Positions 1 through 64,000 of a stretch of 64,000 nt of DNA are shown here, one piece after another. The DNA comes from Ignavibacteriota bacterium (lineage in GTDB: Bacteria > Bacteroidota > Ignavibacteria > Ignavibacteriales > Ignavibacteriaceae): contig CP053446.1 in NCBI GenBank assembly GCA_013285405.1, positions 1,525,985 to 1,589,984 of the forward strand. Direction: 5' to 3'. The position numbers were made by a program, and so were the translations under genes. The notes beneath the pieces are model-generated. The model searched no databases. It was given only the letters and a program-made list of their open reading frames with translations, and was not told where the DNA came from. Each line of letters begins with the position of its first letter. The stretch's first letter is position 1.

Positions 1-1442
1 TGTGCAAGATCATAACCAAGTGCTTCTTGTAATGGGAGTAAACCGGCAGGATCAGTAGAAGAAATTGTAGTGTGTACTTTTGTACCCTCTTTACGACTTT
101 TCAATTCCATAACTCGAACAAGATCCAATTCATCTGGTCCAACTAAAAATGGGGAATGTGTTGTATAAATCGTCTGGTTTTTTTCTGCAAGTTTCGAAAT
201 AGTGATTCTAAAATCTCGCTGTTTAAGTCCATGAAGACTTAATCCAGGCTCATCTAAAAGTAGTATAGCATTTTTGTGTTTTCCCATTGCCTCTGTAAAA
301 AATACAACATAAAAGGAAACCAACCATTGAAATCCTTCGGAACGTTGATCTAATTCAATTTCGACACCAAGATCATCTTCTACGACAACTTTCAAATATT
401 GTCCATCTGCTACTATTCTTAGATTATCAGCTTCTTGTCTTTTAGGATTTGGCATCCAAACATTCTTAATTTCTTGTGATAGTTTTACACTTGCTGCGTT
501 TAATTGATAAGTACGCTTGTCTAAGGTATCCTTATATTGTTGAACAGCGCCTGAATTATTTATATCAGGACTTCTTGTGTTACCTATATTTGCTAATTCC
601 CTGGGAGTGAAGCCGAGAAATTTTAGTAAGCATAAGTTGCCATAATCATAATATTGATCATCCATCAAATTATGTTCGGTTCTGTGTGCTAAGTGTTCAA
701 GATGAATAGAAGCTTTGACCTTATAATAATTATTAAAAAGTACAAATACCGGCATTCGTTTTTCCATGATTTTGAGCACGTCATTAAATTTATCATTGAA
801 CTCAATTTGTTCAATTAGTTTTGAATATCTCGTTTCTTCCTTAGAGTTACCTTCCTGAATGAGTGCAAAGTTTTTTTCAAGAAAAGTTTTTAATGCAGAA
901 GTTTTATCTGAGGAAAGGAAATGTAAATCATTCCAAGTATTAATAATTGGTTTGAGTTGATTACTTGGGTCATTCGTTGCTTCATTCGGATTTTTAATTT
1001 TATTTTGTTCGTCTAAATGTGCTACTAATCGATTTAAATCATTTTTAATATCTTTATACTGAATTTTACGTTGACAATTTTCTAATGCATGGTATCTTTT
1101 ATTATCAATATTTGTCCAAGTCTTATAAATGCATGCCTTAAATTCATCAGGTAAAAGAGTTCTATCTTCATCTTCCAAAGAAAAATAACCTGTTACAACA
1201 GTAATCTCCTTCGGATCAATTTTCTTAGTTGTAATATCATTATATAAGGATCGGGGATAATCTCTTAGTAAATCAAAACCCTGTATTTCTTCCGGCTTAT
1301 TTAATTGTTGTAATGCTTGAAGGAGAACTGTTTTACCGGATTCATTTGGCCCAACCAAAATAGTTTTTAATTTTTCAATTTCGAACTCACCACTATCTAT
1401 GATACTACGGTAGTTCTGAACTCTTGCTTTTATTAGTCGCAT
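1..1442 (-). CDS. OLD-like AAA ATPase, partial (C-terminus outside window)
   Basis: The reverse strand opens with an ATG and reads through the window edge, giving about 480 residues of an incomplete protein beginning MRLIKARVQNYRSI. This is the N-terminus typical of RecF/OLD/SMC-like ATPases that act on DNA ends or serve in phage defence. The Walker A motif VGPNESGKT lies near residue 30. A Walker B LLLDEPG lies near residue 395, and an H-loop TTHSPF follows about 35 residues later. The stretch between them is charged and helical, as in the coiled-coil insertion of these proteins. OLD-family nucleases carry a TOPRIM domain after this point, which cannot be seen here, so nuclease activity is open. 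It could also be a stand-alone AAA_15/AAA_21 ATPase. The family is well supported; the exact role is not. Confidence 0.8.
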   Translation of the reverse strand, partial: MRLIKARVQNYRSIIDSGEFEIEKLKTILVGPNESGKTVLLQALQQLNKPEEIQGFDLLRDYPRSLYNDITTKKIDPKEITVVTGYFSLEDEDRTLLPDEFKACIYKTWTNIDNKRYHALENCQRKIQYKDIKNDLNRLVAHLDEQNKIKNPNEATNDPSNQLKPIINTWNDLHFLSSDKTSALKTFLEKNFALIQEGNSKEETRYSKLIEQIEFNDKFNDVLKIMEKRMPVFVLFNNYYKVKASIHLEHLAHRTEHNLMDDQYYDYGNLCLLKFLGFTPRELANIGNTRSPDINNSGAVQQYKDTLDKRTYQLNAASVKLSQEIKNVWMPNPKRQEADNLRIVADGQYLKVVVEDDLGVEIELDQRSEGFQWLVSFYVVFFTEAMGKHKNAILLLDEPGLSLHGLKQRDFRITISKLAEKNQTIYTTHSPFLVGPDELDLVRVMELKSRKEGTKVHTTISSTDPAGLLPLQEALGYDLA

Positions 1443-1592
1443 ATATTTACACTATTTTTAATAGAATAATAAAATTGTAGTTAAAATATAACTAAAAATG
1501 TTGTTTTGAATCTTGTTTAAGCCCAAAAATTAGTAGCTATGGTATTATGCTTTAATTAATCACAACTTTAGAAGATTGACAAAAACTTCCCC

Positions 1593-1612
1593 ATTCTTCC
1601 CAAAGAAAACAA
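1593..1612 (+). repeat. 20-bp intergenic repeat, copy 1
   Basis: The sequence ATTCTTCCCAAAGAAAACAA lies between the NTF2-like gene and the ATPase gene. The same 20-mer recurs at 2918-2937, and with one mismatch at 3723-3742. All three copies are intergenic and in the same orientation. Confidence 0.75.
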
Positions 1613-1629
1613 TAAAGGAGGTTATACAA

Positions 1630-2004
1630 TTAACTTTCATCTACAAGCGATATAATTAAGTTGTCTTTAAATACATAAGTTGATTTTCCATTCATAATCA
1701 AAGTCTCTCTGGCTTTTAATCCAATAGGTAAATCTATAGCCAGTATCCCGCGAAAATTTATTTCAACATTTACCGCATCATTAGATTCTCTGTACGATGT
1801 GATCTTCTGTTTTCTTTCACTAAAGATATTAATTGAATTGTTTGCTAATTCACTGAATTTTTCAATGCCGTTTGTATGAGCATTTTCTACACCATTTGAA
1901 ATGTTCTTAAATTCAATTTCAGGATGAAGATATGCCAGCATACTTTCAACATTAAGTGAATTATATGCTTTAATAAAGTTTTTTACTATTTCAATTTTTT
2001 TCAT
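1630..2004 (-). CDS. NTF2/SnoaL-like small protein
   Basis: This protein of about 124 residues begins MKKIEIVKNFIKAYNSLNVESMLAYLHPEIEF, the usual first helix and pocket-forming start of the SnoaL/NTF2-like alpha-plus-beta cone fold. It ends in strands such as GKSTYVFKDNLI. Members are enzymes or binding proteins with varied small ligands, so the substrate cannot be named. The open frame extends 23 codons upstream, but those codons overlap a remnant of another gene in a different frame (1991-2140). I therefore start at the internal ATG, where the family homology begins. No clear ribosome-binding site precedes it, so expression is uncertain. The breakpoint just upstream suggests that a deletion joined this gene to foreign sequence. 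Confidence 0.65.
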   Translation of the reverse strand: MKKIEIVKNFIKAYNSLNVESMLAYLHPEIEFKNISNGVENAHTNGIEKFSELANNSINIFSERKQKITSYRESNDAVNVEINFRGILAIDLPIGLKARETLIMNGKSTYVFKDNLIISLVDES

Positions 2005-2140
2005 AGCAGTGTATATGAAAAACTTTATTCCCGTTTTCAAATAATTGTTTAACCTCATTCCCGATTTCATCAAGCGATTGAGGAATAAACTTATTTTGTT
2101 TTTTAGGTCTGGCGCCGTTCAGTGCAATTTTTATCAGCAT
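1991..2140 (-). pseudogene. BKACE (DUF849) N-terminal remnant
   Basis: Reading the reverse strand from the ATG at 2140 gives 49 codons and then a stop. It starts MLIKIALNGARPKKQNK and ends GNKVFHIHCYEKN. This matches the start of beta-keto acid cleavage enzymes (BKACE; 3-keto-5-aminohexanoate cleavage family): the first strand with a (L/V)NGA-like turn, the helix xxSLDEIxxEVKxLxxxG, and the second strand ending in the metal-binding His-x-His. Family members are about 270-300 residues, so more than 80% is missing. The remnant stops within a few codons of the His motif, exactly where the NTF2-like gene begins in another frame. I read this as a deletion junction. Confidence 0.6.
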
Positions 2141-2358
2141 ATTTTTTTATGATTAATTATTAAGAGTAAACTTCCATATACTTTTTAGAGAAAACAACGA
2201 AGAGAAAATATATTTTTTAGCAAGGTTTTGATTTATAAAAACATTTATCTTGCAATTTTAATGTTCTCAAAAGAATCGTATCCAAATTTTGTAGTAAAAT
2301 TCGTAAAAACTTATATTAAATTTGTTGAAGTTAAGTTTTAATATATAAAGGTATATGA

Positions 2359-2571
2359 ATGGAATACACGGTAATTCTTCATTCAGCAGAAGAAGGTGGT
2401 TATTGGGCTGAAGTTCCTGCTTTGGAAGGATGCTACTCACAGGGAGAAACAGTCGAAGAAACTATCGAAAATATAAAAGAAGCAGTAGAAGCCCACATCT
2501 CGGCACTCAAGGAAGAGGGTCTGACTCTACCCAAAGATCGAATAACGATTTTAAGTCATGTTGCTGTATAA
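2359..2571 (+). CDS. hicB: HicB-family antitoxin
   Basis: This 70-residue protein has the HicB partial RNase-H-like fold: MEYTVILHSAEEGGYWAEVPALEGCYSQGETVEE is the standard N-terminal strand-turn-strand with the P-x-LxGCxSQGxT motif. A helix with IKEAVEAHI follows. HicB proteins neutralise HicA mRNA interferases and, when longer, repress their own operon. This one is short and has no C-terminal DNA-binding domain. Its stop codon overlaps the start of the hicA reading frame by one base, so the two are translationally coupled. Because the partner is frameshifted, HicB may now be an orphan antitoxin. Family assignment is strong. Confidence 0.88.
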   Translation: MEYTVILHSAEEGGYWAEVPALEGCYSQGETVEETIENIKEAVEAHISALKEEGLTLPKDRITILSHVAV

Positions 2572-2791
2572 TGAGCAGAGGACTTCATAATATAAAAGGT
2601 AAAGATGCAGTAAAAGCTTTTGTAAAATTTGGCGGAGTAGAGAGAAAAGCAAAGGAGATCATATCAATATCAAGATGCCGAATGGAATGATCGTAACTAT
2701 TCCCGGAAGGAAAGAACTTAAAATCGGTTTAATTAAAAGTGTCATCAAAAAAGCAGGATTAACAGAAGAAGAATTTTTGAATTTGCTTTAA
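2571..2791 (+). pseudogene. hicA: HicA-family toxin, frameshifted
   Basis: The first 30 or so codons read MSRGLHNIKGKDAVKAFVKFGGVERKAK, the HicA N-terminus with its double-stranded-RNA-binding-like start. The frame then runs into a stop at 2690. Moving to the frame one base back from about 2653 gives GDHINIKMPNGMIVTIP, then GRKELKIGLIKSVIKKAGLT and EEEFLNLL with a proper stop. This restores the G-DH motif containing the catalytic histidine and the normal length of about 73 residues. One missing base in the A/G-rich stretch near 2650-2660 explains the break. It could be a true inactivating mutation or a sequencing error. Homology of both halves is clear. Confidence 0.82.
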
Positions 2792-2917
2792 GCAAATAAC
2801 TCGCCAGAACAGCCTCGAAACTTTTCCATTTACTTTTATAATGCAGTTTTCTACCAAAAATTATTTTCAACATAGTTACTCGTTCGGAGAGAATAATTTA
2901 CTTCTTCAATCTTCCTC

Positions 2918-2937
2918 ATTCTTCCCAAAGAAAACAA
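2918..2937 (+). repeat. 20-bp intergenic repeat, copy 2
   Basis: Identical to the copy at 1593-1612, and followed by CGG as in the copy at 3723. It lies between the converging ends of hicA and the PIN-domain gene, in a stretch of about 220 bases in which nothing else was recognised. Confidence 0.75.
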
Positions 2938-3011
2938 CGGTTGGAACAAGAGAACCGAATAAGCTCTCTACTGCGGCTATTGGCACCTATTGTCATTAGA
3001 GGATTATCTTT

Positions 3012-3383
3012 TTAACTTAACTCTGTTGTAACTAAAGTAATTTCTTTGATCTTTTTAAAACTTTTATCAAATGTTAAAATTAATGCATTAAGAAATAATG
3101 CGGTTGCACAAATAATAGCATCGGGAAGTTTTATTTTATAATTCTTTCTTAAGTGAATAGTCTCTCTTTTAATTTCCGGATTCAGACCGATGACATCAAC
3201 AGATTCAAGAAAGTTTTTTATTTTTTCTTCTTCAAACTTACTCAGATTAGGGTATGAAAGCAGTTCTAGTTCAGTTATAAATGAAATGAAAAACTCTCCT
3301 TTCGGCAGAGTTGCAGGATCGATTTTGCCGCCTAATAAATACAAGACAGCATTTGTATCCAAAACTATATTAGTTCCACTCAC
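3012..3383 (-). CDS. PIN-domain toxin, VapC-like
   Basis: This 123-residue protein has the PIN-domain layout: the first acidic residue in NIVLDTNAVLYLL (Asp9), an acidic residue in the ITELELL helix, an Asp in LPDAIICATAL, and a final Asp in ILTFDKSF. These four acidic positions form the metal site of VapC endoribonucleases, which usually cut tRNA or rRNA. All are present and the length is normal, so the enzyme should be active. Its first codons overlap by 14 bases the end of the gene for a small basic protein, which is the expected antitoxin. The family is certain; the RNA target is unknown. Confidence 0.85.
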   Translation of the reverse strand: MSGTNIVLDTNAVLYLLGGKIDPATLPKGEFFISFITELELLSYPNLSKFEEEKIKNFLESVDVIGLNPEIKRETIHLRKNYKIKLPDAIICATALFLNALILTFDKSFKKIKEITLVTTELS

Positions 3384-3579
3384 TTCTAATCTTTTTTTGG
3401 TATTTCAGTGGATCTGTGCTTAACTTAATTGAACCGACGTACTTTTTGAGTTTTTCTCTGGTTAGCTTTTTAGAAGAGGATTTCTTACCTTTCAATCTCT
3501 TTACTAAGAAATCAATGGGTACAATGGCTTTAATTCTCTCTCCTCTAGCATTTACAATGTATTCGATATTTTCAGACAT
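3370..3579 (-). CDS. VapB-like antitoxin
   Basis: I start this protein of about 69 residues at the second ATG (MSENIEYIVNARGERIKAIV) because an AGAAGGA ribosome-binding site lies about 7 bases upstream. The frame itself extends 11 codons further. The N-terminus resembles the short beta-strand arm of small antitoxins, with the phrase YIVNARGERIKAIVPID. The lysine-rich second half (KGKKSSSKKLTREKL) would wrap the toxin. It sits directly upstream of the PIN-domain toxin and overlaps it by 14 bases, the usual antitoxin-first operon. The assignment rests mainly on position; the DNA-binding class could not be settled. Confidence 0.65.
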   Translation of the reverse strand: MSENIEYIVNARGERIKAIVPIDFLVKRLKGKKSSSKKLTREKLKKYVGSIKLSTDPLKYQKKIRSEWN

Positions 3580-3722
3580 TTGTAATCCTTCTGTTTCATT
3601 TCTTTTTAACACCGATTAAAATATAAAAATTAATCCTTAGGATAAAGGGAAAGTGAAAAATCGCTCATATTTCATCTGAATCAATTAAAGCAGTGAAAAT
3701 CATATTCTTAAAAAACTTTCGA

Positions 3723-3742
3723 ATTCTTTCCAAAGAAAACAA
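3723..3742 (+). repeat. 20-bp intergenic repeat, copy 3
   Basis: Matches the copies at 1593-1612 and 2918-2937 with one mismatch (ATTCTTTCC for ATTCTTCCC). The downstream CGG is shared with the 2918 copy. A perfect small hairpin follows 20 bases later. Confidence 0.7.
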
Positions 3743-3762
3743 CGGGAAGGAATAATTTTTAA

Positions 3763-3782
3763 CCCACGACTTCAGTCGTGGG
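3763..3782. repeat. REP-like hairpin
   Basis: CCCACGAC, a TTCA loop, and GTCGTGGG form a perfect 8-bp stem. The motif resembles widespread extragenic palindromes. No T-run follows on either strand, so intrinsic termination is unlikely. The rest of 3613-3909 holds only the 20-bp repeat; no gene was seen. Confidence 0.6.
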
Positions 3783-3909
3783 GAACAAACACAGAAAGAA
3801 TTCCTGCGGTCTAAAGACTTAATACTTTTATCTTTCAACGAGTTCGGAATGACAATAGCTGGACAGACCTAGAGAGCCGTAACTTTCCAACCTCAAAATA
3901 TTTTTTTAA

Positions 3910-4902
3910 TTACTCAGGATCCCCTTCCAGAATTCCAGCAGGAGTTTCAGAATGAACGGGCTGCAGCGTATTAAGAAATTTATAAATAGCTTTAAGATCA
4001 CTTTCGTTCATCTTGCTAAAAGCTTCCCACGGCATCGGAGAACCCTGTATAACTCTTCCTGCTTGTATTCTTCTTATGAAAACATCCTGCGTCCATAAAG
4101 CAATTCGTCCTGTTTCTTTATCTGGTGTAAGATTCGGACTAACCATATGTTTGCCGGGAATTATTTTTCCATCTTGATCGAATGCTTCAAATTGCATTTG
4201 ACCTGCATAATAGGTTCCTGCATAACCACCTGTCATTAAATCTCTTTTGGTATGGCATCCTCTGCAGTTTGCAACACTTTCAGCAAGATAATGTCCATAT
4301 TCAATTGTTGAATCGGGCTCAGGCGAAGGAGGAACATTTCCATCGCCGCTTGGTTTTATCATTCCAAATGCCTGAACAATTTTTCCTAAAAAGTTCCATT
4401 CGTTTTGAGGAACAGATTTGTTCACAGCTGGCTCCGTACGCAGATAAGAAATTATTGCTGTAATATCTTTATCGCTAACATCATAGAAAGGCATAAAGTC
4501 AAGTGCTGCATGACCGTTTCTTTTGATTCCATATCTGAATAATCTTGCTAATTCTCTATCACTATAAGATCCAATACCCGTGTTTTTATCAGAAGTTATA
4601 TTTGGAACATAAATATTTCCAATGGGTAATGCGAAAACGTGTCCTCCACTCAACGGAACAAACTCACCAGCGACAACTTTTTCAAATTCACTTGGTGACA
4701 CATGACAGTTTACACAATGTGCAGGACCATAGACTAAATATTTTCCACGCGCAATTAATGTTGAGTCCGTGCTCGCAGTAATTTCAGGATAAGGAGCTTC
4801 GAAAGTATCCTGTGATCGCAGTAGTGCATAACCAATGAAGACAACAATTACTACTACTATTGTCAGGACAATCCATTTTAAAACTTTGAAGAATTTTTTC
4901 AT
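3910..4902 (-). CDS. Di-haem c-type cytochrome, membrane anchored
   Basis: This 330-residue protein has an uncleaved-looking N-terminal membrane helix (about residues 10-28), then two cytochrome c domains facing the periplasm. The first haem site is C63-V-N-C-H67 and the second is C213-R-G-C-H217. Each is followed by the phrase (S)PNLT-x-DK-x-TG or NITSDKNTG and then a Met-containing loop (MPF; PMPW) that can supply the distal ligand. This arrangement is that of cytochrome subunits of membrane dehydrogenases (alcohol, gluconate or aldehyde type), which carry two or three such domains. No dehydrogenase subunit lies next to it here, so the electron donor is unknown. It is transcribed alone, ending in a repeat-rich region. 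Confidence 0.85.
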   Translation of the reverse strand: MKKFFKVLKWIVLTIVVVIVVFIGYALLRSQDTFEAPYPEITASTDSTLIARGKYLVYGPAHCVNCHVSPSEFEKVVAGEFVPLSGGHVFALPIGNIYVPNITSDKNTGIGSYSDRELARLFRYGIKRNGHAALDFMPFYDVSDKDITAIISYLRTEPAVNKSVPQNEWNFLGKIVQAFGMIKPSGDGNVPPSPEPDSTIEYGHYLAESVANCRGCHTKRDLMTGGYAGTYYAGQMQFEAFDQDGKIIPGKHMVSPNLTPDKETGRIALWTQDVFIRRIQAGRVIQGSPMPWEAFSKMNESDLKAIYKFLNTLQPVHSETPAGILEGDPE

Positions 4903-5177
4903 TCTGTAGCCTCCAGGAATAATTTATAGTTGATTTTTTTGATTACCACTCGAAGAAAAATGGCCGGGAACTATTCGGCAGGATTAAAGATATTCGCCTG
5001 GTGTAGCGGGTCTTCGTTCAGAGTTAAAGTTTTCTGAATTAACGCATTAAAAAAATAAATAAACTCGAAATGTTTTACAAAAATATTTTAGCTTTAAGAA
5101 TGATTTAAAATCATAAACAGAAAAATTTTTCTTAAAAGGTTTCAGTAATAATTCACAACTTTACAAAAGAGTTTCTA
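4903..5177. other. Intergenic, nothing recognised
   Basis: This stretch runs between the start of the cytochrome gene and the clpB terminator. It must contain the cytochrome promoter. I saw no open frame with family resemblance, no RNA gene and no repeat. Confidence 0.6.
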
Positions 5178-5202
5178 ATAAAAATCCCCTCCGGAGAGGG
5201 GA
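5178..5202 (-). terminator. Rho-independent terminator of clpB
   Basis: On the reverse strand, TCCCCTC, a four-base loop and GAGGGGA form a 7-bp stem followed by TTTTTATT. It starts 11 bases past the clpB stop codon. Confidence 0.8.
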
Positions 5203-5212
5203 CTCTATTGAT

Positions 5213-7828
5213 TTATTTATGAAACTCAAGTTTTCCATCATTGCTATCAGTTACTTTTATAGTATCTCCCTCAACAAAATTTCCAGCCAGCAGTTCCTGT
5301 GAGAGTGGATTGATCAGATATTTCTGAATTACTCTTTTCAAAGGACGTGCACCATAAGTTACATCATAACCAAGCTGTGCAAGCCAGTCTTTTGCCTCAT
5401 CGGAAACAAGAAGAGTAATATCTTTTTCTTTCAACATTTTTTGAACACGAACAAGTTGTATATCAACAATCTTTCTTATCTCAGTTTTTAGTAATGGTTT
5501 GAAGAGAACTATTTCATCAATTCTGTTTAAGAATTCTGGTCGGATTGTTTTTCTCAAAAGATCGTGCAATTGCTGTCGTAACTCACCCATTAATTCTTCA
5601 ACATTATTCTCTTTAAATAATTCCAACTTATCCTGAATGTAATGCGAGCCGATGTTTGACGTCATTATAATTATTGTGTTCTTGAAGTTGACAGTTCGAC
5701 CTTGATTATCGGTTAATCTTCCGTCATCCAAAACCTGAAGCAGAACATTGAACACATCAGGATGAGCTTTCTCTATTTCATCTAGAAGAATTACTGAGTA
5801 TGGTCTCCTTCTGACTGCCTCAGTTAATTGTCCTCCTTCTTCATAACCAACATATCCGGGAGGAGCACCAATCAATCTTGAAACAGAAAACTTTTCCATA
5901 TACTCGCTCATATCAATTCGTATCATTGCGTGTTCATCATCAAATAAAGTTTCTGCAAGTGCTCTTGCAAGTTCAGTCTTTCCAACTCCGGTTGTTCCAA
6001 GAAATATAAATGAACCGATTGGCCGGTTAGCATCTTGCAATCCCGAACGAGAACGACGAATAGCATTCGCAACTGCAACTACTGCCTCATCCTGTCCAAC
6101 AACACGATGATGAAGTTCATCTTCGAGTCGTAATAATTTGCTTCGTTCACTTTCAAGCATTTTGCTTACGGGAATTCCCGTCCACTTGGAAACTATTTCT
6201 GCGATATCTTCTGCATCAACTTCTTCCTTCAACATCTTTTTATCTTTTTGTGCATCTGCAAGTTTTTCCGTTTCTTCTTTTAATTGCTTTTCGAGATTTG
6301 TGATTTTTCCGTAGCGAATCTCTGCGACTTTCCCAAGATTACCTTCGCGTTCAAATCTTTCGGCTTCAAGTTTCAGGTTTTCAATTTCACTTTTCATTGA
6401 ACGGATCTTTTGAATTTTTTCTTTCTCAAGATCCCAATGCAATTTTAGTTTTGATCTCTCTTCATTCAGATCACCCAATTCCTGCTGCAGTTCGACCAAT
6501 CTTTTTGCAGACGCTTCATCTTTTTCTCTCTTCAACGCTTCTTTTTCTATTTCAAGCTGTTTTACTTTTCGTTCCAGAGTGTCGAGTTCTTCCGGCATAG
6601 AATCAATTTCAATTCGTAATTTTGATGCAGCTTCATCTATTAAATCGATTGCTTTATCAGGAAGAAATCTATCTGTGATATATCTTTCTGAAAGCTGAGT
6701 TGCAGCAATAATGGCTCCATCAGTAATTCGCACTCCGTGATGAACTTCATAACGTTCTTTCAATCCTCTTAAAATAGAAATCGTATCTTCTTCAGATGGT
6801 TCATCAACAAGCACCGGTTGGAAACGGCGTTCAAGCGCCGCATCTTTTTCAATATATTTTTTATATTCATTAAGAGTTGTCGCACCAATTGCGTGAAGTT
6901 CACCACGAGCAAGTGCAGGTTTCAAAATATTTGCAGCATCCATTGCGCCTTGTGTTGCACCAGCACCAACAAGTGTGTGAAGCTCATCAATGAAAAGAAT
7001 AATTTCTCCGCTTGCTTCTACAACTTCTTTAATAACAGCTTTCAATCTTTCTTCAAATTGACCACGAAACTGAGTTCCAGCTATCAAAGCCCCCATATCC
7101 AATGCAACTATCCTTTTTGTTTTAAGATTTTCAGGAACATCACCGGAAACAATTCTATGTGCAATCCCTTCTGCAATAGCCGTCTTCCCTACTCCCGGTT
7201 CTCCAATTAAAACCGGATTATTTTTTGTTCTTCTTGAAAGAACTTGTAAGACTCTTCTGATCTCCTCATCTCTTCCAATAACAGGATCAAGTTTGCCTTG
7301 CTTAACAAGATCATTCAAATCTCTTCCATATTTTTCAAGAGATTGATACGTGTCTTCGGGGTTTTGTGATGTAACTCTCTGTGTTCCTCTAACCGATTTG
7401 AGAGCAGAAAGAATATCATTGTAATTAATTCCATTATCATGAAGTAATTGTCCTGCTTTTCCTTTATCATTTGAAAGTGCAAGCAGAAGATGCTCGGTCG
7501 ATACGTATTCATCCTTTAAATTCTTCGCTTCTTCGGATGCTTCATCAAAAAGTTCTGCAAGATTCTGGCTCATCTGCTGATTACCCAAGCTTGTTCCACT
7601 TATTTTTGGAAGCAATTCAAGTAGTTGATTTACTTTTATCTTCACTGCATTAAAATTTCCACCAGTCTTTTTAATTATTGATTCAGCAACATTTCCACTT
7701 TCCTGCACAATTGCAGCAAGCAAATGTTCGGGTTCAACTATTTGATTAGTATAGTTCTGTGCAATTTCAATTGCAGCTTGAACAATTTCCTGTGCTTTTA
7801 CAGTTAACCTATTAAAATTAAACGCCAT
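5213..7828 (-). CDS. clpB: ATP-dependent disaggregase ClpB
   Basis: ClpB is a hexameric AAA+ chaperone that threads aggregated proteins through its pore together with the DnaK system. All parts are present in the 871 residues. A Clp_N double repeat spans about 1-145. AAA-1 has Walker A GEPGVGKT near residue 207 and Walker B ILFIDELH. The coiled-coil middle domain spans about 410-530. AAA-2 has Walker A GTTGVGKT near 608, the pore loop GYVGYEEGG, Walker [11 protein letters not shown], and a C-terminal small domain. The middle domain separates it from ClpA/ClpC. Start support is a good AAAGGA site ahead of the ATG. It follows the dnaJ-like gene by 21 bases and is probably co-transcribed with it. 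Confidence 0.97.
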
Positions 7829-7849
7829 ATTTAAATTTCCTTTTTCAAA

Positions 7850-8797
7850 TTATTCATTTCTTAGTTTAGATAATTCATTGAATAATTTTATTTCCTTTGC
7901 TGATAAGTTTTTAGGTATTGAAACGTGAACTTGAACGAACAAATCATCTCTTAAGTTACCCCTTCTCAATCCTAAATTTTTTAATCGCAATACTTTTTCA
8001 GGATCTGTTCCCGCCGGAATGTTTATACTTATCTTTTTGTCGTCCAATGTTTTAATTTCTTCTTTTCCACCAAGTACTGCTGTATATAAATCGATATCCA
8101 GGTTATAGAAAAGCTCACCATCCTTTATTTCATAGAATGGATGTTGAAGGATTTGAACGTTTAAGAAAAGATCGCCTTTTGTTCCACCTTGAACTGAGGA
8201 TCTTCCCATGCCTTTTAATCTGAGTTTCTGTCCCTCGAATGTTCCTGGATTAATTTTTATTTTTACTTTCTTACCATCGAGATCGAACAGTCTCTCACTT
8301 CCATTGAATGCATCTTCGAGAGATATATGAAGATCAGTTTCAATGTCAATGCCTGTTTGCTGATTTTGAAATCCTCGAGAACCAAAACCGGATTTGGTTT
8401 GTCTTTCACCTCTTCCAAAGAATGATTCGAAGAAATCAGAAAAACCTCCTCCCATTCCTCCAAACAAATCACCAATATCGCCCGAGAATGCATAAGTGGT
8501 TCCACTTCCTCTTCTCGTTCCACCAAACTGTGAGAAGAAATCTTCAAAACCACCAGTGTTGCTTGATTGATATTGATGCCAATTAGCTCCGAGAGCGTCG
8601 TACTTTTTTCTTTTTTCAGGATCTCCCAATACTTCATGGGCTTCAGTAATTTCTTTAAACTTTTCTTCTGCAATTTTGTTGTTTGGATTTTTATCAGGAT
8701 GATATTTTACGGCAAGCTTTCTAAAAGCTTTACTTATCTCTTCTTTTGTTGCCGTCTTTTCAACGCCAAGTATTTTATAATAATCTTTAAATTCCAT
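7850..8797 (-). CDS. DnaJ-family co-chaperone (CbpA-like)
   Basis: This 315-residue J-domain protein has the J-domain at residues 1-70 with the HPD tripeptide (KYHPDKNP), which stimulates DnaK ATPase. A Gly/Phe-rich linker spans about 75-145 ([24 protein letters not shown]), followed by the two beta-sandwich client-binding domains ([14 protein letters not shown] and [16 protein letters not shown]). The four CxxCxGxG zinc motifs of true DnaJ are missing, so it is a class B protein like CbpA. It sits 21 bases before clpB, which fits a disaggregation team with DnaK encoded elsewhere. Its start lacks a clear ribosome-binding site. A terminator separates it from hsp20 upstream. Confidence 0.93.
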
Positions 8798-8825
8798 TTA
8801 GACAAAAAAAATTAAAAGTTTGCTG

Positions 8826-8859
8826 AAAAAATAAAAAGGGTGATGGCAAATCACCCTTT
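8826..8859 (-). terminator. Rho-independent terminator after hsp20
   Basis: On the reverse strand, AAAGGGTGAT pairs with ATCACCCTTT across a short loop (with one unpaired base), and TTTTTATTTTTT follows. It ends the hsp20 transcript before the dnaJ-like gene, so the latter needs read-through or its own promoter. Confidence 0.82.
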
Positions 8860-8882
8860 CTGTTAGCATACGTAATCAACCT

Positions 8883-9347
8883 CTAGTTTACCTTTATCTC
8901 AATCTCTTTTGGTTTTAATTCATCTGCTTTTGGAATCGTGATTGTTAACTGACCATCCTTGAACTCAGCTTTGATCTTATCTTCTTTTATTTCTGTTGGA
9001 AGATTGAAAGATCTGAAATACTTACCGTATGTTCTCTCTACACGATGACATTTGGTGTCTTTTGATTCTTGTTCCTGGACTCTCTCCCCGCTAATGCTTA
9101 GTTGACCATCAGTATAAGAAATCTTAACATCATCTTTCTTCATACCCGGAAGATCTGCTTTGATCATATATTTATCTTTGTCTTCAAAGATATCGGTTAA
9201 AGGCATCCAAACAGCATTTTCATAACCATTGTCAAATTCTTCTTTTGTTGGGAGACCAAATCGATCTCCAAAAGTTCTGAGCATCCTGTTGAACTCTCTT
9301 TCAACATTCAAGAGGTCACGAACTGGATTAAATCTTATAATAGCCAT
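8883..9347 (-). CDS. Hsp20/alpha-crystallin small heat-shock protein
   Basis: This holdase binds unfolding proteins without ATP and hands them to DnaK/ClpB. The 154 residues have an N-terminal arm (MAIIRFNPVRDLLNVEREFNRML), a full alpha-crystallin domain from about residue 45 (WMPLTDIFEDKDKYMIKADLPGM) to about 140, including the conserved FKDGQLTITIP strand, and an ending KEIEIKVN that carries the Ile-x-Ile anchoring motif (residues I-E-I). The ATG has a strong AAAGGAGAT site. It lies upstream of the dnaJ-clpB pair but has its own terminator. A possible sigma-54-type promoter lies about 60 bases upstream. Confidence 0.95.
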   Translation of the reverse strand: MAIIRFNPVRDLLNVEREFNRMLRTFGDRFGLPTKEEFDNGYENAVWMPLTDIFEDKDKYMIKADLPGMKKDDVKISYTDGQLSISGERVQEQESKDTKCHRVERTYGKYFRSFNLPTEIKEDKIKAEFKDGQLTITIPKADELKPKEIEIKVN

Positions 9348-9408
9348 TTTATATCTCCTTTAGTTATTTGTGAATCGAGTTTAATTGGTTTTATACCCAG
9401 GGTTATTA

Positions 9409-9424
9409 AACAAGCACTATGCCG
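9409..9424 (-). promoter_or_regulatory. Possible sigma-54-like promoter of hsp20
   Basis: On the reverse strand, CGGCATAGTGCTTGTT fits the -24/-12 layout TGGCAYR-N4-TTGCW at GGCA and TTG with correct spacing. The flanking T of the first box and the C of the second are not matched. It would give a leader of about 50 bases ahead of hsp20. Only a tentative call. Confidence 0.28.
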
Positions 9425-9660
9425 AACAAAAAAGTTTCCATAACTCATTGTAATATAAAGATATAGAGGAAATATACTTCATATAAAATGATTAAAACTT
9501 TATGTCATATGATATGGCTAATAGTTGGAAAAATGTGTCAAATAGAAAAAACAATGTGACAATTTTTCAGAGATCAATACTTTCTATTTACCTAAGAGAC
9601 AGAAATTGTTAATTTTAATAATAATAACTATGTTTGCGACCGCTTTAGTTTAATCAGAAA
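9425..9660. other. Intergenic between divergent hsp20 and mnmE
   Basis: AT-rich spacer that must hold promoters for both directions. Apart from the tentative hsp20 promoter next to it, I saw no CIRCE-like element (TTAGCACTC-N9-GAGTGCTAA), repeat or small gene. Confidence 0.55.
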
Positions 9661-11022
9661 ATGAAATTTGAAATTAGTGAAGATACAATAATAGCGCTTG
9701 CAACACCTCCAGGAATAGGTGCTATTTCGATTATTAGAATTAGTGGTCCAGAGTCTATTTCAGCTATCGACAAGATCTTTTCTGGAAAAATGAAAATCAA
9801 CGACGCCAAATCTCATACAATTCATTATGGAAAAATTATCTATAATAATGAAATTCTTGATGATGTTTTGGTATCAGTGTTTAGAGCGCCAAATACTTAT
9901 ACAGCAGAAGATTGTATTGAGATTAGTACGCACGGAAGCCCGCTAATTACGCAAAGAATAATTTCTTTGATAATTGACAACACAAGAGTTCGCCCCGCCG
10001 AACCAGGTGAGTTTACAAAAAGAGCCTTTCTTAATAATCGAATTGATCTTACCCAAGCCGAAGCAGTTGCAGATTTAATAAATTCTAGAACGGCTGTTTC
10101 TCTAAGAGGTGCTAGAAACCAGATGAACGGCTTATTGTTTTCCAAAATACGATCTTTAAGGCAGCAATTAGTTGATATATCTTCAATAATTGAACTTGAA
10201 TTGGATTTTTCTGAGGAGGATATAGTCCTCTTTCAAAAAAGTGAAATGATCGGCCGAATTAAGGATATTTTAAGTGAAATCGATGTTTTATTGAACTCTT
10301 ACTCGTTTGGTAAAGTTATTCGAGATGGAATACATGTGGCAATTGTAGGGGCACCCAATGTTGGAAAATCATCATTACTAAATTATTTATTAAAAGAGTC
10401 AAGGGCCATCGTGAGTGATACACCGGGAACCACTCGAGATACAATTTCGGAAATGATTTCGATTGATGGTTTCTTATTTAGATTACATGATACGGCAGGA
10501 ATAAGGTTTTCAGTAGATGAAATTGAGAATGAAGGAATTGAGAGAGCACGACAAGTAATTAAAAATGCAGATATTATTTTCCTAATTGGTGATGTGATAG
10601 TTGGATTTTCAGAATTTCTTGAAGAGGAACTCCATACCTTGAATTCCACAGTAAGAGTATTAAAGATTCTTAATAAAATTGATTTAGGAGTTAATAGTAA
10701 TTATTCCGAAAATTTTCGAATATCTGCTAAAACAGGTTTTGGAATTAATAATCTTCTAGCAGGATTGAAGGAAGTTGCATTGCACGGTGGAACATATACT
10801 GAGAAAGATATAATTATTTCCAATATTAGACATTTTGATTGTTTGATGAAAGTCAAGACATGTCTAATAAAGGCTTTAAACACTATTTCTGAGAATTATA
10901 GTGGCGAATTTCTGGCAAGTGATTTAAGAGCTGCAGAAATATCCTTTTCAGAAATAATCGGAGAGATAACACCTGAAGATATATTAAATAATATTTTTTC
11001 AAAATTCTGTATTGGAAAGTGA
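9661..11022 (+). CDS. mnmE: tRNA-modification GTPase MnmE
   Basis: With MnmG, this enzyme installs the (carboxymethyl)aminomethyl group on U34 of tRNAs that read two-fold codon boxes. The 453 residues comprise an N-terminal folate-binding domain (1-118), a helical domain, and an inserted G domain. The G domain has G1 GAPNVGKSS (230-238), switch PGTTRD (255-260), G3 DTAG (277-280) and G4 NKID (338-341). The essential C-terminal CIGK ends the protein, with the catalytic cysteine at 450. No strong ribosome-binding site is seen. The partner mnmG follows after 92 bases that contain two ParB-site-like palindromes. Confidence 0.97.
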   Translation: MKFEISEDTIIALATPPGIGAISIIRISGPESISAIDKIFSGKMKINDAKSHTIHYGKIIYNNEILDDVLVSVFRAPNTYTAEDCIEISTHGSPLITQRIISLIIDNTRVRPAEPGEFTKRAFLNNRIDLTQAEAVADLINSRTAVSLRGARNQMNGLLFSKIRSLRQQLVDISSIIELELDFSEEDIVLFQKSEMIGRIKDILSEIDVLLNSYSFGKVIRDGIHVAIVGAPNVGKSSLLNYLLKESRAIVSDTPGTTRDTISEMISIDGFLFRLHDTAGIRFSVDEIENEGIERARQVIKNADIIFLIGDVIVGFSEFLEEELHTLNSTVRVLKILNKIDLGVNSNYSENFRISAKTGFGINNLLAGLKEVALHGGTYTEKDIIISNIRHFDCLMKVKTCLIKALNTISENYSGEFLASDLRAAEISFSEIIGEITPEDILNNIFSKFCIGK

Positions 11023-11023
11023 T

Positions 11024-11039
11024 TGTTTCACGTGAAATT
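11024..11039 (+). promoter_or_regulatory. parS: parS-like ParB-binding site 1
   Basis: TGTTTCACGTGAAATT matches the near-universal chromosomal parS consensus (TGTTTCACGTGAAACA) at 14 of 16 positions, including the full 12-bp palindrome TTTCACGTGAAA. It starts two bases after the mnmE stop. A second site lies 56 bp downstream, centre to centre. Confidence 0.85.
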
Positions 11040-11079
11040 TGATGGACGTAGATGCAAATGTTTTGTAATAATAAAGATG

Positions 11080-11095
11080 AGTTTCACGTGAAAGT
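11080..11095 (+). promoter_or_regulatory. parS: parS-like ParB-binding site 2
   Basis: AGTTTCACGTGAAAGT again holds the intact 12-bp palindrome TTTCACGTGAAA, with diverged outermost bases. It lies 19 bases ahead of the mnmG start. No parA or parB gene lies in this window. Confidence 0.8.
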
Positions 11096-11114
11096 ATTTA
11101 TAGAACAATAAATT

Positions 11115-12998
11115 ATGAATATAGACTCATTTGATGTGATAGTTATCGGAGGTGGCCATGCTGGTATTGAAGCGGCATCAACTGCTTCGCGCATGGGATG
11201 TAGCGTTGCACTACTAACGATGGATAAAAATTCACTTGGACGGATGTCTTGTAATCCAGCGATTGGAGGGACAGCCAAAGGACATCTGGTCAGAGAAATA
11301 GACGCCTTAGGCGGTGTGATGGGAAGAATAGCTGATGAAACAGGCATCCAGTTCAGAATATTGAATAAATCAAAAGGACCAGCCGTATGGTCTCCCAGAT
11401 GTCAATCGGATCGTATTCTATATAGTAAAGTAGCTACAGAACTTATTTCTTCAATGACTACAATTTCAATATTGGAAGATTCAGTAACAGCGATAGTTAT
11501 TGAAGATAATATTGTTGAAGGAATAGTGACGAGTAAGGGGAACATAATCTCGGCTAAGTCGGTAATTCTAGCAGCGGGTACGTTTATGAATGCAATTATG
11601 CATACTGGGCTTGACTCTACGATGGGTGGAAGATATGGTGAAAAGCAATCGATAGGTATTACTCAACAATTAGTTGAACTTGGTTTTTTCTCCGGGAGAT
11701 TAAAAACAGGCACGCCTCCAAGACTGAGTAAAAATAGTATAAACTTTAATATACTGGAAGAGCAGTTTGGAGATAAGAATCCCCAGCCATTTTCACATTT
11801 TACGAAGTTGGAAAAATTTCCTGTGTTACCACAAATAAGTTGTAATATCACTTACACAGACTTGGAAGTTCATAGAATTCTTGAGAGAGGATTCGATAGG
11901 TCACCAATGTTTACAGGAAAGATAAATGGTATTGGGGCAAGATATTGTCCATCAATTGAAGATAAAATAGTTCGATTCTCTGATAAAGAGAAGCATCAGC
12001 TTTTTCTCGAACCAGAAGGTCTTGATACTAATCTAATTTACGTAAATGGATTCTCAACTTCACTTCCCGCCGAAATACAATTAGAAGCTCTACATAAGAT
12101 TAGAGGACTCGAAGAAGTTGAAATGATTCGACCAGGATACGCTGTTGAATATGATTTCTTTCCTCCTCATCAAATTGATTCAACTCTCGAAACAAAATTG
12201 GTAAAAGGTCTTTACTTTGCTGGTCAGGTCAATGGGACATCTGGATATGAGGAAGCCGCTGCCCAAGGACTAATAGCTGGAATTAATGCTGCCCTGAAAA
12301 TCCAAGGAAGAAAAGAATTTGTTCTTAAAAGAAGTGAAGCATATATCGGAGTTCTCATAGATGATCTTGTTACAAAATCAACTGATGAGCCTTACAGAAT
12401 GTTCACATCAAGGGCAGAGCACCGATTGATTTTAAGACAGGATAATGCAGATAGAAGATTAATTAAATATGGAGAAGAACTCGGTTTGGTGAGCAGTGAT
12501 GAGGCTGAGAAAGTTTATGACCGCGAGAAAAGAATATTTGCAGGAATAGCAGCTTGCAAAATTTTAAAACTGAATGCATTCAAAGCAAATAAATTTTTAG
12601 AAGAAAAAAGTTCTTCGCTAATCGATTCTACTGAGACAATTGCGAATTTATGTAGAAGACCTGAACTTTCTTTATCAGAATTGTTAACTTTAGATGGATT
12701 ACAAGATTATAAAGAGATTCGGCCATTGCTAATGGATGAGGTAGTTCTACAGCAGGTTGAAATTGATTTAAAGTACGAGGGTTACCTGAAACGTCAGGAA
12801 GAAATGATTGCAAAGTTGGAAAAGTATGAAGACCAATTGATTCCTTTAACATTAAACTATTATGATATAAAAGCACTTTCAACTGAGAGTAAAGAAAAGC
12901 TTCAAAAGTTTAAACCTAGATCCATTGGACAGGCGTCCCGTTTAGCTGGGGTTACGGCTTCAGATATATCTGTTTTATTGATATATTTAAAGCGATAA
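11115..12998 (+). CDS. mnmG: tRNA uridine-34 carboxymethylaminomethyl enzyme MnmG
   Basis: This FAD- and NADH-dependent partner of MnmE works on wobble U34 of tRNA. The 627 residues match the family length. The FAD-binding Rossmann start is VIVIGGGHAGIEAA (about 9-22). The signature CNPAIGGTAKGHLVREIDALGG follows at about 50-70. The two catalytic cysteine regions, a GYEEAAAQGLIAGINAAL motif near 380, and the C-terminal helical domain (SIGQASRLAGVTASDISVLL) that binds tRNA and MnmE are all there. It lies in the order mnmE-mnmG-rsmG, 13 bases before rsmG, a common arrangement near the replication origin in many bacteria. Confidence 0.97.
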   Translation: MNIDSFDVIVIGGGHAGIEAASTASRMGCSVALLTMDKNSLGRMSCNPAIGGTAKGHLVREIDALGGVMGRIADETGIQFRILNKSKGPAVWSPRCQSDRILYSKVATELISSMTTISILEDSVTAIVIEDNIVEGIVTSKGNIISAKSVILAAGTFMNAIMHTGLDSTMGGRYGEKQSIGITQQLVELGFFSGRLKTGTPPRLSKNSINFNILEEQFGDKNPQPFSHFTKLEKFPVLPQISCNITYTDLEVHRILERGFDRSPMFTGKINGIGARYCPSIEDKIVRFSDKEKHQLFLEPEGLDTNLIYVNGFSTSLPAEIQLEALHKIRGLEEVEMIRPGYAVEYDFFPPHQIDSTLETKLVKGLYFAGQVNGTSGYEEAAAQGLIAGINAALKIQGRKEFVLKRSEAYIGVLIDDLVTKSTDEPYRMFTSRAEHRLILRQDNADRRLIKYGEELGLVSSDEAEKVYDREKRIFAGIAACKILKLNAFKANKFLEEKSSSLIDSTETIANLCRRPELSLSELLTLDGLQDYKEIRPLLMDEVVLQQVEIDLKYEGYLKRQEEMIAKLEKYEDQLIPLTLNYYDIKALSTESKEKLQKFKPRSIGQASRLAGVTASDISVLLIYLKR

Positions 12999-13011
12999 TT
13001 TTTATTTTTTT

Positions 13012-13695
13012 ATGGCTGATAAACAGGACCAGTACTTAAAAGAACTAAACGTATTTTGTTGGGAAAACGGATTTAATCCAGAGCCTACCAGAACAGAGCG
13101 ACTTGCCTATTTCGCTCATCTCGTCGTTGAAAAAAACAAAAAGATTAACCTGATTTCAAAACGTGATATTGATTCGATTGTAGAAAAGCACGTTTTTATT
13201 TCTGCATACATTTCAAAATATCTTCCTGAAAAAGTTACCAAGTTTTTAGATATAGGTACCGGTGGTGGATTTCCAGGTATTCCACTTGCCATAATGAGAC
13301 CGGATATCAGGGGAGTGTTAGCAGATTCAACATTAAAGAAAGTCGAAGCGGTTAAGGATTTTATAGATAAATTGAAACTTAGTAATGTAATTGCTGAAAA
13401 CCATCGAGTTGAAAGTGAAGAATTTATTTCCAGGCATGGTAATTCGTTTGATCTTATTGTTAGCCGGGCAACTGTTCCGCTTATTATACTTTTTAGATAT
13501 GCGGTTCCACTTATTAAAGAGAAGGCATTCTTATTTGCAATGAAGGGTGGAGATTTGTCAGAAGAATTTTCAAAAGCTGAACTGAAGTATAAATCATATA
13601 TAAAAAAATCAACAGTTTATGATCTGCATTATAAGCCTACTAATATCAGAAATCAAAAAGGCAAGAAACTAGTACTTCTCGAACTTCAAAAATAA
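13012..13695 (+). CDS. rsmG: 16S rRNA m7G527 methyltransferase RsmG
   Basis: RsmG methylates N7 of G527 in the 530 loop of 16S rRNA, using S-adenosylmethionine. The 227 residues carry the SAM-binding motif FLDIGTGGGFPGIPLA (about 81-96). Downstream are motif-like strands (VIAENHRVE) and the catalytic-core phrase DLIVSRATVPL where the family usually has a xSRAxA motif. The N-terminal helices HLVVEKNKKINLIS match the family. The gene follows mnmG by 13 bases and ends the operon at a terminator. Loss of this enzyme elsewhere gives low-level streptomycin resistance. Confidence 0.95.
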   Translation: MADKQDQYLKELNVFCWENGFNPEPTRTERLAYFAHLVVEKNKKINLISKRDIDSIVEKHVFISAYISKYLPEKVTKFLDIGTGGGFPGIPLAIMRPDIRGVLADSTLKKVEAVKDFIDKLKLSNVIAENHRVESEEFISRHGNSFDLIVSRATVPLIILFRYAVPLIKEKAFLFAMKGGDLSEEFSKAELKYKSYIKKSTVYDLHYKPTNIRNQKGKKLVLLELQK

Positions 13696-13729
13696 CATTA
13701 TAATAAAAGGGCAGGATTAATTTACAACA

Positions 13730-13757
13730 GGGTTCAAATATTTGAGCCCTTTTTTGT
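13730..13757 (+). terminator. Rho-independent terminator after rsmG
   Basis: GGGTTCAAATATTTGAGCCC folds into a stem closed by GGG/CCC (one G-T pair) and is followed by TTTTTTG. It ends a few bases before the mfd start codon, so mfd must be transcribed by read-through or from a very close promoter. Confidence 0.78.
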
Positions 13758-13761
13758 TCCA

Positions 13762-16700
13762 ATGAAATCAGAAATCATAAAGAAAATTGTTGGTATTCAC
13801 GGCTTTGATGAAGTTATAAAAAAAATACTTCAATTGAATCACGACACGAATACAGTTCTCTGCTCACCACTTTACGGGGTTTGCAAATCACTATTCATCT
13901 TGCGATTGATTAAAATTGAAAATCAAATTGTTTTGCTTTTACCCAATTCAAAAATTGCTGAAGAAATATTTATCGAATTAACATTACTCGGTATCGAAGA
14001 GCAGAGCGTTCTTCTGACAGACTTCACACAGGAATCAGTGCAAGAAAAGCTGACTAAAATCTTGCAAATGAAAAAATTTGTTTTGATTTCAACTTATGAA
14101 ATGCTGAAACTAAAACTTCCTCAAAAAGAGCGAGTCGAGAAAACCACAACAATCATCAGGACAGGCAATAACTTTAGCTATAATGAACTGCTTGAGTATT
14201 TTAATTTGATTAATTATCAAAGAGATAATTTTGTTGCAGCACCCGGTGAATTTTCTGTGCGTGGTTCAATAATAGACTTTTGGTCTTTCAGTGAGGCGAA
14301 CCCGGTGCGACTTGAATATGACGGTGATATTCTTGAATCAATTCGCTACTTCGATCCGGAAAGTCAGAGATCAATAGAGAAAACAGAATCTGTAACTCTC
14401 GCAGAAATGGTGCAGCGAAAAGATGAGATAAATTCGGACATCTTTAACTACCTTGATAATCCTATTATACTTGCCTCGTCTTATGAACTCAAAACACAAT
14501 ACTTAACAAAGAAAGATAATGATGAGATTGAAAGAAATATTTTGAATGCGGGTGATAATGTTGAAGAATTCTCAGAGGTTAGCAAAACAAATTCTATTAA
14601 AGATGATTTTCAGGAAATGGAGTTCAATAATATCATAAACATTCCAGAGACTAAATGGATACTCGAAGAGGAGATTGCATCATCAGAAGATAGATTTGAT
14701 TTTGGATTATCGGAATCGCCAACTATTAATTCAAATTATAATATTCTATACAGAGTTCTCAAAGATTATTCCGAAAAAAATTATGAAATTGTTCTGACGA
14801 CCGAAAATGAGCTACAGACGAAACGGTTAACTGATCTGCTTTCCGAATACAATGAAGAGTTAGAAGGACTAATAGAATCAAAAAAAATAAAATTGGAAAC
14901 ACTTCCAATTAAAGAAGGATTTGTTAATCACAAAGAAAAAATACTTCTTCTTACAGATTACCAGATTTTTAATAAACCATATCGTTCCAGACTTACAACA
15001 AAGAAAAGATACAGCAAGTCAAAATCAAAAGCTGTTGCTTCGATATCGAAAGGGGATTTTGTTGTCCACGAAAGTTATGGAATAGGAAAATATGCCGGAC
15101 TTCAAACATTGACCATTGGAGAAGTAAAACAGGAATCGATGAAACTTCTTTATAATGAGGGCGGAGTTGTTTATGTAAATCTTAACTATTTAAATCTTGT
15201 TAAAAAATATTCTTCTAACGAAAATCTCAAACCAACATTATCAACTCTTGGAACCGGAGAATGGGAAAAACGAAAATCGAAAACAAAAAAGAAAATTAAA
15301 GAAGCAGCAAGAGAGTTGATTGAACTTTATGCGAAGCGAAAAGCTACGAAAGGATTTCAATTTAGTTCTGACTCAATTTGGCAAAAAGAATTAGAAGCTT
15401 CGTTCTTTTACGAAGATACACCTGACCAGGAAAAAGTAACTAACGAGGTTAAGCAAGATATGGAAGCACAAAATCCGATGGATCGTCTTGTCTGTGGTGA
15501 TGTTGGGTTTGGTAAAACTGAAATTGCTGTTCGTGCATCATTTAAAGCTGTGCAGGATGGGAAACAAGTTGCGCTGCTTGTTCCCACAACAATTCTTGCT
15601 GAACAGCATTTTAATACTTTTAAAGACAGACTTAGTCAGTTTCCTGTAAAGGTAGCTGCGCTTTCACGTTTTCAGACAAAGAAAGAACAATCCGAAATAT
15701 TATCACAACTGAAACAAGGAAATGTTGATATTGTAATTGGAACTCACCGCTTACTTTCAAAAGACATTAAGTTTAAAGATCTTGGTTTACTTATGATTGA
15801 TGAAGAGCATCGTTTTGGTGTTACTTCAAAAGAAAAGCTTCGTGAACTAAAAATAAATGTTGATACATTAACGCTGACTGCAACTCCAATTCCGAGAACG
15901 TTGAATCTTTCTTTACTCGGAGCGAGAGATCTTTCAATAATTGCTACACCACCGCCTAATCGTCAGCCGATTTACACAACAGTTTCAACTTTTGATGTAT
16001 CCAAAATCAGAGAGTGGATTTACAGCGAATTAAAAAGAGGCGGACAGGTTTATTTTGTTCACGATCGTGTCGAATCAATTGGAAAACTTGCTGATCATCT
16101 GAAAAAACACATTCCGGACATTAAAATCGGAATAGCACACGGACAAATGAAATCATCTCAGCTTGAAGAAGTAATCCATGGATTCCTGAGCAGGAAGTAT
16201 GATGTTTTATTATCAACAAAAATTATCGAATCAGGTCTAGACATTCCGAATGTTAATACCATTATCGTTAACAGAGCAGACAGATTTGGTTTGGCTGAAC
16301 TACACCAATTGAGAGGAAGAGTAGGAAGATCAACCCGCCAAGCATACGCATATTTTATTGTTCCATCTTTGAGTGGAATGACAAAAAAAGCGATGAGACG
16401 ACTTCAGGCGATTGAAGAATACACTGAAATCGGCGCAGGATTTAATTTATCTATGAGAGATCTTGAAATTCGTGGTGCGGGGAATTTGCTTGGCAAAGAA
16501 CAATCGGGATTCATCAATGAAATCGGTTTTGATCTTTATATTAAAATGATTGATGAAGCGGTTGAAGAATTGAAGTATCAGGAATACAAAGAAATTTTCA
16601 AAACACTTCCAAAACCGGAAGACAGGACTGAACCGATACTTGATACATATTTTGAAATAGGAATTCCTGAAACATATATGCCCGAGCAAATGGACAGACT

Positions 16701-17142
16701 TAGTTTCTACACAGCGTTATATTCTGTAAAAAATCTGGAAGAGTTGGATGAACTGAAAGTAGAAATGGAAGACAGGTTCGGACCAAATCCTGAATTAGTA
16801 AAACGACTTTTACAGGTTGCGACACTTAAATATTACGCTTCCTTTGCTTTGTTTGAAAGAATTATTATGAATCGAAAGAATATTACTGTCATTTTACCAA
16901 AAGGAGAGAAGGAGGAATATTATAAATACAAATTTGTCGAACTGATGAGATTCATTTTAACCGAAAAGCGGGAAGTAGTTAAGTTTGAGCAGAAGAATGA
17001 TACGATGAAACTGATTATAGACAACAACTTTAAATCACCGGAAAAATTACTTGAATTCCTAATTACCTTTAGCAAAAGTGTGAGCAAGTTGTTTGAAAAT
17101 AATAATACTAATGAAAATTCTTCCGGTTATGCATCTTCTTAA
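13762..17142 (+). CDS. mfd: Transcription-repair coupling factor Mfd
   Basis: This large ATP-driven translocase removes RNA polymerase stalled at DNA damage and recruits UvrA. The 1126 residues hold a UvrB-like N-terminal region with YQRDNFVAAPGEFSVRGSIIDFW. A CarD-like RNA-polymerase-interaction domain follows, starting near residue 430 (KGDFVVHESYGIGKYAGL). The RecG-like motor has Walker A GDVGFGKTE near 579, DEEH near 679, TATPIPRTL, and QLRGRVGRS. The TRCF C-terminal domain occupies the last 130 residues or so. The length and all motor motifs are normal. The start ATG follows a terminator with no visible ribosome-binding site. Confidence 0.97.
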   Translation: MKSEIIKKIVGIHGFDEVIKKILQLNHDTNTVLCSPLYGVCKSLFILRLIKIENQIVLLLPNSKIAEEIFIELTLLGIEEQSVLLTDFTQESVQEKLTKILQMKKFVLISTYEMLKLKLPQKERVEKTTTIIRTGNNFSYNELLEYFNLINYQRDNFVAAPGEFSVRGSIIDFWSFSEANPVRLEYDGDILESIRYFDPESQRSIEKTESVTLAEMVQRKDEINSDIFNYLDNPIILASSYELKTQYLTKKDNDEIERNILNAGDNVEEFSEVSKTNSIKDDFQEMEFNNIINIPETKWILEEEIASSEDRFDFGLSESPTINSNYNILYRVLKDYSEKNYEIVLTTENELQTKRLTDLLSEYNEELEGLIESKKIKLETLPIKEGFVNHKEKILLLTDYQIFNKPYRSRLTTKKRYSKSKSKAVASISKGDFVVHESYGIGKYAGLQTLTIGEVKQESMKLLYNEGGVVYVNLNYLNLVKKYSSNENLKPTLSTLGTGEWEKRKSKTKKKIKEAARELIELYAKRKATKGFQFSSDSIWQKELEASFFYEDTPDQEKVTNEVKQDMEAQNPMDRLVCGDVGFGKTEIAVRASFKAVQDGKQVALLVPTTILAEQHFNTFKDRLSQFPVKVAALSRFQTKKEQSEILSQLKQGNVDIVIGTHRLLSKDIKFKDLGLLMIDEEHRFGVTSKEKLRELKINVDTLTLTATPIPRTLNLSLLGARDLSIIATPPPNRQPIYTTVSTFDVSKIREWIYSELKRGGQVYFVHDRVESIGKLADHLKKHIPDIKIGIAHGQMKSSQLEEVIHGFLSRKYDVLLSTKIIESGLDIPNVNTIIVNRADRFGLAELHQLRGRVGRSTRQAYAYFIVPSLSGMTKKAMRRLQAIEEYTEIGAGFNLSMRDLEIRGAGNLLGKEQSGFINEIGFDLYIKMIDEAVEELKYQEYKEIFKTLPKPEDRTEPILDTYFEIGIPETYMPEQMDRLSFYTALYSVKNLEELDELKVEMEDRFGPNPELVKRLLQVATLKYYASFALFERIIMNRKNITVILPKGEKEEYYKYKFVELMRFILTEKREVVKFEQKNDTMKLIIDNNFKSPEKLLEFLITFSKSVSKLFENNNTNENSSGYASS

Positions 17143-17226
17143 AAATGAACTCTTGTCTCTGGAAGCATTACTTCATAAGTTTGCTTTCAATTATCATCTA
17201 ATTCAGAAAAGGATAATCAATTACAA

Positions 17227-18303
17227 ATGAGTTTTGTAAAAGAGAAACCGTATAACAAACTTCCCCTGCTTCTGCCGGATAAAAACAACTGGGAGACAAT
17301 TGATGTTTATAAAAAACTTGCTGATGCCCGTGCGGCTTTAGCGGAGTTAAAGGGCAGATTACCGATTATACCTAATCCACTCATGTTAATAAACACACTG
17401 GTTCTGCAGGAAGCAAAGGACAGTTCGACAATAGAAAATATATTTACTACTAATGACGCTCTCTATAAAGCATTCTCATCAAATTTAACTAATGATATAT
17501 CTACGAAAGAAGTTCTCCGTTATCGTGAGGCTTTGTGGAATGCATTTACAAAAATGAAAAAGCCTTCTGATTATTCTGAGAAACTAGCTGTTGAAATCTT
17601 CCGGACAATTACGGATAAGAAAGAAGAAATCAGAAAGGTGCAAGTGTATATAGGAAGCAAAGACCATATAGTTTATACGCCGCCATCATACGGAAATATC
17701 CTGAAGGAAAAATTAAATAATTGGTTTGATATTGCTCTTAAAGATAAAAGTGTTGACCCTCTCATTAAAATGGCGATTCTTCATTATCAATTTGAAGCCA
17801 TTCATCCTTTCAGCGATGGGAACGGAAGAACGGGAAGAGTTCTGAATGTATTGTATCTCTGCAAAGAAAAGCTGATTGACCTGCCGGTAATCTATTTATC
17901 AAAGTTTATTCTCGACAATAAAAATGATTACTACAAATTATTAAGAGATGTTACTGAAAATAAAAAATGGGAAAGCTGGATTCTTTTTATGCTCGGTGGA
18001 GTAAATGAAACCGCAAAACTCACGCTGAACAAAGTGAATTCAATTTATGGAGAATATCTTTCTGTAATTGAAAAAGTAAAAGAAAAAGCGCCGGATATTT
18101 ATACCCGCGAATTAATTGAAATAATTTTCAACCAGCCGTACTGTAAAATTGCAATCCTTGAAGAAAAGAAAATTGCATCGCGTAATACTGCAAGTAAGTA
18201 TCTCCGAAGACTGGAAGAACTTGGCATACTTGTTTCAGAAATCGTTGGCAGGGAAACACTCTATAAAAATATTTTGCTCTTCAACATTTTATCTTCAAAA
18301 TAA
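17227..18303 (+). CDS. Fic-family AMPylase with built-in inhibitory motif
   Basis: Fic proteins transfer AMP (or related groups) to hydroxyls of target proteins. The catalytic HPFSDGNGRTGR spans residues 193-204 with intact His193. An N-terminal inhibition motif of the form (S/T)xxxE(G/N) is visible as S66-STI-E70-N71, so this is a class II, self-inhibited Fic protein. The last 80 residues or so form a winged-helix-like domain (CKIAILEEKKIASRNTASKYLRRLEELGI) that would bind DNA, a common fusion in this family. The length of 358 is normal. It is a single gene. A striking array of TGCACA half-sites begins 28 bases after its stop codon and is a plausible, untested target for its own DNA-binding domain. 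Confidence 0.9.
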   Translation: MSFVKEKPYNKLPLLLPDKNNWETIDVYKKLADARAALAELKGRLPIIPNPLMLINTLVLQEAKDSSTIENIFTTNDALYKAFSSNLTNDISTKEVLRYREALWNAFTKMKKPSDYSEKLAVEIFRTITDKKEEIRKVQVYIGSKDHIVYTPPSYGNILKEKLNNWFDIALKDKSVDPLIKMAILHYQFEAIHPFSDGNGRTGRVLNVLYLCKEKLIDLPVIYLSKFILDNKNDYYKLLRDVTENKKWESWILFMLGGVNETAKLTLNKVNSIYGEYLSVIEKVKEKAPDIYTRELIEIIFNQPYCKIAILEEKKIASRNTASKYLRRLEELGILVSEIVGRETLYKNILLFNILSSK

Positions 18304-18330
18304 AAGTCCTGCGTAAAATCTAAACAAAAT

Positions 18331-18438
18331 TGTGCACGTCAATAACTATATGCACAACGGTTGTGCAAGAGTTTCCTGATATGCACAAATAATTATCATT
18401 ATTGTGCAAGTAAAACAGAAATGCACAGATTTTGTGCA
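18331..18438. repeat. Phased array of seven TGCACA/TGTGCA half-sites
   Basis: TGTGCA or its complement TGCACA begins at 18331, 18351, 18362, 18382, 18403, 18422 and 18433, in strictly alternating orientation. The intervals are 20, 11, 20, 21, 19 and 11 bases, close to whole helical turns. Several neighbours form clean inverted repeats, for example TGCACAAC/GTTGTGCA across a short spacer. The array lies between two converging genes (fic and a DUF1579-like gene) and encodes nothing obvious. It looks like an operator or protein-binding array. A similar inverted pair precedes the toxin-antitoxin operon at 20828-20867. Confidence 0.6.
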
Positions 18439-18471
18439 TATTTCTTATGATGGATTGATAATAGAGAATTA

Positions 18472-18499
18472 AAAAGCGGGCTGCAGAAAACCCGCTTTT
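18472..18499. terminator. Bidirectional rho-independent terminator
   Basis: AAAAGCGGG and CCCGCTTTT form a perfect 9-bp stem around a 10-base loop between converging genes. The A/T-rich arms give a T-tract on both strands, so it should end the DUF1579-like transcript and any read-through from fic. Confidence 0.8.
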
Positions 18500-18514
18500 A
18501 CAGTGTGCAGAAAT

Positions 18515-19102
18515 TTATTTGATTCTGGTGTACTTGATTTCCATCATTTTCATTTCGGGTCTTCCTCCTTCTTCCATATACATTGTGAACAAAGATTCAT
18601 CATCATTGACATGCTGGATAATTTCCCGAACTTTATATTCACCAGTGAAACTCATTCCCGAACCGGTATAAGTAAAGGTTTTTGAGGCTTCATCGTAGCT
18701 GCCCTCGAGATTTAAGACTCCGGTTCCCATGTTATCAATCCAAACACTGAAGAATTTTTTTGTTGCATTATCGTAGCCGCTTATTGATGAACCTTCGAAA
18801 GGCATACCCATAAAGTTTGCGGTTTCGGTTGCAATGAAATATCTTCCGCCGAGCATTGACTCACATACGGATTTACCTACAGTTTCAGTTGGCGGCATAT
18901 TGGGATCCATCCAGGATTTAATTTCAGTTTTCCATTCGCCAACACTCTTGGCAAGAAGTTCGTGCATAGTGCCAGGAGTCATATATTCCTGCCATGCTTT
19001 CATCATTGCAGGATCCATTCCTGCCTCTTCATCCTGTGCGAAAAGATTATTGGATGAAGCGACGAATAAGAAAACAAACAAAAGTGAAAATAATTTTTTC
19101 AT
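18515..19102 (-). CDS. DUF1579-like secreted protein
   Basis: This 195-residue protein has a clear signal peptide (KKLFSLLFVFLFVASSNNLFA, cleavage after about residue 22). The mature part fits DUF1579: LAKSVGEWKTEIKSWMDP at the start, then CESMLGGRYFIAT, GMPFEGSSISGYDNATKKFFSVWIDNMGTG, and FTYTGSGM. These phrases build a small lipocalin-like barrel predicted for this family, whose function is unknown. It would be periplasmic. The gene after it on the same strand is the YhcH-like gene upstream at 19132-19584, 29 bases away, so the two may share a transcript. Confidence 0.75.
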   Translation of the reverse strand: MKKLFSLLFVFLFVASSNNLFAQDEEAGMDPAMMKAWQEYMTPGTMHELLAKSVGEWKTEIKSWMDPNMPPTETVGKSVCESMLGGRYFIATETANFMGMPFEGSSISGYDNATKKFFSVWIDNMGTGVLNLEGSYDEASKTFTYTGSGMSFTGEYKVREIIQHVNDDESLFTMYMEEGGRPEMKMMEIKYTRIK

Positions 19103-19131
19103 AGTACCTCCATAAGTTTTTAATAATTTAA

Positions 19132-19584
19132 TTAATTAACGCGGACTTTTATTACAAGTTTTTTTACGAATGAAATTTTTCCAGTTATTATCCCGGGCAT
19201 ATGAACATCCTCCGGAAAAAATATTGCGAACATACCTTCAGAAACTTTTGTGAATGATTTTTCACCTTTGAAAAATTCAACATCATTTTCTTCTTTATAC
19301 GGTTCGAGAATTATCTGATTACCGAGTGGAGTATAACCAATTAATTCTTCCCCACTGATCACGTACTGAACATCAATATATTTTCTGTGGGCTTCAAGCT
19401 TTCCTTCAGATTCCGGTTTAGTTTTGTATTCGTTTATCAAAGCAAAAATATTTTCATCATCTGTCTCGTATTTACCCGGCGTAATTTTTTTCAAATCAGT
19501 ATTATTAATGTATTCAAATGCTTTTTCAATTCTATTGCCCAATCCTTTGTAAAGATGTGCGTTTTCGATTTTGTCGATTATCAT
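19132..19584 (-). CDS. YhcH/YjgK/YiaL-family cupin protein
   Basis: This 150-residue protein starts MIIDKIENAHLYKGLGNRIEKAFEYI. It carries the family's internal markers EGKLEAHRKYIDVQYVISGEE (with the E-x-HRKYIDVQ motif) and a metal-site-like FPEDVHMPG. These proteins are small double-stranded-beta-helix (cupin) proteins linked to sugar or sialic-acid metabolism, including the EbgC beta-galactosidase subunit. Here no sugar genes lie nearby, so the substrate is unknown. It is followed on the same strand after 29 bases by the DUF1579-like gene and has full family length. Confidence 0.88.
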   Translation of the reverse strand: MIIDKIENAHLYKGLGNRIEKAFEYINNTDLKKITPGKYETDDENIFALINEYKTKPESEGKLEAHRKYIDVQYVISGEELIGYTPLGNQIILEPYKEENDVEFFKGEKSFTKVSEGMFAIFFPEDVHMPGIITGKISFVKKLVIKVRVN

Positions 19585-19729
19585 TTTTTTGGTTTAATAT
19601 TGATATGAAAATAATGCCAGTAAAGATAAACTGACAGGAAGAATTTTAAAAGAATTATTGATGAACGGTAACTTCAGATCGAATCGCAGCAAGTAATTAT
19701 TTATATTTGAGTAAAAAACCGGAGAAAAT

Positions 19730-20227
19730 ATGGCAAAAAATTCATCATTCGATATTGTATCTGAAATTGATTTCCAGGAAGTAGATAACGCAGTTAATCA
19801 GGCAATCAAAGAAATTCACCAGAGATATGACTTAAAAGATTCTGCAACAGAGATCGAGCTAAATAAAAAAGATAAGCTGATAAATATCAACACAAAAGAT
19901 GACTATTCACGTAAACAATCAATTGATATTCTACAGACAAGGTTTATTAAAAGAAGTTTATCAATTAAAGTTATGAAGCTGGAAGAACCCGAACCGGCGG
20001 CAACCGGAAGACTGAAACAAAAAATTAATCTGCAAAGCGGAATTTCTAAAGACAATGCGAAGATAATTACAAAGATGATTAAGGATATGAATCTGAAAGT
20101 AAGTGCGCAGATAATGGATGAAAGAATCCGTGTACAGGGAGCTAAAAAAGATGATTTGCAGATCGTAATCTCAAAAGTAAAAGAAGCTGATCTTGATTTC
20201 CCTGTTCAGTTTGTTAATTATCAGTGA
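19730..20227 (+). CDS. yajQ: YajQ-family nucleotide/cyclic-di-GMP-binding protein
   Basis: The 165 residues are full length for this family: MAKNSSFDIVSEIDFQEVDNAV, then IHQRYDLKDSAT, RFIKRSLSIK, KQKINLQSGISKDNAKII, and VQGAKKDDLQIVIS, ending DFPVQFVNYQ. YajQ proteins have two ferredoxin-like domains, bind cyclic di-GMP in Xanthomonas, and bind RNA or nucleotides elsewhere. What is odd is downstream. The last 84 bases recur at 20728-20811 at about 89% identity, with mostly third-codon-position changes, and in worse shape at 21472-21529. The present 3' end may therefore have been supplied by an integrated element, with the copies as old junctions. Confidence 0.95.
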   Translation: MAKNSSFDIVSEIDFQEVDNAVNQAIKEIHQRYDLKDSATEIELNKKDKLININTKDDYSRKQSIDILQTRFIKRSLSIKVMKLEEPEPAATGRLKQKINLQSGISKDNAKIITKMIKDMNLKVSAQIMDERIRVQGAKKDDLQIVISKVKEADLDFPVQFVNYQ

Positions 20228-20264
20228 AGAATTTTAAATAGTTGAAAGCAATAGGAATACTTTT

Positions 20265-20705
20265 ATGAAGAATAAATTAATTGTAAACACACTGCTTGTA
20301 TTTTTAATATCGGCAAATCTTTTCAGCCAAGAAATAAAGGAAGATGACCCTGATTATAAACCAAGGAATTTGCAAGAGGCGATATCCCAGCTCGATATAA
20401 TTTTTCCAGATTCAACTAAAGAACAAATCATTACAATGTCCGAAGATGAATTTGTGATAGACACTCATTTTTCTACAGGATTATGGATTAGGAATGAGTG
20501 GTTGTATGATAGAGTGTTGGGATACAGTATCGGGGATAGTGATTTACGAGAAGAATTACTTGAAATGGGGGTACCTTCAAATGATGATATGTCAGGATTA
20601 ATTTTAAGATCCTATTATAGACATCTAACAAATCAAGATCTTAACATTGATCAACAGATAATTGAAATACAAAGATTTTATATTGAGCGGGAGAAAATTA
20701 ATTGA
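20265..20705 (+). CDS. DUF6794-like secreted protein
   Basis: This 146-residue protein has a signal peptide (NKLIVNTLLVFLISANLFS). Its mature part has PRNLQEAISQLDIIFPDSTKEQIITMSEDEF, then THFSTGLWIRNEWLYDR and SGLILRSYYRHL. I recognise this as the DUF6794 pattern (an 'Ai-x-x-LD...H-x-S-x-G-x-xIRN' protein) from memory; the function is unknown. The gene lies between yajQ and a duplicated 3' end of yajQ, so it is the cargo of an apparent insertion. Similar proteins are often seen in repeated immunity-type cassettes, but nothing here proves that. The family call is moderate. Confidence 0.6.
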   Translation: MKNKLIVNTLLVFLISANLFSQEIKEDDPDYKPRNLQEAISQLDIIFPDSTKEQIITMSEDEFVIDTHFSTGLWIRNEWLYDRVLGYSIGDSDLREELLEMGVPSNDDMSGLILRSYYRHLTNQDLNIDQQIIEIQRFYIEREKIN

Positions 20706-20727
20706 AGTCTTGAACATTCAGAAGACG

Positions 20728-20811
20728 AAAAAAGATGACTTGCAGATTGTCATCCCAAAAGTAAAAGAAGCCGATCTAGATTTTCCTGTTCAGTTTGTTA
20801 ATTACCAGTAG
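20728..20811 (+). pseudogene. Duplicate 3' end of yajQ, copy 2
   Basis: These 84 bases align without gaps to the final 84 bases of yajQ (20144-20227), with about nine differences. Most differences are synonymous, so the translation KKDDLQIVIPKVKEADLDF and its ending are kept. There is no start codon or upstream yajQ sequence. The silent-site pattern says the copy came from a once-functional yajQ allele, as expected when an element integrates into a gene end. Confidence 0.85.
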
Positions 20812-20827
20812 ATAAATTTTAACTTGT

Positions 20828-20867
20828 AATATTGTGCAAAATATTGTACGTTTATCTGCACAATATT
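20828..20867. promoter_or_regulatory. Operator-like inverted repeat of the toxin-antitoxin operon
   Basis: AATATTGTGCA and TGCACAATATT are perfect 11-bp inverted arms with an 18-base spacer, which itself contains AATATTGTAC, a third partial copy. The repeat ends 16 bases before the antitoxin start, the right place for antitoxin-mediated autorepression. The TGTGCA/TGCACA core is the same hexamer as in the array at 18331-18438. Confidence 0.7.
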
Positions 20868-20883
20868 TTAGTCGGAGAATTTA

Positions 20884-21159
20884 ATGCACAAAATACAATT
20901 AGACCAGGATATTCAACCTCTTTCCGAGTTCCGTTCCAAAGTAGCTTTTTACTTTGAAAAAGTTAAGAAGACAAAAAGACCTTTAATCATTACTCAAAAC
21001 GGAAAAAGCACCGCAATATTGTTAGATGTTTCAGAGTATCAATCAATGCTTGATAAGCTGGAAGTAATTGAAGATGTTAAATTAGCAGAAGCACAACTCA
21101 GCCAGGGGAAGGAAATATCTCATAAAGAATTGAAGAAGAAGTTTGCCAGGAAAGCTTAA
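20884..21159 (+). CDS. Phd/YefM-type antitoxin
   Basis: This 91-residue protein matches the Phd/YefM N-terminal fold: IQPLSEFRSKVAFYFEKVKKTKRPLIITQNGKSTAILLDVSEYQSMLDKLE is the typical 'SEFRxxxxxxxxxVxxxxxPxxITxxGxxxAVLxxxxxY' pattern. The rest is a helical toxin-binding tail (VKLAEAQLSQGKEISHKEL). It would neutralise the ParE-like toxin two bases downstream and repress the operon through the 11-bp inverted repeat just upstream. A start ATG with GGAG about 7 bases upstream supports the call. The pair sits inside the yajQ-associated insertion region. Confidence 0.88.
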   Translation: MHKIQLDQDIQPLSEFRSKVAFYFEKVKKTKRPLIITQNGKSTAILLDVSEYQSMLDKLEVIEDVKLAEAQLSQGKEISHKELKKKFARKA

Positions 21160-21161
21160 TT

Positions 21162-21455
21162 ATGAAAATATCCTGGTCACCACTTGCTGCTGATAGATTG
21201 GAAAATATTTATGAATACATATCAGTTGATAATAAAGCAGCAGCACAAAAAGTGGTTGAAAGAATTTTTAAAAAAGTTGAATCATTAGCAAAGAATCCTG
21301 AAAGAGGAAGAAAGGTACCCGAAACAAACAGAGAAGAAATCAGAGAATTATTTGAAAGTGATTATAGAATCAACTATCGCATTGAAACGAAAAGAGTTTC
21401 TATTTTGACAATCAGAAATTTTAAACAGATATTACCCGATAAGGATATTAAGTAA
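21162..21455 (+). CDS. RelE/ParE-family toxin
   Basis: The 97 residues begin MKISWSPLAADRLENIYEYIS, the standard ParE start, followed by AAAQKVVERIFKKVESLAKNPERGRKVPE and a C-terminal DYRINYRIETKRVSILTIRNFKQ. Proteins of this subfamily either poison DNA gyrase (ParE) or cut mRNA on the ribosome (RelE). The helix pattern and the NPERGRKVPE loop favour ParE. It starts two bases after the antitoxin stop. The full family length suggests it is functional. Downstream lies a further degraded copy of the yajQ end. Confidence 0.88.
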   Translation: MKISWSPLAADRLENIYEYISVDNKAAAQKVVERIFKKVESLAKNPERGRKVPETNREEIRELFESDYRINYRIETKRVSILTIRNFKQILPDKDIK

Positions 21456-21471
21456 ACGTGAAATTACTTTT

Positions 21472-21529
21472 TCAAAAATTAAAAGAAGCCGATCTTGATT
21501 TTTGTGTTTAGTTTGTGAATTACCAATGA
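21472..21529 (+). pseudogene. Degraded 3' end of yajQ, copy 3
   Basis: About 58 bases match the end of yajQ (KEADLDF, then a stop replacing Gln, then FVNYQ and a stop). It has an in-frame TAG and no start. Compared with copies 1 and 2 it is more decayed, which suggests an older junction. It closes the toxin-antitoxin segment. Confidence 0.78.
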
Positions 21530-21625
21530 GTTATCAAGCAAGAAAAAGTTTTGTAAAAGGATGATATATATGCACGATCTATTTTTAAATATTACGTCTA
21601 TGAGAAAATTTGATTACAAATGGGG

Positions 21626-21655
21626 CGTAGATATGCATATGCACGTATATCTACG
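21626..21655. repeat. Perfect 9-bp inverted repeat
   Basis: CGTAGATAT and ATATCTACG flank 12 bases that contain GCATATGC. The element lies in the 174 bases between the third yajQ end and the next gene. No T-run follows. It could be an operator or a recombination site. Confidence 0.55.
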
Positions 21656-21703
21656 TTCCGAAACTAATTTTTCTGAGCAGTATAAGTAATAGATATACGT
21701 TTT

Positions 21704-22651
21704 ATGAATAAATCATCATCAATAAAGAATTGTCCATTTTGCAAGAATCAGATTCCTATTAATTCAGAAAAGTGTCCTATTTGCAAAATGACTTTAATTG
21801 AACGAATTGAGTCTATAAAAAGGGAAGAACGTCCTTCAATAGATTCGCAGTCAAAAACTGAAAATAACGAAAAGCAATCTACTAGAAAAAATAAGTTTAC
21901 CTTTGCAAGTAAAGATTATACAAACAAATTCTTTGATTTTTTAAAAAGAAAAAAAGGCTTATTAATATTTTCTTCTGTTGTAATTTTATTGATTTATTAT
22001 TTTGCTCAAAGCAACAATTCCACCGAACCTGAAAAAACTTTATATAATTATGAGCTTGATAAACAAAACAATTCAAGTGAAGAAAATAATTCCAATTCGA
22101 TAAATATTGAAAACAATCGAAATAATTACTCACCATCTAATATTGAGCGAGAAACATATTCTTCAACACCCGAAGAAAAACCTTTAGATAATCAAAAAGT
22201 CAAGGATTTCAGTAACATTCCCGAAAAATATATCCCCAACGGAAAAATATTTTTAAAAAATAAAAGATACTTTACGGGACTTGGAGAATTAACAATTAAA
22301 AATGGAACGAATAATGACGCAGTTGTTAAACTAGTCCCAATCACTATTAATAAATCCGCTCTGACTTTATATGTTAGAAGAAACTCTGATTTTACAATTA
22401 AAAAAATTAAAGACGGCAACTACAAATTATATTTTGTAGTCGGCAGACATTATGATGAAGATTCTTTAATTTTTCTTCAAGATTGCTCGTTTTCAGTATT
22501 TGAAAAAGGGTTACCTTTTACTACTAATGAATTTCAGTTAAAAGATAGAATAGAAAGAGAATATTCTGTTTCTGAAATCACATTACATCCTGTAATTGGT
22601 GGAACAGCCAGAACAGATGCAATAACTAAAAAAGATTTTTTATCCTTATAG
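21704..22651 (+). CDS. Zinc-ribbon membrane protein of unknown function
   Basis: This 315-residue protein has an N-terminal zinc ribbon (CPFC at 10-13, CPIC at 24-27), a charged linker, and one membrane helix at about 80-98 (LLIFSSVVILLIYYFA). A long Asn/Ser-rich spacer follows, then a C-terminal domain of about 130 residues (YIPNGKIFLKNKRYFTGLGELTIKNGTNNDAVVKLVP). The layout is a cytoplasmic zinc ribbon joined to an external domain. I do not recognise the C-terminal domain; TIKNGTNNDAVVKL hints at a beta-sandwich. It is followed after 21 bases by a lipoprotein gene and then an HNH-like gene; the three probably form one transcript. Confidence 0.7.
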   Translation: MNKSSSIKNCPFCKNQIPINSEKCPICKMTLIERIESIKREERPSIDSQSKTENNEKQSTRKNKFTFASKDYTNKFFDFLKRKKGLLIFSSVVILLIYYFAQSNNSTEPEKTLYNYELDKQNNSSEENNSNSINIENNRNNYSPSNIERETYSSTPEEKPLDNQKVKDFSNIPEKYIPNGKIFLKNKRYFTGLGELTIKNGTNNDAVVKLVPITINKSALTLYVRRNSDFTIKKIKDGNYKLYFVVGRHYDEDSLIFLQDCSFSVFEKGLPFTTNEFQLKDRIEREYSVSEITLHPVIGGTARTDAITKKDFLSL

Positions 22652-22672
22652 AAATATTAAATTGGAGGTATT

Positions 22673-23314
22673 ATGAACTCTATAAAATATTTTAAAAACA
22701 TTGGATTTTTACTGTTTCTTTTCGGTTGCGCATCAACAAGAATGACTTCTTTCAAAGACCCAGATTATCAGAAAGCAGAATTTAAAAGAATTCTTGTTGT
22801 GGCGAATACTAATGATTTAGAAGACAGGCAAAAATTAGAATCTAAAATGGTCGAAGCCTTTTCCGATATTGGTGTTTTTGCTATGGAAAGCTTTAGATTA
22901 TTTCCACCAACACGAGAATTATCCGATGAAGAAAAAGTAGACCTTTTACTAAAAAATGACATTGATGCTTTCATCTCAATTTCTGTTGGCGAAAGCGGAG
23001 TGAATGAAGTTTATGTTCCTCAAACGAGTTCAACAACAAAAACAAAAGGTAATGTAAATGTTTATGGTAATACTGCCACCTATAAAGAAAAATCAACAAC
23101 AACATATCAAGGAGGTTATACATTAAACAAGCCTTGGGCTGAATTTGAAACCCAATTATATGATGTTTCAAATGGTCACATGGCTTGGATAGCAACTTCA
23201 TTTACTGGAGGAAATGCTTATGCAAATAGAAATACAGTTATCAATTCATATTGTGGAAAGACGGTTGACCAATTATTAGAAGATAAACTTATCATGAAGT
23301 CATTGCAAAAATAA
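22673..23314 (+). CDS. Lipoprotein of unknown function
   Basis: This 213-residue protein has a type II signal peptide ending in the lipobox LFGC (Cys at about residue 19). The mature part contains a Rossmann-like start (FKRILVVANTNDLEDRQKLESKMVEAF), and a stretch typical of DUF4136-like or CsgG-like lipoproteins (LLLKNDIDAFISISVGESGVNEVYVPQ). A Thr/Lys/Gly-rich loop follows, then KPWAEFETQLYDVSNGHMAWIATSFTGG. Such proteins sit on the inner face of the outer membrane. The GGAGG ribosome-binding site is strong. It overlaps the next gene by one base. Confidence 0.75.
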   Translation: MNSIKYFKNIGFLLFLFGCASTRMTSFKDPDYQKAEFKRILVVANTNDLEDRQKLESKMVEAFSDIGVFAMESFRLFPPTRELSDEEKVDLLLKNDIDAFISISVGESGVNEVYVPQTSSTTKTKGNVNVYGNTATYKEKSTTTYQGGYTLNKPWAEFETQLYDVSNGHMAWIATSFTGGNAYANRNTVINSYCGKTVDQLLEDKLIMKSLQK

Positions 23315-24114
23315 TGGCACGAAGAAAGAAAAAAATATTTGGTAATTGTCAGATTTGTGAACAATATAAAAAACTTACAGATGACCACGTTCCACCCCAA
23401 GGTGGTATAAAAATAGACTCGGTTGAAATAAAATCAGCATTTGATTTTTTTTCAAAGCAGATGAAAAATAAATATTATTTTATTTCACAAAACGGAGTAA
23501 AGTTTACAACATTATGTGAGTGTTGTAATAGCAGACTTGGGCGTGAATACGATACAGTGTTAAACTCTTTTTCATTAGATGTTAACAAATTTCTCACTTC
23601 AAAATTATCACTCCTTAATTCATATAATATTGAAACAAAGCCAAATAGATTAATTCGAGGCGTGTTAGGACATTTGTTGGCAACAAAAGGTGAAATAGAG
23701 AAAACTCCTTTTGATGATAAAGTAAGAGAAATATTATTAGATGAAAGTAAACTAATTCCAGATGATATAAATGTTTTTTATTGGATTTATCCTTACAAGC
23801 TAACCATAATCATCAGAGATATTTTAATGCCTGCTATTCGTGGTAGGTATAATGATTTTGGATTCTTCCAAATATTCAAATACTATCCAATTGCATATTT
23901 AGTAGTTAATAAAAGTAACTATCATAACCTTCAATCACTTCGGGATTATAATTCTGCGAAGCTTGATACAGTAGCTGAAATAAATATTAGAATTAATGAG
24001 CAAAGGCATTGGAAGTGGCCTGAAATAGTTGAAGATGGAAATTTTGTTTTTTTAGGTAAAGCCGGAACTGAGGGAATTAAAGCCGAAAAACATATTAAGG
24101 GAAAAAACGTATAA
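23314..24114 (+). CDS. HNH-like zinc-finger protein
   Basis: This 266-residue protein has an N-terminal region that looks like an HNH nuclease fold: CQIC at 12-15, TDDHVPPQ at about 22-29 supplying the Asp-His pair, and CECC followed by NSRLG near residue 70 as the second zinc pair and Asn. The remaining 190 residues or so are helical and unfamiliar. HNH folds cut DNA, but this architecture also occurs in non-catalytic proteins, so nuclease activity is inferred only. Its ATG overlaps the lipoprotein stop by one base. A region resembling an integron or repeat end begins at its stop codon. Confidence 0.65.
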   Translation: MARRKKKIFGNCQICEQYKKLTDDHVPPQGGIKIDSVEIKSAFDFFSKQMKNKYYFISQNGVKFTTLCECCNSRLGREYDTVLNSFSLDVNKFLTSKLSLLNSYNIETKPNRLIRGVLGHLLATKGEIEKTPFDDKVREILLDESKLIPDDINVFYWIYPYKLTIIIRDILMPAIRGRYNDFGFFQIFKYYPIAYLVVNKSNYHNLQSLRDYNSAKLDTVAEINIRINEQRHWKWPEIVEDGNFVFLGKAGTEGIKAEKHIKGKNV

Positions 24115-24305
24115 CATGTGCTTCCACCCGACAGCGTTTTCGCATTCGGTATTTTTATAATTTTAATGGTAGTCGTTCCGCGTCAGTTATCTTGTTCGGC
24201 TTTGTTCTACTAAACAAAATTTTTTAATCATTAATGTTTGTGCTTCTATTCAGCAATCTTATTCTGGACTGCGGCTTAGCACAACGCCGTTAATTAGCTC
24301 CAAAT
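24112..24305 (+). repeat. attC-like or related repeat at a cassette end
   Basis: Beginning at the HNH-like gene's stop codon, the sequence has TATAACATGTGCTTCCACC on the left. On the right it has AAGATTGCTGAATAGAAGCA and GGCGTTGTGCTAAGC when read on the other strand. The two ends share TAAC and TGTGCT elements in opposite orientation, as an integron attC site does. At about 190 bases it is longer than most attC sites, so a different repeat class is possible. The rest of 24306-24648 held nothing I recognise. Confidence 0.35.
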
Positions 24306-24648
24306 ATTTGTCTTGCAATAAAAAAATATTTGTGAAAGATTGGAACCAATTTTTTACAAGTTAGTCTAACAGTTCAAATCAAAATTCAATTTTTCAATTG
24401 AGTAAATCAGGAGAATCAAAAAGATTATAAGCAGTTAAAAGATGTAGATTTATCCTTCCTCTTTTAGTCCTGTTCTTCTTTAAATTTTCACAGCATTTAT
24501 AACCTGTTCCGTCAGCTATTTACGTCGGGATAATCCGTATTAATGACGTATAATGTCAGATATTATAACCGAATTGGATTTTTTTCAACGGTATGGAATT
24601 TGAAACTTACATCAATATTCAGGAACAAATGATGCAGCACAACAAAAT

Positions 24649-25386
24649 ATGAGAACATTTTTATTTGCTTTTATTGGAGTTTTTTCCCTCCTTTCAAATT
24701 CCATTTCTAACAGTGCCCCAGGCGAGAGAAATATAAATTCAGATGATAGTATCACTCCGGTTGTTGACAGTTATGATGTACTTCTTAAAAATCTTTATAC
24801 AGAATGTAATCTCACAGATAAATTAGATTATGATATTTTTAAGCAAGCTATGGAAGGTTACACTTCAATAGACCTGGCAAATAAAAAATTAATTTCAATA
24901 ATAGATTATTCAAAACCATCCAACGAAAAAAGATTTTTTATTATTGATATTGAAAACCGCAAACTGCTTTATCAAATCTTAGTTGCTCACGGAAAAAAAT
25001 CCGGCTATCTGAATGCAACAAAATTTTCTAATAAATACGGATCGCACAAAAGTAGTCTTGGATTTTTCAGAACGGGCAAATCATATTTTGGAATAAGAGG
25101 GTATTCATTAAAGCTTGAAGGATTGGAAAAGGGAATAAACGATAACGCCATACAAAGAGGAATTATCATTCACGGTGCAGATTATGTTGATGAAAGAATT
25201 GCTAATGGTAACGGTGTTATCGGAAGAAGCTGGGGATGTCCATCTGTTTCTCTAAAATTATCCAAAACAATAATTAATTTGCTGAAGGGCGGCAGTATTC
25301 TTTTCATTTATGCTGATGATGAACTTTATAAAGAAAAATCTTTGATTGCAAACTTTGATCTGAACGATAATCCTAATCTGAATTAA
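24649..25386 (+). CDS. Murein L,D-transpeptidase-like protein
   Basis: This 245-residue exported protein has a signal peptide of about 22 residues (FLFAFIGVFSLLSNSISNS). The catalytic part carries the YkuD-type motif: the His-Gly pair of IIIHGADYVDE (His175) and the active-site cysteine in GRSWGCPSVS (Cys197), 22 residues on. It belongs to the subgroup annotated as 'murein L,D-transpeptidase catalytic domain family', which has ISIIDYSKPS and GIRGYSLKLEGLE-type phrases. It would form 3-3 cross-links or attach proteins to peptidoglycan in the periplasm. The next gene on this strand is msrB. Confidence 0.88.
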   Translation: MRTFLFAFIGVFSLLSNSISNSAPGERNINSDDSITPVVDSYDVLLKNLYTECNLTDKLDYDIFKQAMEGYTSIDLANKKLISIIDYSKPSNEKRFFIIDIENRKLLYQILVAHGKKSGYLNATKFSNKYGSHKSSLGFFRTGKSYFGIRGYSLKLEGLEKGINDNAIQRGIIIHGADYVDERIANGNGVIGRSWGCPSVSLKLSKTIINLLKGGSILFIYADDELYKEKSLIANFDLNDNPNLN

Positions 25387-25514
25387 TTCATTCCTTTTCT
25401 TCACTTTAAAGTGCATTCTTTTTTGGGCTCTTCAGGATAAATCCAACCTGATTTTACCTTGCGAATTTTACAAATCAAAATTATCTTGCTAATAAATATG
25501 TACAAGGGTTTACA

Positions 25515-26108
25515 ATGAAAAATTTATTAAATGTATTTTTAGTTTTTGTCTTGTTGTTCACGACGAGCTGTGCGCAAAGTGGCGAAGATAATGTAAGTCA
25601 AACAATTACAGAGAATAATAAAATGCAGAACTCAAAATCGAAAGATGTCTATATGGATAACAAAGAAACCAAATATCATAAACCAACCGATGAAGAATTA
25701 AAGAAGATGTTAACAGATGAACAGTATAAAGTTACTCAGTGCGAAGGAACTGAATTTGCATTCAAGAATGAGTACTGGGATAATCATCGTTCGGGAATTT
25801 ATGTCGATATTGTTACCGGCGAACCACTTTTCAGTTCAAAAGATAAATTTGATTCAGGAACCGGCTGGCCAAGTTTTACTCAGCCGATTGATGCAAAATA
25901 TATTGTCAAAAAAGAAGATCATTCGTACGGATGGAACAGAGTTGAAGTCCGAAGTAAAAATGGTGATTCACATCTTGGTCATGTTTTTGATGACGGACCT
26001 GGTCCAACCGGATTGCGTTACTGCATAAACTCAGCATCACTTCGCTTCATACCAAAAGAGAAAATGGAAGAAGAAGGTTACGGAGAATTTCTATCGTTAG
26101 TTGAGTAA
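25515..26108 (+). CDS. msrB: Peptide-methionine (R)-S-oxide reductase, lipoprotein
   Basis: MsrB reduces the R-epimer of methionine sulfoxide in damaged proteins. The 197-residue protein has a lipobox-like signal ([11 protein letters not shown]), so it is anchored in the envelope. The catalytic domain has [27 protein letters not shown] and the nucleophile in [11 protein letters not shown] (Cys170). Two features differ from the textbook enzyme. The zinc-binding CxxC pairs are absent. The usual resolving cysteine in the GCGWPSF phrase is Thr here, so a different Cys, such as the one in TQCEGTEF, must recycle it. A start-proximal Shine-Dalgarno is not obvious. Confidence 0.92.
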
Positions 26109-26168
26109 TTTATTTACCCTGAACTTGATTCAGGGTCTTTAGTATTTCAATGAAAATCAACTCTCTCA

Positions 26169-26340
26169 TAGGGGCTGACTAATAAGTAAATTTTCTTTGT
26201 GATTCTTTGTGACTTCGCGGCCCTGCCTACCGCAGGCAGGTTAGTGTCAAATATAAATATTGAATAGCCGTTAAATTAAAAGATTAGCCACTAAGTCTCC
26301 AAGACACAAAGGCACACTATGTTACTTTTTAGTCTGCCCC
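26169..26340. mobile_element. MITE-like element with 19-bp inverted ends
   Basis: The 172-bp element starts GGGGCTGACTAATAAGTAA. Its right end, read on the other strand, is GGGGCAGACTAAAAAGTAA (17 of 19 identical). The arms continue as a weaker inverted repeat containing the phrase CTTTGTG...GACTT and its mirror, for about 50 bases each. No coding frame is present and the target duplication is unclear. It resembles a non-autonomous derivative of an insertion sequence. Confidence 0.5.
26222..26240. repeat. CCTGCC/GGCAGG hairpin inside the MITE-like element
   Basis: CCTGCCT, a 5-base loop and AGGCAGG form a perfect 7-bp stem. A diverged version of the same palindrome is present at 46698-46717. 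Confidence 0.6.
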
Positions 26341-26640
26341 ATTATTGTTAGGAAAAACAAAGTTGATATTCTGCTATCTAAAAGTTAATAATAGGTCACG
26401 GTATAGAATAATCCCTTCTCTTTGAAAGCGAAGTATAGGGATGAGTTTGAATAGTACCATCCAGACAAATTCAATTGACACCCTTCTAAATTTTGATTAA
26501 ATTTACAATGTGATTTTTGTCTAATGAGGTTAAAATGCTCAAAGAGTTCAATCACAGTTTCAATCCTACTAAATCCTCGTTCAGGACACACAATTCTATA
26601 ACCCTTTTTGAAATTATAAATAATTTTTCAGGGAGTCATT
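26341..26640. other. Intergenic, nothing recognised
   Basis: AT-rich stretch between the MITE-like element and the next gene. Short open frames on both strands have no family resemblance and were left out. Confidence 0.5.
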
Positions 26641-27096
26641 ATGAAATCAAAAAATTTTTCCTTCGTTTATTTTTTCCTGATATACTTGATTCCAGTATTA
26701 TTATCTGCACAAGATATCAGTGTTCATGAATTTATTGGCAAACCAAAATCTGATGTGATAAAAACTTTTGGTAATCCCGTTCATCAGGATAACAGCAATC
26801 CTGAAATGATGTGTATGTTTTATCAAACCGCAACACTCAGGATGATTTTTGTTTCTAACAAAGAAGGAGTTTACCAGTCAGAAGCAACAGCCAATTATGA
26901 CACGGAAGTTGAAGCAAGAAATGTATTTGAAAACATTTTACAAAACTCTAAAGCAAATGGGTTTGCAGTAGATTCTATTTCAGTAAACGATTATCAAATT
27001 TATAAAACCGGTATGAGAGCAGATTTGCAATTAACAGAAAATAAAATCTCTAAAAAATTTGATGTGAATATTAAAGCAAGGAAGTCAGAGAACTGA
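26641..27096 (+). CDS. Secreted protein of unknown function
   Basis: This 151-residue protein has a signal peptide of about 23 residues (FSFVYFFLIYLIPVLLSAQ). The mature part reads DISVHEFIGKPKSDVIKTFGNPVHQDNSNPEMMCMFY, which resembles a short BLIP/SmpA-like start (GK-x-xxDVIKxFGxP). The rest is helical plus strand. SmpA-like proteins bind the outer-membrane BAM complex, but the match is weak, so I give no function. It stands alone, with a GGGAG ribosome-binding site near the ATG, and is followed 145 bases later by a CAP-domain gene. Confidence 0.65.
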   Translation: MKSKNFSFVYFFLIYLIPVLLSAQDISVHEFIGKPKSDVIKTFGNPVHQDNSNPEMMCMFYQTATLRMIFVSNKEGVYQSEATANYDTEVEARNVFENILQNSKANGFAVDSISVNDYQIYKTGMRADLQLTENKISKKFDVNIKARKSEN

Positions 27097-27241
27097 TAAT
27101 TAAAGTTAAAAAATAAATTTGAACAGAGGAGAAATTCTTACGTTCAATCAATGGTAAATTACGACTTTTTCATGCTAAACTCTTGAAAACACAGCGTTAA
27201 AGTAAAATTTAGATTCGCATAAAATTTGATTCGAATGAGGA

Positions 27242-27724
27242 ATGAAAATCAAACTTTTGAAATTCTTCTTGTTACTAATTCAGATTTTATTTCTCTCATT
27301 CTCGTGTGAAGATGATCCTGTTGCGAGCAAAAACAATAACGGCTCTCCTGCAGATAGTGTTGAAGCTGAAGTTCATCGTCTTGTAAATGAACATCGAACA
27401 GGAATGGGTTTACCCGCACTCGTTTGGAATGATATAATTGCAAACGAATGCAGACAGCATAGTTTGGATATGGCGAATGCTCAAACAATAAATCACGATG
27501 GCTTTAACGAACGGATTAATAAAATCGGAGAAACTATTTCATGGAACTGGGCAGGAGAGAATGTTGCTTATAATTATAGTGCAGAAGCTGTGGTCATAGC
27601 ATGGCTAAACAGTCCCGGACATAAAAGTAATATTGAAAGTAATTCAAACCTTACAGGAGTAGGAGTTGCTTACAATGGAAATACAATTTATTTCACACAG
27701 ATTTTTATCAGAAACAATAATTGA
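27242..27724 (+). CDS. CAP-domain (SCP/PR1-like) lipoprotein
   Basis: The 160 residues begin with a lipoprotein signal (IQILFLSFSCEDDP). The rest is a CAP domain: VHRLVNEHRTGMGLPALVWNDIIANECRQHSLDMANAQTINHDGF, then GENVAYNYSAEAVVIAWLNSPGHKSNIE and LTGVGVAYNGNTIYFTQIF. The expected His residues of the metal-cavity tetrad are visible in H-S-LDMA and PGHKSN. Bacterial members (YkwD type) are envelope proteins of unclear function, often linked to sporulation or outer-membrane stress. It ends at a REP-like inverted repeat between converging genes. No operon partner is visible. Confidence 0.88.
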   Translation: MKIKLLKFFLLLIQILFLSFSCEDDPVASKNNNGSPADSVEAEVHRLVNEHRTGMGLPALVWNDIIANECRQHSLDMANAQTINHDGFNERINKIGETISWNWAGENVAYNYSAEAVVIAWLNSPGHKSNIESNSNLTGVGVAYNGNTIYFTQIFIRNNN

Positions 27725-27738
27725 AATAATTATTTTAG

Positions 27739-27836
27739 TTGTGTCATTCCGGTCGATCCGGCAATCGCCGGAGAAGAACCGGAATCTGTAAACGGGTAAT
27801 TGTTTTAAATTCCTAGTCAAGCACCGAATGACAACT
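27739..27836. repeat. REP-like inverted repeat between converging genes
   Basis: A nested palindrome, ATTCCGG...CCGGAAT around TCCGGC...GCCGGA, followed by a mirrored GAATGACAAC end that pairs with the left GTTGTGTCATTC. It resembles the widespread GTCATTCC-type extragenic repeats. It may also end both facing transcripts. Confidence 0.6.
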
Positions 27837-27843
27837 TGTTTGT

Positions 27844-28503
27844 TTAATTCTCCCTAAGTTTAAATATTTCATCACGTCCATAAATTTTAATTGGCTCATT
27901 ATCCTCTTTATTTGCCGATGCTATCATTGCTCTTGCAACTTTTTCAGCCTCGATTGGTCTCTGATTTTTAAGAAAAGGAATTAATGGAATAACAGTCTTC
28001 AATATTCTTTCAGCAGTTTTTTCGCCAAATCTTTTTTCTTTTCTATTCCCAAGTAATAAAGAAGGACGAAATATTCTGATTTTGATATATGATAATTGCT
28101 GAACTTTCTCGTCAAGTTCACCTTTAATTCTCAGGTAAAATATTTTTGATTTTGAATTCGCTCCAACAGAAGAAACAAGAAAATAATTTTGAACTCCGTT
28201 TTCAGCAGCAGATTTCGCAATTTCATATTGATATGTTACATCAATTTTATATTGTGTTTCTTTGCTTCCTGCCTTTTTGATTGTTGTGCCCATTGCAGAA
28301 AATAATTCATCGCCAGTAATTAGTTGTTTCCATTTTCCCATCTCATCAAAATCAACAATGTATTCTTTAAGTTTCGGATGAATTATACCGGAAGATCTCC
28401 GGTTAAAAGTTTTTATTGATTGATAACGGCTGTCCTCAAGTAATTTTTTTACAAGTGTATGACCAACCAACCCAGTCGCTCCGATTATTACAGCTGTTTT
28501 CAT
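27844..28503 (-). CDS. NAD(P)H-binding oxidoreductase (atypical SDR)
   Basis: The 219 residues start MKTAVIIGATGLVGHTLVKKLL, a Rossmann dinucleotide-binding GxxGxxG. The fold continues with YFLVSSVGANSKSKIFYLRIKGELDEKVQ and a downstream phrase IRIFRPSLLLGNRKEKR. These mark the atypical short-chain dehydrogenases of the HTATIP2/YwnB type, which lack the classical YxxxK of active enzymes. Here the tyrosine-lysine pair is YLRIK, close to that motif. The substrate is unknown. It ends 13 bases after the neighbouring histidine phosphatase gene on the same strand, so they probably share a transcript. Confidence 0.85.
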   Translation of the reverse strand: MKTAVIIGATGLVGHTLVKKLLEDSRYQSIKTFNRRSSGIIHPKLKEYIVDFDEMGKWKQLITGDELFSAMGTTIKKAGSKETQYKIDVTYQYEIAKSAAENGVQNYFLVSSVGANSKSKIFYLRIKGELDEKVQQLSYIKIRIFRPSLLLGNRKEKRFGEKTAERILKTVIPLIPFLKNQRPIEAEKVARAMIASANKEDNEPIKIYGRDEIFKLREN

Positions 28504-28516
28504 AAAATATTTTTAA

Positions 28517-29239
28517 TTACTTATTTGGAACTAATAATTCTTTGGTTTCATTTTCTCCGCTTGTGAATGTTCGCATATTCTCCGGAATATGTCCGTAATC
28601 ACCGAACGTATCTAACTTCAGTGTTCCGTCAGCTCTTATTCGAATAATTGTCAGACTGCAATTTGTAATACTCATCTGCAGCCATGACATTGTATTAACA
28701 TTTAAAATTTTTGTAACAAAATATCTGATAACATTTCCATGACAAACAATTAAATCATTTCTATCATTTTCATCTGGTGAAGGAACAAAATATTTTTTAA
28801 ATGACACTTCAAGATTTTCAACACACTCAGCCAATTCGGATGAATCACTTTCTGCCATCACATCTTTCCGCCAGGTTGGTGGAGTGCATTCAGCAATTAA
28901 GCTGTCTTGCTGCAAAACAAGTTCCGGAAACTCTTTATTGATAACCATTGCGGTTTGTCTTGCGCGTGACATTGTGCTGCTTACAAGAGAATTAAAATCA
29001 ACAGACATTGATTTCAACCTGTTTGCCAGCAATCTTGCCTGAGCAATTCCAAGCGGTGTCAATTCTTTACCAACGAATTCATCCCTTTCATCGTTCTCAT
29101 TATAAAGTCCATGACGAATAAGATAAATTGTTCTTGTTCCTTTTTTGTCTGATCCGGAATTTTGACATAATGCTGATGATAGAAACAGGCAAAAACATAG
29201 AAGAAACAAATTCAAGAAAAGTAGTTTTGATTTATGCAT
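28517..29239 (-). CDS. Histidine phosphatase, phosphoglycerate mutase-like, exported
   Basis: The 240 residues start with a signal peptide (LLFLNLFLLCFCLFLSSALC). Then come the RHG catalytic site in IYLIRHGLYNENDE, SSTMSRARQTA, and a second His in VCHGNVIRYFV. These are the markers of the two-His phosphatase branch 1 (phosphoglycerate mutase, SixA, PGAM5 and phytase relatives). The protein is exported, so a periplasmic phosphate ester is likely. The SDR-like gene follows after 13 bases on the same strand. Family certain, substrate not. Confidence 0.88.
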   Translation of the reverse strand: MHKSKLLFLNLFLLCFCLFLSSALCQNSGSDKKGTRTIYLIRHGLYNENDERDEFVGKELTPLGIAQARLLANRLKSMSVDFNSLVSSTMSRARQTAMVINKEFPELVLQQDSLIAECTPPTWRKDVMAESDSSELAECVENLEVSFKKYFVPSPDENDRNDLIVCHGNVIRYFVTKILNVNTMSWLQMSITNCSLTIIRIRADGTLKLDTFGDYGHIPENMRTFTSGENETKELLVPNK

Positions 29240-29409
29240 ATTTTATCCCGGTTTAGTTTTCGTAAATCTTACGCCGTAAGATATTTCATTTAAATTAAAT
29301 AATTTAAGAATGGTTGATTATTCTTATGACTTTTAATGGCAAAATATTTGAACTCTTGAATAGATAATAATTCATTCAAATATTGTTATAAAAAAATTAG
29401 GAGAGAATA

Positions 29410-30144
29410 ATGAAAAACCTTTTTATGCTGATCACAGCCACTTTATTTTTCATCCCTGCAAATATTCAGTCACAGGTATCGTTTCAAATTGGAGGTGGAC
29501 TCGGATACATATCTCCGGTTGGAGGCTACGGTGGTTCAACAATTGACTTTTACAATGGAACCAAGTACGGAATGAGCAGCGGATTTAATTATCATGCAAA
29601 AGCAAGAGTAGGCTTGCTGGGCTTTAATTTGTTTGGTATAGTTGAATATTCAACTGTAAGCGGTGAAGGAGAAAGTGAACCAGGTCATGGTAAAGTTGAG
29701 AACTCACATGGGATATTTTCACTCAAAGCTGGTCCTGAATTTAATATTTCACCTCCGCTTTCACCAGTTGGCTTTTATCTTGATGGATTTGTATCAGTAA
29801 ATACTTTTAGCGGTACAGTTAAATTTCAGGGAGTTGCAGAAGTTCCGAGCGGAGAATATAAATTTGAAAATGAAACAAGATTTGGTGCTGGCATCGGTGG
29901 CGGTGCTTTACTCGATATAATTCCGGTAGTAACATTCGATGTTGGAGTTCATTACAATCTTTACAACGTATTTGGTCAGCAGTACACAGGGACATCAACA
30001 AATCCCAAAAGACTTGATTCATATACTTCATTAAATGATGAGAAGGATCCTTTGTTCGGTACGGATGATGATATTTTTATTGTTGAAAATGCTCGTTCGA
30101 TAAATGCCTGGCAGTTCACTTTAACAGCAATGATTGGAATTTAA
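29410..30144 (+). CDS. Outer-membrane beta-barrel-like protein
   Basis: The 244-residue protein has a signal peptide of about 21 residues (LFMLITATLFFIPANIQS). The mature part reads in short Gly/aromatic-alternating strands: FQIGGGLGYISP, SGFNYHAKARVGLLGFNLFGIVEYSTV, VTFDVGVHYNLYNVF, and a final WQFTLTAMIGI that ends like a C-terminal beta-strand. This fits an eight- to ten-strand outer-membrane barrel. I cannot name the function; related proteins are often adhesin-like or stress-related. It is transcribed alone from a GGAG-type ribosome-binding site. Confidence 0.72.
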   Translation: MKNLFMLITATLFFIPANIQSQVSFQIGGGLGYISPVGGYGGSTIDFYNGTKYGMSSGFNYHAKARVGLLGFNLFGIVEYSTVSGEGESEPGHGKVENSHGIFSLKAGPEFNISPPLSPVGFYLDGFVSVNTFSGTVKFQGVAEVPSGEYKFENETRFGAGIGGGALLDIIPVVTFDVGVHYNLYNVFGQQYTGTSTNPKRLDSYTSLNDEKDPLFGTDDDIFIVENARSINAWQFTLTAMIGI

Positions 30145-30154
30145 TCGAGAATTA

Positions 30155-30685
30155 TTACCACTTCATCTTTTCTTTGAGTGAAATGATGTGAGCGAGATGG
30201 TGATTTCCGTGCCAAGCATATTGGCATACAGTTTCACTTAGTGTTTTCATTCCGGAATCGGGATGTAAAAATTTTTTTTCAAGCTCATTATCATTGAGTT
30301 GTTTTAACAATACAGTCCATCTTCTATGAAGTGAATCTATGAGCGTAAGCGAAACATTGATATCAAGTAATTTTGAATCAGGAAGTTCTGCCCAAAGTTT
30401 TTCATTATATGGTTTGATTACAGGGTTATCTTCTGTTAAGGCAAGTTTGAAACGAACATAAGCGTTCAGATGACTGTCAGCAATGTGATGAACAACCTGC
30501 TGAATAGTCCAGCCATCTGGACGATAACGAGTTCGTAGTTGTTCAGTTGATAATCCTCTTACTGCATCAGCAAGTCTTTGAGGAAGAGTTTCAATTTCTT
30601 TGATAAAACTATTGATTGCTGTTTTGTCAATATTTTCTTCCGGCTGGTATTTACCAATCGGATATTTTAATTTTTCATTGTCCAT
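30155..30685 (-). CDS. DinB-like metal-dependent hydrolase (YfiT/BstA type)
   Basis: The 176 residues begin LKYPIGKYQPEENIDKTAINSF, the YfiT-type N-terminus. It carries a helical four-helix bundle with three histidine-bearing phrases: VHHIADSHLNAYVRFKLALTED, and the C-terminal YAWHGNHHLAHIISL. The triad in DinB proteins binds Zn or Ni. YfiT/BstA enzymes transfer thiols such as bacillithiol to toxic electrophiles; the actual thiol here is unknown. The gene is flanked by a beta-barrel gene ending 10 bases away on the opposite strand and by the terminator of the S9 peptidase. Confidence 0.9.
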   Translation of the reverse strand: MDNEKLKYPIGKYQPEENIDKTAINSFIKEIETLPQRLADAVRGLSTEQLRTRYRPDGWTIQQVVHHIADSHLNAYVRFKLALTEDNPVIKPYNEKLWAELPDSKLLDINVSLTLIDSLHRRWTVLLKQLNDNELEKKFLHPDSGMKTLSETVCQYAWHGNHHLAHIISLKEKMKW

Positions 30686-30749
30686 TTAACTGTTTCCGTA
30701 TTTTTGCTTCTCAATGTATTAAGTTTTCTGTAAAGTTCTTTCAAAATAG

Positions 30750-30780
30750 AAAACCCAATCTCTGAAAAGAAATCGGGTTT
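30750..30780 (-). terminator. Rho-independent terminator of the S9 peptidase gene
   Basis: On the reverse strand, AAACCCGATTTCT and AGAGATTGGGTTT pair around a short loop and are followed by TCTATTTTG. It lies 26 bases past the stop codon of the peptidase gene. Confidence 0.72.
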
Positions 30781-30805
30781 GTTATTAGAATAATTTGCTA
30801 TTTAA

Positions 30806-32881
30806 CTATTTGTTCCCAGACAAAGCAGTGTTGAGATTAGGAATATTATCTGCTCCGTTCGGTACAGTTATGCTAGAACCTCTAAAGTCATCGCCAATAG
30901 GTTCAACACGTCCGCCAAGAAACAGTGATAAAAATATTTCAGTAACAGCATTGAATGACATTCTGTTTTCGGGTCTTGCAAAACCATGTCCTTCATCAGG
31001 GAATAAAACATAGGTAACAGGAATATTTTTTTCGTTCATTGCTTTTACAATTTGGTCAGATTCACTTTGTTTTACTCTAGGATCATTTGCACCCTGTCCG
31101 ATTAACAATGGTTTTGTAATCTTATCAACAAAAAATAATGGCGATATTGATTCAAGGAATTTTTTTCCTTCTTCAGTTCGGAAATCTCCGACACGTGATG
31201 TGAACATATTTATTACAGGCAGCCAGTAAGGAGGGATTGTTTCCATAAGAGTATTAATATTTGAAGGACCAACAATATCAACTCCGCATGCGAACACATC
31301 AGGAGTAAACGTCAAACCAATTAAAGTTGCATAACCACCGTAACTTCCTCCCATAATTGCGACTTTATCTTTTTGTGCGATGCCTTCTTTAACTGCCCAA
31401 TTAACTGCATCAATCAAATCATTGTGCATCTTCCCGCCCCATTCTTTATTTCCCGCATTAATAAAATCTTTACCAAAACCTGTTGATGATCTGAAATTCA
31501 CACTCAACACAGCATATCCTCTGTTTGCAAGCCATTGATGAGTTGAATTGAAGCCCCAACTATCCCGTCCCCAGGGACCGCCATGAACAAATAATATCAT
31601 CGGTAAAGGTTTGGATGGATGATAGTCTTCAGAGTTGCTTCCATAAGGCAGCGTCAAATAGCTGATCAGATCAAGTCCATCTCTGGATTTAATAATAACA
31701 GGATACATTTTTGAAAGCTTAACATTTTCAAGAGCTTTCCTGTTAGTGAAAAGAAATTTTGCTTTCTTCACTGACCGGTCATAAATGTAATAATAAATTG
31801 GTCCATCATCCTTCGTGTATGATACAACCCAGAAATTATCATCCTGCGATCTGTCTGTTACATTCACATCACCATCGGTTACGCTTTTAAGATAATCCAT
31901 ATCAGGTTTGATAGATTGATCAAGAATTTCCCATTCAGTCCGCAAGTAATCACAAGCCGCAGCCTCAATTGTTTTTTCGGTTGGATGGATCATTATTCCA
32001 CTCAGATCAGCTTTTGGATTTTCAAAAATTAATTTTTTCTCGCCAGTGATGAGGTTTACTGATATTAAAGCAGCAGTGTTTCTGCCACGACTATCAATCA
32101 TATAAAGTACATCGCCGGTTTTGTTAAAGCTGATAGGAGTTGTTGTCAGTGCATCTTCCATCGGAATTTTATCAAATGTTATCCAGCTACCGTTTCCGTC
32201 GGGCGTGAATAATTCCATACCTCCGTCAGATGTATTTTCAAATGCATATCTGATATTGTAATCATCATCAGTCTGAAATCCGGCGAACTTATCATTCTGT
32301 TGAATCAAATTCATATCACCTGTAATAATATTCAATCTGTAAATATCAAAGTATTGCGGATTACGGGTATTCAGACTAATCAGAATTTCATTTGGATGTT
32401 TATAACTAACTTCCTGAATATCTGCGCGTGGTCTTAGCTTGCGACCGTCGGGCATCGTTACTGGCTGACCATCAGGACCATTAATCTCTTCAAATGGTGT
32501 GAGGTTTACATCTTGTTTCGTTTTCACATTAACAGCATGTAACTGCCAATTTTCATCACCACCAAGATCCTGAAGATATAAGATCTGTTCATTGTTGTAT
32601 GACCAGAAATAAATTCTGATTCCGCGGAGCGTATCTTTTGTAACCACAACTGCATCTTCCGGATTATCAATTGGCGCTACCCAAACGTTTAATACGTCAT
32701 TGAAGGGTGCCAGATAACTAATCATCTGGTGGTTTGGACTAATTTTTAAAGATGCTTTGTCCGGATTTCCGAATAAAACTTTTCTGGATATCAATGGCTC
32801 ATCCTGTGCTAAATTGCTTGGAATAAATAAACCGCATATAATAATGGAAAAGCAAAGCAGACGAATAATTTTGTCTTTCAT
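30806..32881 (-). CDS. S9-family prolyl oligopeptidase-like peptidase, exported
   Basis: The 691-residue protein has a signal peptide (IRLLCFSIIICGLFIPSNLA). An N-terminal seven-blade beta-propeller follows (about 30-400, for example KASLKISPNHQMISYLAP and YNNEQILYLQDLGGDENW). The alpha/beta-hydrolase domain is C-terminal. The catalytic Ser sits in the nucleophile elbow GGSYGGYA near residue 512, the Asp in GANDPRVKQSESD, and the His in PDEGHGFARP. Together they mark the S9C/S9A acylaminoacyl- or dipeptidyl-peptidase relatives, which cleave short peptides. It would work in the periplasm. It is a single gene with its own terminator. Confidence 0.93.
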   Translation of the reverse strand: MKDKIIRLLCFSIIICGLFIPSNLAQDEPLISRKVLFGNPDKASLKISPNHQMISYLAPFNDVLNVWVAPIDNPEDAVVVTKDTLRGIRIYFWSYNNEQILYLQDLGGDENWQLHAVNVKTKQDVNLTPFEEINGPDGQPVTMPDGRKLRPRADIQEVSYKHPNEILISLNTRNPQYFDIYRLNIITGDMNLIQQNDKFAGFQTDDDYNIRYAFENTSDGGMELFTPDGNGSWITFDKIPMEDALTTTPISFNKTGDVLYMIDSRGRNTAALISVNLITGEKKLIFENPKADLSGIMIHPTEKTIEAAACDYLRTEWEILDQSIKPDMDYLKSVTDGDVNVTDRSQDDNFWVVSYTKDDGPIYYYIYDRSVKKAKFLFTNRKALENVKLSKMYPVIIKSRDGLDLISYLTLPYGSNSEDYHPSKPLPMILFVHGGPWGRDSWGFNSTHQWLANRGYAVLSVNFRSSTGFGKDFINAGNKEWGGKMHNDLIDAVNWAVKEGIAQKDKVAIMGGSYGGYATLIGLTFTPDVFACGVDIVGPSNINTLMETIPPYWLPVINMFTSRVGDFRTEEGKKFLESISPLFFVDKITKPLLIGQGANDPRVKQSESDQIVKAMNEKNIPVTYVLFPDEGHGFARPENRMSFNAVTEIFLSLFLGGRVEPIGDDFRGSSITVPNGADNIPNLNTALSGNK

Positions 32882-33011
32882 ATCAAACCTCTATAAAATT
32901 TTTAGTTTTGAGTTGACAATTATTTAATAATAATATTTCAACATATCCTGTAAACAAAATTAAAAATCAAACGTCTGTTGTTGTACATATACTTGATAAA
33001 CGGATTTAAAG

Positions 33012-33752
33012 TTACATCATTGGTACCTCAATAAACAGAAGTCTCGAATCTTCACTTGCATTAATTGATATCTCCTCTGTTTCCCAAAGACCAATCCCGT
33101 CACGTTTGAATAATTTGTCATCACCCACCGAAATATTACCGTCAATTAAAAATAAATAAACACCATTTCCTTTAGTGTGAATTTTATAATTAAGAGATTT
33201 ACTTTTTTCTAAATCTGATAATGCAAGGTATGCATCCTGGTTCAACCACAAGTTATCACCCTTCTTTTCAGGAGTGACAATGAATTGCAGTTTATTTTTT
33301 CTTTCTTCCGAATTAAAAAATTTCTGATTGTATCTTGGTTCGTGTCCTTTTTTATCAGGGAAAATCCAGAGCTGTAAAAGTTTTGTTGTTCCATCATTCA
33401 GATGATTATATTCCGAATGATGAATTCCGGTTCCTGCGGACATCACCTGAATTTCGTCAGGATAAATCACACCTTCACCACCAGTGCTGTCTTTGTGGGC
33501 AACAGCACCTTCCAATGGAATGGTTACGATTTCCATATCGTTGTGAGGATGTGTTCCAAATCCTTCTCCAGCTTCAATTGTGTCATCATTCAAAACTCTC
33601 AGCATTCCAAAGTTAACGCGTTCAGGATCGTAGTAGTTACTAAAGCTAAAAGTATGATAAGTTTTCAACCAACCATAATCAAAATGACCCCTGGTATTTG
33701 CTTTATGAATGATTGTTTTTCCCACAAAGCGGGTTTTCGTTTCACTCAACAT
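33012..33752 (-). CDS. Pirin-family cupin protein
   Basis: The 246 residues match the pirin/YhhW family: HFDYGWLKTYHTFSFSNYYDPERVNFGMLRVLNDD, then GFGTHPHNDMEIVTIPLEGAVAHKDSTGG, and AGTGIHHSEYN. These supply the metal ligands H-x-H and E plus the second His. YhhW acts as a quercetin 2,3-dioxygenase in vitro; in bacteria the physiological role is uncertain. A second cupin half forms the C-terminal part. The start ATG is preceded by an AGGAT-like site. It is divergently placed from the VOC/RibD-like cluster that follows. Confidence 0.93.
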   Translation of the reverse strand: MLSETKTRFVGKTIIHKANTRGHFDYGWLKTYHTFSFSNYYDPERVNFGMLRVLNDDTIEAGEGFGTHPHNDMEIVTIPLEGAVAHKDSTGGEGVIYPDEIQVMSAGTGIHHSEYNHLNDGTTKLLQLWIFPDKKGHEPRYNQKFFNSEERKNKLQFIVTPEKKGDNLWLNQDAYLALSDLEKSKSLNYKIHTKGNGVYLFLIDGNISVGDDKLFKRDGIGLWETEEISINASEDSRLLFIEVPMM

Positions 33753-34085
33753 TTTATCCTTTCGTTTATTTGTTACTTAACCAAATAATTAAATATAAAT
33801 AATAATTTAGATGATTAGATAAGCTCTATCTCCGACAGTTTCAATATAACATTAGATGAGTGTTTTGAATCACCATTTATCATTAAAATCCAATATTATA
33901 AAATTTAAACTTGAATTTAAGATAATACTAATAGTAACTTACTATCAACAGCACTAGAATTCTTTATCTTGTTTTCCTTTCTGTGTTTTAACTTAACACC
34001 AAGCTCGTCCACTTTGTGGTCAATCAAAAATTTTCGTTTTAATAAATTAATTATTTTATTCAATTAATAAATCCCGGAGGATAAA
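33753..34085. other. Intergenic, divergent promoter region
   Basis: AT-rich stretch between the pirin gene and the VOC gene. It must hold promoters for both directions. I saw no repeat or coding frame. A GGAGG ribosome-binding site lies directly before the VOC ATG. Confidence 0.55.
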
Positions 34086-34520
34086 ATGAAATCAATAAAT
34101 CCTTATTTAAATTTTCCCGGAAACACCGAGGAAGCTTTTAATTTTTACAGAGACATTTTTGGAGGAGATTTTGTCGGCGGTATAAATCGCTTCGAAAATG
34201 TACCCGGTACTGAAAAGCTGAGTAAAGCAGATAAACAAAAAGTAATGCATATTGGTTTGAAAATGGGAAAAGATAATTACCTGATGGCTACAGATGCATT
34301 GGAATCAATGGGCTTCAATGTAACCTTTGGTAATAATTTTTATATTTCAATTGATGCTGATAGCAGAGATGAAGCGGACAAATTATTTAATAAACTTTCC
34401 AACGGTGGTAAAGTTGAAATGCCAATGGCTGATCAGTTTTGGGGAGATTATTTTGGTTCACTCGTAGATAAATTCAACATCCGATGGATGGTAATTTATA
34501 CTCCTCCAAATGCGAATTAG
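34086..34520 (+). CDS. VOC-fold protein, PhnB-like
   Basis: The 144 residues begin INPYLNFPGNTEEAFNFYRDIFGGDFVGGINRF, the standard PhnB-type start, and end FWGDYFGSLVDKFNIRWMVIY. That layout is a vicinal-oxygen-chelate fold with two beta-alpha-beta-beta-beta units. PhnB-like proteins are used in lyase, resistance and dioxygenase contexts; the substrate here is unknown. The gene opens a five-gene run of small proteins with very short spacers, likely one operon. A clear GGAGG ribosome-binding site supports the start. Confidence 0.85.
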   Translation: MKSINPYLNFPGNTEEAFNFYRDIFGGDFVGGINRFENVPGTEKLSKADKQKVMHIGLKMGKDNYLMATDALESMGFNVTFGNNFYISIDADSRDEADKLFNKLSNGGKVEMPMADQFWGDYFGSLVDKFNIRWMVIYTPPNAN

Positions 34521-34545
34521 AAAAAAATAAAGGAAGGAATTATAA

Positions 34546-35172
34546 ATGTCGAATGAATCAAAATCTCTATCTGCGGGAAGAAAATTAAAACTGCAAGTTC
34601 AAATGACAATTGATGGTTTTGTTGCAGGTCCAAATGGTGAACTGAATTGGTTAACATGGAATTGGGGTGATGATATTAAAAAGTATGTAAATGAATTGCA
34701 CGATTCTGTTGATACAATTCTTCTTGGAAGAAAAATGACGGATGGATTTATTTCGCATTGGTTGTCAGTCATTGAAAATAAAGATGTATCGTCAAAGGAA
34801 TTAAGCGAAAATTATGAATTTGCAAAAAGAATGATTGATATTCCAAAAGTTGTTTTCACCAAAACTATCAAAAAACATAATTGGGTAAATACGTCACTGG
34901 CTACTGGTGATTTAACAGAAGAAATAAAAAACTTAAAAGAAAAATCTGGTAAAGATATTATTGTATATGGCGGTGCCGGATTTGTATCATCATTAATTAA
35001 AAATAATCTTATTAATGAATACAATCTTTTCATTAATCCATCTGCAATAGGAAAAGGTGTGGAAATGTTCAGCAGACTTGATGAAAAAATAAATTTAAAA
35101 CTTTCAGAGAGTGTTGCATTCGATTGCGGAATCGTTTTGAATAAATATGTAACAAATAGTAAAGGAAATTAA
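34546..35172 (+). CDS. RibD C-terminal/DHFR-like reductase
   Basis: The 208 residues begin LKLQVQMTIDGFVAGPNGEL and carry the markers of the RibD C-terminal-like dihydrofolate-reductase fold: TILLGRKMTDGFISHW, PKVVFTKTI, DIIVYGGAGFVSSLIKNNLINEYNLFINPSAIGKGVEMF. They reduce flavin or pterin-like compounds with NADPH, but the in-vivo substrates of stand-alone members are usually unknown. The gene is followed with a one-base gap by a two-domain VOC gene, and a paralogue lies at 36078. Confidence 0.88.
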   Translation: MSNESKSLSAGRKLKLQVQMTIDGFVAGPNGELNWLTWNWGDDIKKYVNELHDSVDTILLGRKMTDGFISHWLSVIENKDVSSKELSENYEFAKRMIDIPKVVFTKTIKKHNWVNTSLATGDLTEEIKNLKEKSGKDIIVYGGAGFVSSLIKNNLINEYNLFINPSAIGKGVEMFSRLDEKINLKLSESVAFDCGIVLNKYVTNSKGN

Positions 35173-35173
35173 T

Positions 35174-36076
35174 ATGCAAAAAATAACTCCATTCCTTTGG
35201 TTTGATACACAAGCTGAAGATGCAGCAAAATTCTATTCAACTGTATTTGACAATTCGAAAATAGTAAATGTCAGCAGGTACGATGAATCTGCTGCAAAGG
35301 TAACCGGAATGCCTGTCGGTTCAGCATTTGTCATTTCATTTCAACTGGAAGGAAATAATTTTACTGCAATGAATGCGGGTCCACATTTTAAAATCAATGA
35401 GTCGATATCACTTTTTGTTTATTGTGAATCTGATGAAAAGATTGAAAGAATTTACAAGAAGTTATTGGATGGCGGAAGTGCATTGATGTCATTGGATAAA
35501 TATGATTGGAGTCCGAAATATGCCTGGGTAAAAGATAAATTCGGACTTTCATGGCAATTGACGGTTGAGAAAATAAATTCAGCACAGAAAATTTTGCCAG
35601 CATTTTTGTTTGTGAATAAAAAATCAGGTAAAGTAAAAGAAGCAGTTGATTTCTATACTTCAGTATTTCCCGATTCAAAAATTCTTCTGGAAGCTCCGTA
35701 CCCGGAATCACAAAATCTTCCGAAGAACACTCTTCTCTTTGCTCAATTTAGTTTGTCAAAATATTTATTTAACTCAATGAGCAGTACGCTTGAACATGAT
35801 TTCGATTTTAACGAAGCTTTCTCTTTTGTTGTTGATTGCAAAGATCAACAGGAAGTTGACCATTATTGGAACAAACTAACATTTGATGTCGGCGAGGAAA
35901 GTATGTGTGGTTGGCTAAAGGATAAGTTTGGAGTATCATGGCAAATAACTCCCAAAATTCTGATTGATATGATGAATGATAAAGATCCGGTCAAAGCTCA
36001 AAGAACAATGCAGGCAATGCTGAAGATGAAAAAAATAATTATTTCAGATCTGGAGAAAGCATATAAAGGAAATTAA
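35174..36076 (+). CDS. Two-domain VOC-fold protein
   Basis: The 300 residues hold two tandem VOC modules of the 3-demethylubiquinone-methyltransferase-like type. The first starts MQKITPFLWFDTQAEDAAKFYSTVFDNSKI and ends KDKFGLSWQLTV. The second starts KILPAFLFVNKKSGKVKEAVDFYTSVFPDSKILLE and ends KDKFGVSWQITPKILIDMM. Tandem duplication in one chain gives a complete active site without a dimer. The gene follows the first RibD-like gene by one base and precedes the second by one base. No substrate can be named. Confidence 0.9.
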   Translation: MQKITPFLWFDTQAEDAAKFYSTVFDNSKIVNVSRYDESAAKVTGMPVGSAFVISFQLEGNNFTAMNAGPHFKINESISLFVYCESDEKIERIYKKLLDGGSALMSLDKYDWSPKYAWVKDKFGLSWQLTVEKINSAQKILPAFLFVNKKSGKVKEAVDFYTSVFPDSKILLEAPYPESQNLPKNTLLFAQFSLSKYLFNSMSSTLEHDFDFNEAFSFVVDCKDQQEVDHYWNKLTFDVGEESMCGWLKDKFGVSWQITPKILIDMMNDKDPVKAQRTMQAMLKMKKIIISDLEKAYKGN

Positions 36077-36077
36077 T

Positions 36078-36737
36078 ATGAGAAAATTAATTATAAATAC
36101 TTTTGTTACACTCGATGGTGTAATGCAGGCACCAGGTGGACCAGAAGAAGATCCAACAAGTAATTTTAATTTCGGCGGTTGGTCTTTCCATTACTGGGAT
36201 GAAGTGATGGGAAATTTTATGGATGAATTTATGTCAAAGCCATTCGAACTGCTTCTCGGAAGAAAAACTTATGAAATATTTGCTGCTCATTGGCCATATA
36301 TAACAAACGATCCGGTTGCTGATAAATTTAATGCAACAAAAAAATATGTTGCTTCCAGAACAGTGAATAAACTTAATTGGGCGAATTCTATTTTGATAAA
36401 AAGTAATGTCGAAAATGAAATTAAAAAAATAAAAGAACAAAATGGACCAGAACTTCAGGTTCATGGAAGCAGCAACCTTATCAAAACTCTCGTTAATGAA
36501 AATCTTGTGGATCAATTTAATATCTGGACTTTCCCTGTAACTGTTGGAAAAGGAAAACAACTGTTTGGTGAAGGAGTGAATGCATCCAATCTCAAACTTG
36601 TTGATGTTAAATCATCAGGCACAGGAGTAATCATTGCAACTTATCAACCTGCCGGAGGATTAAAATTAGGATCATTCGCATTAGAAGATGAAACTGAAGA
36701 AGAACTTGCCAGGCGTAGAAAGCTTGCTTCTGAATAA
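36078..36737 (+). CDS. RibD C-terminal/DHFR-like reductase, paralogue
   Basis: The 219-residue protein is a paralogue of the reductase at 34546: MRKLIINTFVTLDGVMQAPGGPEEDP, LLLGRKTYEIFAAHWPYI, and LQVHGSSNLIKTLVNENLVDQFNIWTFPVTVGKGKQLFGEG. The last 30 residues or so are an acidic/basic tail (EDETEEELARRRKLASE) seen in close relatives. The start follows the VOC gene by one base and lies next to its ATAAAGGAAAT ribosome-binding site. It probably acts on a substrate made available by the neighbouring VOC and SRPBCC proteins, an inference from context only. Confidence 0.88.
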   Translation: MRKLIINTFVTLDGVMQAPGGPEEDPTSNFNFGGWSFHYWDEVMGNFMDEFMSKPFELLLGRKTYEIFAAHWPYITNDPVADKFNATKKYVASRTVNKLNWANSILIKSNVENEIKKIKEQNGPELQVHGSSNLIKTLVNENLVDQFNIWTFPVTVGKGKQLFGEGVNASNLKLVDVKSSGTGVIIATYQPAGGLKLGSFALEDETEEELARRRKLASE

Positions 36738-36769
36738 TGAATTATAAAAAAATATTAAGGAGTATAGCC

Positions 36770-37222
36770 ATGCAAAAACTAAATTTCTCAATCGTAATTA
36801 AGGCATCGAAAGAAAAAGTTTGGAACACAATGCTTGATGACAAAACATACCGTCAATGGACAGAAGCGTTTTCACCCGGTTCTCACTTCGTTGGCAGTTG
36901 GAATAAAGGAAGTAAAATGCTTTTTCTCGGACCGGATCAGGACGGTAATATTGGTGGAATGGTCAGCAGAATAAAAGAAAATAAAAAACACGAATATCTT
37001 TCTATCGAACACCTTGGTCTTGTTCAGGATGGAAAAGAAGATACAACAAGCGATGCAGTAAAACAGTGGGCTGGTGCACTTGAGAATTACACATTCAAAG
37101 ATCTTCACGATAAAACAGAACTGTTGGTTGATATGGACATCAATGATGAGTACAAAGAAATGTTCGAAAATATGTGGCCTCCAGCACTTGATAAACTAAA
37201 AATACTTGCAGAGACAAAGTAA
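36770..37222 (+). CDS. SRPBCC/AHSA1-like protein
   Basis: I start at the ATG preceded by AAGGAG (about 7 bases away), not at the earlier in-frame one. The protein is then about 150 residues: QKLNFSIVIKASKEKVWNTMLDDKTYRQWTEAF, with GSHFVGSWNKGSKMLFLGPDQ. These are typical of the AHSA1/SRPBCC (START-like) fold, which binds hydrophobic ligands or Hsp90-type partners. The C-terminal half contains a long helix (MFENMWPPALDKLKILAE) that packs against the sheet. Many small operons of this kind combine SRPBCC, VOC and RibD-like members. Function unknown. Confidence 0.85.
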   Translation: MQKLNFSIVIKASKEKVWNTMLDDKTYRQWTEAFSPGSHFVGSWNKGSKMLFLGPDQDGNIGGMVSRIKENKKHEYLSIEHLGLVQDGKEDTTSDAVKQWAGALENYTFKDLHDKTELLVDMDINDEYKEMFENMWPPALDKLKILAETK

Positions 37223-37274
37223 TTTGTAATAAATTGCCTGCCATTTTTTGCTATTAAAAAAATCAGAATAAAAG

Positions 37275-38717
37275 TTGAAAGAAGAATTAGAATATGAAAT
37301 AGGTTTGGAGAATAATCCAGACAACCGAAATATGAAATCCCTTTGGCAGGAATTAAAAAATGCAATAAGGGGAAGCGATGCTGATTATACAGAAATAAAA
37401 ATTGGCAAAGCAATTTTTCTACTTGCAGTTCCGATGATACTTGAGTTGATTATGGAATCAACTTTTGCAGTTGTTGATATTTATTTTGTCGGAACACTTG
37501 GTGCTTCTGCTGTTGCAACGGTTGGTCTTACTGAAACATATTTATTTCTGCTTTACTCAATTGCAATGGGATTAGCAACAGGAGTTACTGCAATAGTCGC
37601 AAGACGAATTGGAGAAAAAGATAAAGAGAAAGCAAGCATTTCTGCTATACAGGCGATCTTTATCGCACTGGTTGCTTCAATTCCATTTATGATCGCAGGT
37701 ATATTTTTCGCAAAAGAATTACTCGTATTGATGGGTGGTGATAAATGGACAATTGATCATGGTTATAAATATACTCAGTGGATGCTGGGAGGAAATGTTG
37801 TAATCATATTGCTGTTTGTTATTAATGCAATCTTCCGTGGTGCTGGTGATGCTGCAATTGCTATGCGTGTACTCTGGATAGGAAATGGAATTAATATGAT
37901 TCTCGATCCTATATTAATTTATGGACTTGGACCATTCCCCGAATTAGGAATTGAAGGTGCGGCGATTGCTACTAACATCGGAAGAGGTGTTGGAGTAATT
38001 ATGCAACTCTGGTTTCTTTTCAAAGGTGTTAAACATATCAGGGTTTTAAAATCACAATTTCAACTTCAATGGGAAACAATTAAAAAAATAATTAAAACTT
38101 CTCTTGGCGGAATTGGGCAAATGATTGTTGCAATGACCTCGTGGATTTTTATAATGAGAATAATTGCAGACTTCGGAAGTCAAGCCGTGGCAGGTGCAAC
38201 TATTGCAATCAGAATAATGATGTTTACCATGATGCCTTCGTGGGGAATGTCAAATGCAGTAGCTACACTTGTTGGTCAAAACCTTGGCGCAAAGCAGCCC
38301 GATCGTGCTGAACGATCTGTTTGGATCACCGGAATTTGGAACATGTCATTTTTAATTCTGGTTTCAGTTGTATATTTCTTCTTCAGTGAAAACCTGGTCG
38401 GAATTTTTACAGATGAGCCAGGTGTTATAGAAGTCGGAGGAATGTGGCTCAAGATAGTGTCATATTCGTATTTTGTTTATGCATGGTGGATGGTTTCCGT
38501 ACAGGCATTTAATGGTGCTGGTGATACTATGACTCCAACAAAAATAAATCTTGTATTTTTCTGGTTGATACAAATTCCGCTTTCATACTTTCTCGCAAAG
38601 ATTGTTGAAATGGATATTTCAGGAGTTTTCTGGGCAATATTCGCTTCAGAAACTGCAGTTGGTTTATTCACACTTTGGTTATTCAAAAAAGGAACTTGGA
38701 AAAAAGTTGTATTATAA
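37275..38717 (+). CDS. MATE-family multidrug exporter
   Basis: The 480-residue protein has the two-fold MATE layout, twelve membrane helices. The first half starts AIFLLAVPMILELIMESTFAVVDIYFVG and has the phrase GASAVATVGLTETYL. The second half has AGATIAIRIMMFTMMPSWGMSNAVATLVGQNLGA, typical of MATE. Substrate antiport with Na+ or H+ is the family role. The frame opens at a TTG; the first ATG is 19 codons later (37332). The choice between them is unsettled because no strong ribosome-binding site precedes either. It follows the SRPBCC gene after 52 bases and may export what the cluster handles. Confidence 0.93.
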   Translation: MKEELEYEIGLENNPDNRNMKSLWQELKNAIRGSDADYTEIKIGKAIFLLAVPMILELIMESTFAVVDIYFVGTLGASAVATVGLTETYLFLLYSIAMGLATGVTAIVARRIGEKDKEKASISAIQAIFIALVASIPFMIAGIFFAKELLVLMGGDKWTIDHGYKYTQWMLGGNVVIILLFVINAIFRGAGDAAIAMRVLWIGNGINMILDPILIYGLGPFPELGIEGAAIATNIGRGVGVIMQLWFLFKGVKHIRVLKSQFQLQWETIKKIIKTSLGGIGQMIVAMTSWIFIMRIIADFGSQAVAGATIAIRIMMFTMMPSWGMSNAVATLVGQNLGAKQPDRAERSVWITGIWNMSFLILVSVVYFFFSENLVGIFTDEPGVIEVGGMWLKIVSYSYFVYAWWMVSVQAFNGAGDTMTPTKINLVFFWLIQIPLSYFLAKIVEMDISGVFWAIFASETAVGLFTLWLFKKGTWKKVVL

Positions 38718-38776
38718 AGTAAACCATTACAAATGAAATCGGATTTTAAAAAACAAATTTTTGTGATGTTGGATTT

Positions 38777-39127
38777 ATGTCTGCAAATAAAAAAGTAGTA
38801 GAAAAGTATATTGATGGATTTAATAAGTCTGATCACGAACAAATTTTATCTTGTCTAGCAGATAATGTCGAATGGATTTTGCCCGGAGTCTTTCATTTAA
38901 AAGGAAAAGATGCCTTTGATAAAGAAATTGAAAATCCTGCATTTGAAGGTAAGCCAGTTATTGTTGTTACAAGAGCCATTGAAGAAAATAATATTGTCAT
39001 AACAGAAGGGACTGTGCGCGCAAAGAAAAAAGATGCTGAATATATTAATCTGGTTTTTTGTGATGTGTTTGAGATGAAAGACAGTTTAATTAATAAACTG
39101 ACCTCATACTTGATGGAGGTAAAATAA
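38777..39127 (+). CDS. NTF2/SnoaL-like protein
   Basis: The 116 residues begin SANKKVVEKYIDGFNKSDHEQILSCLADNVEWILPGVFHLKGKDAFDKEI, a SnoaL-like domain with the usual helix-then-strand opening, and end with the curved-sheet phrase YINLVFCDVFEMKDSLINKLTSYL. Such proteins are small enzymes or ligand binders. It follows the exporter gene and could be part of the same unit. No substrate can be inferred. Confidence 0.85.
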   Translation: MSANKKVVEKYIDGFNKSDHEQILSCLADNVEWILPGVFHLKGKDAFDKEIENPAFEGKPVIVVTRAIEENNIVITEGTVRAKKKDAEYINLVFCDVFEMKDSLINKLTSYLMEVK

Positions 39128-39213
39128 TTTTTAATGGATATGAAAGAACCTGTCGTCAGGAAATTTTTGAATCCCGCTATTCATCATAAACCTATTTGGT
39201 ATTTCTTCTGTAG

Positions 39214-39825
39214 ATGTCACAAAGAATAGTCAACAAAGCAGATGTTAAAAAACTCACTTCTAAGCACAAAATATTTTTAAATATTAAAGAAAAGTACGGC
39301 ACCCCTCCAAACTGGAACAGACCCGAAGGATTTATATCATTATCAAAAATTATTTTAGAGCAGCAGGTAAGTCTTGCATCTGCTGAAGCACATTTCAATA
39401 AGCTAAATAATTATCTGACTGAATTTTTGCCAACGAATGTTTTGAAATTGACTGATGAAGAAATGCGTACTTGTCAGATCAGTAAACAAAAGGCAGAATA
39501 TCTTCGTGCTTTATCGAAGGCTGTAATAAACAAAGAATTGGATTTTGATGAATTGTCAGGAATAAATCCTGACGAGGTTCGTAAAAAACTTACAAGCATA
39601 AAAGGTATCGGCGATTGGACAACAGATATTTACTTAATGTTCTGTTTACAAAACAAAGATATATTTCCTTTAGGTGATATTGCCCTGATAACTACAATTA
39701 AGGAGTTGACTAAAGTAAAATCTGATAGTGGTATTGTTTGTTTTACAAAAAAATTAAAACCATATCGCTCATTAGCAGCTTACTTTTTGTGGTTCTACTA
39801 TCTGAAAAGGAGAAACCGAATTTAG
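39214..39825 (+). CDS. HhH-GPD DNA glycosylase (AlkA-like)
   Basis: The 203 residues contain a helix-hairpin-helix with glycine/proline-rich loop and catalytic Asp: VRKKLTSIKGIGDWTTDIYLMFCLQNKDIFPLGDIAL, with the Asp in GDIAL as the likely catalytic one. Preceding helices EGFISLSKIILEQQVSLASAEAHFNKLN match AlkA-type methyladenine glycosylases, which excise alkylated purines. The protein is shorter than AlkA and lacks its N-terminal domain. It stands alone before the HxlR regulator. Family assignment is sound; damage specificity is inferred. Confidence 0.88.
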   Translation: MSQRIVNKADVKKLTSKHKIFLNIKEKYGTPPNWNRPEGFISLSKIILEQQVSLASAEAHFNKLNNYLTEFLPTNVLKLTDEEMRTCQISKQKAEYLRALSKAVINKELDFDELSGINPDEVRKKLTSIKGIGDWTTDIYLMFCLQNKDIFPLGDIALITTIKELTKVKSDSGIVCFTKKLKPYRSLAAYFLWFYYLKRRNRI

Positions 39826-40020
39826 ATCAGCCTCTGAAAATTGTTTTTGCATCGAATGCCTTAACGGGATTAGCTGGTTAGAGTTCAAAATTTTGATCTC
39901 TTATAAACTCATATCAAAAATTTGCTTAATAGAAATTTGTATGATAATGACTCAAATACTATATTTATCAGCATATATAGTGTAAAATATTATATACCAC
40001 AAAAAGAAAGTATATAAAAT

Positions 40021-40362
40021 ATGCCAGAAATCAACTTTAAAGAGAAAAAATTTAACAATCCTGTTGAGCTTTCACTGGATATTATTGGTGGAAAGTGGAA
40101 AATACCAATAATCTGGAGGCTGCGAGATGACCCCAAAAGATACGGCGAACTTAAAAGATTACTACCACAAGCAACGCACAAAATGCTGACACAACAACTT
40201 CGTGAACTTGAGCGCGATGAAATTATTATACGTAAAGTTTATCAGGAAATTCCACCTAAAGTTGAGTACAATCTTACTTTACTCGGGAAATCGGTTATTC
40301 CGATTATCGATTTATTGAACGATTGGGGTGATGAATATAGAAGTGTGTTCAATAAAGATTGA
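40021..40362 (+). CDS. HxlR-family transcriptional regulator
   Basis: The 113 residues are a winged-helix HxlR: NPVELSLDIIGGKWKIPIIWRLRDDPKRYGELKRLLPQATHKMLTQQLRELERDEII. The conserved Cys that most family members have in the first phrase (CPVE) is Asn here, and no other Cys exists. Thiol-based sensing as in HypR is therefore unlikely. The upstream spacer has an AT-rich TATAT...ATATA stretch that may hold an operator. It could regulate the exporter/VOC cluster on its left, but no site was shown. Confidence 0.9.
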   Translation: MPEINFKEKKFNNPVELSLDIIGGKWKIPIIWRLRDDPKRYGELKRLLPQATHKMLTQQLRELERDEIIIRKVYQEIPPKVEYNLTLLGKSVIPIIDLLNDWGDEYRSVFNKD

Positions 40363-40495
40363 TCTCTGATTGGAAAGCTGAACTAATTTATCAGCTACCC
40401 GTCTATGAGTAAAATAAAATTAAATAGATTTTTTCGATCCGAAGCAATATTTATCTTAATACTGAAAATTATTCAATTAAGAAAACAGGTTGAAC

Positions 40496-40738
40496 ATGTC
40501 ATCCTACAGGGAACAAAAAAAATTACTTGAGACATTAAAGAAATATGAACGTAATTTCTCTCGTCAGGAATATGAGGAATATAAGATGTTTATAAAGAGA
40601 GATAAAGATGATGATGAGTTTGACACACTTTCTATGCAACGGTTGAAAGATTTACATGATAAATATCATAAACCGGTCGATACATCAAAGTATGATAAAT
40701 TCTTCAAGAAAAACACTGATCAGGGATCAGGTAATTGA
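40496..40738 (+). CDS. Small acidic protein of unknown function
   Basis: The roughly 80-residue soluble protein reads SSYREQKKLLETLKKYERNFSRQEYEEYKMFIKRDKDDDEFDTLSMQRLKDLHDKYHKPVD. It is rich in charged residues and predicted helical. I do not recognise it. Two in-frame ATGs lie at 40490 and 40496, the latter chosen only because it is closer to the body. Codon use looks like that of its neighbours, so it is probably real. It is followed 78 bases later by the DUF2723 gene. Confidence 0.55.
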   Translation: MSSYREQKKLLETLKKYERNFSRQEYEEYKMFIKRDKDDDEFDTLSMQRLKDLHDKYHKPVDTSKYDKFFKKNTDQGSGN

Positions 40739-40816
40739 ATATTAAAAACCCTCCATTTCATTGTAAACAAATCGAATTGTAACTAATTTTGACCTTCTTA
40801 TTCTAACGAGGAAATA

Positions 40817-43790
40817 ATGAACCTGAAACTTTTACATAGAATTTATGCAGCCGGAGTTTTTTTTGTAACACTGGTCGTTTATTGGATGACCGTTCAACCT
40901 TCGGTATCGTTCTGGGATTGCGGTGAATTTATTGCCGCGAGCTATTACTTGCAGGTACCACATCCCCCCGGAGCTCCTTTCTTTCTCATACTGGGTAATA
41001 TTTTTTCAAAGATTCCCTTCTTTGAAAATGTTGGGTTTAAAATAAATTTAATTTCTGTTTTATCGAGTGCACTCAGTGTGTTTTTACTGTACTTAATTGC
41101 TGTAAAGCTTATCAACATTTTCACCGGTAAAAAACCAGAAACGTTTTCAGAGGCAATAGCAACATATACTGCATCAGCTATTGGAGCGCTTTCACTCGCT
41201 TTCAGTGATACATTTTGGTTCAATGGTGTTGAAGCTGAAGTTTACGCCTTCAGTACTTTGTTAGTTGCTGCAATAGTTTATCTGATCATAAGATGGTATG
41301 AACGAGCAGATAATAAAGACAGTGAAAAGTATATACTCGGTATTGCTTATCTGGTCGGTTTATCCATTGGTGTTCACCTGATGAGTGTGTTAGCTATTGT
41401 TCCTGTAGTGATGATCGTTTTCTTCAAAAAATATGTAGATGATGAAGAAGCCTTAAAGAAGTCAGGTTACATTTTGCTTGCTCATGCCGGAATTATTTTA
41501 TTACTTGCAATAATATGGTGGGCAGGAGAGACTAGCTCCACTCCGCCGACCAGCGATGAATACAAAGATTTTGATACAAAATTTAAACTTATGATTGTTG
41601 TGATAAGCATTGTTGTTATGGGAATTTATTGGAAAAAAGTTTTCAGTAAAAACTCATTTTATCTCCCGATCATTATTGGTGGAGTTGCACTGTTTGCAAC
41701 CTACCCGGGTGTAGTTAAACTTTTACCGGCAGTAATGACTGCAATCGGGAAAGATAATATCATAGTTGAGCTTCTAATTTTTATTGTATTACTCGCACTA
41801 CTTGGTTATGCTGTTCATTATTCTGTGAAGAATAATAAGCCAACGCTGCATACAATCTTTATGTCAACAATTTTTATTCTTCTTGGCTTCACTACTTTCT
41901 CAATGGTTATTATCAGAGCAAATCAAAACCCTCCGATGAATGAAAATGAACCGGATACTTTTCCAAAGTTGGAACAATATCTCAACAGAGAGCAGTATGG
42001 TGATTTTCCAACATTTAAAAGAAGGTTTACAAGTGAACCGCATCAACAGGGAGTTTTTACAAATTATCCCAGCGATTTATCATTCTTTTATAATTACCAG
42101 ATGAATCATATGATGACCAGATATTGGTTATGGAATTATGCAGGTCGTGAAGGATGGGTTCAGGATGATGGAGCAAATATAGCACCATTCAATTTTCTTG
42201 GGAATATTTTCGGCAAAATAATTAATGTGAAGTTTGAAGGCAACGCTGCGGATTCTTTATTCGGAATTCCATTTTTGGTTGGATTGTTTGGCATTTATTA
42301 TCATTTCCGGCGCGATTGGAAAATGGCATCTGTTTTTATGGTAGCATTTATTTTATTGGGATATCTGACCGCTTTCTATCAGAACCAGCAGCAGCCGCAA
42401 CCAAGAGAACGAGATTACTTTTATGTCGGTGCATTCTTTGTATTTTCAATCTGGATTGCAATAGGAGTACGTGGTTTAGTTGATTTGGTAAAAAAATATT
42501 TTAAGAAAGAAACTTATGGAACTGCTGCGTTGATGGGTGTATTGATGTTGATGTTTGTTTTTATTCCGATTAAAATGCTGCAGGCTAATTATCATACGCA
42601 CGACCGTTCACGCAATTGGGTTCCATGGGATTATTCATACAATATTTTACAGAGTACAGAACCGAATGGCGTTCTCTTTACTAATGGTGATAACGATACT
42701 TTCCCTCTATGGTATTTGCAGGATGTTGAAGGTGTTAGAAGAGATGTAAAAATTGTTAACCTTAGTCTGCTAAATACCGATTGGTACGTACGTCAGTTAA
42801 AAAAATAATGATCCCTATGGAGTAGGCACAATAAAAATCAGAATACCGGATTCACGAATTAATCCACAAGATTTAAGACCAATACAATGGTCCCCGACTG
42901 ATGTTAGTATCACAACTCCCAAAGCGGCTAATCCGGAAGAATTTTCTAAAATTATTAATGAATATGCAGTAAACGATACAACTATACTCTATGCTGGCAA
43001 AATGACCTGGAGAATGCCCAACACATTAACTTTTGGCGAAATAAAAGCAATTCGTGTTCAGGATATTATGGTCAAAGAAATTATCGAAGCAAACAATTGG
43101 GAACGACCAATATACTTTGCAGTAACTTGTTCGGATGATAGTAAAATCGGTTTGCAGGATTATTTAAAAATGGAAGGGATGACTTTCAAACTTGTACCAG
43201 AAAAACGACAACCAGGCAGCGAATTTATAGATGTTGAAATGGTAAAAGCTCAATTGAAAGGAAACACTGAACCGAGCAAAAGCTATTTGCCCGGTTTCAG
43301 ATTTACTGGTCTTAACGATCCTAGTATTTTCTTTGACGAGAATCATAAACGAATGGTACAGAATTATCGCAATGCATTTATGAGATTAGCAGTTTATTAC
43401 AGAAGTATTGGTGATAACAAAAATCTTATCGCAGCACTTGATGATATGAATGAAAAATTACCATACAAAGTCCTGGGTATGGAAAATGGTTTGTTATTCG
43501 AAGTGGCAAATCTTTATCTGTCTGCCGGCGATAATAAAAAGTTTCTTGAAATAGCATCAGATGTTGAAATGAAAGCATTGGAAGATCTGGAAAAAAATCC
43601 AACTGATGTTCAATCATATTATAATCCGTACCGGCTGCTTATTGAAATTTATGAGAACTCAGAACAATATGATAAGCTCCTTGCACTATGGCAGAAGTTA
43701 GAAACGATGTTTCCTAATGATCCAACGGTTAAATCCAATATTGAAAAATATCAGCAAATGATTCAGCCGAAAGATTCTACGGTTAAGTAG
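40817..43790 (+). CDS. DUF2723 membrane protein (frameshift at an A7 tract)
   Basis: The first part (about 663 residues) is a multi-helix membrane protein with the DUF2723 N-terminus WMTVQPSVSFWDCGEFIAASYYLQVPHPPGAPFFLILGN, related to protein O-mannosyltransferase-like GT-C glycosyltransferases. The frame ends at 42808 with TAA after AAAAAAA (42799-42805). Removing one A restores QLKNNDPYGVGTIKIRIPDS and a continuous frame to 43790, ending in a tetratricopeptide-like C-terminus (NKKFLEIASDVEMKALEDL). One extra base in the A7 tract is the simplest explanation. It could be a true phase change, ribosomal slippage on A7, or a sequencing error. The joined length is about 990 residues, as expected for the family. 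Confidence 0.85.
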
Positions 43791-43815
43791 TTTGACATTA
43801 AGTACCTAAAAATTG

Positions 43816-43841
43816 GTCCGGCAATTGCCGGACTTTTTTTT
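43816..43841 (+). terminator. Rho-independent terminator after the DUF2723 gene
   Basis: GTCCGGCAATTGCCGGAC is a perfect 18-base palindrome followed by eight T's. It separates the DUF2723 gene from the next gene, whose ATG is 14 bases past the T-run. Confidence 0.9.
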
Positions 43842-43854
43842 GTAAATTTTCATT

Positions 43855-44910
43855 ATGAAAATATTAATAATTGCTCTCTCCGGAATTGGTGATGCTTTAA
43901 TGTTTACACCAGCATTAAAGCTGCTTCGGGAAAATCAACCAAATGCACAAATAGATGCACTCGTAATGTACAAAGGTGCTCAGGAAATTTATGAACTCAA
44001 TCAGAATCTGAATAAAGTAATTCACTTTAACTTTATGCGGGAAGGCGCAGTCAAATCCTTAAAATTCCTTTCTGAATTAAGAAAAAAATATGATGCTTCA
44101 GTAAATGTTTACCCATCAAACAGGAAAGAATATAATATTATAAGCTATATCATCGGTGCGGGAAAAAGAGTCGGGGCAGTTTATTTACGTGAGGACAAAA
44201 AGAATTTTGGCTTTTTAAATAATATCAGAGTTTTAGAAGACGATAATGTTCATAATGTTCAAACCAATATTAAGTTATGTGAAGCCCTGATAGGTAAAAA
44301 GTTTGTTGAAGAACCTTCGCTTGAGTTTCCAATTCCGGATAGAGATTTAAATACTGCAAAAGTATTTTTATCTGAAGAAAAAATAAGTGAAAATGAAATA
44401 GTAATTGGTTTTCATCCAGGTTGTGCAACTTTAAAGAATCATATTAAAAGAAGATGGGAGCCGGAGAAATTTGCAGAACTCGGAAAAAGATTGATTGAAG
44501 AAAAATCAGCACGCATATTAATTTTTGGAGGTCCCGAGGAAAATGATCTCAAAGAAAAAATTTATTCATTAATTGATTCTGATAAAGTAAAAGTAATAAA
44601 AGCTGAAAGCCTTGCGGGCAGTTCTGCTGTTATGCAGCGGTGTAATATATTCGTAACGAATGATTCGAGTCAGATGCATATTGCTGCAGCACTTGGATTG
44701 AAGGTTGTCGCAATAATTGGACCCACAAATCAAAAATATATTCATCCCTGGAAAACAGAACACGAAATTGTTTCACTAAACCTGGATTGTTCGCCATGTT
44801 TTTTTTATTCACCTAAACCGCTTACTTGCAGCAGGACTGACGTAAAATTCAAATGCATTAAAGAACTTACAGTTGATATGGTGTATTCAGCAGTTTTTAA
44901 ATTCTTATAA
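43855..44910 (+). CDS. Family 9 glycosyltransferase (heptosyltransferase-like)
   Basis: The 351 residues follow the GT9 layout of WaaC/WaaF, which transfer ADP-heptose to lipopolysaccharide core. N-terminal Rossmann-like ILIIALSGIGDALMFTPALKLLRENQPNAQIDALV, and a C-terminal half with GFHPGCATLKNHIKRRWEP, ILIFGGPEENDLK, and FVTNDSSQMHIAAALGLKVVAIIGPTNQKYIHPW, the donor-binding region (NDSSxxHIAA). The typical GDSG/GPSG is NDSS here. No other LPS gene is adjacent, so the sugar is uncertain. The CoA-binding gene starts 90 bases later on the same strand. Confidence 0.92.
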   Translation: MKILIIALSGIGDALMFTPALKLLRENQPNAQIDALVMYKGAQEIYELNQNLNKVIHFNFMREGAVKSLKFLSELRKKYDASVNVYPSNRKEYNIISYIIGAGKRVGAVYLREDKKNFGFLNNIRVLEDDNVHNVQTNIKLCEALIGKKFVEEPSLEFPIPDRDLNTAKVFLSEEKISENEIVIGFHPGCATLKNHIKRRWEPEKFAELGKRLIEEKSARILIFGGPEENDLKEKIYSLIDSDKVKVIKAESLAGSSAVMQRCNIFVTNDSSQMHIAAALGLKVVAIIGPTNQKYIHPWKTEHEIVSLNLDCSPCFFYSPKPLTCSRTDVKFKCIKELTVDMVYSAVFKFL

Positions 44911-44999
44911 AATCAATAATAAAATTTTTATGGGACTTTCTTTAGTTTTGAAATGTAAAGTAATTAAAAGTAGTATTTACAAAATCAGTGAGAATCAAA

Positions 45000-45452
45000 A
45001 TGACTTCAAAAAAAATAGTCGAGGAATTCTTAATCCAAAAGAAAATTGCAGTTGTAGGAGTCTCGAGAACAAAAACAAAATTTGGAAATGCGATCTATAA
45101 AGAGCTTAAGCAAAAAGGATATGATGTTTTCCCGGTAAACCCGAATCTGCAAACTTTTGAAGGTGACGTTTGTTATCCTGATCTGCTTTCAATACCTGAT
45201 AGAACAGATGCTGTTGTAATCAATGTTCCTCCTGTGCAGGCAGAAAAAGTTATCCGTGAAGCAAATCAAGCCGGGATTAAAAAAGTCTGGTTACAACAAG
45301 GATCACAATCTGATTCCGCTGTAAAATATTGTGAAGAGAATGGAATTGATTGTATTTCTAATGAATGCATTCTGATGTTCGCACAACCATCTGCTTTTAT
45401 CCATCGAGCACATAAATGGATTTTGGGAGTATTAGGAAAACTTCCGGGTTGA
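45000..45452 (+). CDS. CoA-binding domain protein (YccU-like)
   Basis: The protein of about 150 residues begins MTSKKIVEEFLIQKKIAVVGVSRTKTKFGNAIYKELKQKGYDVFPVNPNLQTFEG, the CoA-binding/YccU Rossmann fold, and continues DRTDAVVINVPPVQAEKVIREANQAGIKKVWLQQGSQSDSAVKYCEENG. The final NECILMFAQP with a conserved Cys matches the family. A GTG 12 bases upstream is in frame, but the ATG at 45000 suits the alignment. It lies 6 bases before the methyltransferase gene, so the two are probably coupled. The physiological role is unknown. Confidence 0.9.
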   Translation: MTSKKIVEEFLIQKKIAVVGVSRTKTKFGNAIYKELKQKGYDVFPVNPNLQTFEGDVCYPDLLSIPDRTDAVVINVPPVQAEKVIREANQAGIKKVWLQQGSQSDSAVKYCEENGIDCISNECILMFAQPSAFIHRAHKWILGVLGKLPG

Positions 45453-45458
45453 ACAATT

Positions 45459-46646
45459 GTGTCATCAGTTTTCCTAAAAAAATCAGCCGACTCTTTTATC
45501 AAACGAAAACATCCGTGGATTTTTTCGGGTGCGATTGAAAAAGTAGAAGGCAATCCTGCCAATGGGGAAACGATTCAAATTTTTTCTTCAAACAAAACAC
45601 TGGTCGGTGTTGGGAGTTATTCGCCATCTTCACAAATCCGGGTAAGAGTTTGGTCATTTAATCCGGAAGAAAAAATCGATAAAGATTTTTTCAGAAAAAA
45701 ATTTTTAGCCGCATCGCAATTCAGAAAACGAATTGTTGACACCTCACAAACAAATGCTTACAGAATAATAAATTCAGAGAATGATGGATTACCGGGTTTG
45801 ATAGTTGACAGGTATGCAGATTATTTGATTTGCCAGTTTCTTTCTTCCGGGAGTGACTTTCATAAAAAAATAATTACCGAAACACTTGATGAAGTTTTTA
45901 ACCCAATCGGAATATATGAAAGATCAGATGTTGAAATAAGAATTAAAGAAGGTCTCGAACCAACCAAAGGAACATTATCAGGAAAGGAACCAGACGATTT
46001 AATTCAGATTTTAGAAAACGGTTTGAAGTTTTCTGTTGATGTGAAGAACGGACATAAAACCGGATTTTATCTTGATCAAAGAGATAACAGAAAACTTGTT
46101 TCAGAATTTTCAAGAGGGAAAAACGTTTTAAATTGTTTTTCTTATACTGGTGGATTTTCAGTTTATGCCCTTTCGTCTGGGGCAAAAAATCTAACACAAA
46201 TAGAGGCTTCAGAATCTGCTTTGGATTTATCAACAAAAAACATCGAATTAAATAATCCCGATGATTCAAAGATTGAAAATATTAGTGGTGATGTTTTTGA
46301 AGTCTTAAGAAAATTTCGTGATGAAAGAAGAACTTTTGATTTGATTATTCTTGACCCGCCAAAGTTTGCTGAGTCAGAATCACAAATTCAGAAAGCAAGC
46401 AGAGGATATAAAGATATTAATTTGCTTGCAATAAAACTTCTTAATCCGGGAGGAATACTTTTTACATTTTCCTGCTCAGGGCACATCTCGCAGGAACTAT
46501 TTCAAAAAATTGTTGCCGATGCAGCACTCGATTCTGGAAGAGAAGTGAAAATTATTAAACAGTTAACTCAAGCTGCTGATCATCCGGTTGCTCTGAATTT
46601 TCCTGAAGGATTATATCTTAAAGGATTGATTTGTTGTGCTAATTGA
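45459..46646 (+). CDS. rlmI: RlmI-like rRNA cytosine methyltransferase
   Basis: The 395 residues hold an N-terminal PUA domain (VFLKKSADSFIKRKHPWIFSGAIEKVEG, about 1-75) and a class I SAM-binding methyltransferase domain: DQRDNRKLVSEF, VLNCFSYTGGFSVYALSSGA, and the substrate-binding motif LIILDPPKFAESESQ. This layout is that of RlmI, which makes m5C1962 in 23S rRNA. Start is GTG, 6 bases after the CoA-binding stop. The catalytic-cysteine region FTFSCSGHIS is present. Symbol given for the family; the exact site is inferred. Confidence 0.88.
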   Translation: MSSVFLKKSADSFIKRKHPWIFSGAIEKVEGNPANGETIQIFSSNKTLVGVGSYSPSSQIRVRVWSFNPEEKIDKDFFRKKFLAASQFRKRIVDTSQTNAYRIINSENDGLPGLIVDRYADYLICQFLSSGSDFHKKIITETLDEVFNPIGIYERSDVEIRIKEGLEPTKGTLSGKEPDDLIQILENGLKFSVDVKNGHKTGFYLDQRDNRKLVSEFSRGKNVLNCFSYTGGFSVYALSSGAKNLTQIEASESALDLSTKNIELNNPDDSKIENISGDVFEVLRKFRDERRTFDLIILDPPKFAESESQIQKASRGYKDINLLAIKLLNPGGILFTFSCSGHISQELFQKIVADAALDSGREVKIIKQLTQAADHPVALNFPEGLYLKGLICCAN

Positions 46647-46674
46647 TAAATTAAAAAATCACTTCAACATCATC

Positions 46675-46718
46675 CCCGACAAGGTCGGGATTTCTGACCT
46701 ATCTGCTGACAGGCAGGT
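46675..46718. repeat. Two REP-like hairpins after rlmI
   Basis: CCCGAC-AAG-GTCGGG is a perfect 6-bp stem. A second imperfect hairpin CCTATCTG/CAGGCAGG follows, a diverged form of the palindrome at 26222-26240. They lie between the converging rlmI and T9SS protein genes and may slow both transcripts. Confidence 0.6.
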
Positions 46719-46730
46719 TGTATGATCAGT

Positions 46731-47372
46731 TCATTTAATCAACAACATTTTTTTCACTGAAATAAAATCTCCGGCTTGTAACCGATAAACATACATTCCG
46801 CTTGCAATATTAGCTGCATTGAATTGAACCTCATAATAGCCTGGTTCTTGCTGTTCATTAACTAATGTAATGACTTCACTACCAAGTATATCATAGACTT
46901 TCAATGTTATGTTACTGACCACCGGTAACTGATAACTGATTACTGTACTTGGATTAAATGGATTCGGATAATTCTGCTCAAGCTTGAATTCTTTCGGCCC
47001 GACATAACTGAAGATAAATGTCTTTGTCATCATCAGTCCGTTTGCATCTGTTATCATAAAATCAATTGTATCTTTTTTTGTAATTGAAACATTTCTGCTT
47101 ATATCAAATGTGAATGTTACTTCCGCTTCTTCTGTTGGTTCTATCCTCTCAATTGTTTGCTCTGATTGGTGAAATGTAATTCGCTCTTCCTGAAAGCCCC
47201 TCGTTTGGAGGGGTTGGGGAGGCATTACTTTGATATTTTCTGCAGGATTTGTTTCTGAAGTATTTGCAACTGTCAATGTTATTTCGTTGCCTTTTGTACC
47301 GGGTGTTACTTCGTAGATTGTTTGTCCCATCATTGTTCCGAATAATAATATGATGATTGCTATTGTTTTCAC
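46731..47372 (-). CDS. T9SS-sorted secreted protein with an in-frame palindrome
   Basis: The 213-residue protein has a signal peptide (KTIAIIILLFGTMMGQ), a short beta-rich domain (IYEVTPGTKGNEITLTVANTSE), then a C-terminal T9SS type A sorting domain starting FKLEQNYPNPFNPSTVISYQLP and ending SGMYVYRLQAGDFISVKKMLLIK. The sorting domain is recognised by the type IX secretion machinery and cleaved after export. A palindromic element lies in frame at 47192-47226 and encodes part of the stretch MPPQPLQTRGFQEE. It looks like a mobile repeat that inserted into the gene without breaking it. Function unknown. Confidence 0.85.
   Translation of the reverse strand: MKTIAIIILLFGTMMGQTIYEVTPGTKGNEITLTVANTSETNPAENIKVMPPQPLQTRGFQEERITFHQSEQTIERIEPTEEAEVTFTFDISRNVSITKKDTIDFMITDANGLMMTKTFIFSYVGPKEFKLEQNYPNPFNPSTVISYQLPVVSNITLKVYDILGSEVITLVNEQQEPGYYEVQFNAANIASGMYVYRLQAGDFISVKKMLLIK
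47192..47226. repeat. Palindromic repeat inserted in frame in a coding region
   Basis: AAAGCCCCTCGTTTGGAGGG belongs to a GAAAGCCCCTC-x-GAGGGGTT palindrome (CCCCTC/GAGGGG arms) with a TTGGGGAGGCATT tail, a form common between genes of this kind of genome. Here it lies inside the T9SS protein gene and adds Pro/Gln/Arg-rich residues. Confidence 0.65.
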
Positions 47373-47395
47373 TTCATCCCTCCATACATATATCG

Positions 47396-47460
47396 TCCCT
47401 GACGGGACTTGATTTTTTTTGTTTTTTCTGTTTCTATAAATATGTCGCTCCTACGGAGCT
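47396..47460. repeat. Two short REP-like hairpins between secreted-protein genes
   Basis: GTCCC-TGAC-GGGAC and GCTCC-TAC-GGAGC are perfect 5-bp stems 38 bases apart. The second (TCGCTCCTACGGAGC) looks like a genome-wide repeat. The first is followed by a T-rich run on the plus strand, but no plus-strand gene precedes it. Confidence 0.55.
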
Positions 47461-47529
47461 ATGAATCAGAACCTTCATCTTCATTTTTAATTTTACATTG
47501 TAAATTCTTAATTGTTAATTATTCATCAC

Positions 47530-49593
47530 TTACGGACACGGAGTTGATTTACTATTGGCTGTTACACTTGCCTGATCCAGAGTCCAGGTTAAGTTTTTTC
47601 CGTTGAAATTTACACTGAATACATTTGTATGTGTGCCGGGCAGAAAAAGTTTTGGCTGTCCTCTGTCTATTGGATTTAGTAGAAACTTGTTTTTACTGCC
47701 AATCGGTACATAGATACTTACACCATTATCATTAACATATCCGAAATATGCTGTGTATGATCCTCCACCATTGTTTCGTACGCATTGGAGAGTTGGTTTA
47801 AATAACAGCATAGTGATCAGGTTATCAACTACTCGCAATGCAACTGTATCAGAGTTGATACCATAATTGCTTATCCAAACAGGAAAATTTCCGAGAGTTG
47901 ACATCTCCATTCCGGTAATTGTGAAAGTAAGCACTGTGTCTGAAACGACTGTTGTTGTTTTTGCACTACCATTAAAATATGCAACTGATGAATCAGAGAA
48001 GTTCTCTCCTGTTGCAGTTACAGTTAAACCGGTTGGCGGGCTGCCACCCGAGACATATCTCAATATCACCTGAGGTGTAATTGAGGTTAATACTGGTGGA
48101 GTTACCGCCGGAAGATGTTCCAATAAATACTCTGTGTTAAATCTTAAAAGTGCATAAGCTTCGCTTGTAATATTTGCTGAACTATCTGCATTACATTCTT
48201 CAAGAACCGTGTGTAGTGTACTATCCACCCAAGGAACGTGATTACCCTGAAGAAGAATTTTAGCTGTTGTAAATAAGCTGTCGTATTTATCTGCAGTTGT
48301 TTGGTTTGCTATCCAATCAAGTTCGAAGGCGCGTTGGTTGTAGTACAACAATGTATCTACAAAATTCACTGCATCGAATGGCACAGGGGAATAAGCTGGT
48401 GATATCGAAAATTTTTGTTTTGAGTTAATGAATATATCATCATAATTATAATTATCTGTGTTCCATCCTTTAGAATAAAAATTGGAAATAGTTGGTAGCG
48501 TTTCTTGATGCGTTTTTAGACTGAATAGGACTTTAGAGTCACCGGGATTAATAAAATTGTAGCAATGAATATATTTTGAAGTCCATAATACAATTGCAGA
48601 ACTATCAGGACGGTAGAGAATCCCCCAACATTCATTTGTCGTAAACAGATTAGATACCGCAACATCAATTTTTAATGCCATTTCGTCAATAGACTGAAAA
48701 CTGGAAGACAAATTAGTCAAGGAATAAACATATTCTAATGAATCGTTAATATTAGAAACAGATGAGAAAACATAAAAATCCAATTTATCTTTAGGATAGA
48801 AGGCATCTTCTAACGGTTGTGGGGTGTTTTGCCATTTACCATAGAATTCACCGTTCCAACTAAATGTCCTTAGTACGAAACCGTTATATTCGGTGATATG
48901 AAGAGAATCCTCATAATTTAATGGATAAGCGTAACCTTGAATTTCCCATATTCCATCTCCTTCAACATCTGCTAATCTAAAAACACCATTTGAACTTATC
49001 TGCAGGGTTGAAACACCTGAATTATCCACATCATTCAGAATTATTCCTTCAGTACCGTTCCAACTTACAATCCAGAGATACATTAAAGGCGATCTACCGC
49101 CATCTGACCAAATGTCATAAGATATTCTCGAAATCCAAGACGTCATAATTTCCAAAGAGCCATCTCTGTTTAAATCCTTGATTGACCAAATATATCCACT
49201 TTTTAAGAGCTCATAATTTTTTTTAATCATGTTATCCGTATGCCAAAGTATTTGATTATTTTTAAATATGCCAATAACCCCACCAATAGAATCTTCAATA
49301 GCGGAATAATTAGCTACGGATGCTAAAAAAACATAACAGCTCTTCAAAAGCTCATTAGAATCTTCAATAATTCCCACATCAGGCCAATGCGAACCCAGTT
49401 CAAAACCTAGACTGCTATCAACATTTAGAACATCGGTAACATACAAATCTTCATCAATTATTTCTTTTACTCTATTATCAATTGTAGTAAATAATTCTTC
49501 AGTAACACCTGGAGGATAACTTTGTGCATTTGTAAAAGTTATTTCTAAAAGGCAAAAGCTTATAACTATTAGAAAAAATATTTTTTGTTTCAT
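47530..49593 (-). CDS. Large secreted protein with a TIG/IPT domain
   Basis: The 687-residue protein has a signal peptide (KIFFLIVISFCLLEITFTNAQ). An Asp/Trp-rich N-terminal region follows with repeated phrases of the kind DLNRDGSLEIMTSW and DVEGDGIWEIQGYA, which look like FG-GAP/VCBS-type calcium loops. A TIG/IPT beta-sandwich follows near residues 500-590 (LTSITPQVILRYVSGGSPPTGLTVTATGENFSDSSVAYFNG). I cannot name the function, and no T9SS end is seen (the protein ends KSTPCP). It starts 2 bases after the stop of the next large secreted protein gene, which it follows in the same transcript. Confidence 0.75.
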   Translation of the reverse strand: MKQKIFFLIVISFCLLEITFTNAQSYPPGVTEELFTTIDNRVKEIIDEDLYVTDVLNVDSSLGFELGSHWPDVGIIEDSNELLKSCYVFLASVANYSAIEDSIGGVIGIFKNNQILWHTDNMIKKNYELLKSGYIWSIKDLNRDGSLEIMTSWISRISYDIWSDGGRSPLMYLWIVSWNGTEGIILNDVDNSGVSTLQISSNGVFRLADVEGDGIWEIQGYAYPLNYEDSLHITEYNGFVLRTFSWNGEFYGKWQNTPQPLEDAFYPKDKLDFYVFSSVSNINDSLEYVYSLTNLSSSFQSIDEMALKIDVAVSNLFTTNECWGILYRPDSSAIVLWTSKYIHCYNFINPGDSKVLFSLKTHQETLPTISNFYSKGWNTDNYNYDDIFINSKQKFSISPAYSPVPFDAVNFVDTLLYYNQRAFELDWIANQTTADKYDSLFTTAKILLQGNHVPWVDSTLHTVLEECNADSSANITSEAYALLRFNTEYLLEHLPAVTPPVLTSITPQVILRYVSGGSPPTGLTVTATGENFSDSSVAYFNGSAKTTTVVSDTVLTFTITGMEMSTLGNFPVWISNYGINSDTVALRVVDNLITMLLFKPTLQCVRNNGGGSYTAYFGYVNDNGVSIYVPIGSKNKFLLNPIDRGQPKLFLPGTHTNVFSVNFNGKNLTWTLDQASVTANSKSTPCP

Positions 49594-49595
49594 AT

Positions 49596-51803
49596 TTACT
49601 CTCCTTCTATTCCGATTGGTGTAAATTCTAGCCCATTACTTATAACATCAGAGCCATAACCTGATTTTCCAGGATTCCATCCTTGATAAACTAACGTCAA
49701 AGTGGCTTCTAATCCATTAGACCAATTGTTAAGAGTTTGACCGACTTCATCCTCAAGTAAATTCTGAAAGTGATCCAATGCAAAAGGCCAAAATATATCC
49801 AGATCATTTAGGTTTTCTGGAGGGCTATCTTTTGCCTCTGAAAAGCCGTAGTTTAAAACTGTTATATACAAAGGCTGAATTGGACCATATGAACTTGCTA
49901 TCCTTGATTGTGCAACTCTGTTTTCAAGTCCTTCCATATAATCATTTTTCATATAGTCAATAAATTCCAACCTTGCTTCTTCATTAGCTTGTGGGTTTTC
50001 TACTTCTACATTCAGTCCATTTGATCTGTAAATTCTATTTCGAATCTGATTGTATTCTCTGGTTGGTCTGCCATAGAGCTCAAATATTAGTCTATTGGTC
50101 TCCAAATTTCTATTACCTAAAACTCTCCAGCCTCCGGGAGAAGGACTATGTTCTATATTTGAATACCTATCTATAAAGTACCAAACAGAATGTGGTGTAG
50201 TCTCATAAGACATATATCTAGTGTTAATATGATCTGGAACAGGATTTCCGTTTCCCATACTCTCCCACGTAACCCAAAAATGTCCACCAGTTAAATCAGG
50301 TTCGTCTTCCACATCAAATTCCCAGTTCCAAGCCTCATATCTATATCCCGGAGTAACAGCTTGAAGATTGTTATCATAAAATGATTCGCCAACATATTGA
50401 CCTTTAATGTATTGAGGGGGAAATCCATATTGGCCACCCCATTTAATACAAACTGAATCAATACTGTAATGATTGCTTTCAATGTCAATTCCATTATTAA
50501 GTCTGATTGCTTGTGTGCTGTTTCCAAGTTGATCGGGTTTTTTAACAGTAATATTTATGTAAGCAGAGTCATCATTTCTCTTTGCTCTCAGTTTAACAAT
50601 ATAAGTCGAGTCTGAGTACCAATGTTTACCAACAAGCCGAATTAAACCGGCCGGTAAATTCTGACCATTCACCATAGGTTTTGCCTTTTCCCAATAAACA
50701 CCCATCTTTTTTCCGCAATCATTACAAGTATCAATAACTGTTACAGGATTATTACCCCAAACATCCTCTGACAATCCTCCATCAAGGTAAGGAATTCCAT
50801 TTGCATCAACAGGGGCTTCTTCAATCATCAATTCATCAACTGTTTTATATCTTGCCTGGTAATATTTTGTCTCTCCAAGCAGTATTGTTGGTTCTTCATT
50901 TATATTTGCTTGTACAATTGCATAACTGGTAGTTTGAGGTGGTCCCGGCAGACAATCAAATAAAACATCTTCATCATTATTACTTTTTAGCATCGTTGTT
51001 TCTTCAACTAAACCAATTCTTAATAATACTAATCCTGTGCTATCTGCTGTTGTATCTGCAACAAACTTTATTGGCTGGTTTATATCATAAAAATATACAT
51101 CAATACTGTCATCAACTAAAATGTTTCCAAGTGTACATCCTTCAAGCATTGCTGCTTCAAAAGTTTGTGTTGTATCAAAATCCGTTAGTGTTCCATCAGG
51201 TAATCGTTTCTTTATATTTATATCAGCCGTATCTCCGGGAAATAATTCAGATGGGCTTACTTCCACAAAGAGACTGTCCCACTTAATTACTAATTGTTCA
51301 TCAGCGTACTCGTGGAAAATATCTACCATATATGGAAAGCAAGGACAGTTAACTCTGTTATCAAAATGTGTTGTGTTGTTTGTACTATCCCTTAAGCTCC
51401 AACCCGCACAAATCCAGTAATAAATATCATAGTGTAATGTTATAACAAGAGAATCAACCGTTAATGTGTCAGGACTGGTAAACGAATATGTACCCACACC
51501 ATTCTTAATCAATCCACCACAGTTTGGTTCTAATGTTAAAGTTTCTTCTAACAAACCTTCATAATCGAATGGCCCGGCTTCTAATAATACAGTTTCACCA
51601 GGTCCAATTGATGAGGGTGAAAAAACTATATTTCCTTCAGTAGAATCACAATCTTCGTACGAGAATCCTTCTATTATCCAATTACAGTTTGATTGCATTT
51701 TTTCGCTTGTCTGTTTATCCGGGTTTATTTCTATTCTTTCTTTTATCACAACCTGTGCTAAAATATTACTTACAAATAAAATAATTAAAATGATGGTTTG
51801 CAT
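49596..51803 (-). CDS. Large secreted protein of unknown function
   Basis: I begin at the ATG followed by a signal peptide (QTIILIILFVSNILAQ), which drops 44 unlikely N-terminal residues from the longest frame. The protein of about 735 residues is acidic and beta-rich. It has a Cys-rich early domain (NCNWIIEGFSYEDCDS; CPCFPYMVD), Ig-like middle parts (VEVSPSELFPGDTADINIKK), and a helical C-terminal part (YNQIRNRIYRSNGLNVEVENPQANEEARLEFIDYMKNDYM). No family is recognised. It precedes the TIG-domain gene by 2 bases, so the two are co-expressed and may work as a pair at the cell surface. Confidence 0.72.
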   Translation of the reverse strand: MQTIILIILFVSNILAQVVIKERIEINPDKQTSEKMQSNCNWIIEGFSYEDCDSTEGNIVFSPSSIGPGETVLLEAGPFDYEGLLEETLTLEPNCGGLIKNGVGTYSFTSPDTLTVDSLVITLHYDIYYWICAGWSLRDSTNNTTHFDNRVNCPCFPYMVDIFHEYADEQLVIKWDSLFVEVSPSELFPGDTADINIKKRLPDGTLTDFDTTQTFEAAMLEGCTLGNILVDDSIDVYFYDINQPIKFVADTTADSTGLVLLRIGLVEETTMLKSNNDEDVLFDCLPGPPQTTSYAIVQANINEEPTILLGETKYYQARYKTVDELMIEEAPVDANGIPYLDGGLSEDVWGNNPVTVIDTCNDCGKKMGVYWEKAKPMVNGQNLPAGLIRLVGKHWYSDSTYIVKLRAKRNDDSAYINITVKKPDQLGNSTQAIRLNNGIDIESNHYSIDSVCIKWGGQYGFPPQYIKGQYVGESFYDNNLQAVTPGYRYEAWNWEFDVEDEPDLTGGHFWVTWESMGNGNPVPDHINTRYMSYETTPHSVWYFIDRYSNIEHSPSPGGWRVLGNRNLETNRLIFELYGRPTREYNQIRNRIYRSNGLNVEVENPQANEEARLEFIDYMKNDYMEGLENRVAQSRIASSYGPIQPLYITVLNYGFSEAKDSPPENLNDLDIFWPFALDHFQNLLEDEVGQTLNNWSNGLEATLTLVYQGWNPGKSGYGSDVISNGLEFTPIGIEGE

Positions 51804-52047
51804 AGCAAAGTTAGTAAGAAAGGATATATTCGGTAAGTGTTGCTTTTTCACTGTTAACACTGTGACAAATCTCTTTTTGTTAGAGAAAAATTTTTCAAGT
51901 CTGCCTGAATATATGAAAGGGGGGTACAAAATCAAGTGGTTAGAAATTTATTTTTACTTTCAATAATTGTGCAAAAAGAAATTACCGCTTGTTTTACTTT
52001 TCTTCGTAATTTAATTTCAATCATAAAATATTTTTAGTTAGTATAAA

Positions 52048-52608
52048 ATGGAAATGAATATCTGGTTATTGGGTGCCTTCATATTTTTTGCAAGGATTAT
52101 TGATGTTTCTCTTGGCACTCTTAGAACGATCAGCATAATTCAAGGAAGAACAAAGATTGCTTTCTTTCTTGCATTTATAGAAACAAGCGTTTGGTTAATT
52201 GTGCTTAGCGAAGTATTACCTAAAGTAGTTGCAATGCCATTGCTCGGAGTTTTTTATGCTTTTGGTTTTGCATCAGGAAATGTTGTTGGGATACTAGTTG
52301 AAAAAAGACTTGCAATGGGCTACATCAATTTCAGAATTATTACAAGCAAACACTCAAAAGAAATTACAACATTACTGCGGGATAAAGGTTTTGCAGTTAC
52401 TACATTTGAAGGCGAAGGCAAAGATGGAAAAGTCACGGAAATTTATGTAGCAACAGACAGAAAAAATTTACCGGGGTTAATTAAACTGGTAAAACAAATT
52501 GAACCGGATGCATTTTATATTGCTGAACAAGCTGGAATTGTTAGTAGAATAAGAAGACCTACGATGGTTCCTTCGACAGGTTGGAGAGGAATTCAGAAAA
52601 AAAAGTGA
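52048..52608 (+). CDS. DUF2179/DUF5698 (YebE-like, UPF0316) membrane protein
   Basis: The 186 residues open with three membrane helices and the family signature FARIIDVSLGTLRTISIIQGR, then FLAFIETSVWLIVLSEVL and GVFYAFGFASGNVVGILVEKRLA. A C-terminal soluble domain follows (RIITSKHSKEITTLLRDKGFAVTTFEGEGKDGKV, DUF2179-like). The family's role is unknown; the soluble domain may bind a nucleotide or regulate the membrane part. It is a single gene. The second ATG (M3) is also possible. Confidence 0.9.
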   Translation: MEMNIWLLGAFIFFARIIDVSLGTLRTISIIQGRTKIAFFLAFIETSVWLIVLSEVLPKVVAMPLLGVFYAFGFASGNVVGILVEKRLAMGYINFRIITSKHSKEITTLLRDKGFAVTTFEGEGKDGKVTEIYVATDRKNLPGLIKLVKQIEPDAFYIAEQAGIVSRIRRPTMVPSTGWRGIQKKK

Positions 52609-52813
52609 GAATAAAAAAATAACAACTAAAAAATTTATCGGTTTGCAGATCTTAAAAATCATCCGAATAATGAATTTCCATTAAATAAATTAAGTTGATT
52701 AAAGATTAGGTTTATATCGTAAATACTTTTTATTTTTCAATTGAGTTATTGACTTATTCATTGGATTGTTGTTCAACTGAAAATATTTGTTCTAAATTTT
52801 AAATTGTGAAATT

Positions 52814-53344
52814 TTGAAAAAAGTAGTTTCAATATTAATTCTTTCTGTTTTTGTGTATAATACTGTTGGATTCATTTCTGTATATCCGATTATATCGATG
52901 TATTATAAGCATCGTGGAATTCAAGAAGTTGAAAAACTAGCCGAAGAAGAATTGGTTGAAGTGTTAGTGTTTGAAAAAGAAGATATTCTTAAAGGGAAGA
53001 TTGATTTCGTGTGGATACATTCCCGTGAGTTTAAATATAATGGGGATATGTACGACATTGTTAAAAAGCAGGAAAACAATGATCAGATTATTTTACATTG
53101 TATTAATGATATAAAAGAAAAAAAGTTTGAAGAAGAATTTCAAAAAAAAGTAAATGACAATTCTGCGAACAAAAGACAAAAAACCAGAAATTATAATCCA
53201 TTCAAAACGAGTATATCAAAAGCCGTACAAAATTCTGCATTCGAATTCGAAGATGCTGCAAGAATAAAATACGGCTTCAATTATTTTGTAAAATACATAC
53301 CAATCTGTTCTGAGATTCCTTCGCCACCTCCCAAATTATCCTGA
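52814..53344 (+). CDS. Small membrane-anchored protein upstream of a TonB receptor (copy A)
   Basis: The 176-residue protein starts at TTG (KKVVSILILSVFVYNTVGF), a single membrane helix, then EELVEVLVFEKEDILKGKIDFVWIHSREFKYNGDMYDIVKKQ, a stretch of about 40 residues that recurs in copies B (58286) and C (62831). The C-terminus is IPSPPPKLS, again shared in form (DTPPPRS, TPSPPPRLV). The body would be outside the cytoplasm, anchored in the inner membrane. No family is recognised. It lies 104 bases before a TonB-dependent receptor gene on the same strand. I treat it as part of a receptor-linked pair, not named. Confidence 0.8.
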   Translation: MKKVVSILILSVFVYNTVGFISVYPIISMYYKHRGIQEVEKLAEEELVEVLVFEKEDILKGKIDFVWIHSREFKYNGDMYDIVKKQENNDQIILHCINDIKEKKFEEEFQKKVNDNSANKRQKTRNYNPFKTSISKAVQNSAFEFEDAARIKYGFNYFVKYIPICSEIPSPPPKLS

Positions 53345-53448
53345 TCATTTTATTTCTATAATATAAAAACAATGTTGAAACGGTTATTAATCGAACCGTT
53401 ACTCAATTATTTAATTTTTAAGAATGTAATAATGAGAAGGATTATTTT

Positions 53449-55590
53449 ATGAAAAATTTTTCTATTCTTTTTTTTGTTCTATTCCTTTTTGTCATTAACA
53501 CAAATGCACAGGATGAAAAAAAAGGTGTGGACACAGTTAAATATGAGCTGGATCAGGTAACAATTTCTGCTACCCGTTATCCGGAAAAAATTATTGAGGT
53601 GCCTTATGCAGTTACAATAATTCCTCACGAAGATCTGATGAACACAAAAGGTTACGGTCTGGATGAAGTATTAATGCGAGTACCTGGAGTTCTCGCTCAA
53701 TCCAGAGATGGAAATCAGGATGTGAGACTTGTAATCAGAGGATTTGGTGCACGCGGTTCTGGTGACAGATCTAATTCAGGAACTTCACGCGGTATAAGGG
53801 TTATGTTAGATGGAATTCCCGAAACGGTACCGGAGGGAAGAACTTCATTCGACAATATTGATCTCAGTCTATCCTATGATATTGATGTAATCAGGTCTAA
53901 CTCTTCTTCACTTTGGGGCAATGCCAGTGGTGGAGTAATAAACATTTCAACCATTCCTCAATTCACAGGAAGTTTTGCCTCACTCGGTGGAATGTGGGGA
54001 AGTTTTGGATTGCAAAAATATCTTTGGCGAAGCGGCGCAACGCTTGGTATGGGTAAACTCTCCGCAAATTATTCATACACAAATTTTGATGGATGGCGTG
54101 AGCATTCCAGCAGCACAAGAAATACTGCAAACATCGGACTCGTTTCTCCAATCGGAGATCAGACCAATATTGGAATTTATCTGCTTGCTACAAATAATTT
54201 ATTTCATATTCCGGGTCCTCTTACAGAAGAGCAATATATATCCAATCCTCAACAATCTAATCCTGTTTATAAAGCTCGGGATGAAAGAAGATATAACAGG
54301 TTTATACGTATAGGAACCACATTCGATCACAAGTTTGATGCGATGAACGAAATCTCTGCAATGGCATTTGTTAATCCTAAAGATCTTGATAGATCTGAAA
54401 GAGGAACTTACAGAGATTTTACAAGGTATCATTTAGGTGGAAATTTGATGTACACAAATAATTATAGTTTCAGCAGTACGGTCTCAAACAAAATAATTAC
54501 TGGAATAGATGAAGCATATCAGGATGGAGCAATTTTATTTTATACGCTGTCAGAAACAAATGGCAGAGGAGATGTTTTAAAAGATAATAAACGAGAAGGC
54601 GCAAACACATTTGGTGCGTTTTTTCAGGACGCAGTAAAAGTCGGTAAAGATTGGAGCTTTATAGTTGGAGGACGCTGGGACGACATAACTTACTCTGCTG
54701 AAAGCTTTATGGATCCAGAATTTGGTGAACAGAAAAAAACTTTCTCCGGGTTTACTCCCAAAGCTGGTATTACATATATGTTATCACCAACTCACAGTAT
54801 TTATGCAAACCTCGGTGGTGGAATTGAAGTACCTGCTTATAACGAAATTGATCCTGCCGGCACTTATGGACAGGATACAGTTTATTTGATTAACCCGTTG
54901 TTGGATCCAATAACATCAACAACAATAGAAGCGGGAACAAAGCAGGTTGCATTCATGAGTAATACTTCATTTTTGCAATCACTGAGCTACGACCTTGCGC
55001 TATACTATATTATAATTAATAATGATATCATTCCGTATCGTGGTGGAAGATTTTATTTTACAGCAGGTGAAACAAGCCGGATGGGCGCAGAAGCCGGAGT
55101 AAATCTTTTCTTCAATTACGGTATTTCAATGGATCTTTCATTTACATATTCTGTAAATAAATATCTGGAATATACTGTTGACTCTGCTCACTATGGTAAT
55201 CCGGGTGCCTTTGCAGATTACGGAGACAATGATCAAGCCGGCGTTCCGGATTATTTTTACTTTGCTTCCATCAAATATGCACCGCAATTTTTAAGCGGTT
55301 TATTCCTGAGTTTAAACATTAATGGAACCAGTGAATACTATGTGGATGATGCAAACACAATTTCGGTGCCTTCATTTAATATATTCGGAGCCACACTTGG
55401 AATCACAGATCAGATCAAACTCAGTGACCATCTTTATATTAATGGATTTATTACTGTAAATAATATTGCAGATGAAAAATATGTTGCTTGTGCGTTTATA
55501 AATCCTGATGTTGTCAATGGAGTCCCGATATATATAGAACCCGGTCTGCCAAGAAATGTTGTTGCATCAATTAGTCTTGGAATTGAATAA
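53449..55590 (+). CDS. TonB-dependent receptor, Asp/Gly-rich plug (1)
   Basis: The 713 residues have a signal peptide (FSILFFVLFLFVINTNAQ), a plug domain starting ELDQVTISATRYPEKIIEVPYAVTIIPHEDL (TonB-box-like DQVTISATR) with LMRVPGVLAQSRDGNQDVRLVIRGFGARGSG, and a 22-strand barrel ending GLPRNVVASISLGIE. These outer-membrane gates import scarce substrates, energised by TonB-ExbBD. The ligand is unknown; plug phrases GIRVMLDGIPETVPEGRT are shared with two other receptors in this cluster. A MITE-like repeat lies just after it. No tonB gene is present in this window. Confidence 0.92.
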   Translation: MKNFSILFFVLFLFVINTNAQDEKKGVDTVKYELDQVTISATRYPEKIIEVPYAVTIIPHEDLMNTKGYGLDEVLMRVPGVLAQSRDGNQDVRLVIRGFGARGSGDRSNSGTSRGIRVMLDGIPETVPEGRTSFDNIDLSLSYDIDVIRSNSSSLWGNASGGVINISTIPQFTGSFASLGGMWGSFGLQKYLWRSGATLGMGKLSANYSYTNFDGWREHSSSTRNTANIGLVSPIGDQTNIGIYLLATNNLFHIPGPLTEEQYISNPQQSNPVYKARDERRYNRFIRIGTTFDHKFDAMNEISAMAFVNPKDLDRSERGTYRDFTRYHLGGNLMYTNNYSFSSTVSNKIITGIDEAYQDGAILFYTLSETNGRGDVLKDNKREGANTFGAFFQDAVKVGKDWSFIVGGRWDDITYSAESFMDPEFGEQKKTFSGFTPKAGITYMLSPTHSIYANLGGGIEVPAYNEIDPAGTYGQDTVYLINPLLDPITSTTIEAGTKQVAFMSNTSFLQSLSYDLALYYIIINNDIIPYRGGRFYFTAGETSRMGAEAGVNLFFNYGISMDLSFTYSVNKYLEYTVDSAHYGNPGAFADYGDNDQAGVPDYFYFASIKYAPQFLSGLFLSLNINGTSEYYVDDANTISVPSFNIFGATLGITDQIKLSDHLYINGFITVNNIADEKYVACAFINPDVVNGVPIYIEPGLPRNVVASISLGIE

Positions 55591-55604
55591 TTATATTTAA
55601 AAAT

Positions 55605-55752
55605 GAGGCTGTCTCGCAAGAAATGTTTTCTCGATAACTTTTTCTGATTCTGTCAGAAAAAACCTGCTTGCAGCATGCAAACTCGAAAACCAAAACAAAT
55701 AAAAGGTTCTCGAATAATGAAAAGTATCGAGAGAATCTTTTGAAACAGCCTC
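55605..55752. mobile_element. MITE-like element with GAGGCTGT ends
   Basis: The 148-bp element starts GAGGCTGTCTCGCAAGAA and ends with the complement of GAGGCTGTTTCAAAAGA. Its arms continue as an imperfect inverted repeat including TTCTCGATA/TATCGAGAGAA. It carries no gene. It sits between two converging receptor genes and could also act as a folded terminator. Confidence 0.5.
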
Positions 55753-55775
55753 TTTTATTTAAGAGCGGAACCAGA

Positions 55776-58178
55776 CTAAATATTTACCCGCAGGGATCCG
55801 ATAAAATTTCTTCCTGCTGCTGAAATTCCTGATGAGTACGGTCTGTATCTTTGATCCGTTATATTTTCAACACCCAGATATAACTCAAAATTATCAAGCA
55901 GTTGATAACTAATCTTCAGGTTTAAAGTATACCAGGAAGGTTGATATGGATTACCGCTTTCGTCCATTGCATATATATAATCTTTTTCTTGTTCGCTTGG
56001 TGCCAGGTCTTCGTTTTTAATTTCACCATTGTAAACCATATAGAGATTAGCTTCCAATCGGTTCATCATAAAAATAAATTCAGTCTTACCAAACCAGGGA
56101 GCTGCATGTCTCAAAGGAACTTTGTTGCCTGCATCGTCTTCTTCTTCACCTTTCTGATAACTGAAGCTGCTTCTTAAATTAAAATTCTCAAGGAAATTTA
56201 AATTCAAGCCTAGCTCTACACCGTAGATAGTTGCGAATGCTGCGTTCTGAATTGCCTGCACCTGGCTCATTTCACCGTTATACATAATACTATCCATTCC
56301 ATTAAGCGTAAAGTCTCTTCTTACTAATGCGTTATCAAGGTATGTGTAGTATCCGACAGCACTAAACTCAGCTAAATTTGAAAATATTTTTGTCAACCCG
56401 AGTTCAATATTGTATGCATACTCAGGCTCAATATCCGGATTGGGTATAACTACTGATCCGGGTTCAGAATCAAATACTTTTCCAATGTCATCAATATTTG
56501 GAGATCTGAAACCTGATGCAAGGTTTAAGTTTATCTGCCAATCACTCTGAGGATGCCAAACCAATCCTGCATTACCGGTTAGCGCACCATTTCTTTCTTC
56601 TGCTTTTGTAAATGGGAATGGATAAAAAGTTGTGTCGAATGTTGCATCCAAAGTAACGTAATTATAACGCAGCCCTGCCTGGAAAATATATTGCGGACTA
56701 AATTTATTTTTATAGGTTAAATAAGCACCGTATGAATTCCAGGTTGAACCATCAGGATATCTTGAAGGTCCGGGCGTAATTTCGCCGGTAACTATATTTT
56801 CTGAGTTGCCTGTTGATTCAACTTTATTCAGAACTATTTCAACACCGTAAAAAAGATTTGAGTTCTCGTTTATTTCTTTAATCATATCCAGATTTGCAGA
56901 AAAAGCATTTACCTTTTCTGTATTGTTTGTTCTATCATCATTATTAAGATTTCGATCATGTCTGCTTTCTTCAAAATTCTGATAAGCTACTATCAGTTTG
57001 GATAAATCATATATCGAATTACCGGAAAAATTCGTGATCATTAAATTATTCATCATCCATTTTTGAGGACCATAGTACCATTCTGCTGAACGTAATGTAT
57101 TTCCTCTCGGTCGAAGAAGTCTATCATATCGGGGATAATCCGAAGTAGTTGAATAATGAAATGCATATTCAAATTCCCAGTCACTAATCGGAGCGAATAA
57201 AATTTTCTGAAGAAAGTTTACCTGGTTGTAACCGGAAGGAACCTGCTTTTTAGGATCCGGGTTAACCACAACAGTGTCTTTACCATTAATTCTGGTTTGA
57301 TAAGTTGGTCTCAGATATTCATCAGGACCATTTGATCCCATAACCAGATCATCAAAATCAGAATAAGTAACACTGGTAAGAAAACCCCAATTGTTTAATC
57401 CTATATTAAAATGTAAATGACCTGATTTTTCAAGATCTGCTGATGAAAATCTTCCCATCACGCCAACATTTAACATAACTTCATCACCCAAAGAAAGTCT
57501 TGGAGTTAAAGTATGAAAATTCATTACACCGCCAATCGCATCACTTCCATAAATGACCGATCCGGGACCGAAAATAACTTCTGTGTGATCAAGAGCGTTT
57601 GCATCGAGTGAAATTACATTTTGTAAGTTACCGCTTCTGAAAATAGCTGTATTCATCCTTACACCATCAACAACAATTAGCAACCTGTTTGTTGCGAAAC
57701 CTCTGATCATTGGGCTTCCTCCACCAAGCTGACTTTTTTGGATGAATACATTCCCGGACATTCCTAACATGTCGGCTGTTGTCTGCGGATTCTGAAATTC
57801 TATATCCCGTGGAGTGATCATCTCAATTGTATTAGGAACTTCACTCTTGTTTTCTTCCCACCTGCTTGAGCTTACTACCACATTATCGAGCGATATAGCT
57901 GTTGGTTTTAGCAGAATTACGAAATTATTTTCTTCAATTTTTGAATAAGATAATTCAGTTTTTTCATATCCGATTAACCTGAAAATCACAGGCTGAGATT
58001 TATCTATTTTGCTTATATCTGCCTGACCATTTGTATTTGTTATAACTGATCTGTTGGGATCCGAATTATATATTGCAACAAGTTCTAAAGATTTGTTTGT
58101 GCTTTGATCTTTTACTGTAACAACCTGTGCAGACACAACCGCAGTCAACAGAAATATTAGTAATAATATTTTTTTCAT
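55776..58178 (-). CDS. TonB-dependent receptor with carboxypeptidase-like domain (2)
   Basis: The 800-residue protein has a signal peptide (KILLLIFLLTAVVSAQ) and an N-terminal carboxypeptidase-regulatory-like domain (VVTVKDQSTNKSLELVAIYNSDPNRSVITNTNGQ). The plug is SLDNVVVSSSRWEENKSEVPNTIEMITPRDI with PMIRGFATNRLLIVVDGVRMNTAIFRSGN, a form near haem/iron-type receptors. The barrel ends ISAAGRNFIGSLRVNI. The substrate is uncertain; the plug phrase VDGVRMN recalls haem receptors. It is preceded on the same strand by small copy B, 107 bases away. Confidence 0.93.
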   Translation of the reverse strand: MKKILLLIFLLTAVVSAQVVTVKDQSTNKSLELVAIYNSDPNRSVITNTNGQADISKIDKSQPVIFRLIGYEKTELSYSKIEENNFVILLKPTAISLDNVVVSSSRWEENKSEVPNTIEMITPRDIEFQNPQTTADMLGMSGNVFIQKSQLGGGSPMIRGFATNRLLIVVDGVRMNTAIFRSGNLQNVISLDANALDHTEVIFGPGSVIYGSDAIGGVMNFHTLTPRLSLGDEVMLNVGVMGRFSSADLEKSGHLHFNIGLNNWGFLTSVTYSDFDDLVMGSNGPDEYLRPTYQTRINGKDTVVVNPDPKKQVPSGYNQVNFLQKILFAPISDWEFEYAFHYSTTSDYPRYDRLLRPRGNTLRSAEWYYGPQKWMMNNLMITNFSGNSIYDLSKLIVAYQNFEESRHDRNLNNDDRTNNTEKVNAFSANLDMIKEINENSNLFYGVEIVLNKVESTGNSENIVTGEITPGPSRYPDGSTWNSYGAYLTYKNKFSPQYIFQAGLRYNYVTLDATFDTTFYPFPFTKAEERNGALTGNAGLVWHPQSDWQINLNLASGFRSPNIDDIGKVFDSEPGSVVIPNPDIEPEYAYNIELGLTKIFSNLAEFSAVGYYTYLDNALVRRDFTLNGMDSIMYNGEMSQVQAIQNAAFATIYGVELGLNLNFLENFNLRSSFSYQKGEEEDDAGNKVPLRHAAPWFGKTEFIFMMNRLEANLYMVYNGEIKNEDLAPSEQEKDYIYAMDESGNPYQPSWYTLNLKISYQLLDNFELYLGVENITDQRYRPYSSGISAAGRNFIGSLRVNI

Positions 58179-58285
58179 TTTTATTCCTTAAATGTTAAGT
58201 TGAACAAAGTTCACCTAATAAATGACAGAAAATATGCTGTCACAAAAAAATTAGGTTTAAATTTATAATTAAAGGATGAGTAGGG

Positions 58286-58792
58286 TTATGAACGGGGAGG
58301 AGGAGTGTCAACTAAACGATCACCATCCAGAAGATGAAATATTTTTATCGGAAGATTATTGCTGGTTTCTTCCGGATAAAAGTTATTTAATTCGGAAGCT
58401 GTATAAAACTCACTTAATATATTATTTATTGTGTTTAACTTTCCGGCGTTATCTTTCTCTTCCCCAAAGAGTTTATTAATAATTTTCACTATGCCGGAAT
58501 ATAAAACTGATTCTTTTTCATCATGCAAGCAATACAGGTACATCGTGTCTTTTTTAAACTCTTTTTTTACAACGTCGTACATTTCTCCTTCGATTCTGAA
58601 TTCATTTTCTTCAACCCATTCAATATGGCTGCTGCCTTTTTCGAGTTCCTCATTGCTGAATTTAAATAAGACTAATTCATTTTCGCACGTTCCATTTTCA
58701 ATAGATTGAAATACATTTCTCCTGTGATGTGTTTGAATAACCCTTAAGATTAAAAGCTGCGCTGATCCATGAGAAATAAAAAGGATTAACAT
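58286..58792 (-). CDS. Small membrane-anchored protein upstream of a TonB receptor (copy B)
   Basis: The 168-residue protein opens with a membrane helix (LILFISHGSAQLLILRVI). The body has HIEWVEENEFRIEGEMYDVVKKEF, the diverged form of the REFKYNGDMYDIV core of copies A and C, and ends VDTPPPRS. The upstream in-frame codons are also hydrophobic (ILLLTFNKQFVSVL), so an alternative start further upstream is possible. It lies directly upstream of the receptor at 55776-58178 and, on the other side, diverges from another receptor at 59076. I recognise no family. It belongs to the receptor-linked set. Confidence 0.75.
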   Translation of the reverse strand: MLILFISHGSAQLLILRVIQTHHRRNVFQSIENGTCENELVLFKFSNEELEKGSSHIEWVEENEFRIEGEMYDVVKKEFKKDTMYLYCLHDEKESVLYSGIVKIINKLFGEEKDNAGKLNTINNILSEFYTASELNNFYPEETSNNLPIKIFHLLDGDRLVDTPPPRS

Positions 58793-59075
58793 CAGAACCG
58801 AAACGAATTGCTTATTAAAGGTTAATAAAAGTATTGGAATGCTCCGATATAATGTAGTGATTTAAGAACTTCTCATTGTGCAAACATAATAATTTTTTGA
58901 TTATTTACAATAATTAGTCTGTGTATATAAATTTTATATATAGAATAAAGTAAAATTTTTTCGTATAAGAAATTAAATCTGTAATTTTACAAACGAATAA
59001 ATTCAACTAAACTGTTCAAAGCAAAATTAATCTATAGGTTGTGCTAGTTTATTCTAATTCATTTTTCTGCTTATT

Positions 59076-61205
59076 GTGAGAATTACTATGAAATCATTTC
59101 TAATTTACCTTGTAATTGTTTTTTCTACCCAAATATTAGCTCAGGAAATAGAAAGTAAAGAAGAGAGAGTTGATTCATTAGAATACGGAATGGATGAAAT
59201 TTCTGTGGTGGGTACCAGAACAAAAGAAAAGATTATAGATATTCCATATTCTGTTTTCAGCGTTGACAAAAAAGAACTTAAATATGGTAAAAAAGTCAGT
59301 GCCAGAGATGTACTTGTGGATGTTCCGGGGTTGTTTATTCAAAACATGTATGGCAACCACGATTTAAGAATTTCAATAAGAGGATTTGGAACCCGATCAA
59401 GTACTGGGGTACGTGGTATTCGAATTCTCTACGATGGAATCCCCGAATCAGATCCTGATGGTGAAACAGTTACAGATGCAATTGATTTTACTTCGCTCGG
59501 CGGAGTTGAAGTTGCAAAAGGGAATCTTTCATCATTGTACGCGAATGCACCGGGTGGCGTTGTTGATTTCAGGACGGATCTTTATTTCCCCGAAAATTTT
59601 GTTACTACAGCAAATCAGTTTGGAAAATATGGTTACCGGCAGAATGGAATCAAGTTTGGAATAAAAGATAATGATCAACGAATTTTTGTTTCCTATTATT
59701 ATCGTAACATTGATGGTTATCGCCAGCATAGTGCAGAGTATCAGAATCTGGTTAATGCTGTGTATGAAGGTTATCTTGGGAAAAGATCGAGTATTACGGT
59801 GCTGGGAAATTATGTAAACGGACTCATCCAAACTCCGGGGTCATTAACGCAGGAAGAGTATGATGCCAATCCTTTTGCAGCGGCACCATTATCAATTTCT
59901 CAGGATACGAGAAAGATAAATAAGAAGGGAAGAATGGCTTTTAAATATACAACTGGTTTCGGAGGTCCGGATGAGAATGAAATACAAATTATGGGTTATG
60001 GTACACAAAAGGAATTTCAAAAAGTTGATAATGAATACTTTACTTTATCAGCACGGCATTCACTCGGCGCACTTTTAAGTTATACTAACCGCACAACATT
60101 ATTGGGTCGTCGGAATGTTTTTACCTGCGGGATGGAATACGCAAATGAATCGGGTCCGGTTAATCAATTTGAAAATATTGGTGGCAACAGAGGAATTTCA
60201 GTTTTAAAAGAACATGACCAGGGGATTAACAATCTTGGGTTTTATTTTCTTGAACATTTGAATTTGATTGAACAAAAATTTGATCTTTTTATTTCCAGCA
60301 GATATGACATCAGTAAATTTAGCTCTGATATTTATATTCCGTACGGATATGTAGATTCCGCAAGAGTATTCAAAGGATTCACACCAAAGATTGGTTTGAA
60401 CTACAAAATAATTCCTACAGTTGCGCTTTATACTTCGTATGGCTTGGGTTATGATTTTCCAGCACTCTACGAGATGCAAAATTATACCTTCTCATCAAAT
60501 CCTATGTATTCATTAAACCCGGATATAGAAGTTCAAAAATCTTATAACTTTGAATTTGGGATAAAAGGGAACCTGATGAATGAAGAATCAGATTTTATGA
60601 AAAAAGTAGTCTTCGATGTTGCATTTTTTTATTACAAGATTACAGATGAAATAGTGCCGTTCACTATCAATCAAACATCTTACTATAGAAATGCTGCAAA
60701 GACAAACCGTATTGGAGTTGAAGGCGGAATAAAAACAGAACCCTTTGAACATTTTGATATGATAGTCAACTATACATACACCAATTTCAAATATGATGAG
60801 TTCGAAGCGCTGAACTATACTCCGCAAGGAACTGTTACAGCAGATTATTCAGGGAACAAGGAACCATCTATACCAACGAGCATTTTGAATTTTATTTTAG
60901 AATATAAGTTGGAACTTTCGGAATCTATGACAGGGTTACTGCTTTGGGATTGTGACTACATCTCTGATATGTACGTTGATGATGCGAACTCGACTATCAA
61001 TAAAGGATATTTTTTTGGCAATATAATGGCAGGACTGACTTACAATACCGAAGAATATGGTGCGATTATTTTTCTGAGTTCAAATAATATTTTCGATAAG
61101 ACTTATAGCGGCTACATTAATATTAACGACTACTATGGCAGATACTATAACGCTGGAGAGCCCAGAAATATTTCTTTAGGTTTAAATCTCAGTTACAAAT
61201 TTTAG
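59076..61205 (+). CDS. TonB-dependent receptor (3)
   Basis: The 709 residues have a signal peptide (SFLIYLVIVFSTQILAQ), a plug starting GMDEISVVGTRTKEKIIDIPYSVFSVDKKEL with GLFIQNMYGNHDLRISIRGFGTRSSTGVRGIRILYDGIPESDPDGE, and a barrel ending GEPRNISLGLNLSYKF. It is a close paralogue of receptors 1 and 4; the phrases DIP..V and GIRILxDGIPES are common to them. The substrate is unknown. It is followed after 8 bases by an Asp-box T9SS protein, then by small copy C and receptor 4 on the same strand, suggesting one transcript. Confidence 0.93.
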   Translation: MRITMKSFLIYLVIVFSTQILAQEIESKEERVDSLEYGMDEISVVGTRTKEKIIDIPYSVFSVDKKELKYGKKVSARDVLVDVPGLFIQNMYGNHDLRISIRGFGTRSSTGVRGIRILYDGIPESDPDGETVTDAIDFTSLGGVEVAKGNLSSLYANAPGGVVDFRTDLYFPENFVTTANQFGKYGYRQNGIKFGIKDNDQRIFVSYYYRNIDGYRQHSAEYQNLVNAVYEGYLGKRSSITVLGNYVNGLIQTPGSLTQEEYDANPFAAAPLSISQDTRKINKKGRMAFKYTTGFGGPDENEIQIMGYGTQKEFQKVDNEYFTLSARHSLGALLSYTNRTTLLGRRNVFTCGMEYANESGPVNQFENIGGNRGISVLKEHDQGINNLGFYFLEHLNLIEQKFDLFISSRYDISKFSSDIYIPYGYVDSARVFKGFTPKIGLNYKIIPTVALYTSYGLGYDFPALYEMQNYTFSSNPMYSLNPDIEVQKSYNFEFGIKGNLMNEESDFMKKVVFDVAFFYYKITDEIVPFTINQTSYYRNAAKTNRIGVEGGIKTEPFEHFDMIVNYTYTNFKYDEFEALNYTPQGTVTADYSGNKEPSIPTSILNFILEYKLELSESMTGLLLWDCDYISDMYVDDANSTINKGYFFGNIMAGLTYNTEEYGAIIFLSSNNIFDKTYSGYININDYYGRYYNAGEPRNISLGLNLSYKF

Positions 61206-61213
61206 AATTTTTC

Positions 61214-62824
61214 GTGTTCAGTATTAAAAAAATATTTTTCTGTGTTATTCTGTTTGCGAATATTTTATTTGCACAGATGTCTTTAAATTTTCCCAAATTC
61301 AGAATTTACCCAAGCGTAATTACTCAAACCGAGCCGGTGATTACTACAAATCCGGTCAATCACAATATTTTATTTGCTGGTGCTGTTACAATTAATTTTA
61401 GCGGAGGATTTTCAAGCGAAGGTGTTTATGTTTCAACAGATGGTGGGAATACATGGACGGGGACTGATACTTGTAAAGGTGCAAATGTTTATAATCATGG
61501 CGGCGATCCCGGCGTTGTAATTGCAGAATCCGGTCGATTTATAATTTCACATATTGGGGCAATATTCCCCGGAATTTATACTCACTATTCAGATAATTTA
61601 GGCTTGAACTGGTCAAATGCAACTGTTGTTACTGATCATCAGACTAGCGACAAAGGAACAATTGCTCTTGATTACTCGAATGAAAGCTCTTACAAAGGGA
61701 GAATATATTTAGCCTGGGTTGATCTGCAAATAAATCCTGCAACTGTTTTTTGTTCATATTCAATCAACGATGGTGTATCCTGGAGTAATCCGCAGAGTGT
61801 CAATCCTAACCCTCCTAAAAGATGTGTTGGCGGATCAATTACAACCAGTAGTGATGGTACGGTTTACATTTGCTGGTCGGGTATTACTCTGTCAAGTCCT
61901 TTTATTGAAGATTACGCTGGATTTGCAAAATCAACAAATGGTGGAGTTAATTGGGCTTTTCAGCAAAACATTTTTGATATGAATGGAATAAGCGGCACAC
62001 TTTCCTCTAAAGGGAATATCAGAGTTAATGGATTACCACAAGTAGTCGTTGATAACAGCGGTGGTGAAAGAGATGGCTGGATTTATATAGTTACAACTGA
62101 AAAAAATATTTCTCCTGCAGGAAGCGACCCGGATATTATTTTGCACAGATCAACAGATGGCGGGATGAACTGGTCAGGAGGAATCAGAGTTAATCAGGAT
62201 CCGCTGAACAATGGAAAGATACAATACTTCCCTTGTATTCAGATAGATGATCAGGGAGGAATTGATATACTATATTATGATGACAGGAACACAACCTCAG
62301 ATTCAACCGATATTTTTATTGCCCGCTCGCTTGATGGTGGCAATACATGGGGAGAGTACTCACTCACTAATTCACGGTTTAAACCAAAACCAATCGTTGG
62401 TGGTGCTTCTTCTTATCAGGGTGATCATATCTCGCTGCTCGCAGTAGATGATAAACTTTATGCGCTTTGGATGGCAGATTATTCCGGTTTGTATCAGGTA
62501 TGGGCTTCAATAATTGATATGAATGTATTATATACCGGGGAACCCGGCGACGACTCGATTGAGAAATTTTATTTATATCAAAATTATCCCAATCCATTTA
62601 ATCCTGAAACAACAATTAAATTTCAGATTGCAAAGCCAGGATTTGTTCAATTAAAGATTTACGATTTGCTTGGAAACGAAGTAGCTAATTTAGTAGATGG
62701 CTATAAAACATCCGGAGTATATAGTATAAATTTTATGGCTCAGGATTTACCGAGCGGAATATATTTTTACAAATTGGATTCAAATCAGTATTCAGAAACA
62801 AAAAAACTTGTCATACTTAAATAG
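61214..62824 (+). CDS. Asp-box (BNR) sialidase-like T9SS-sorted protein
   Basis: The 536-residue protein begins at GTG with a signal peptide (IKKIFFCVILFANILFAQ). It has six Asp-box repeats of the S-x-D-x-G-x-x-W type, for example STDGGNTW, SDNLGLNW, STNGGVNW, STDGGMNW, which build a beta-propeller as in sialidases. The C-terminus is a T9SS sorting domain (YLYQNYPNPFNPETTIKFQI ending YSETKKLVILK). Asp-box propellers occur in glycosidases and in proteins without catalysis, and the key sialidase arginines are not seen, so binding is likelier than hydrolysis. It sits between receptor 3 and the small gene C. Confidence 0.88.
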   Translation: MFSIKKIFFCVILFANILFAQMSLNFPKFRIYPSVITQTEPVITTNPVNHNILFAGAVTINFSGGFSSEGVYVSTDGGNTWTGTDTCKGANVYNHGGDPGVVIAESGRFIISHIGAIFPGIYTHYSDNLGLNWSNATVVTDHQTSDKGTIALDYSNESSYKGRIYLAWVDLQINPATVFCSYSINDGVSWSNPQSVNPNPPKRCVGGSITTSSDGTVYICWSGITLSSPFIEDYAGFAKSTNGGVNWAFQQNIFDMNGISGTLSSKGNIRVNGLPQVVVDNSGGERDGWIYIVTTEKNISPAGSDPDIILHRSTDGGMNWSGGIRVNQDPLNNGKIQYFPCIQIDDQGGIDILYYDDRNTTSDSTDIFIARSLDGGNTWGEYSLTNSRFKPKPIVGGASSYQGDHISLLAVDDKLYALWMADYSGLYQVWASIIDMNVLYTGEPGDDSIEKFYLYQNYPNPFNPETTIKFQIAKPGFVQLKIYDLLGNEVANLVDGYKTSGVYSINFMAQDLPSGIYFYKLDSNQYSETKKLVILK

Positions 62825-62830
62825 TGACTT

Positions 62831-63391
62831 ATGGAAAGTTTTAATTTCATCTTTCGGTATAAATTGAAAACTATACTGGCTAAAGTAGTGTTGGTTTCTT
62901 TTGTTTACAGCACTTTTGGATTTTTAGCCGTTCATCCGATTCTTTCTACTTACTATAAATACCTGGGGATCGAGGAAGCAAATAATCCATCAAACGAGGA
63001 ATTGGTTGAACTTTTAATTTTTAATAAGAAAAAAATTATTTCGGGAGAATTAAATTTCAGATGGATTCATTCCCGTGAGTTTAAATACAATGGGGATATG
63101 TATGATATCGTTATAAAAGAAGAGACCGAAAAAGAATTGATAGTTTTAGTAATAAATGATACAAAAGAAGAAAAGCTGGAAGAAGAATTTGAAAAAAGAA
63201 TTCATAAAAATTCTACCGAAAACAAACATCTGCCGCCAGTAATAAAACACAGTTTATCAATTTCAGAAGCGGTTCAATCAATTCGAGTCGGTTTCACACT
63301 TGAATATCAGTCATCATTTGACTGTCAGATAAACAATTTATACAAATCTATTTATTTCGATACACCTTCACCGCCGCCGCGACTCGTTTAG
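62831..63391 (+). CDS. Small membrane-anchored protein upstream of a TonB receptor (copy C)
   Basis: The 186-residue protein starts with a membrane helix (LKTILAKVVLVSFVYSTFGFLAVHPIL), followed by EELVELLIFNKKKI and RWIHSREFKYNGDMYDIVIK, the same core as copy A. The 35 bases at 63068-63102 differ from copy A (53018-53052) by one base only. The C-terminus TPSPPPRLV keeps the PPP-R/K end. It lies 47 bases before receptor 4 and 6 bases after the Asp-box gene. I recognise no known family. It is probably functional and part of the same kind of receptor pair. Confidence 0.8.
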   Translation: MESFNFIFRYKLKTILAKVVLVSFVYSTFGFLAVHPILSTYYKYLGIEEANNPSNEELVELLIFNKKKIISGELNFRWIHSREFKYNGDMYDIVIKEETEKELIVLVINDTKEEKLEEEFEKRIHKNSTENKHLPPVIKHSLSISEAVQSIRVGFTLEYQSSFDCQINNLYKSIYFDTPSPPPRLV

Positions 63392-63438
63392 TTCAATCGT
63401 ATTTAAAAATTAATTAAACGAATAATGAAAGGTGAAAT

Positions 63439-64000
63439 ATGTTTCAACCAAAACACTTTTTTTATTCAATTATTCTTCTTTCTTTTTTGAGCGGCAGTTT
63501 TTTGCTGTTTGCACAGCAGACGGATGTTGTGAGTGATTCAACAAATGCAAAGGTTGATTCACTTACTTATTCAACAGACGATGTTGTGGTTACTGCTACT
63601 CGTGTAGAAAAGAAAATAATTGATATCCCGTATCCGGTAATCAGGTTAAAGAATACTCAGTACAAGTTTTCCAAGAAAGTATCAGTAGATGATGTTCTGG
63701 AAAATGTTCCGGGCTTGTTTCTTCAGTCACGGTATGGGAATCATGATGTCAGAATTGCTATAAGAGGATTCGGCAGCAGGTCAAATACCGGAATAAGAGG
63801 CGTGAGAATTCTGCTCGATGGAATACCGGAATCAGAACCCGATGGTCAGACAAGAATAGAAGCCATCGATTTCAACTCAATAGGAAGCATTGAACTTGTT
63901 AAAGGAAATTCTTCCTCTCTTTACACAAACGCACCAGGCGGTGTAATAAATTTCATAAACGATATTTATTTTCCATATTCATTCGTTACACAATTCAATG
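63439..64000 (+). CDS. TonB-dependent receptor (4), partial (C-terminus outside window)
   Basis: The ATG at the start is followed by a signal peptide (FYSIILLSFLSGSFLLFAQQ). The plug then begins TDDVVVTATRVEKKIIDIPYPVIRL and continues VPGLFLQSRYGNHDVRIAIRGFGSRSNTGIRGVRILLDGIPESEPDGQT. Only 187 codons lie in the window, without a stop, and the barrel would follow. It is a paralogue of receptors 1 and 3 (GIRGVRILxDGIPES). It is the receptor partner of small copy C just upstream. Signal peptide, TonB-box-like DDVVVTATR and plug motifs make the call firm. Confidence 0.92.
   Translation, partial: MFQPKHFFYSIILLSFLSGSFLLFAQQTDVVSDSTNAKVDSLTYSTDDVVVTATRVEKKIIDIPYPVIRLKNTQYKFSKKVSVDDVLENVPGLFLQSRYGNHDVRIAIRGFGSRSNTGIRGVRILLDGIPESEPDGQTRIEAIDFNSIGSIELVKGNSSSLYTNAPGGVINFINDIYFPYSFVTQFN

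What the first reader, a model, noticed from the sequence alone, without database searches (positions are those of the whole stretch)
18331..18438. Helically phased array of TGCACA/TGTGCA half-sites after a Fic gene
Seen: seven half-sites in strict alternation with intervals 20, 11, 20, 21, 19, 11, near whole turns of DNA. It lies in non-coding DNA just after fic. Inference: cooperative binding of a dimeric regulator, perhaps the C-terminal winged helix of the Fic protein itself. An array downstream of the gene, between converging units, is unusual for a repressor; a looping or silencing role, or an unnoticed small RNA promoter, is possible.
Basis: partly seen in the sequence, partly recalled or inferred. 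Interest (0 to 1): 0.65.

Follow-up and report, generated by a model that had tools for sequence, protein, structure and literature searches.

The report
Toxin's own DNA docking array
The regularly spaced DNA half-sites after this gene are very probably the binding sites of the gene's own product, an anti-phage AMPylating toxin (SoFic); over a hundred relatives carry similar arrays whose letters follow the protein's DNA-reading helix, which points to an unreported self-binding system.

Summary
Seven alternating TGTGCA/TGCACA half-sites (intervals 20, 11, 20, 21, 19, 11) lie 28 nt after a SoFic-type fic gene; the phased pair occurs nowhere else in the 3.86 Mb genome. Half-sites are conserved across four genera (81-95%; spacers 39-65%), and relatives without fic here lack the array. 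Among 199 SoFic homologs from many phyla, 107 carry a comparable phased alternating array, usually upstream of fic, sometimes downstream, never inside the gene. An unbiased spacing histogram peaks at 30, 40 and 70 bp, the 20-20-20-10 grammar seen here. The half-site letters differ between homologs and follow the C-terminal recognition helix: RNTA goes with TGCACA, RQTA with TGTCGA, RI/RL-TA with TGTATA. In a blind scan of all protein columns the best predictors were residues 320, 318, 319 and 317. Where the array is upstream, autorepression is likely (precedent: CccR). Here it is downstream, a placement associated with fic genes directly behind a co-directional gene; a docking or sink role is plausible but unproven.

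The parts
17227..18303 (+). fic: SoFic-type protein adenylyltransferase (358 aa; Fic_N, Fic motif HPFSDGNGRTGR, inhibitory-helix motif SSTIEN, C-terminal winged helix)
   Evidence: Pfam PF13784, PF02661, PF21248; PADLOC SoFic E=1.3e-105; Foldseek to SoFic 3zcn, TM 0.95
18067..18273 (+). SoFic-like_C winged-helix domain (residues 281-349)
   Evidence: Pfam PF21248; AF2 model helices 294-300, 308-313, 319-331 and wing 335-348
18181..18219 (+). recognition helix (residues 319-331, RNTASKYLRRLEE); N320 is the best single predictor of half-site sequence in the family
18331..18336 (+). half-site 1 (TTGTGCA)
18351..18356 (-). half-site 2 (ATGCACAA on + strand)
18362..18367 (+). half-site 3; forms the short dyad TGCACAACGGTTGTGCA with half-site 2
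18382..18387 (-). half-site 4
18403..18408 (+). half-site 5
18422..18427 (-). half-site 6
18433..18438 (+). half-site 7; forms the short dyad TGCACAGATTTTGTGCA with half-site 6
18504..18509 (+). possible outlying eighth half-site, 71 bp after half-site 7 (may be chance)
   Evidence: the 70-bp same-strand distance is part of the family grammar
18472..18499 (.). hairpin AAAAGCGGG...CCCGCTTTT between the array and the convergent gene; probable bidirectional terminator, so fic mRNA may run through the array
   Evidence: (fold; z -1.05, not significant by energy alone), sequence

Best explanation
The array is the specific binding platform of the Fic protein encoded beside it. Shown by sequence: a SoFic-family toxin has a C-terminal winged helix, and a helically phased alternating array sits beside its gene, with letters that follow the recognition helix. 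Inferred: Fic dimers bind it cooperatively, all on one face of the DNA, with a 70-bp repeat of four half-sites (20-20-20-10). In most relatives the array covers the fic promoter region, so the output there is probably autorepression, keeping a dangerous enzyme scarce. In this locus fic lies 84 nt behind mfd and the array lies just after the gene, so it cannot occlude the fic promoter. Here I infer a local docking or sink role: the array captures newly made Fic and limits free active toxin, perhaps also blocking antisense or read-through transcription. Confidence is about 0.88 for self-binding and about 0.4 for docking/sink as the output at this locus; the figure given is for the statement as a whole.
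For: (1) Unique in the genome and adjacent to fic. (2) Across four genera half-sites are conserved (40/42, 35/42, 34/42) more than spacers (43/66, 30/67, 27/69) although gene contexts differ. (3) Relatives whose mfd is not followed by fic lack the array. (4) A phased-array detector exceeds the 99.9% null level in 87/197 upstream flanks, 28/196 downstream flanks and 0/199 coding controls. (5) Same-strand distances from seeds chosen without any phase criterion peak at 30, 40-41 and 70 bp; 57% fall in those bins versus 27% in shuffles. (6) Motif similarity versus recognition-helix similarity r=0.62, partial r given catalytic-domain identity 0.48, p=0.001; blind column scan ranks N320, S318, R319, A317 first. 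(7) Residue-tetrad table: RQTA-TGTCGA 4.15 hits per flank, RNTA-TGCACA 3.38, RITA/RLTA-TGTATA 3.1, RPTA-TGTAAA 2.9, RTTL-TGGACA 4.25, off-diagonal values mostly well below these. (8) Held-out plasmid, E. coli and phage-collection homologs: tetrad rules right in 11 of 16. (9) AF2 places residues 319-331 in the recognition helix. (10) Precedent: CccR autorepresses through its HTH (PMC9755527); CbFic2 is regulated by DNA binding through its HTH (PMC10628234).
Against: No binding experiment. About 92 of 199 homologs show no array at my threshold. RK-type helices show no single motif. Some orphan arrays have no fic remnant nearby (L218, L221, L227, L230, L232, L233). Held-out failures: four RQ helices without the preceding IAK context (two near-identical) and one RLTA. 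The output of a downstream array is inferred only. Shared ancestry inflates the Mantel statistics, although the partial correlation and the distant pairs argue against ancestry alone.
Confidence: 0.75

Rival explanations
1. Same binder (Fic), but the output here is purely transcriptional: bound Fic represses an unannotated promoter in or near the array (antisense to fic or a small RNA), or blocks transcription entering from the convergent DUF1579 side.
For: Arrays are usually upstream of fic, some reaching within about 10-30 nt of the start codon, and CccR is a proven autorepressor (PMC9755527). Some downstream arrays precede a co-directional gene, e.g. the hsdR-like gene in L012 and an hsdS gene in L126.
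Against: Promoter-like matches around the array do not exceed chance (8 versus 6.5 +/- 2.5; one + strand match overlaps the array). The next gene is convergent here and in G002. No half-sites in phase lie upstream of this fic.
Confidence: 0.35
2. The array is the operator of another regulator, for example the Phd/YefM-ParE module at 20884-21455, whose upstream region also carries TTGTGCA/TGCACAA.
For: Half-sites at 20833+, 20857- and 20885- just upstream of and at the start of that operon.
Against: Their spacing (24, 28) does not fit the grammar. Arrays co-occur with fic in relatives with other neighbours, and letters follow the Fic helix.
Confidence: 0.05
3. The repeats act as RNA: hairpins in the fic 3' untranslated region (stability, termination, or a repeat antitoxin RNA as in type III toxin-antitoxin systems).
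For: The transcribed region folds better than shuffles (z -2.62) because the sites are palindromic; two dyads look terminator-like.
Against: Most relatives have the array upstream of the gene; whole-turn phasing and covariation with a DNA-recognition helix have no reason to exist for RNA. No Rfam family.
Confidence: 0.04
4. Chance or low-complexity artefact, a replication origin (DnaA boxes) or plasmid-like iterons.
For: AT-rich background; the half-site TATGCACA resembles the DnaA box in part.
Against: Genome-wide uniqueness, cross-genus conservation, co-occurrence with fic; dnaA lies about 160 kb away.
Confidence: 0.01

Closest known systems
SoFic anti-phage Fic family (SO_4266 of Shewanella, PDB 3eqx/3zcn; EcSofic, PMC12249575)
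   Same: Same domain order, active-site and inhibitory motifs, C-terminal winged helix; PADLOC SoFic hit and TM 0.95
   Different: No DNA site is reported for this family in the papers I could read; PMC10628234 states DNA binding by SoFic had not been demonstrated. EcSofic is described with a downstream antitoxin AS1; no such small gene was seen between fic and DUF1579 here
CccR of Yersinia pseudotuberculosis (PMC9755527)
   Same: Fic enzyme with C-terminal HTH that binds inverted repeats near its own gene; dimer needed
   Different: CccR: one pair AGATAATCAT-N26-ATGATAATCT in its promoter. Here: seven half-sites at 20/10-bp phasing, downstream of the gene, with a different half-site
CbFic2 of Coxiella (PMC10628234)
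   Same: Fic with C-terminal HTH whose AMPylation/deAMPylation switch is governed by DNA binding and dimerisation
   Different: Only random DNA was tested; no cognate array is known; distant in fold comparison (TM about 0.56)
Autoregulated toxin-antitoxin operators (Phd/YefM; from general knowledge)
   Same: Several inverted half-sites by the gene, cooperative binding
   Different: There the antitoxin reads the operator; here the toxin itself carries the DNA-reading domain, and the array can lie downstream

Membership tests
SoFic defence family | Fic_N + Fic + SoFic-like_C domains | tested here: met
   Pfam, all above cut-off
SoFic defence family | Matches the SoFic defence model | tested here: met
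   PADLOC PDLC03963 E=1.3e-105 over residues 10-356
SoFic defence family | Catalytic motif HxFxDGNGRxxR and N-terminal inhibitory motif (S/T)xxxE(G/N) | tested here: met
   HPFSDGNGRTGR and SSTIEN; their key residues are invariant in alignment A1
SoFic defence family | Protects against phage | not testable with these tools
   needs a phage assay
SoFic defence family | Downstream AS1 small antitoxin gene (described for EcSofic) | tested here: not met
   no plausible small gene between fic and DUF1579; AS1 is described for one E. coli locus only, so it is not a defining feature of the family
Self-regulating Fic-HTH repressors (CccR type) | Inverted repeats overlapping the fic promoter | tested here: not met
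   no phased half-sites in 300 nt upstream of this fic; upstream arrays are present in most array-bearing relatives
Self-regulating Fic-HTH repressors (CccR type) | HTH domain reads the repeats | tested here: inconclusive
   strong covariation evidence, no binding assay
Type III toxin-antitoxin (repeat RNA antitoxin) | Tandem direct RNA repeats preceding the toxin gene | tested here: not met
   alternating inverted half-sites after the gene, no direct repeats

The most novel reading that the evidence does not exclude
The array is a DNA antitoxin or tripwire. SoFic dimers are held on it in an inactive (autoinhibited or deAMPylating) state, and loss of that platform, for example when an infecting phage degrades or remodels host DNA, frees active toxin and triggers abortive infection. 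This would explain position independence (upstream or downstream), multi-copy 70-bp arrays and arrays that persist next to decayed fic genes.
Probability: 0.2. Interest if true: 0.92.

Novelty: new variant of a known kind. Interest (0 to 1): 0.7.

Why it matters
What holds SoFic, a widespread one-gene anti-phage toxin, in check is an open question; no DNA site is reported for it in the papers I found. A conserved array with a readable residue-to-base code gives a direct, cheap test: footprint the array, swap helix residues and see the site preference change, then measure AMPylation and phage protection with and without the array. It also predicts the binding sites of many uncharacterised Fic proteins from sequence alone.

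Tried and rejected
DnaA boxes or oriC: dnaA is about 160 kb away and window GC skew shows no clear switch. RNA family: no Rfam match above threshold. Antitoxin operator sharing TTGTGCA: spacing does not fit. A first array scan without phase constraint gave many low-complexity hits in AT-rich flanks, so it was replaced by a phased detector with coding and shuffled controls and by an unbiased distance histogram. The tetrad rule alone fails for RQ helices in a VS/IA context (L259, L262, L263, L266) and for one RLTA (L261), so residues 317-318 matter too. Literature: six searches and three papers read found no report of arrays for SoFic. PDB entries 9tb0, 9tc4, 9tch and 9tcl (SoFic, absent from the fold library of April 2026) could contain DNA; I could not check.

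Full report
Observation. The seven TGTGCA/TGCACA half-sites exist exactly as described: starts 18331+, 18351-, 18362+, 18382-, 18403+, 18422-, 18433+, intervals 20, 11, 20, 21, 19, 11. They lie in non-coding DNA between the fic stop at 18303 and the convergent DUF1579 gene. TGTGCA itself is ordinary in the window (34 versus 25.7 +/- 5.3), but the phased pair is found nowhere else in the 3.86-Mb genome, with reversed-pattern controls at zero.

The gene. fic encodes a 358-residue SoFic-type AMPylase: Fic_N, Fic and SoFic-like_C domains, PADLOC SoFic model E=1.3e-105, AF2 model at mean pLDDT 89.6 with the winged-helix recognition helix at 319-331 and TM 0.95 to SoFic 3zcn.

Conservation. A relative of the same genus (G002, Fic 90% identical) and two of other genera (G015, 75%; G007, 49%) keep an array just after fic. 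Half-sites are 40/42, 35/42 and 34/42 identical to the window, spacers 43/66, 30/67 and 27/69. The surroundings differ: mfd-fic in G000 and G002, a Schlafen-helicase defence cluster in G015, a type III restriction operon in G007. Where mfd is not followed by fic in relatives, the array is missing too. So fic and array form one module.

The family. I collected 199 non-identical SoFic-like homologs. A detector of alternating, phased half-sites, with any letters allowed, exceeds the 99.9% null level in 87 of 197 upstream flanks, 28 of 196 downstream flanks and 0 of 199 coding segments; 107 homologs have an array at that threshold. With seeds chosen by count only, no phase imposed, same-strand distances pile up at 30, 40-41 and 70 bp: 57% in these bins versus 27% in shuffled flanks. 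This is the grammar 20-20-20-10, a 70-bp unit with four half-sites, which the window array follows (20, 11, 20, 21, 19, 11). An E. coli SoFic (strain DA33133) has about eight tandem 70-bp units before the gene (TRF period 70); 380 of 5,426 E. coli genomes match the query used, which included part of the array.

The code. Half-site letters differ between homologs. Motif similarity correlates with recognition-helix similarity (r 0.62; partial r 0.48 given catalytic-domain identity; permutation p 0.001). Scanning all protein columns blindly, the four best predictors are N320, S318, R319 and A317, at the start of the recognition helix. By tetrad 319-322: RQTA-TGTCGA, RNTA-TGCACA, RITA/RLTA-TGTATA, RPTA-TGTAAA, ENTA-ATTAAA, RTTL-TGGACA. 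RNTA with TGCACA recurs in a Parachlamydiaceae (L126) and a Saprospiraceae (L133) genome. Held-out homologs from plasmids, E. coli and one phage-collection record fit in 11 of 16 cases; failures are four RQ helices in another context and one RLTA. The second fic of this genome has helix GNVKT and AAAGGTAAA-like sites instead. I conclude that the Fic protein itself reads the array.

Position. Upstream arrays can extend to within about 10-30 nt of the start codon, where a bound protein would block transcription. Downstream arrays, as here, mostly begin within about 40 nt of the stop codon and are associated with fic genes lying directly behind a co-directional gene (9/18 versus 3/71, p=1.2e-5). 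An operator that only represses the fic promoter does not explain this. The array may hold or buffer the protein locally, act on antisense or read-through transcription, or, most daringly, keep the toxin inactive until the DNA is damaged. Arrays next to truncated fic genes (L226, L228, L231, L239, L241) and orphan arrays without fic (L218, L221, L227, L230, L232, L233) show that the array can outlive or lack the gene locally.

Prior knowledge. CccR, a Yersinia Fic with an HTH, autorepresses through one inverted pair with a 26-bp spacer (PMC9755527). CbFic2 changes oligomeric state and activity on DNA, and its authors note that SoFic DNA binding had not been shown (PMC10628234). EcSofic toxicity depends on its C-terminal domain and dimerisation (PMC12249575). 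No paper I found reports the arrays. Newer PDB entries of SoFic (9tb0, 9tc4, 9tch, 9tcl) could not be inspected.

Limits. No binding data; ancestry inflates correlations; about half of homologs show no array at my threshold; the output of the downstream array is inference.

Noticed in passing
L245 2081-2648 (E. coli DA33133, upstream of fic 2670-3746): About eight tandem 70-bp units of TGTCGA half-sites before an E. coli SoFic gene; another E. coli allele (L246) has fewer, so copy number varies.
   Followed up: partly
L226, L228, L231, L239, L241; orphans L218, L221, L227, L230, L232, L233: Phased arrays next to truncated or decayed fic genes, and some with no detectable fic remnant within about 1.5 kb.
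   Followed up: partly
L247 3001-3101 (E. coli EF5-18-41): Stretch about 79% identical to a SoFic array region at the end of a glycosyltransferase gene beside a flagellar cluster, with no fic annotated nearby.
   Followed up: no
L023 upstream of fic: Thirteen TGTAACA-type half-sites with strictly alternating 20/11-bp intervals (31-bp period), a different grammar in a Fic with helix PNRMTASRIL.
   Followed up: no
L012, L126, L144, L257, L261, L262: SoFic genes inside or beside restriction-modification genes (hsd genes, DNA methylases), sometimes with the array before the next restriction gene.
   Followed up: partly
window 20833-20890: TTGTGCA/TGCACAA inverted repeat before a Phd/YefM-ParE module (20884-21455); looks like its own operator, spacing does not match the fic array.
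   Followed up: partly
window 20735-20812: Apparent partial duplication of the 3' end of yajQ (copy of about 20150-20227).
   Followed up: no
G000:C1:905088-906167 (L045): Second SoFic homolog in the same genome (43% identical) with a different recognition helix (GNVKT) and AAAGGTAAA-like repeats upstream.
   Followed up: partly
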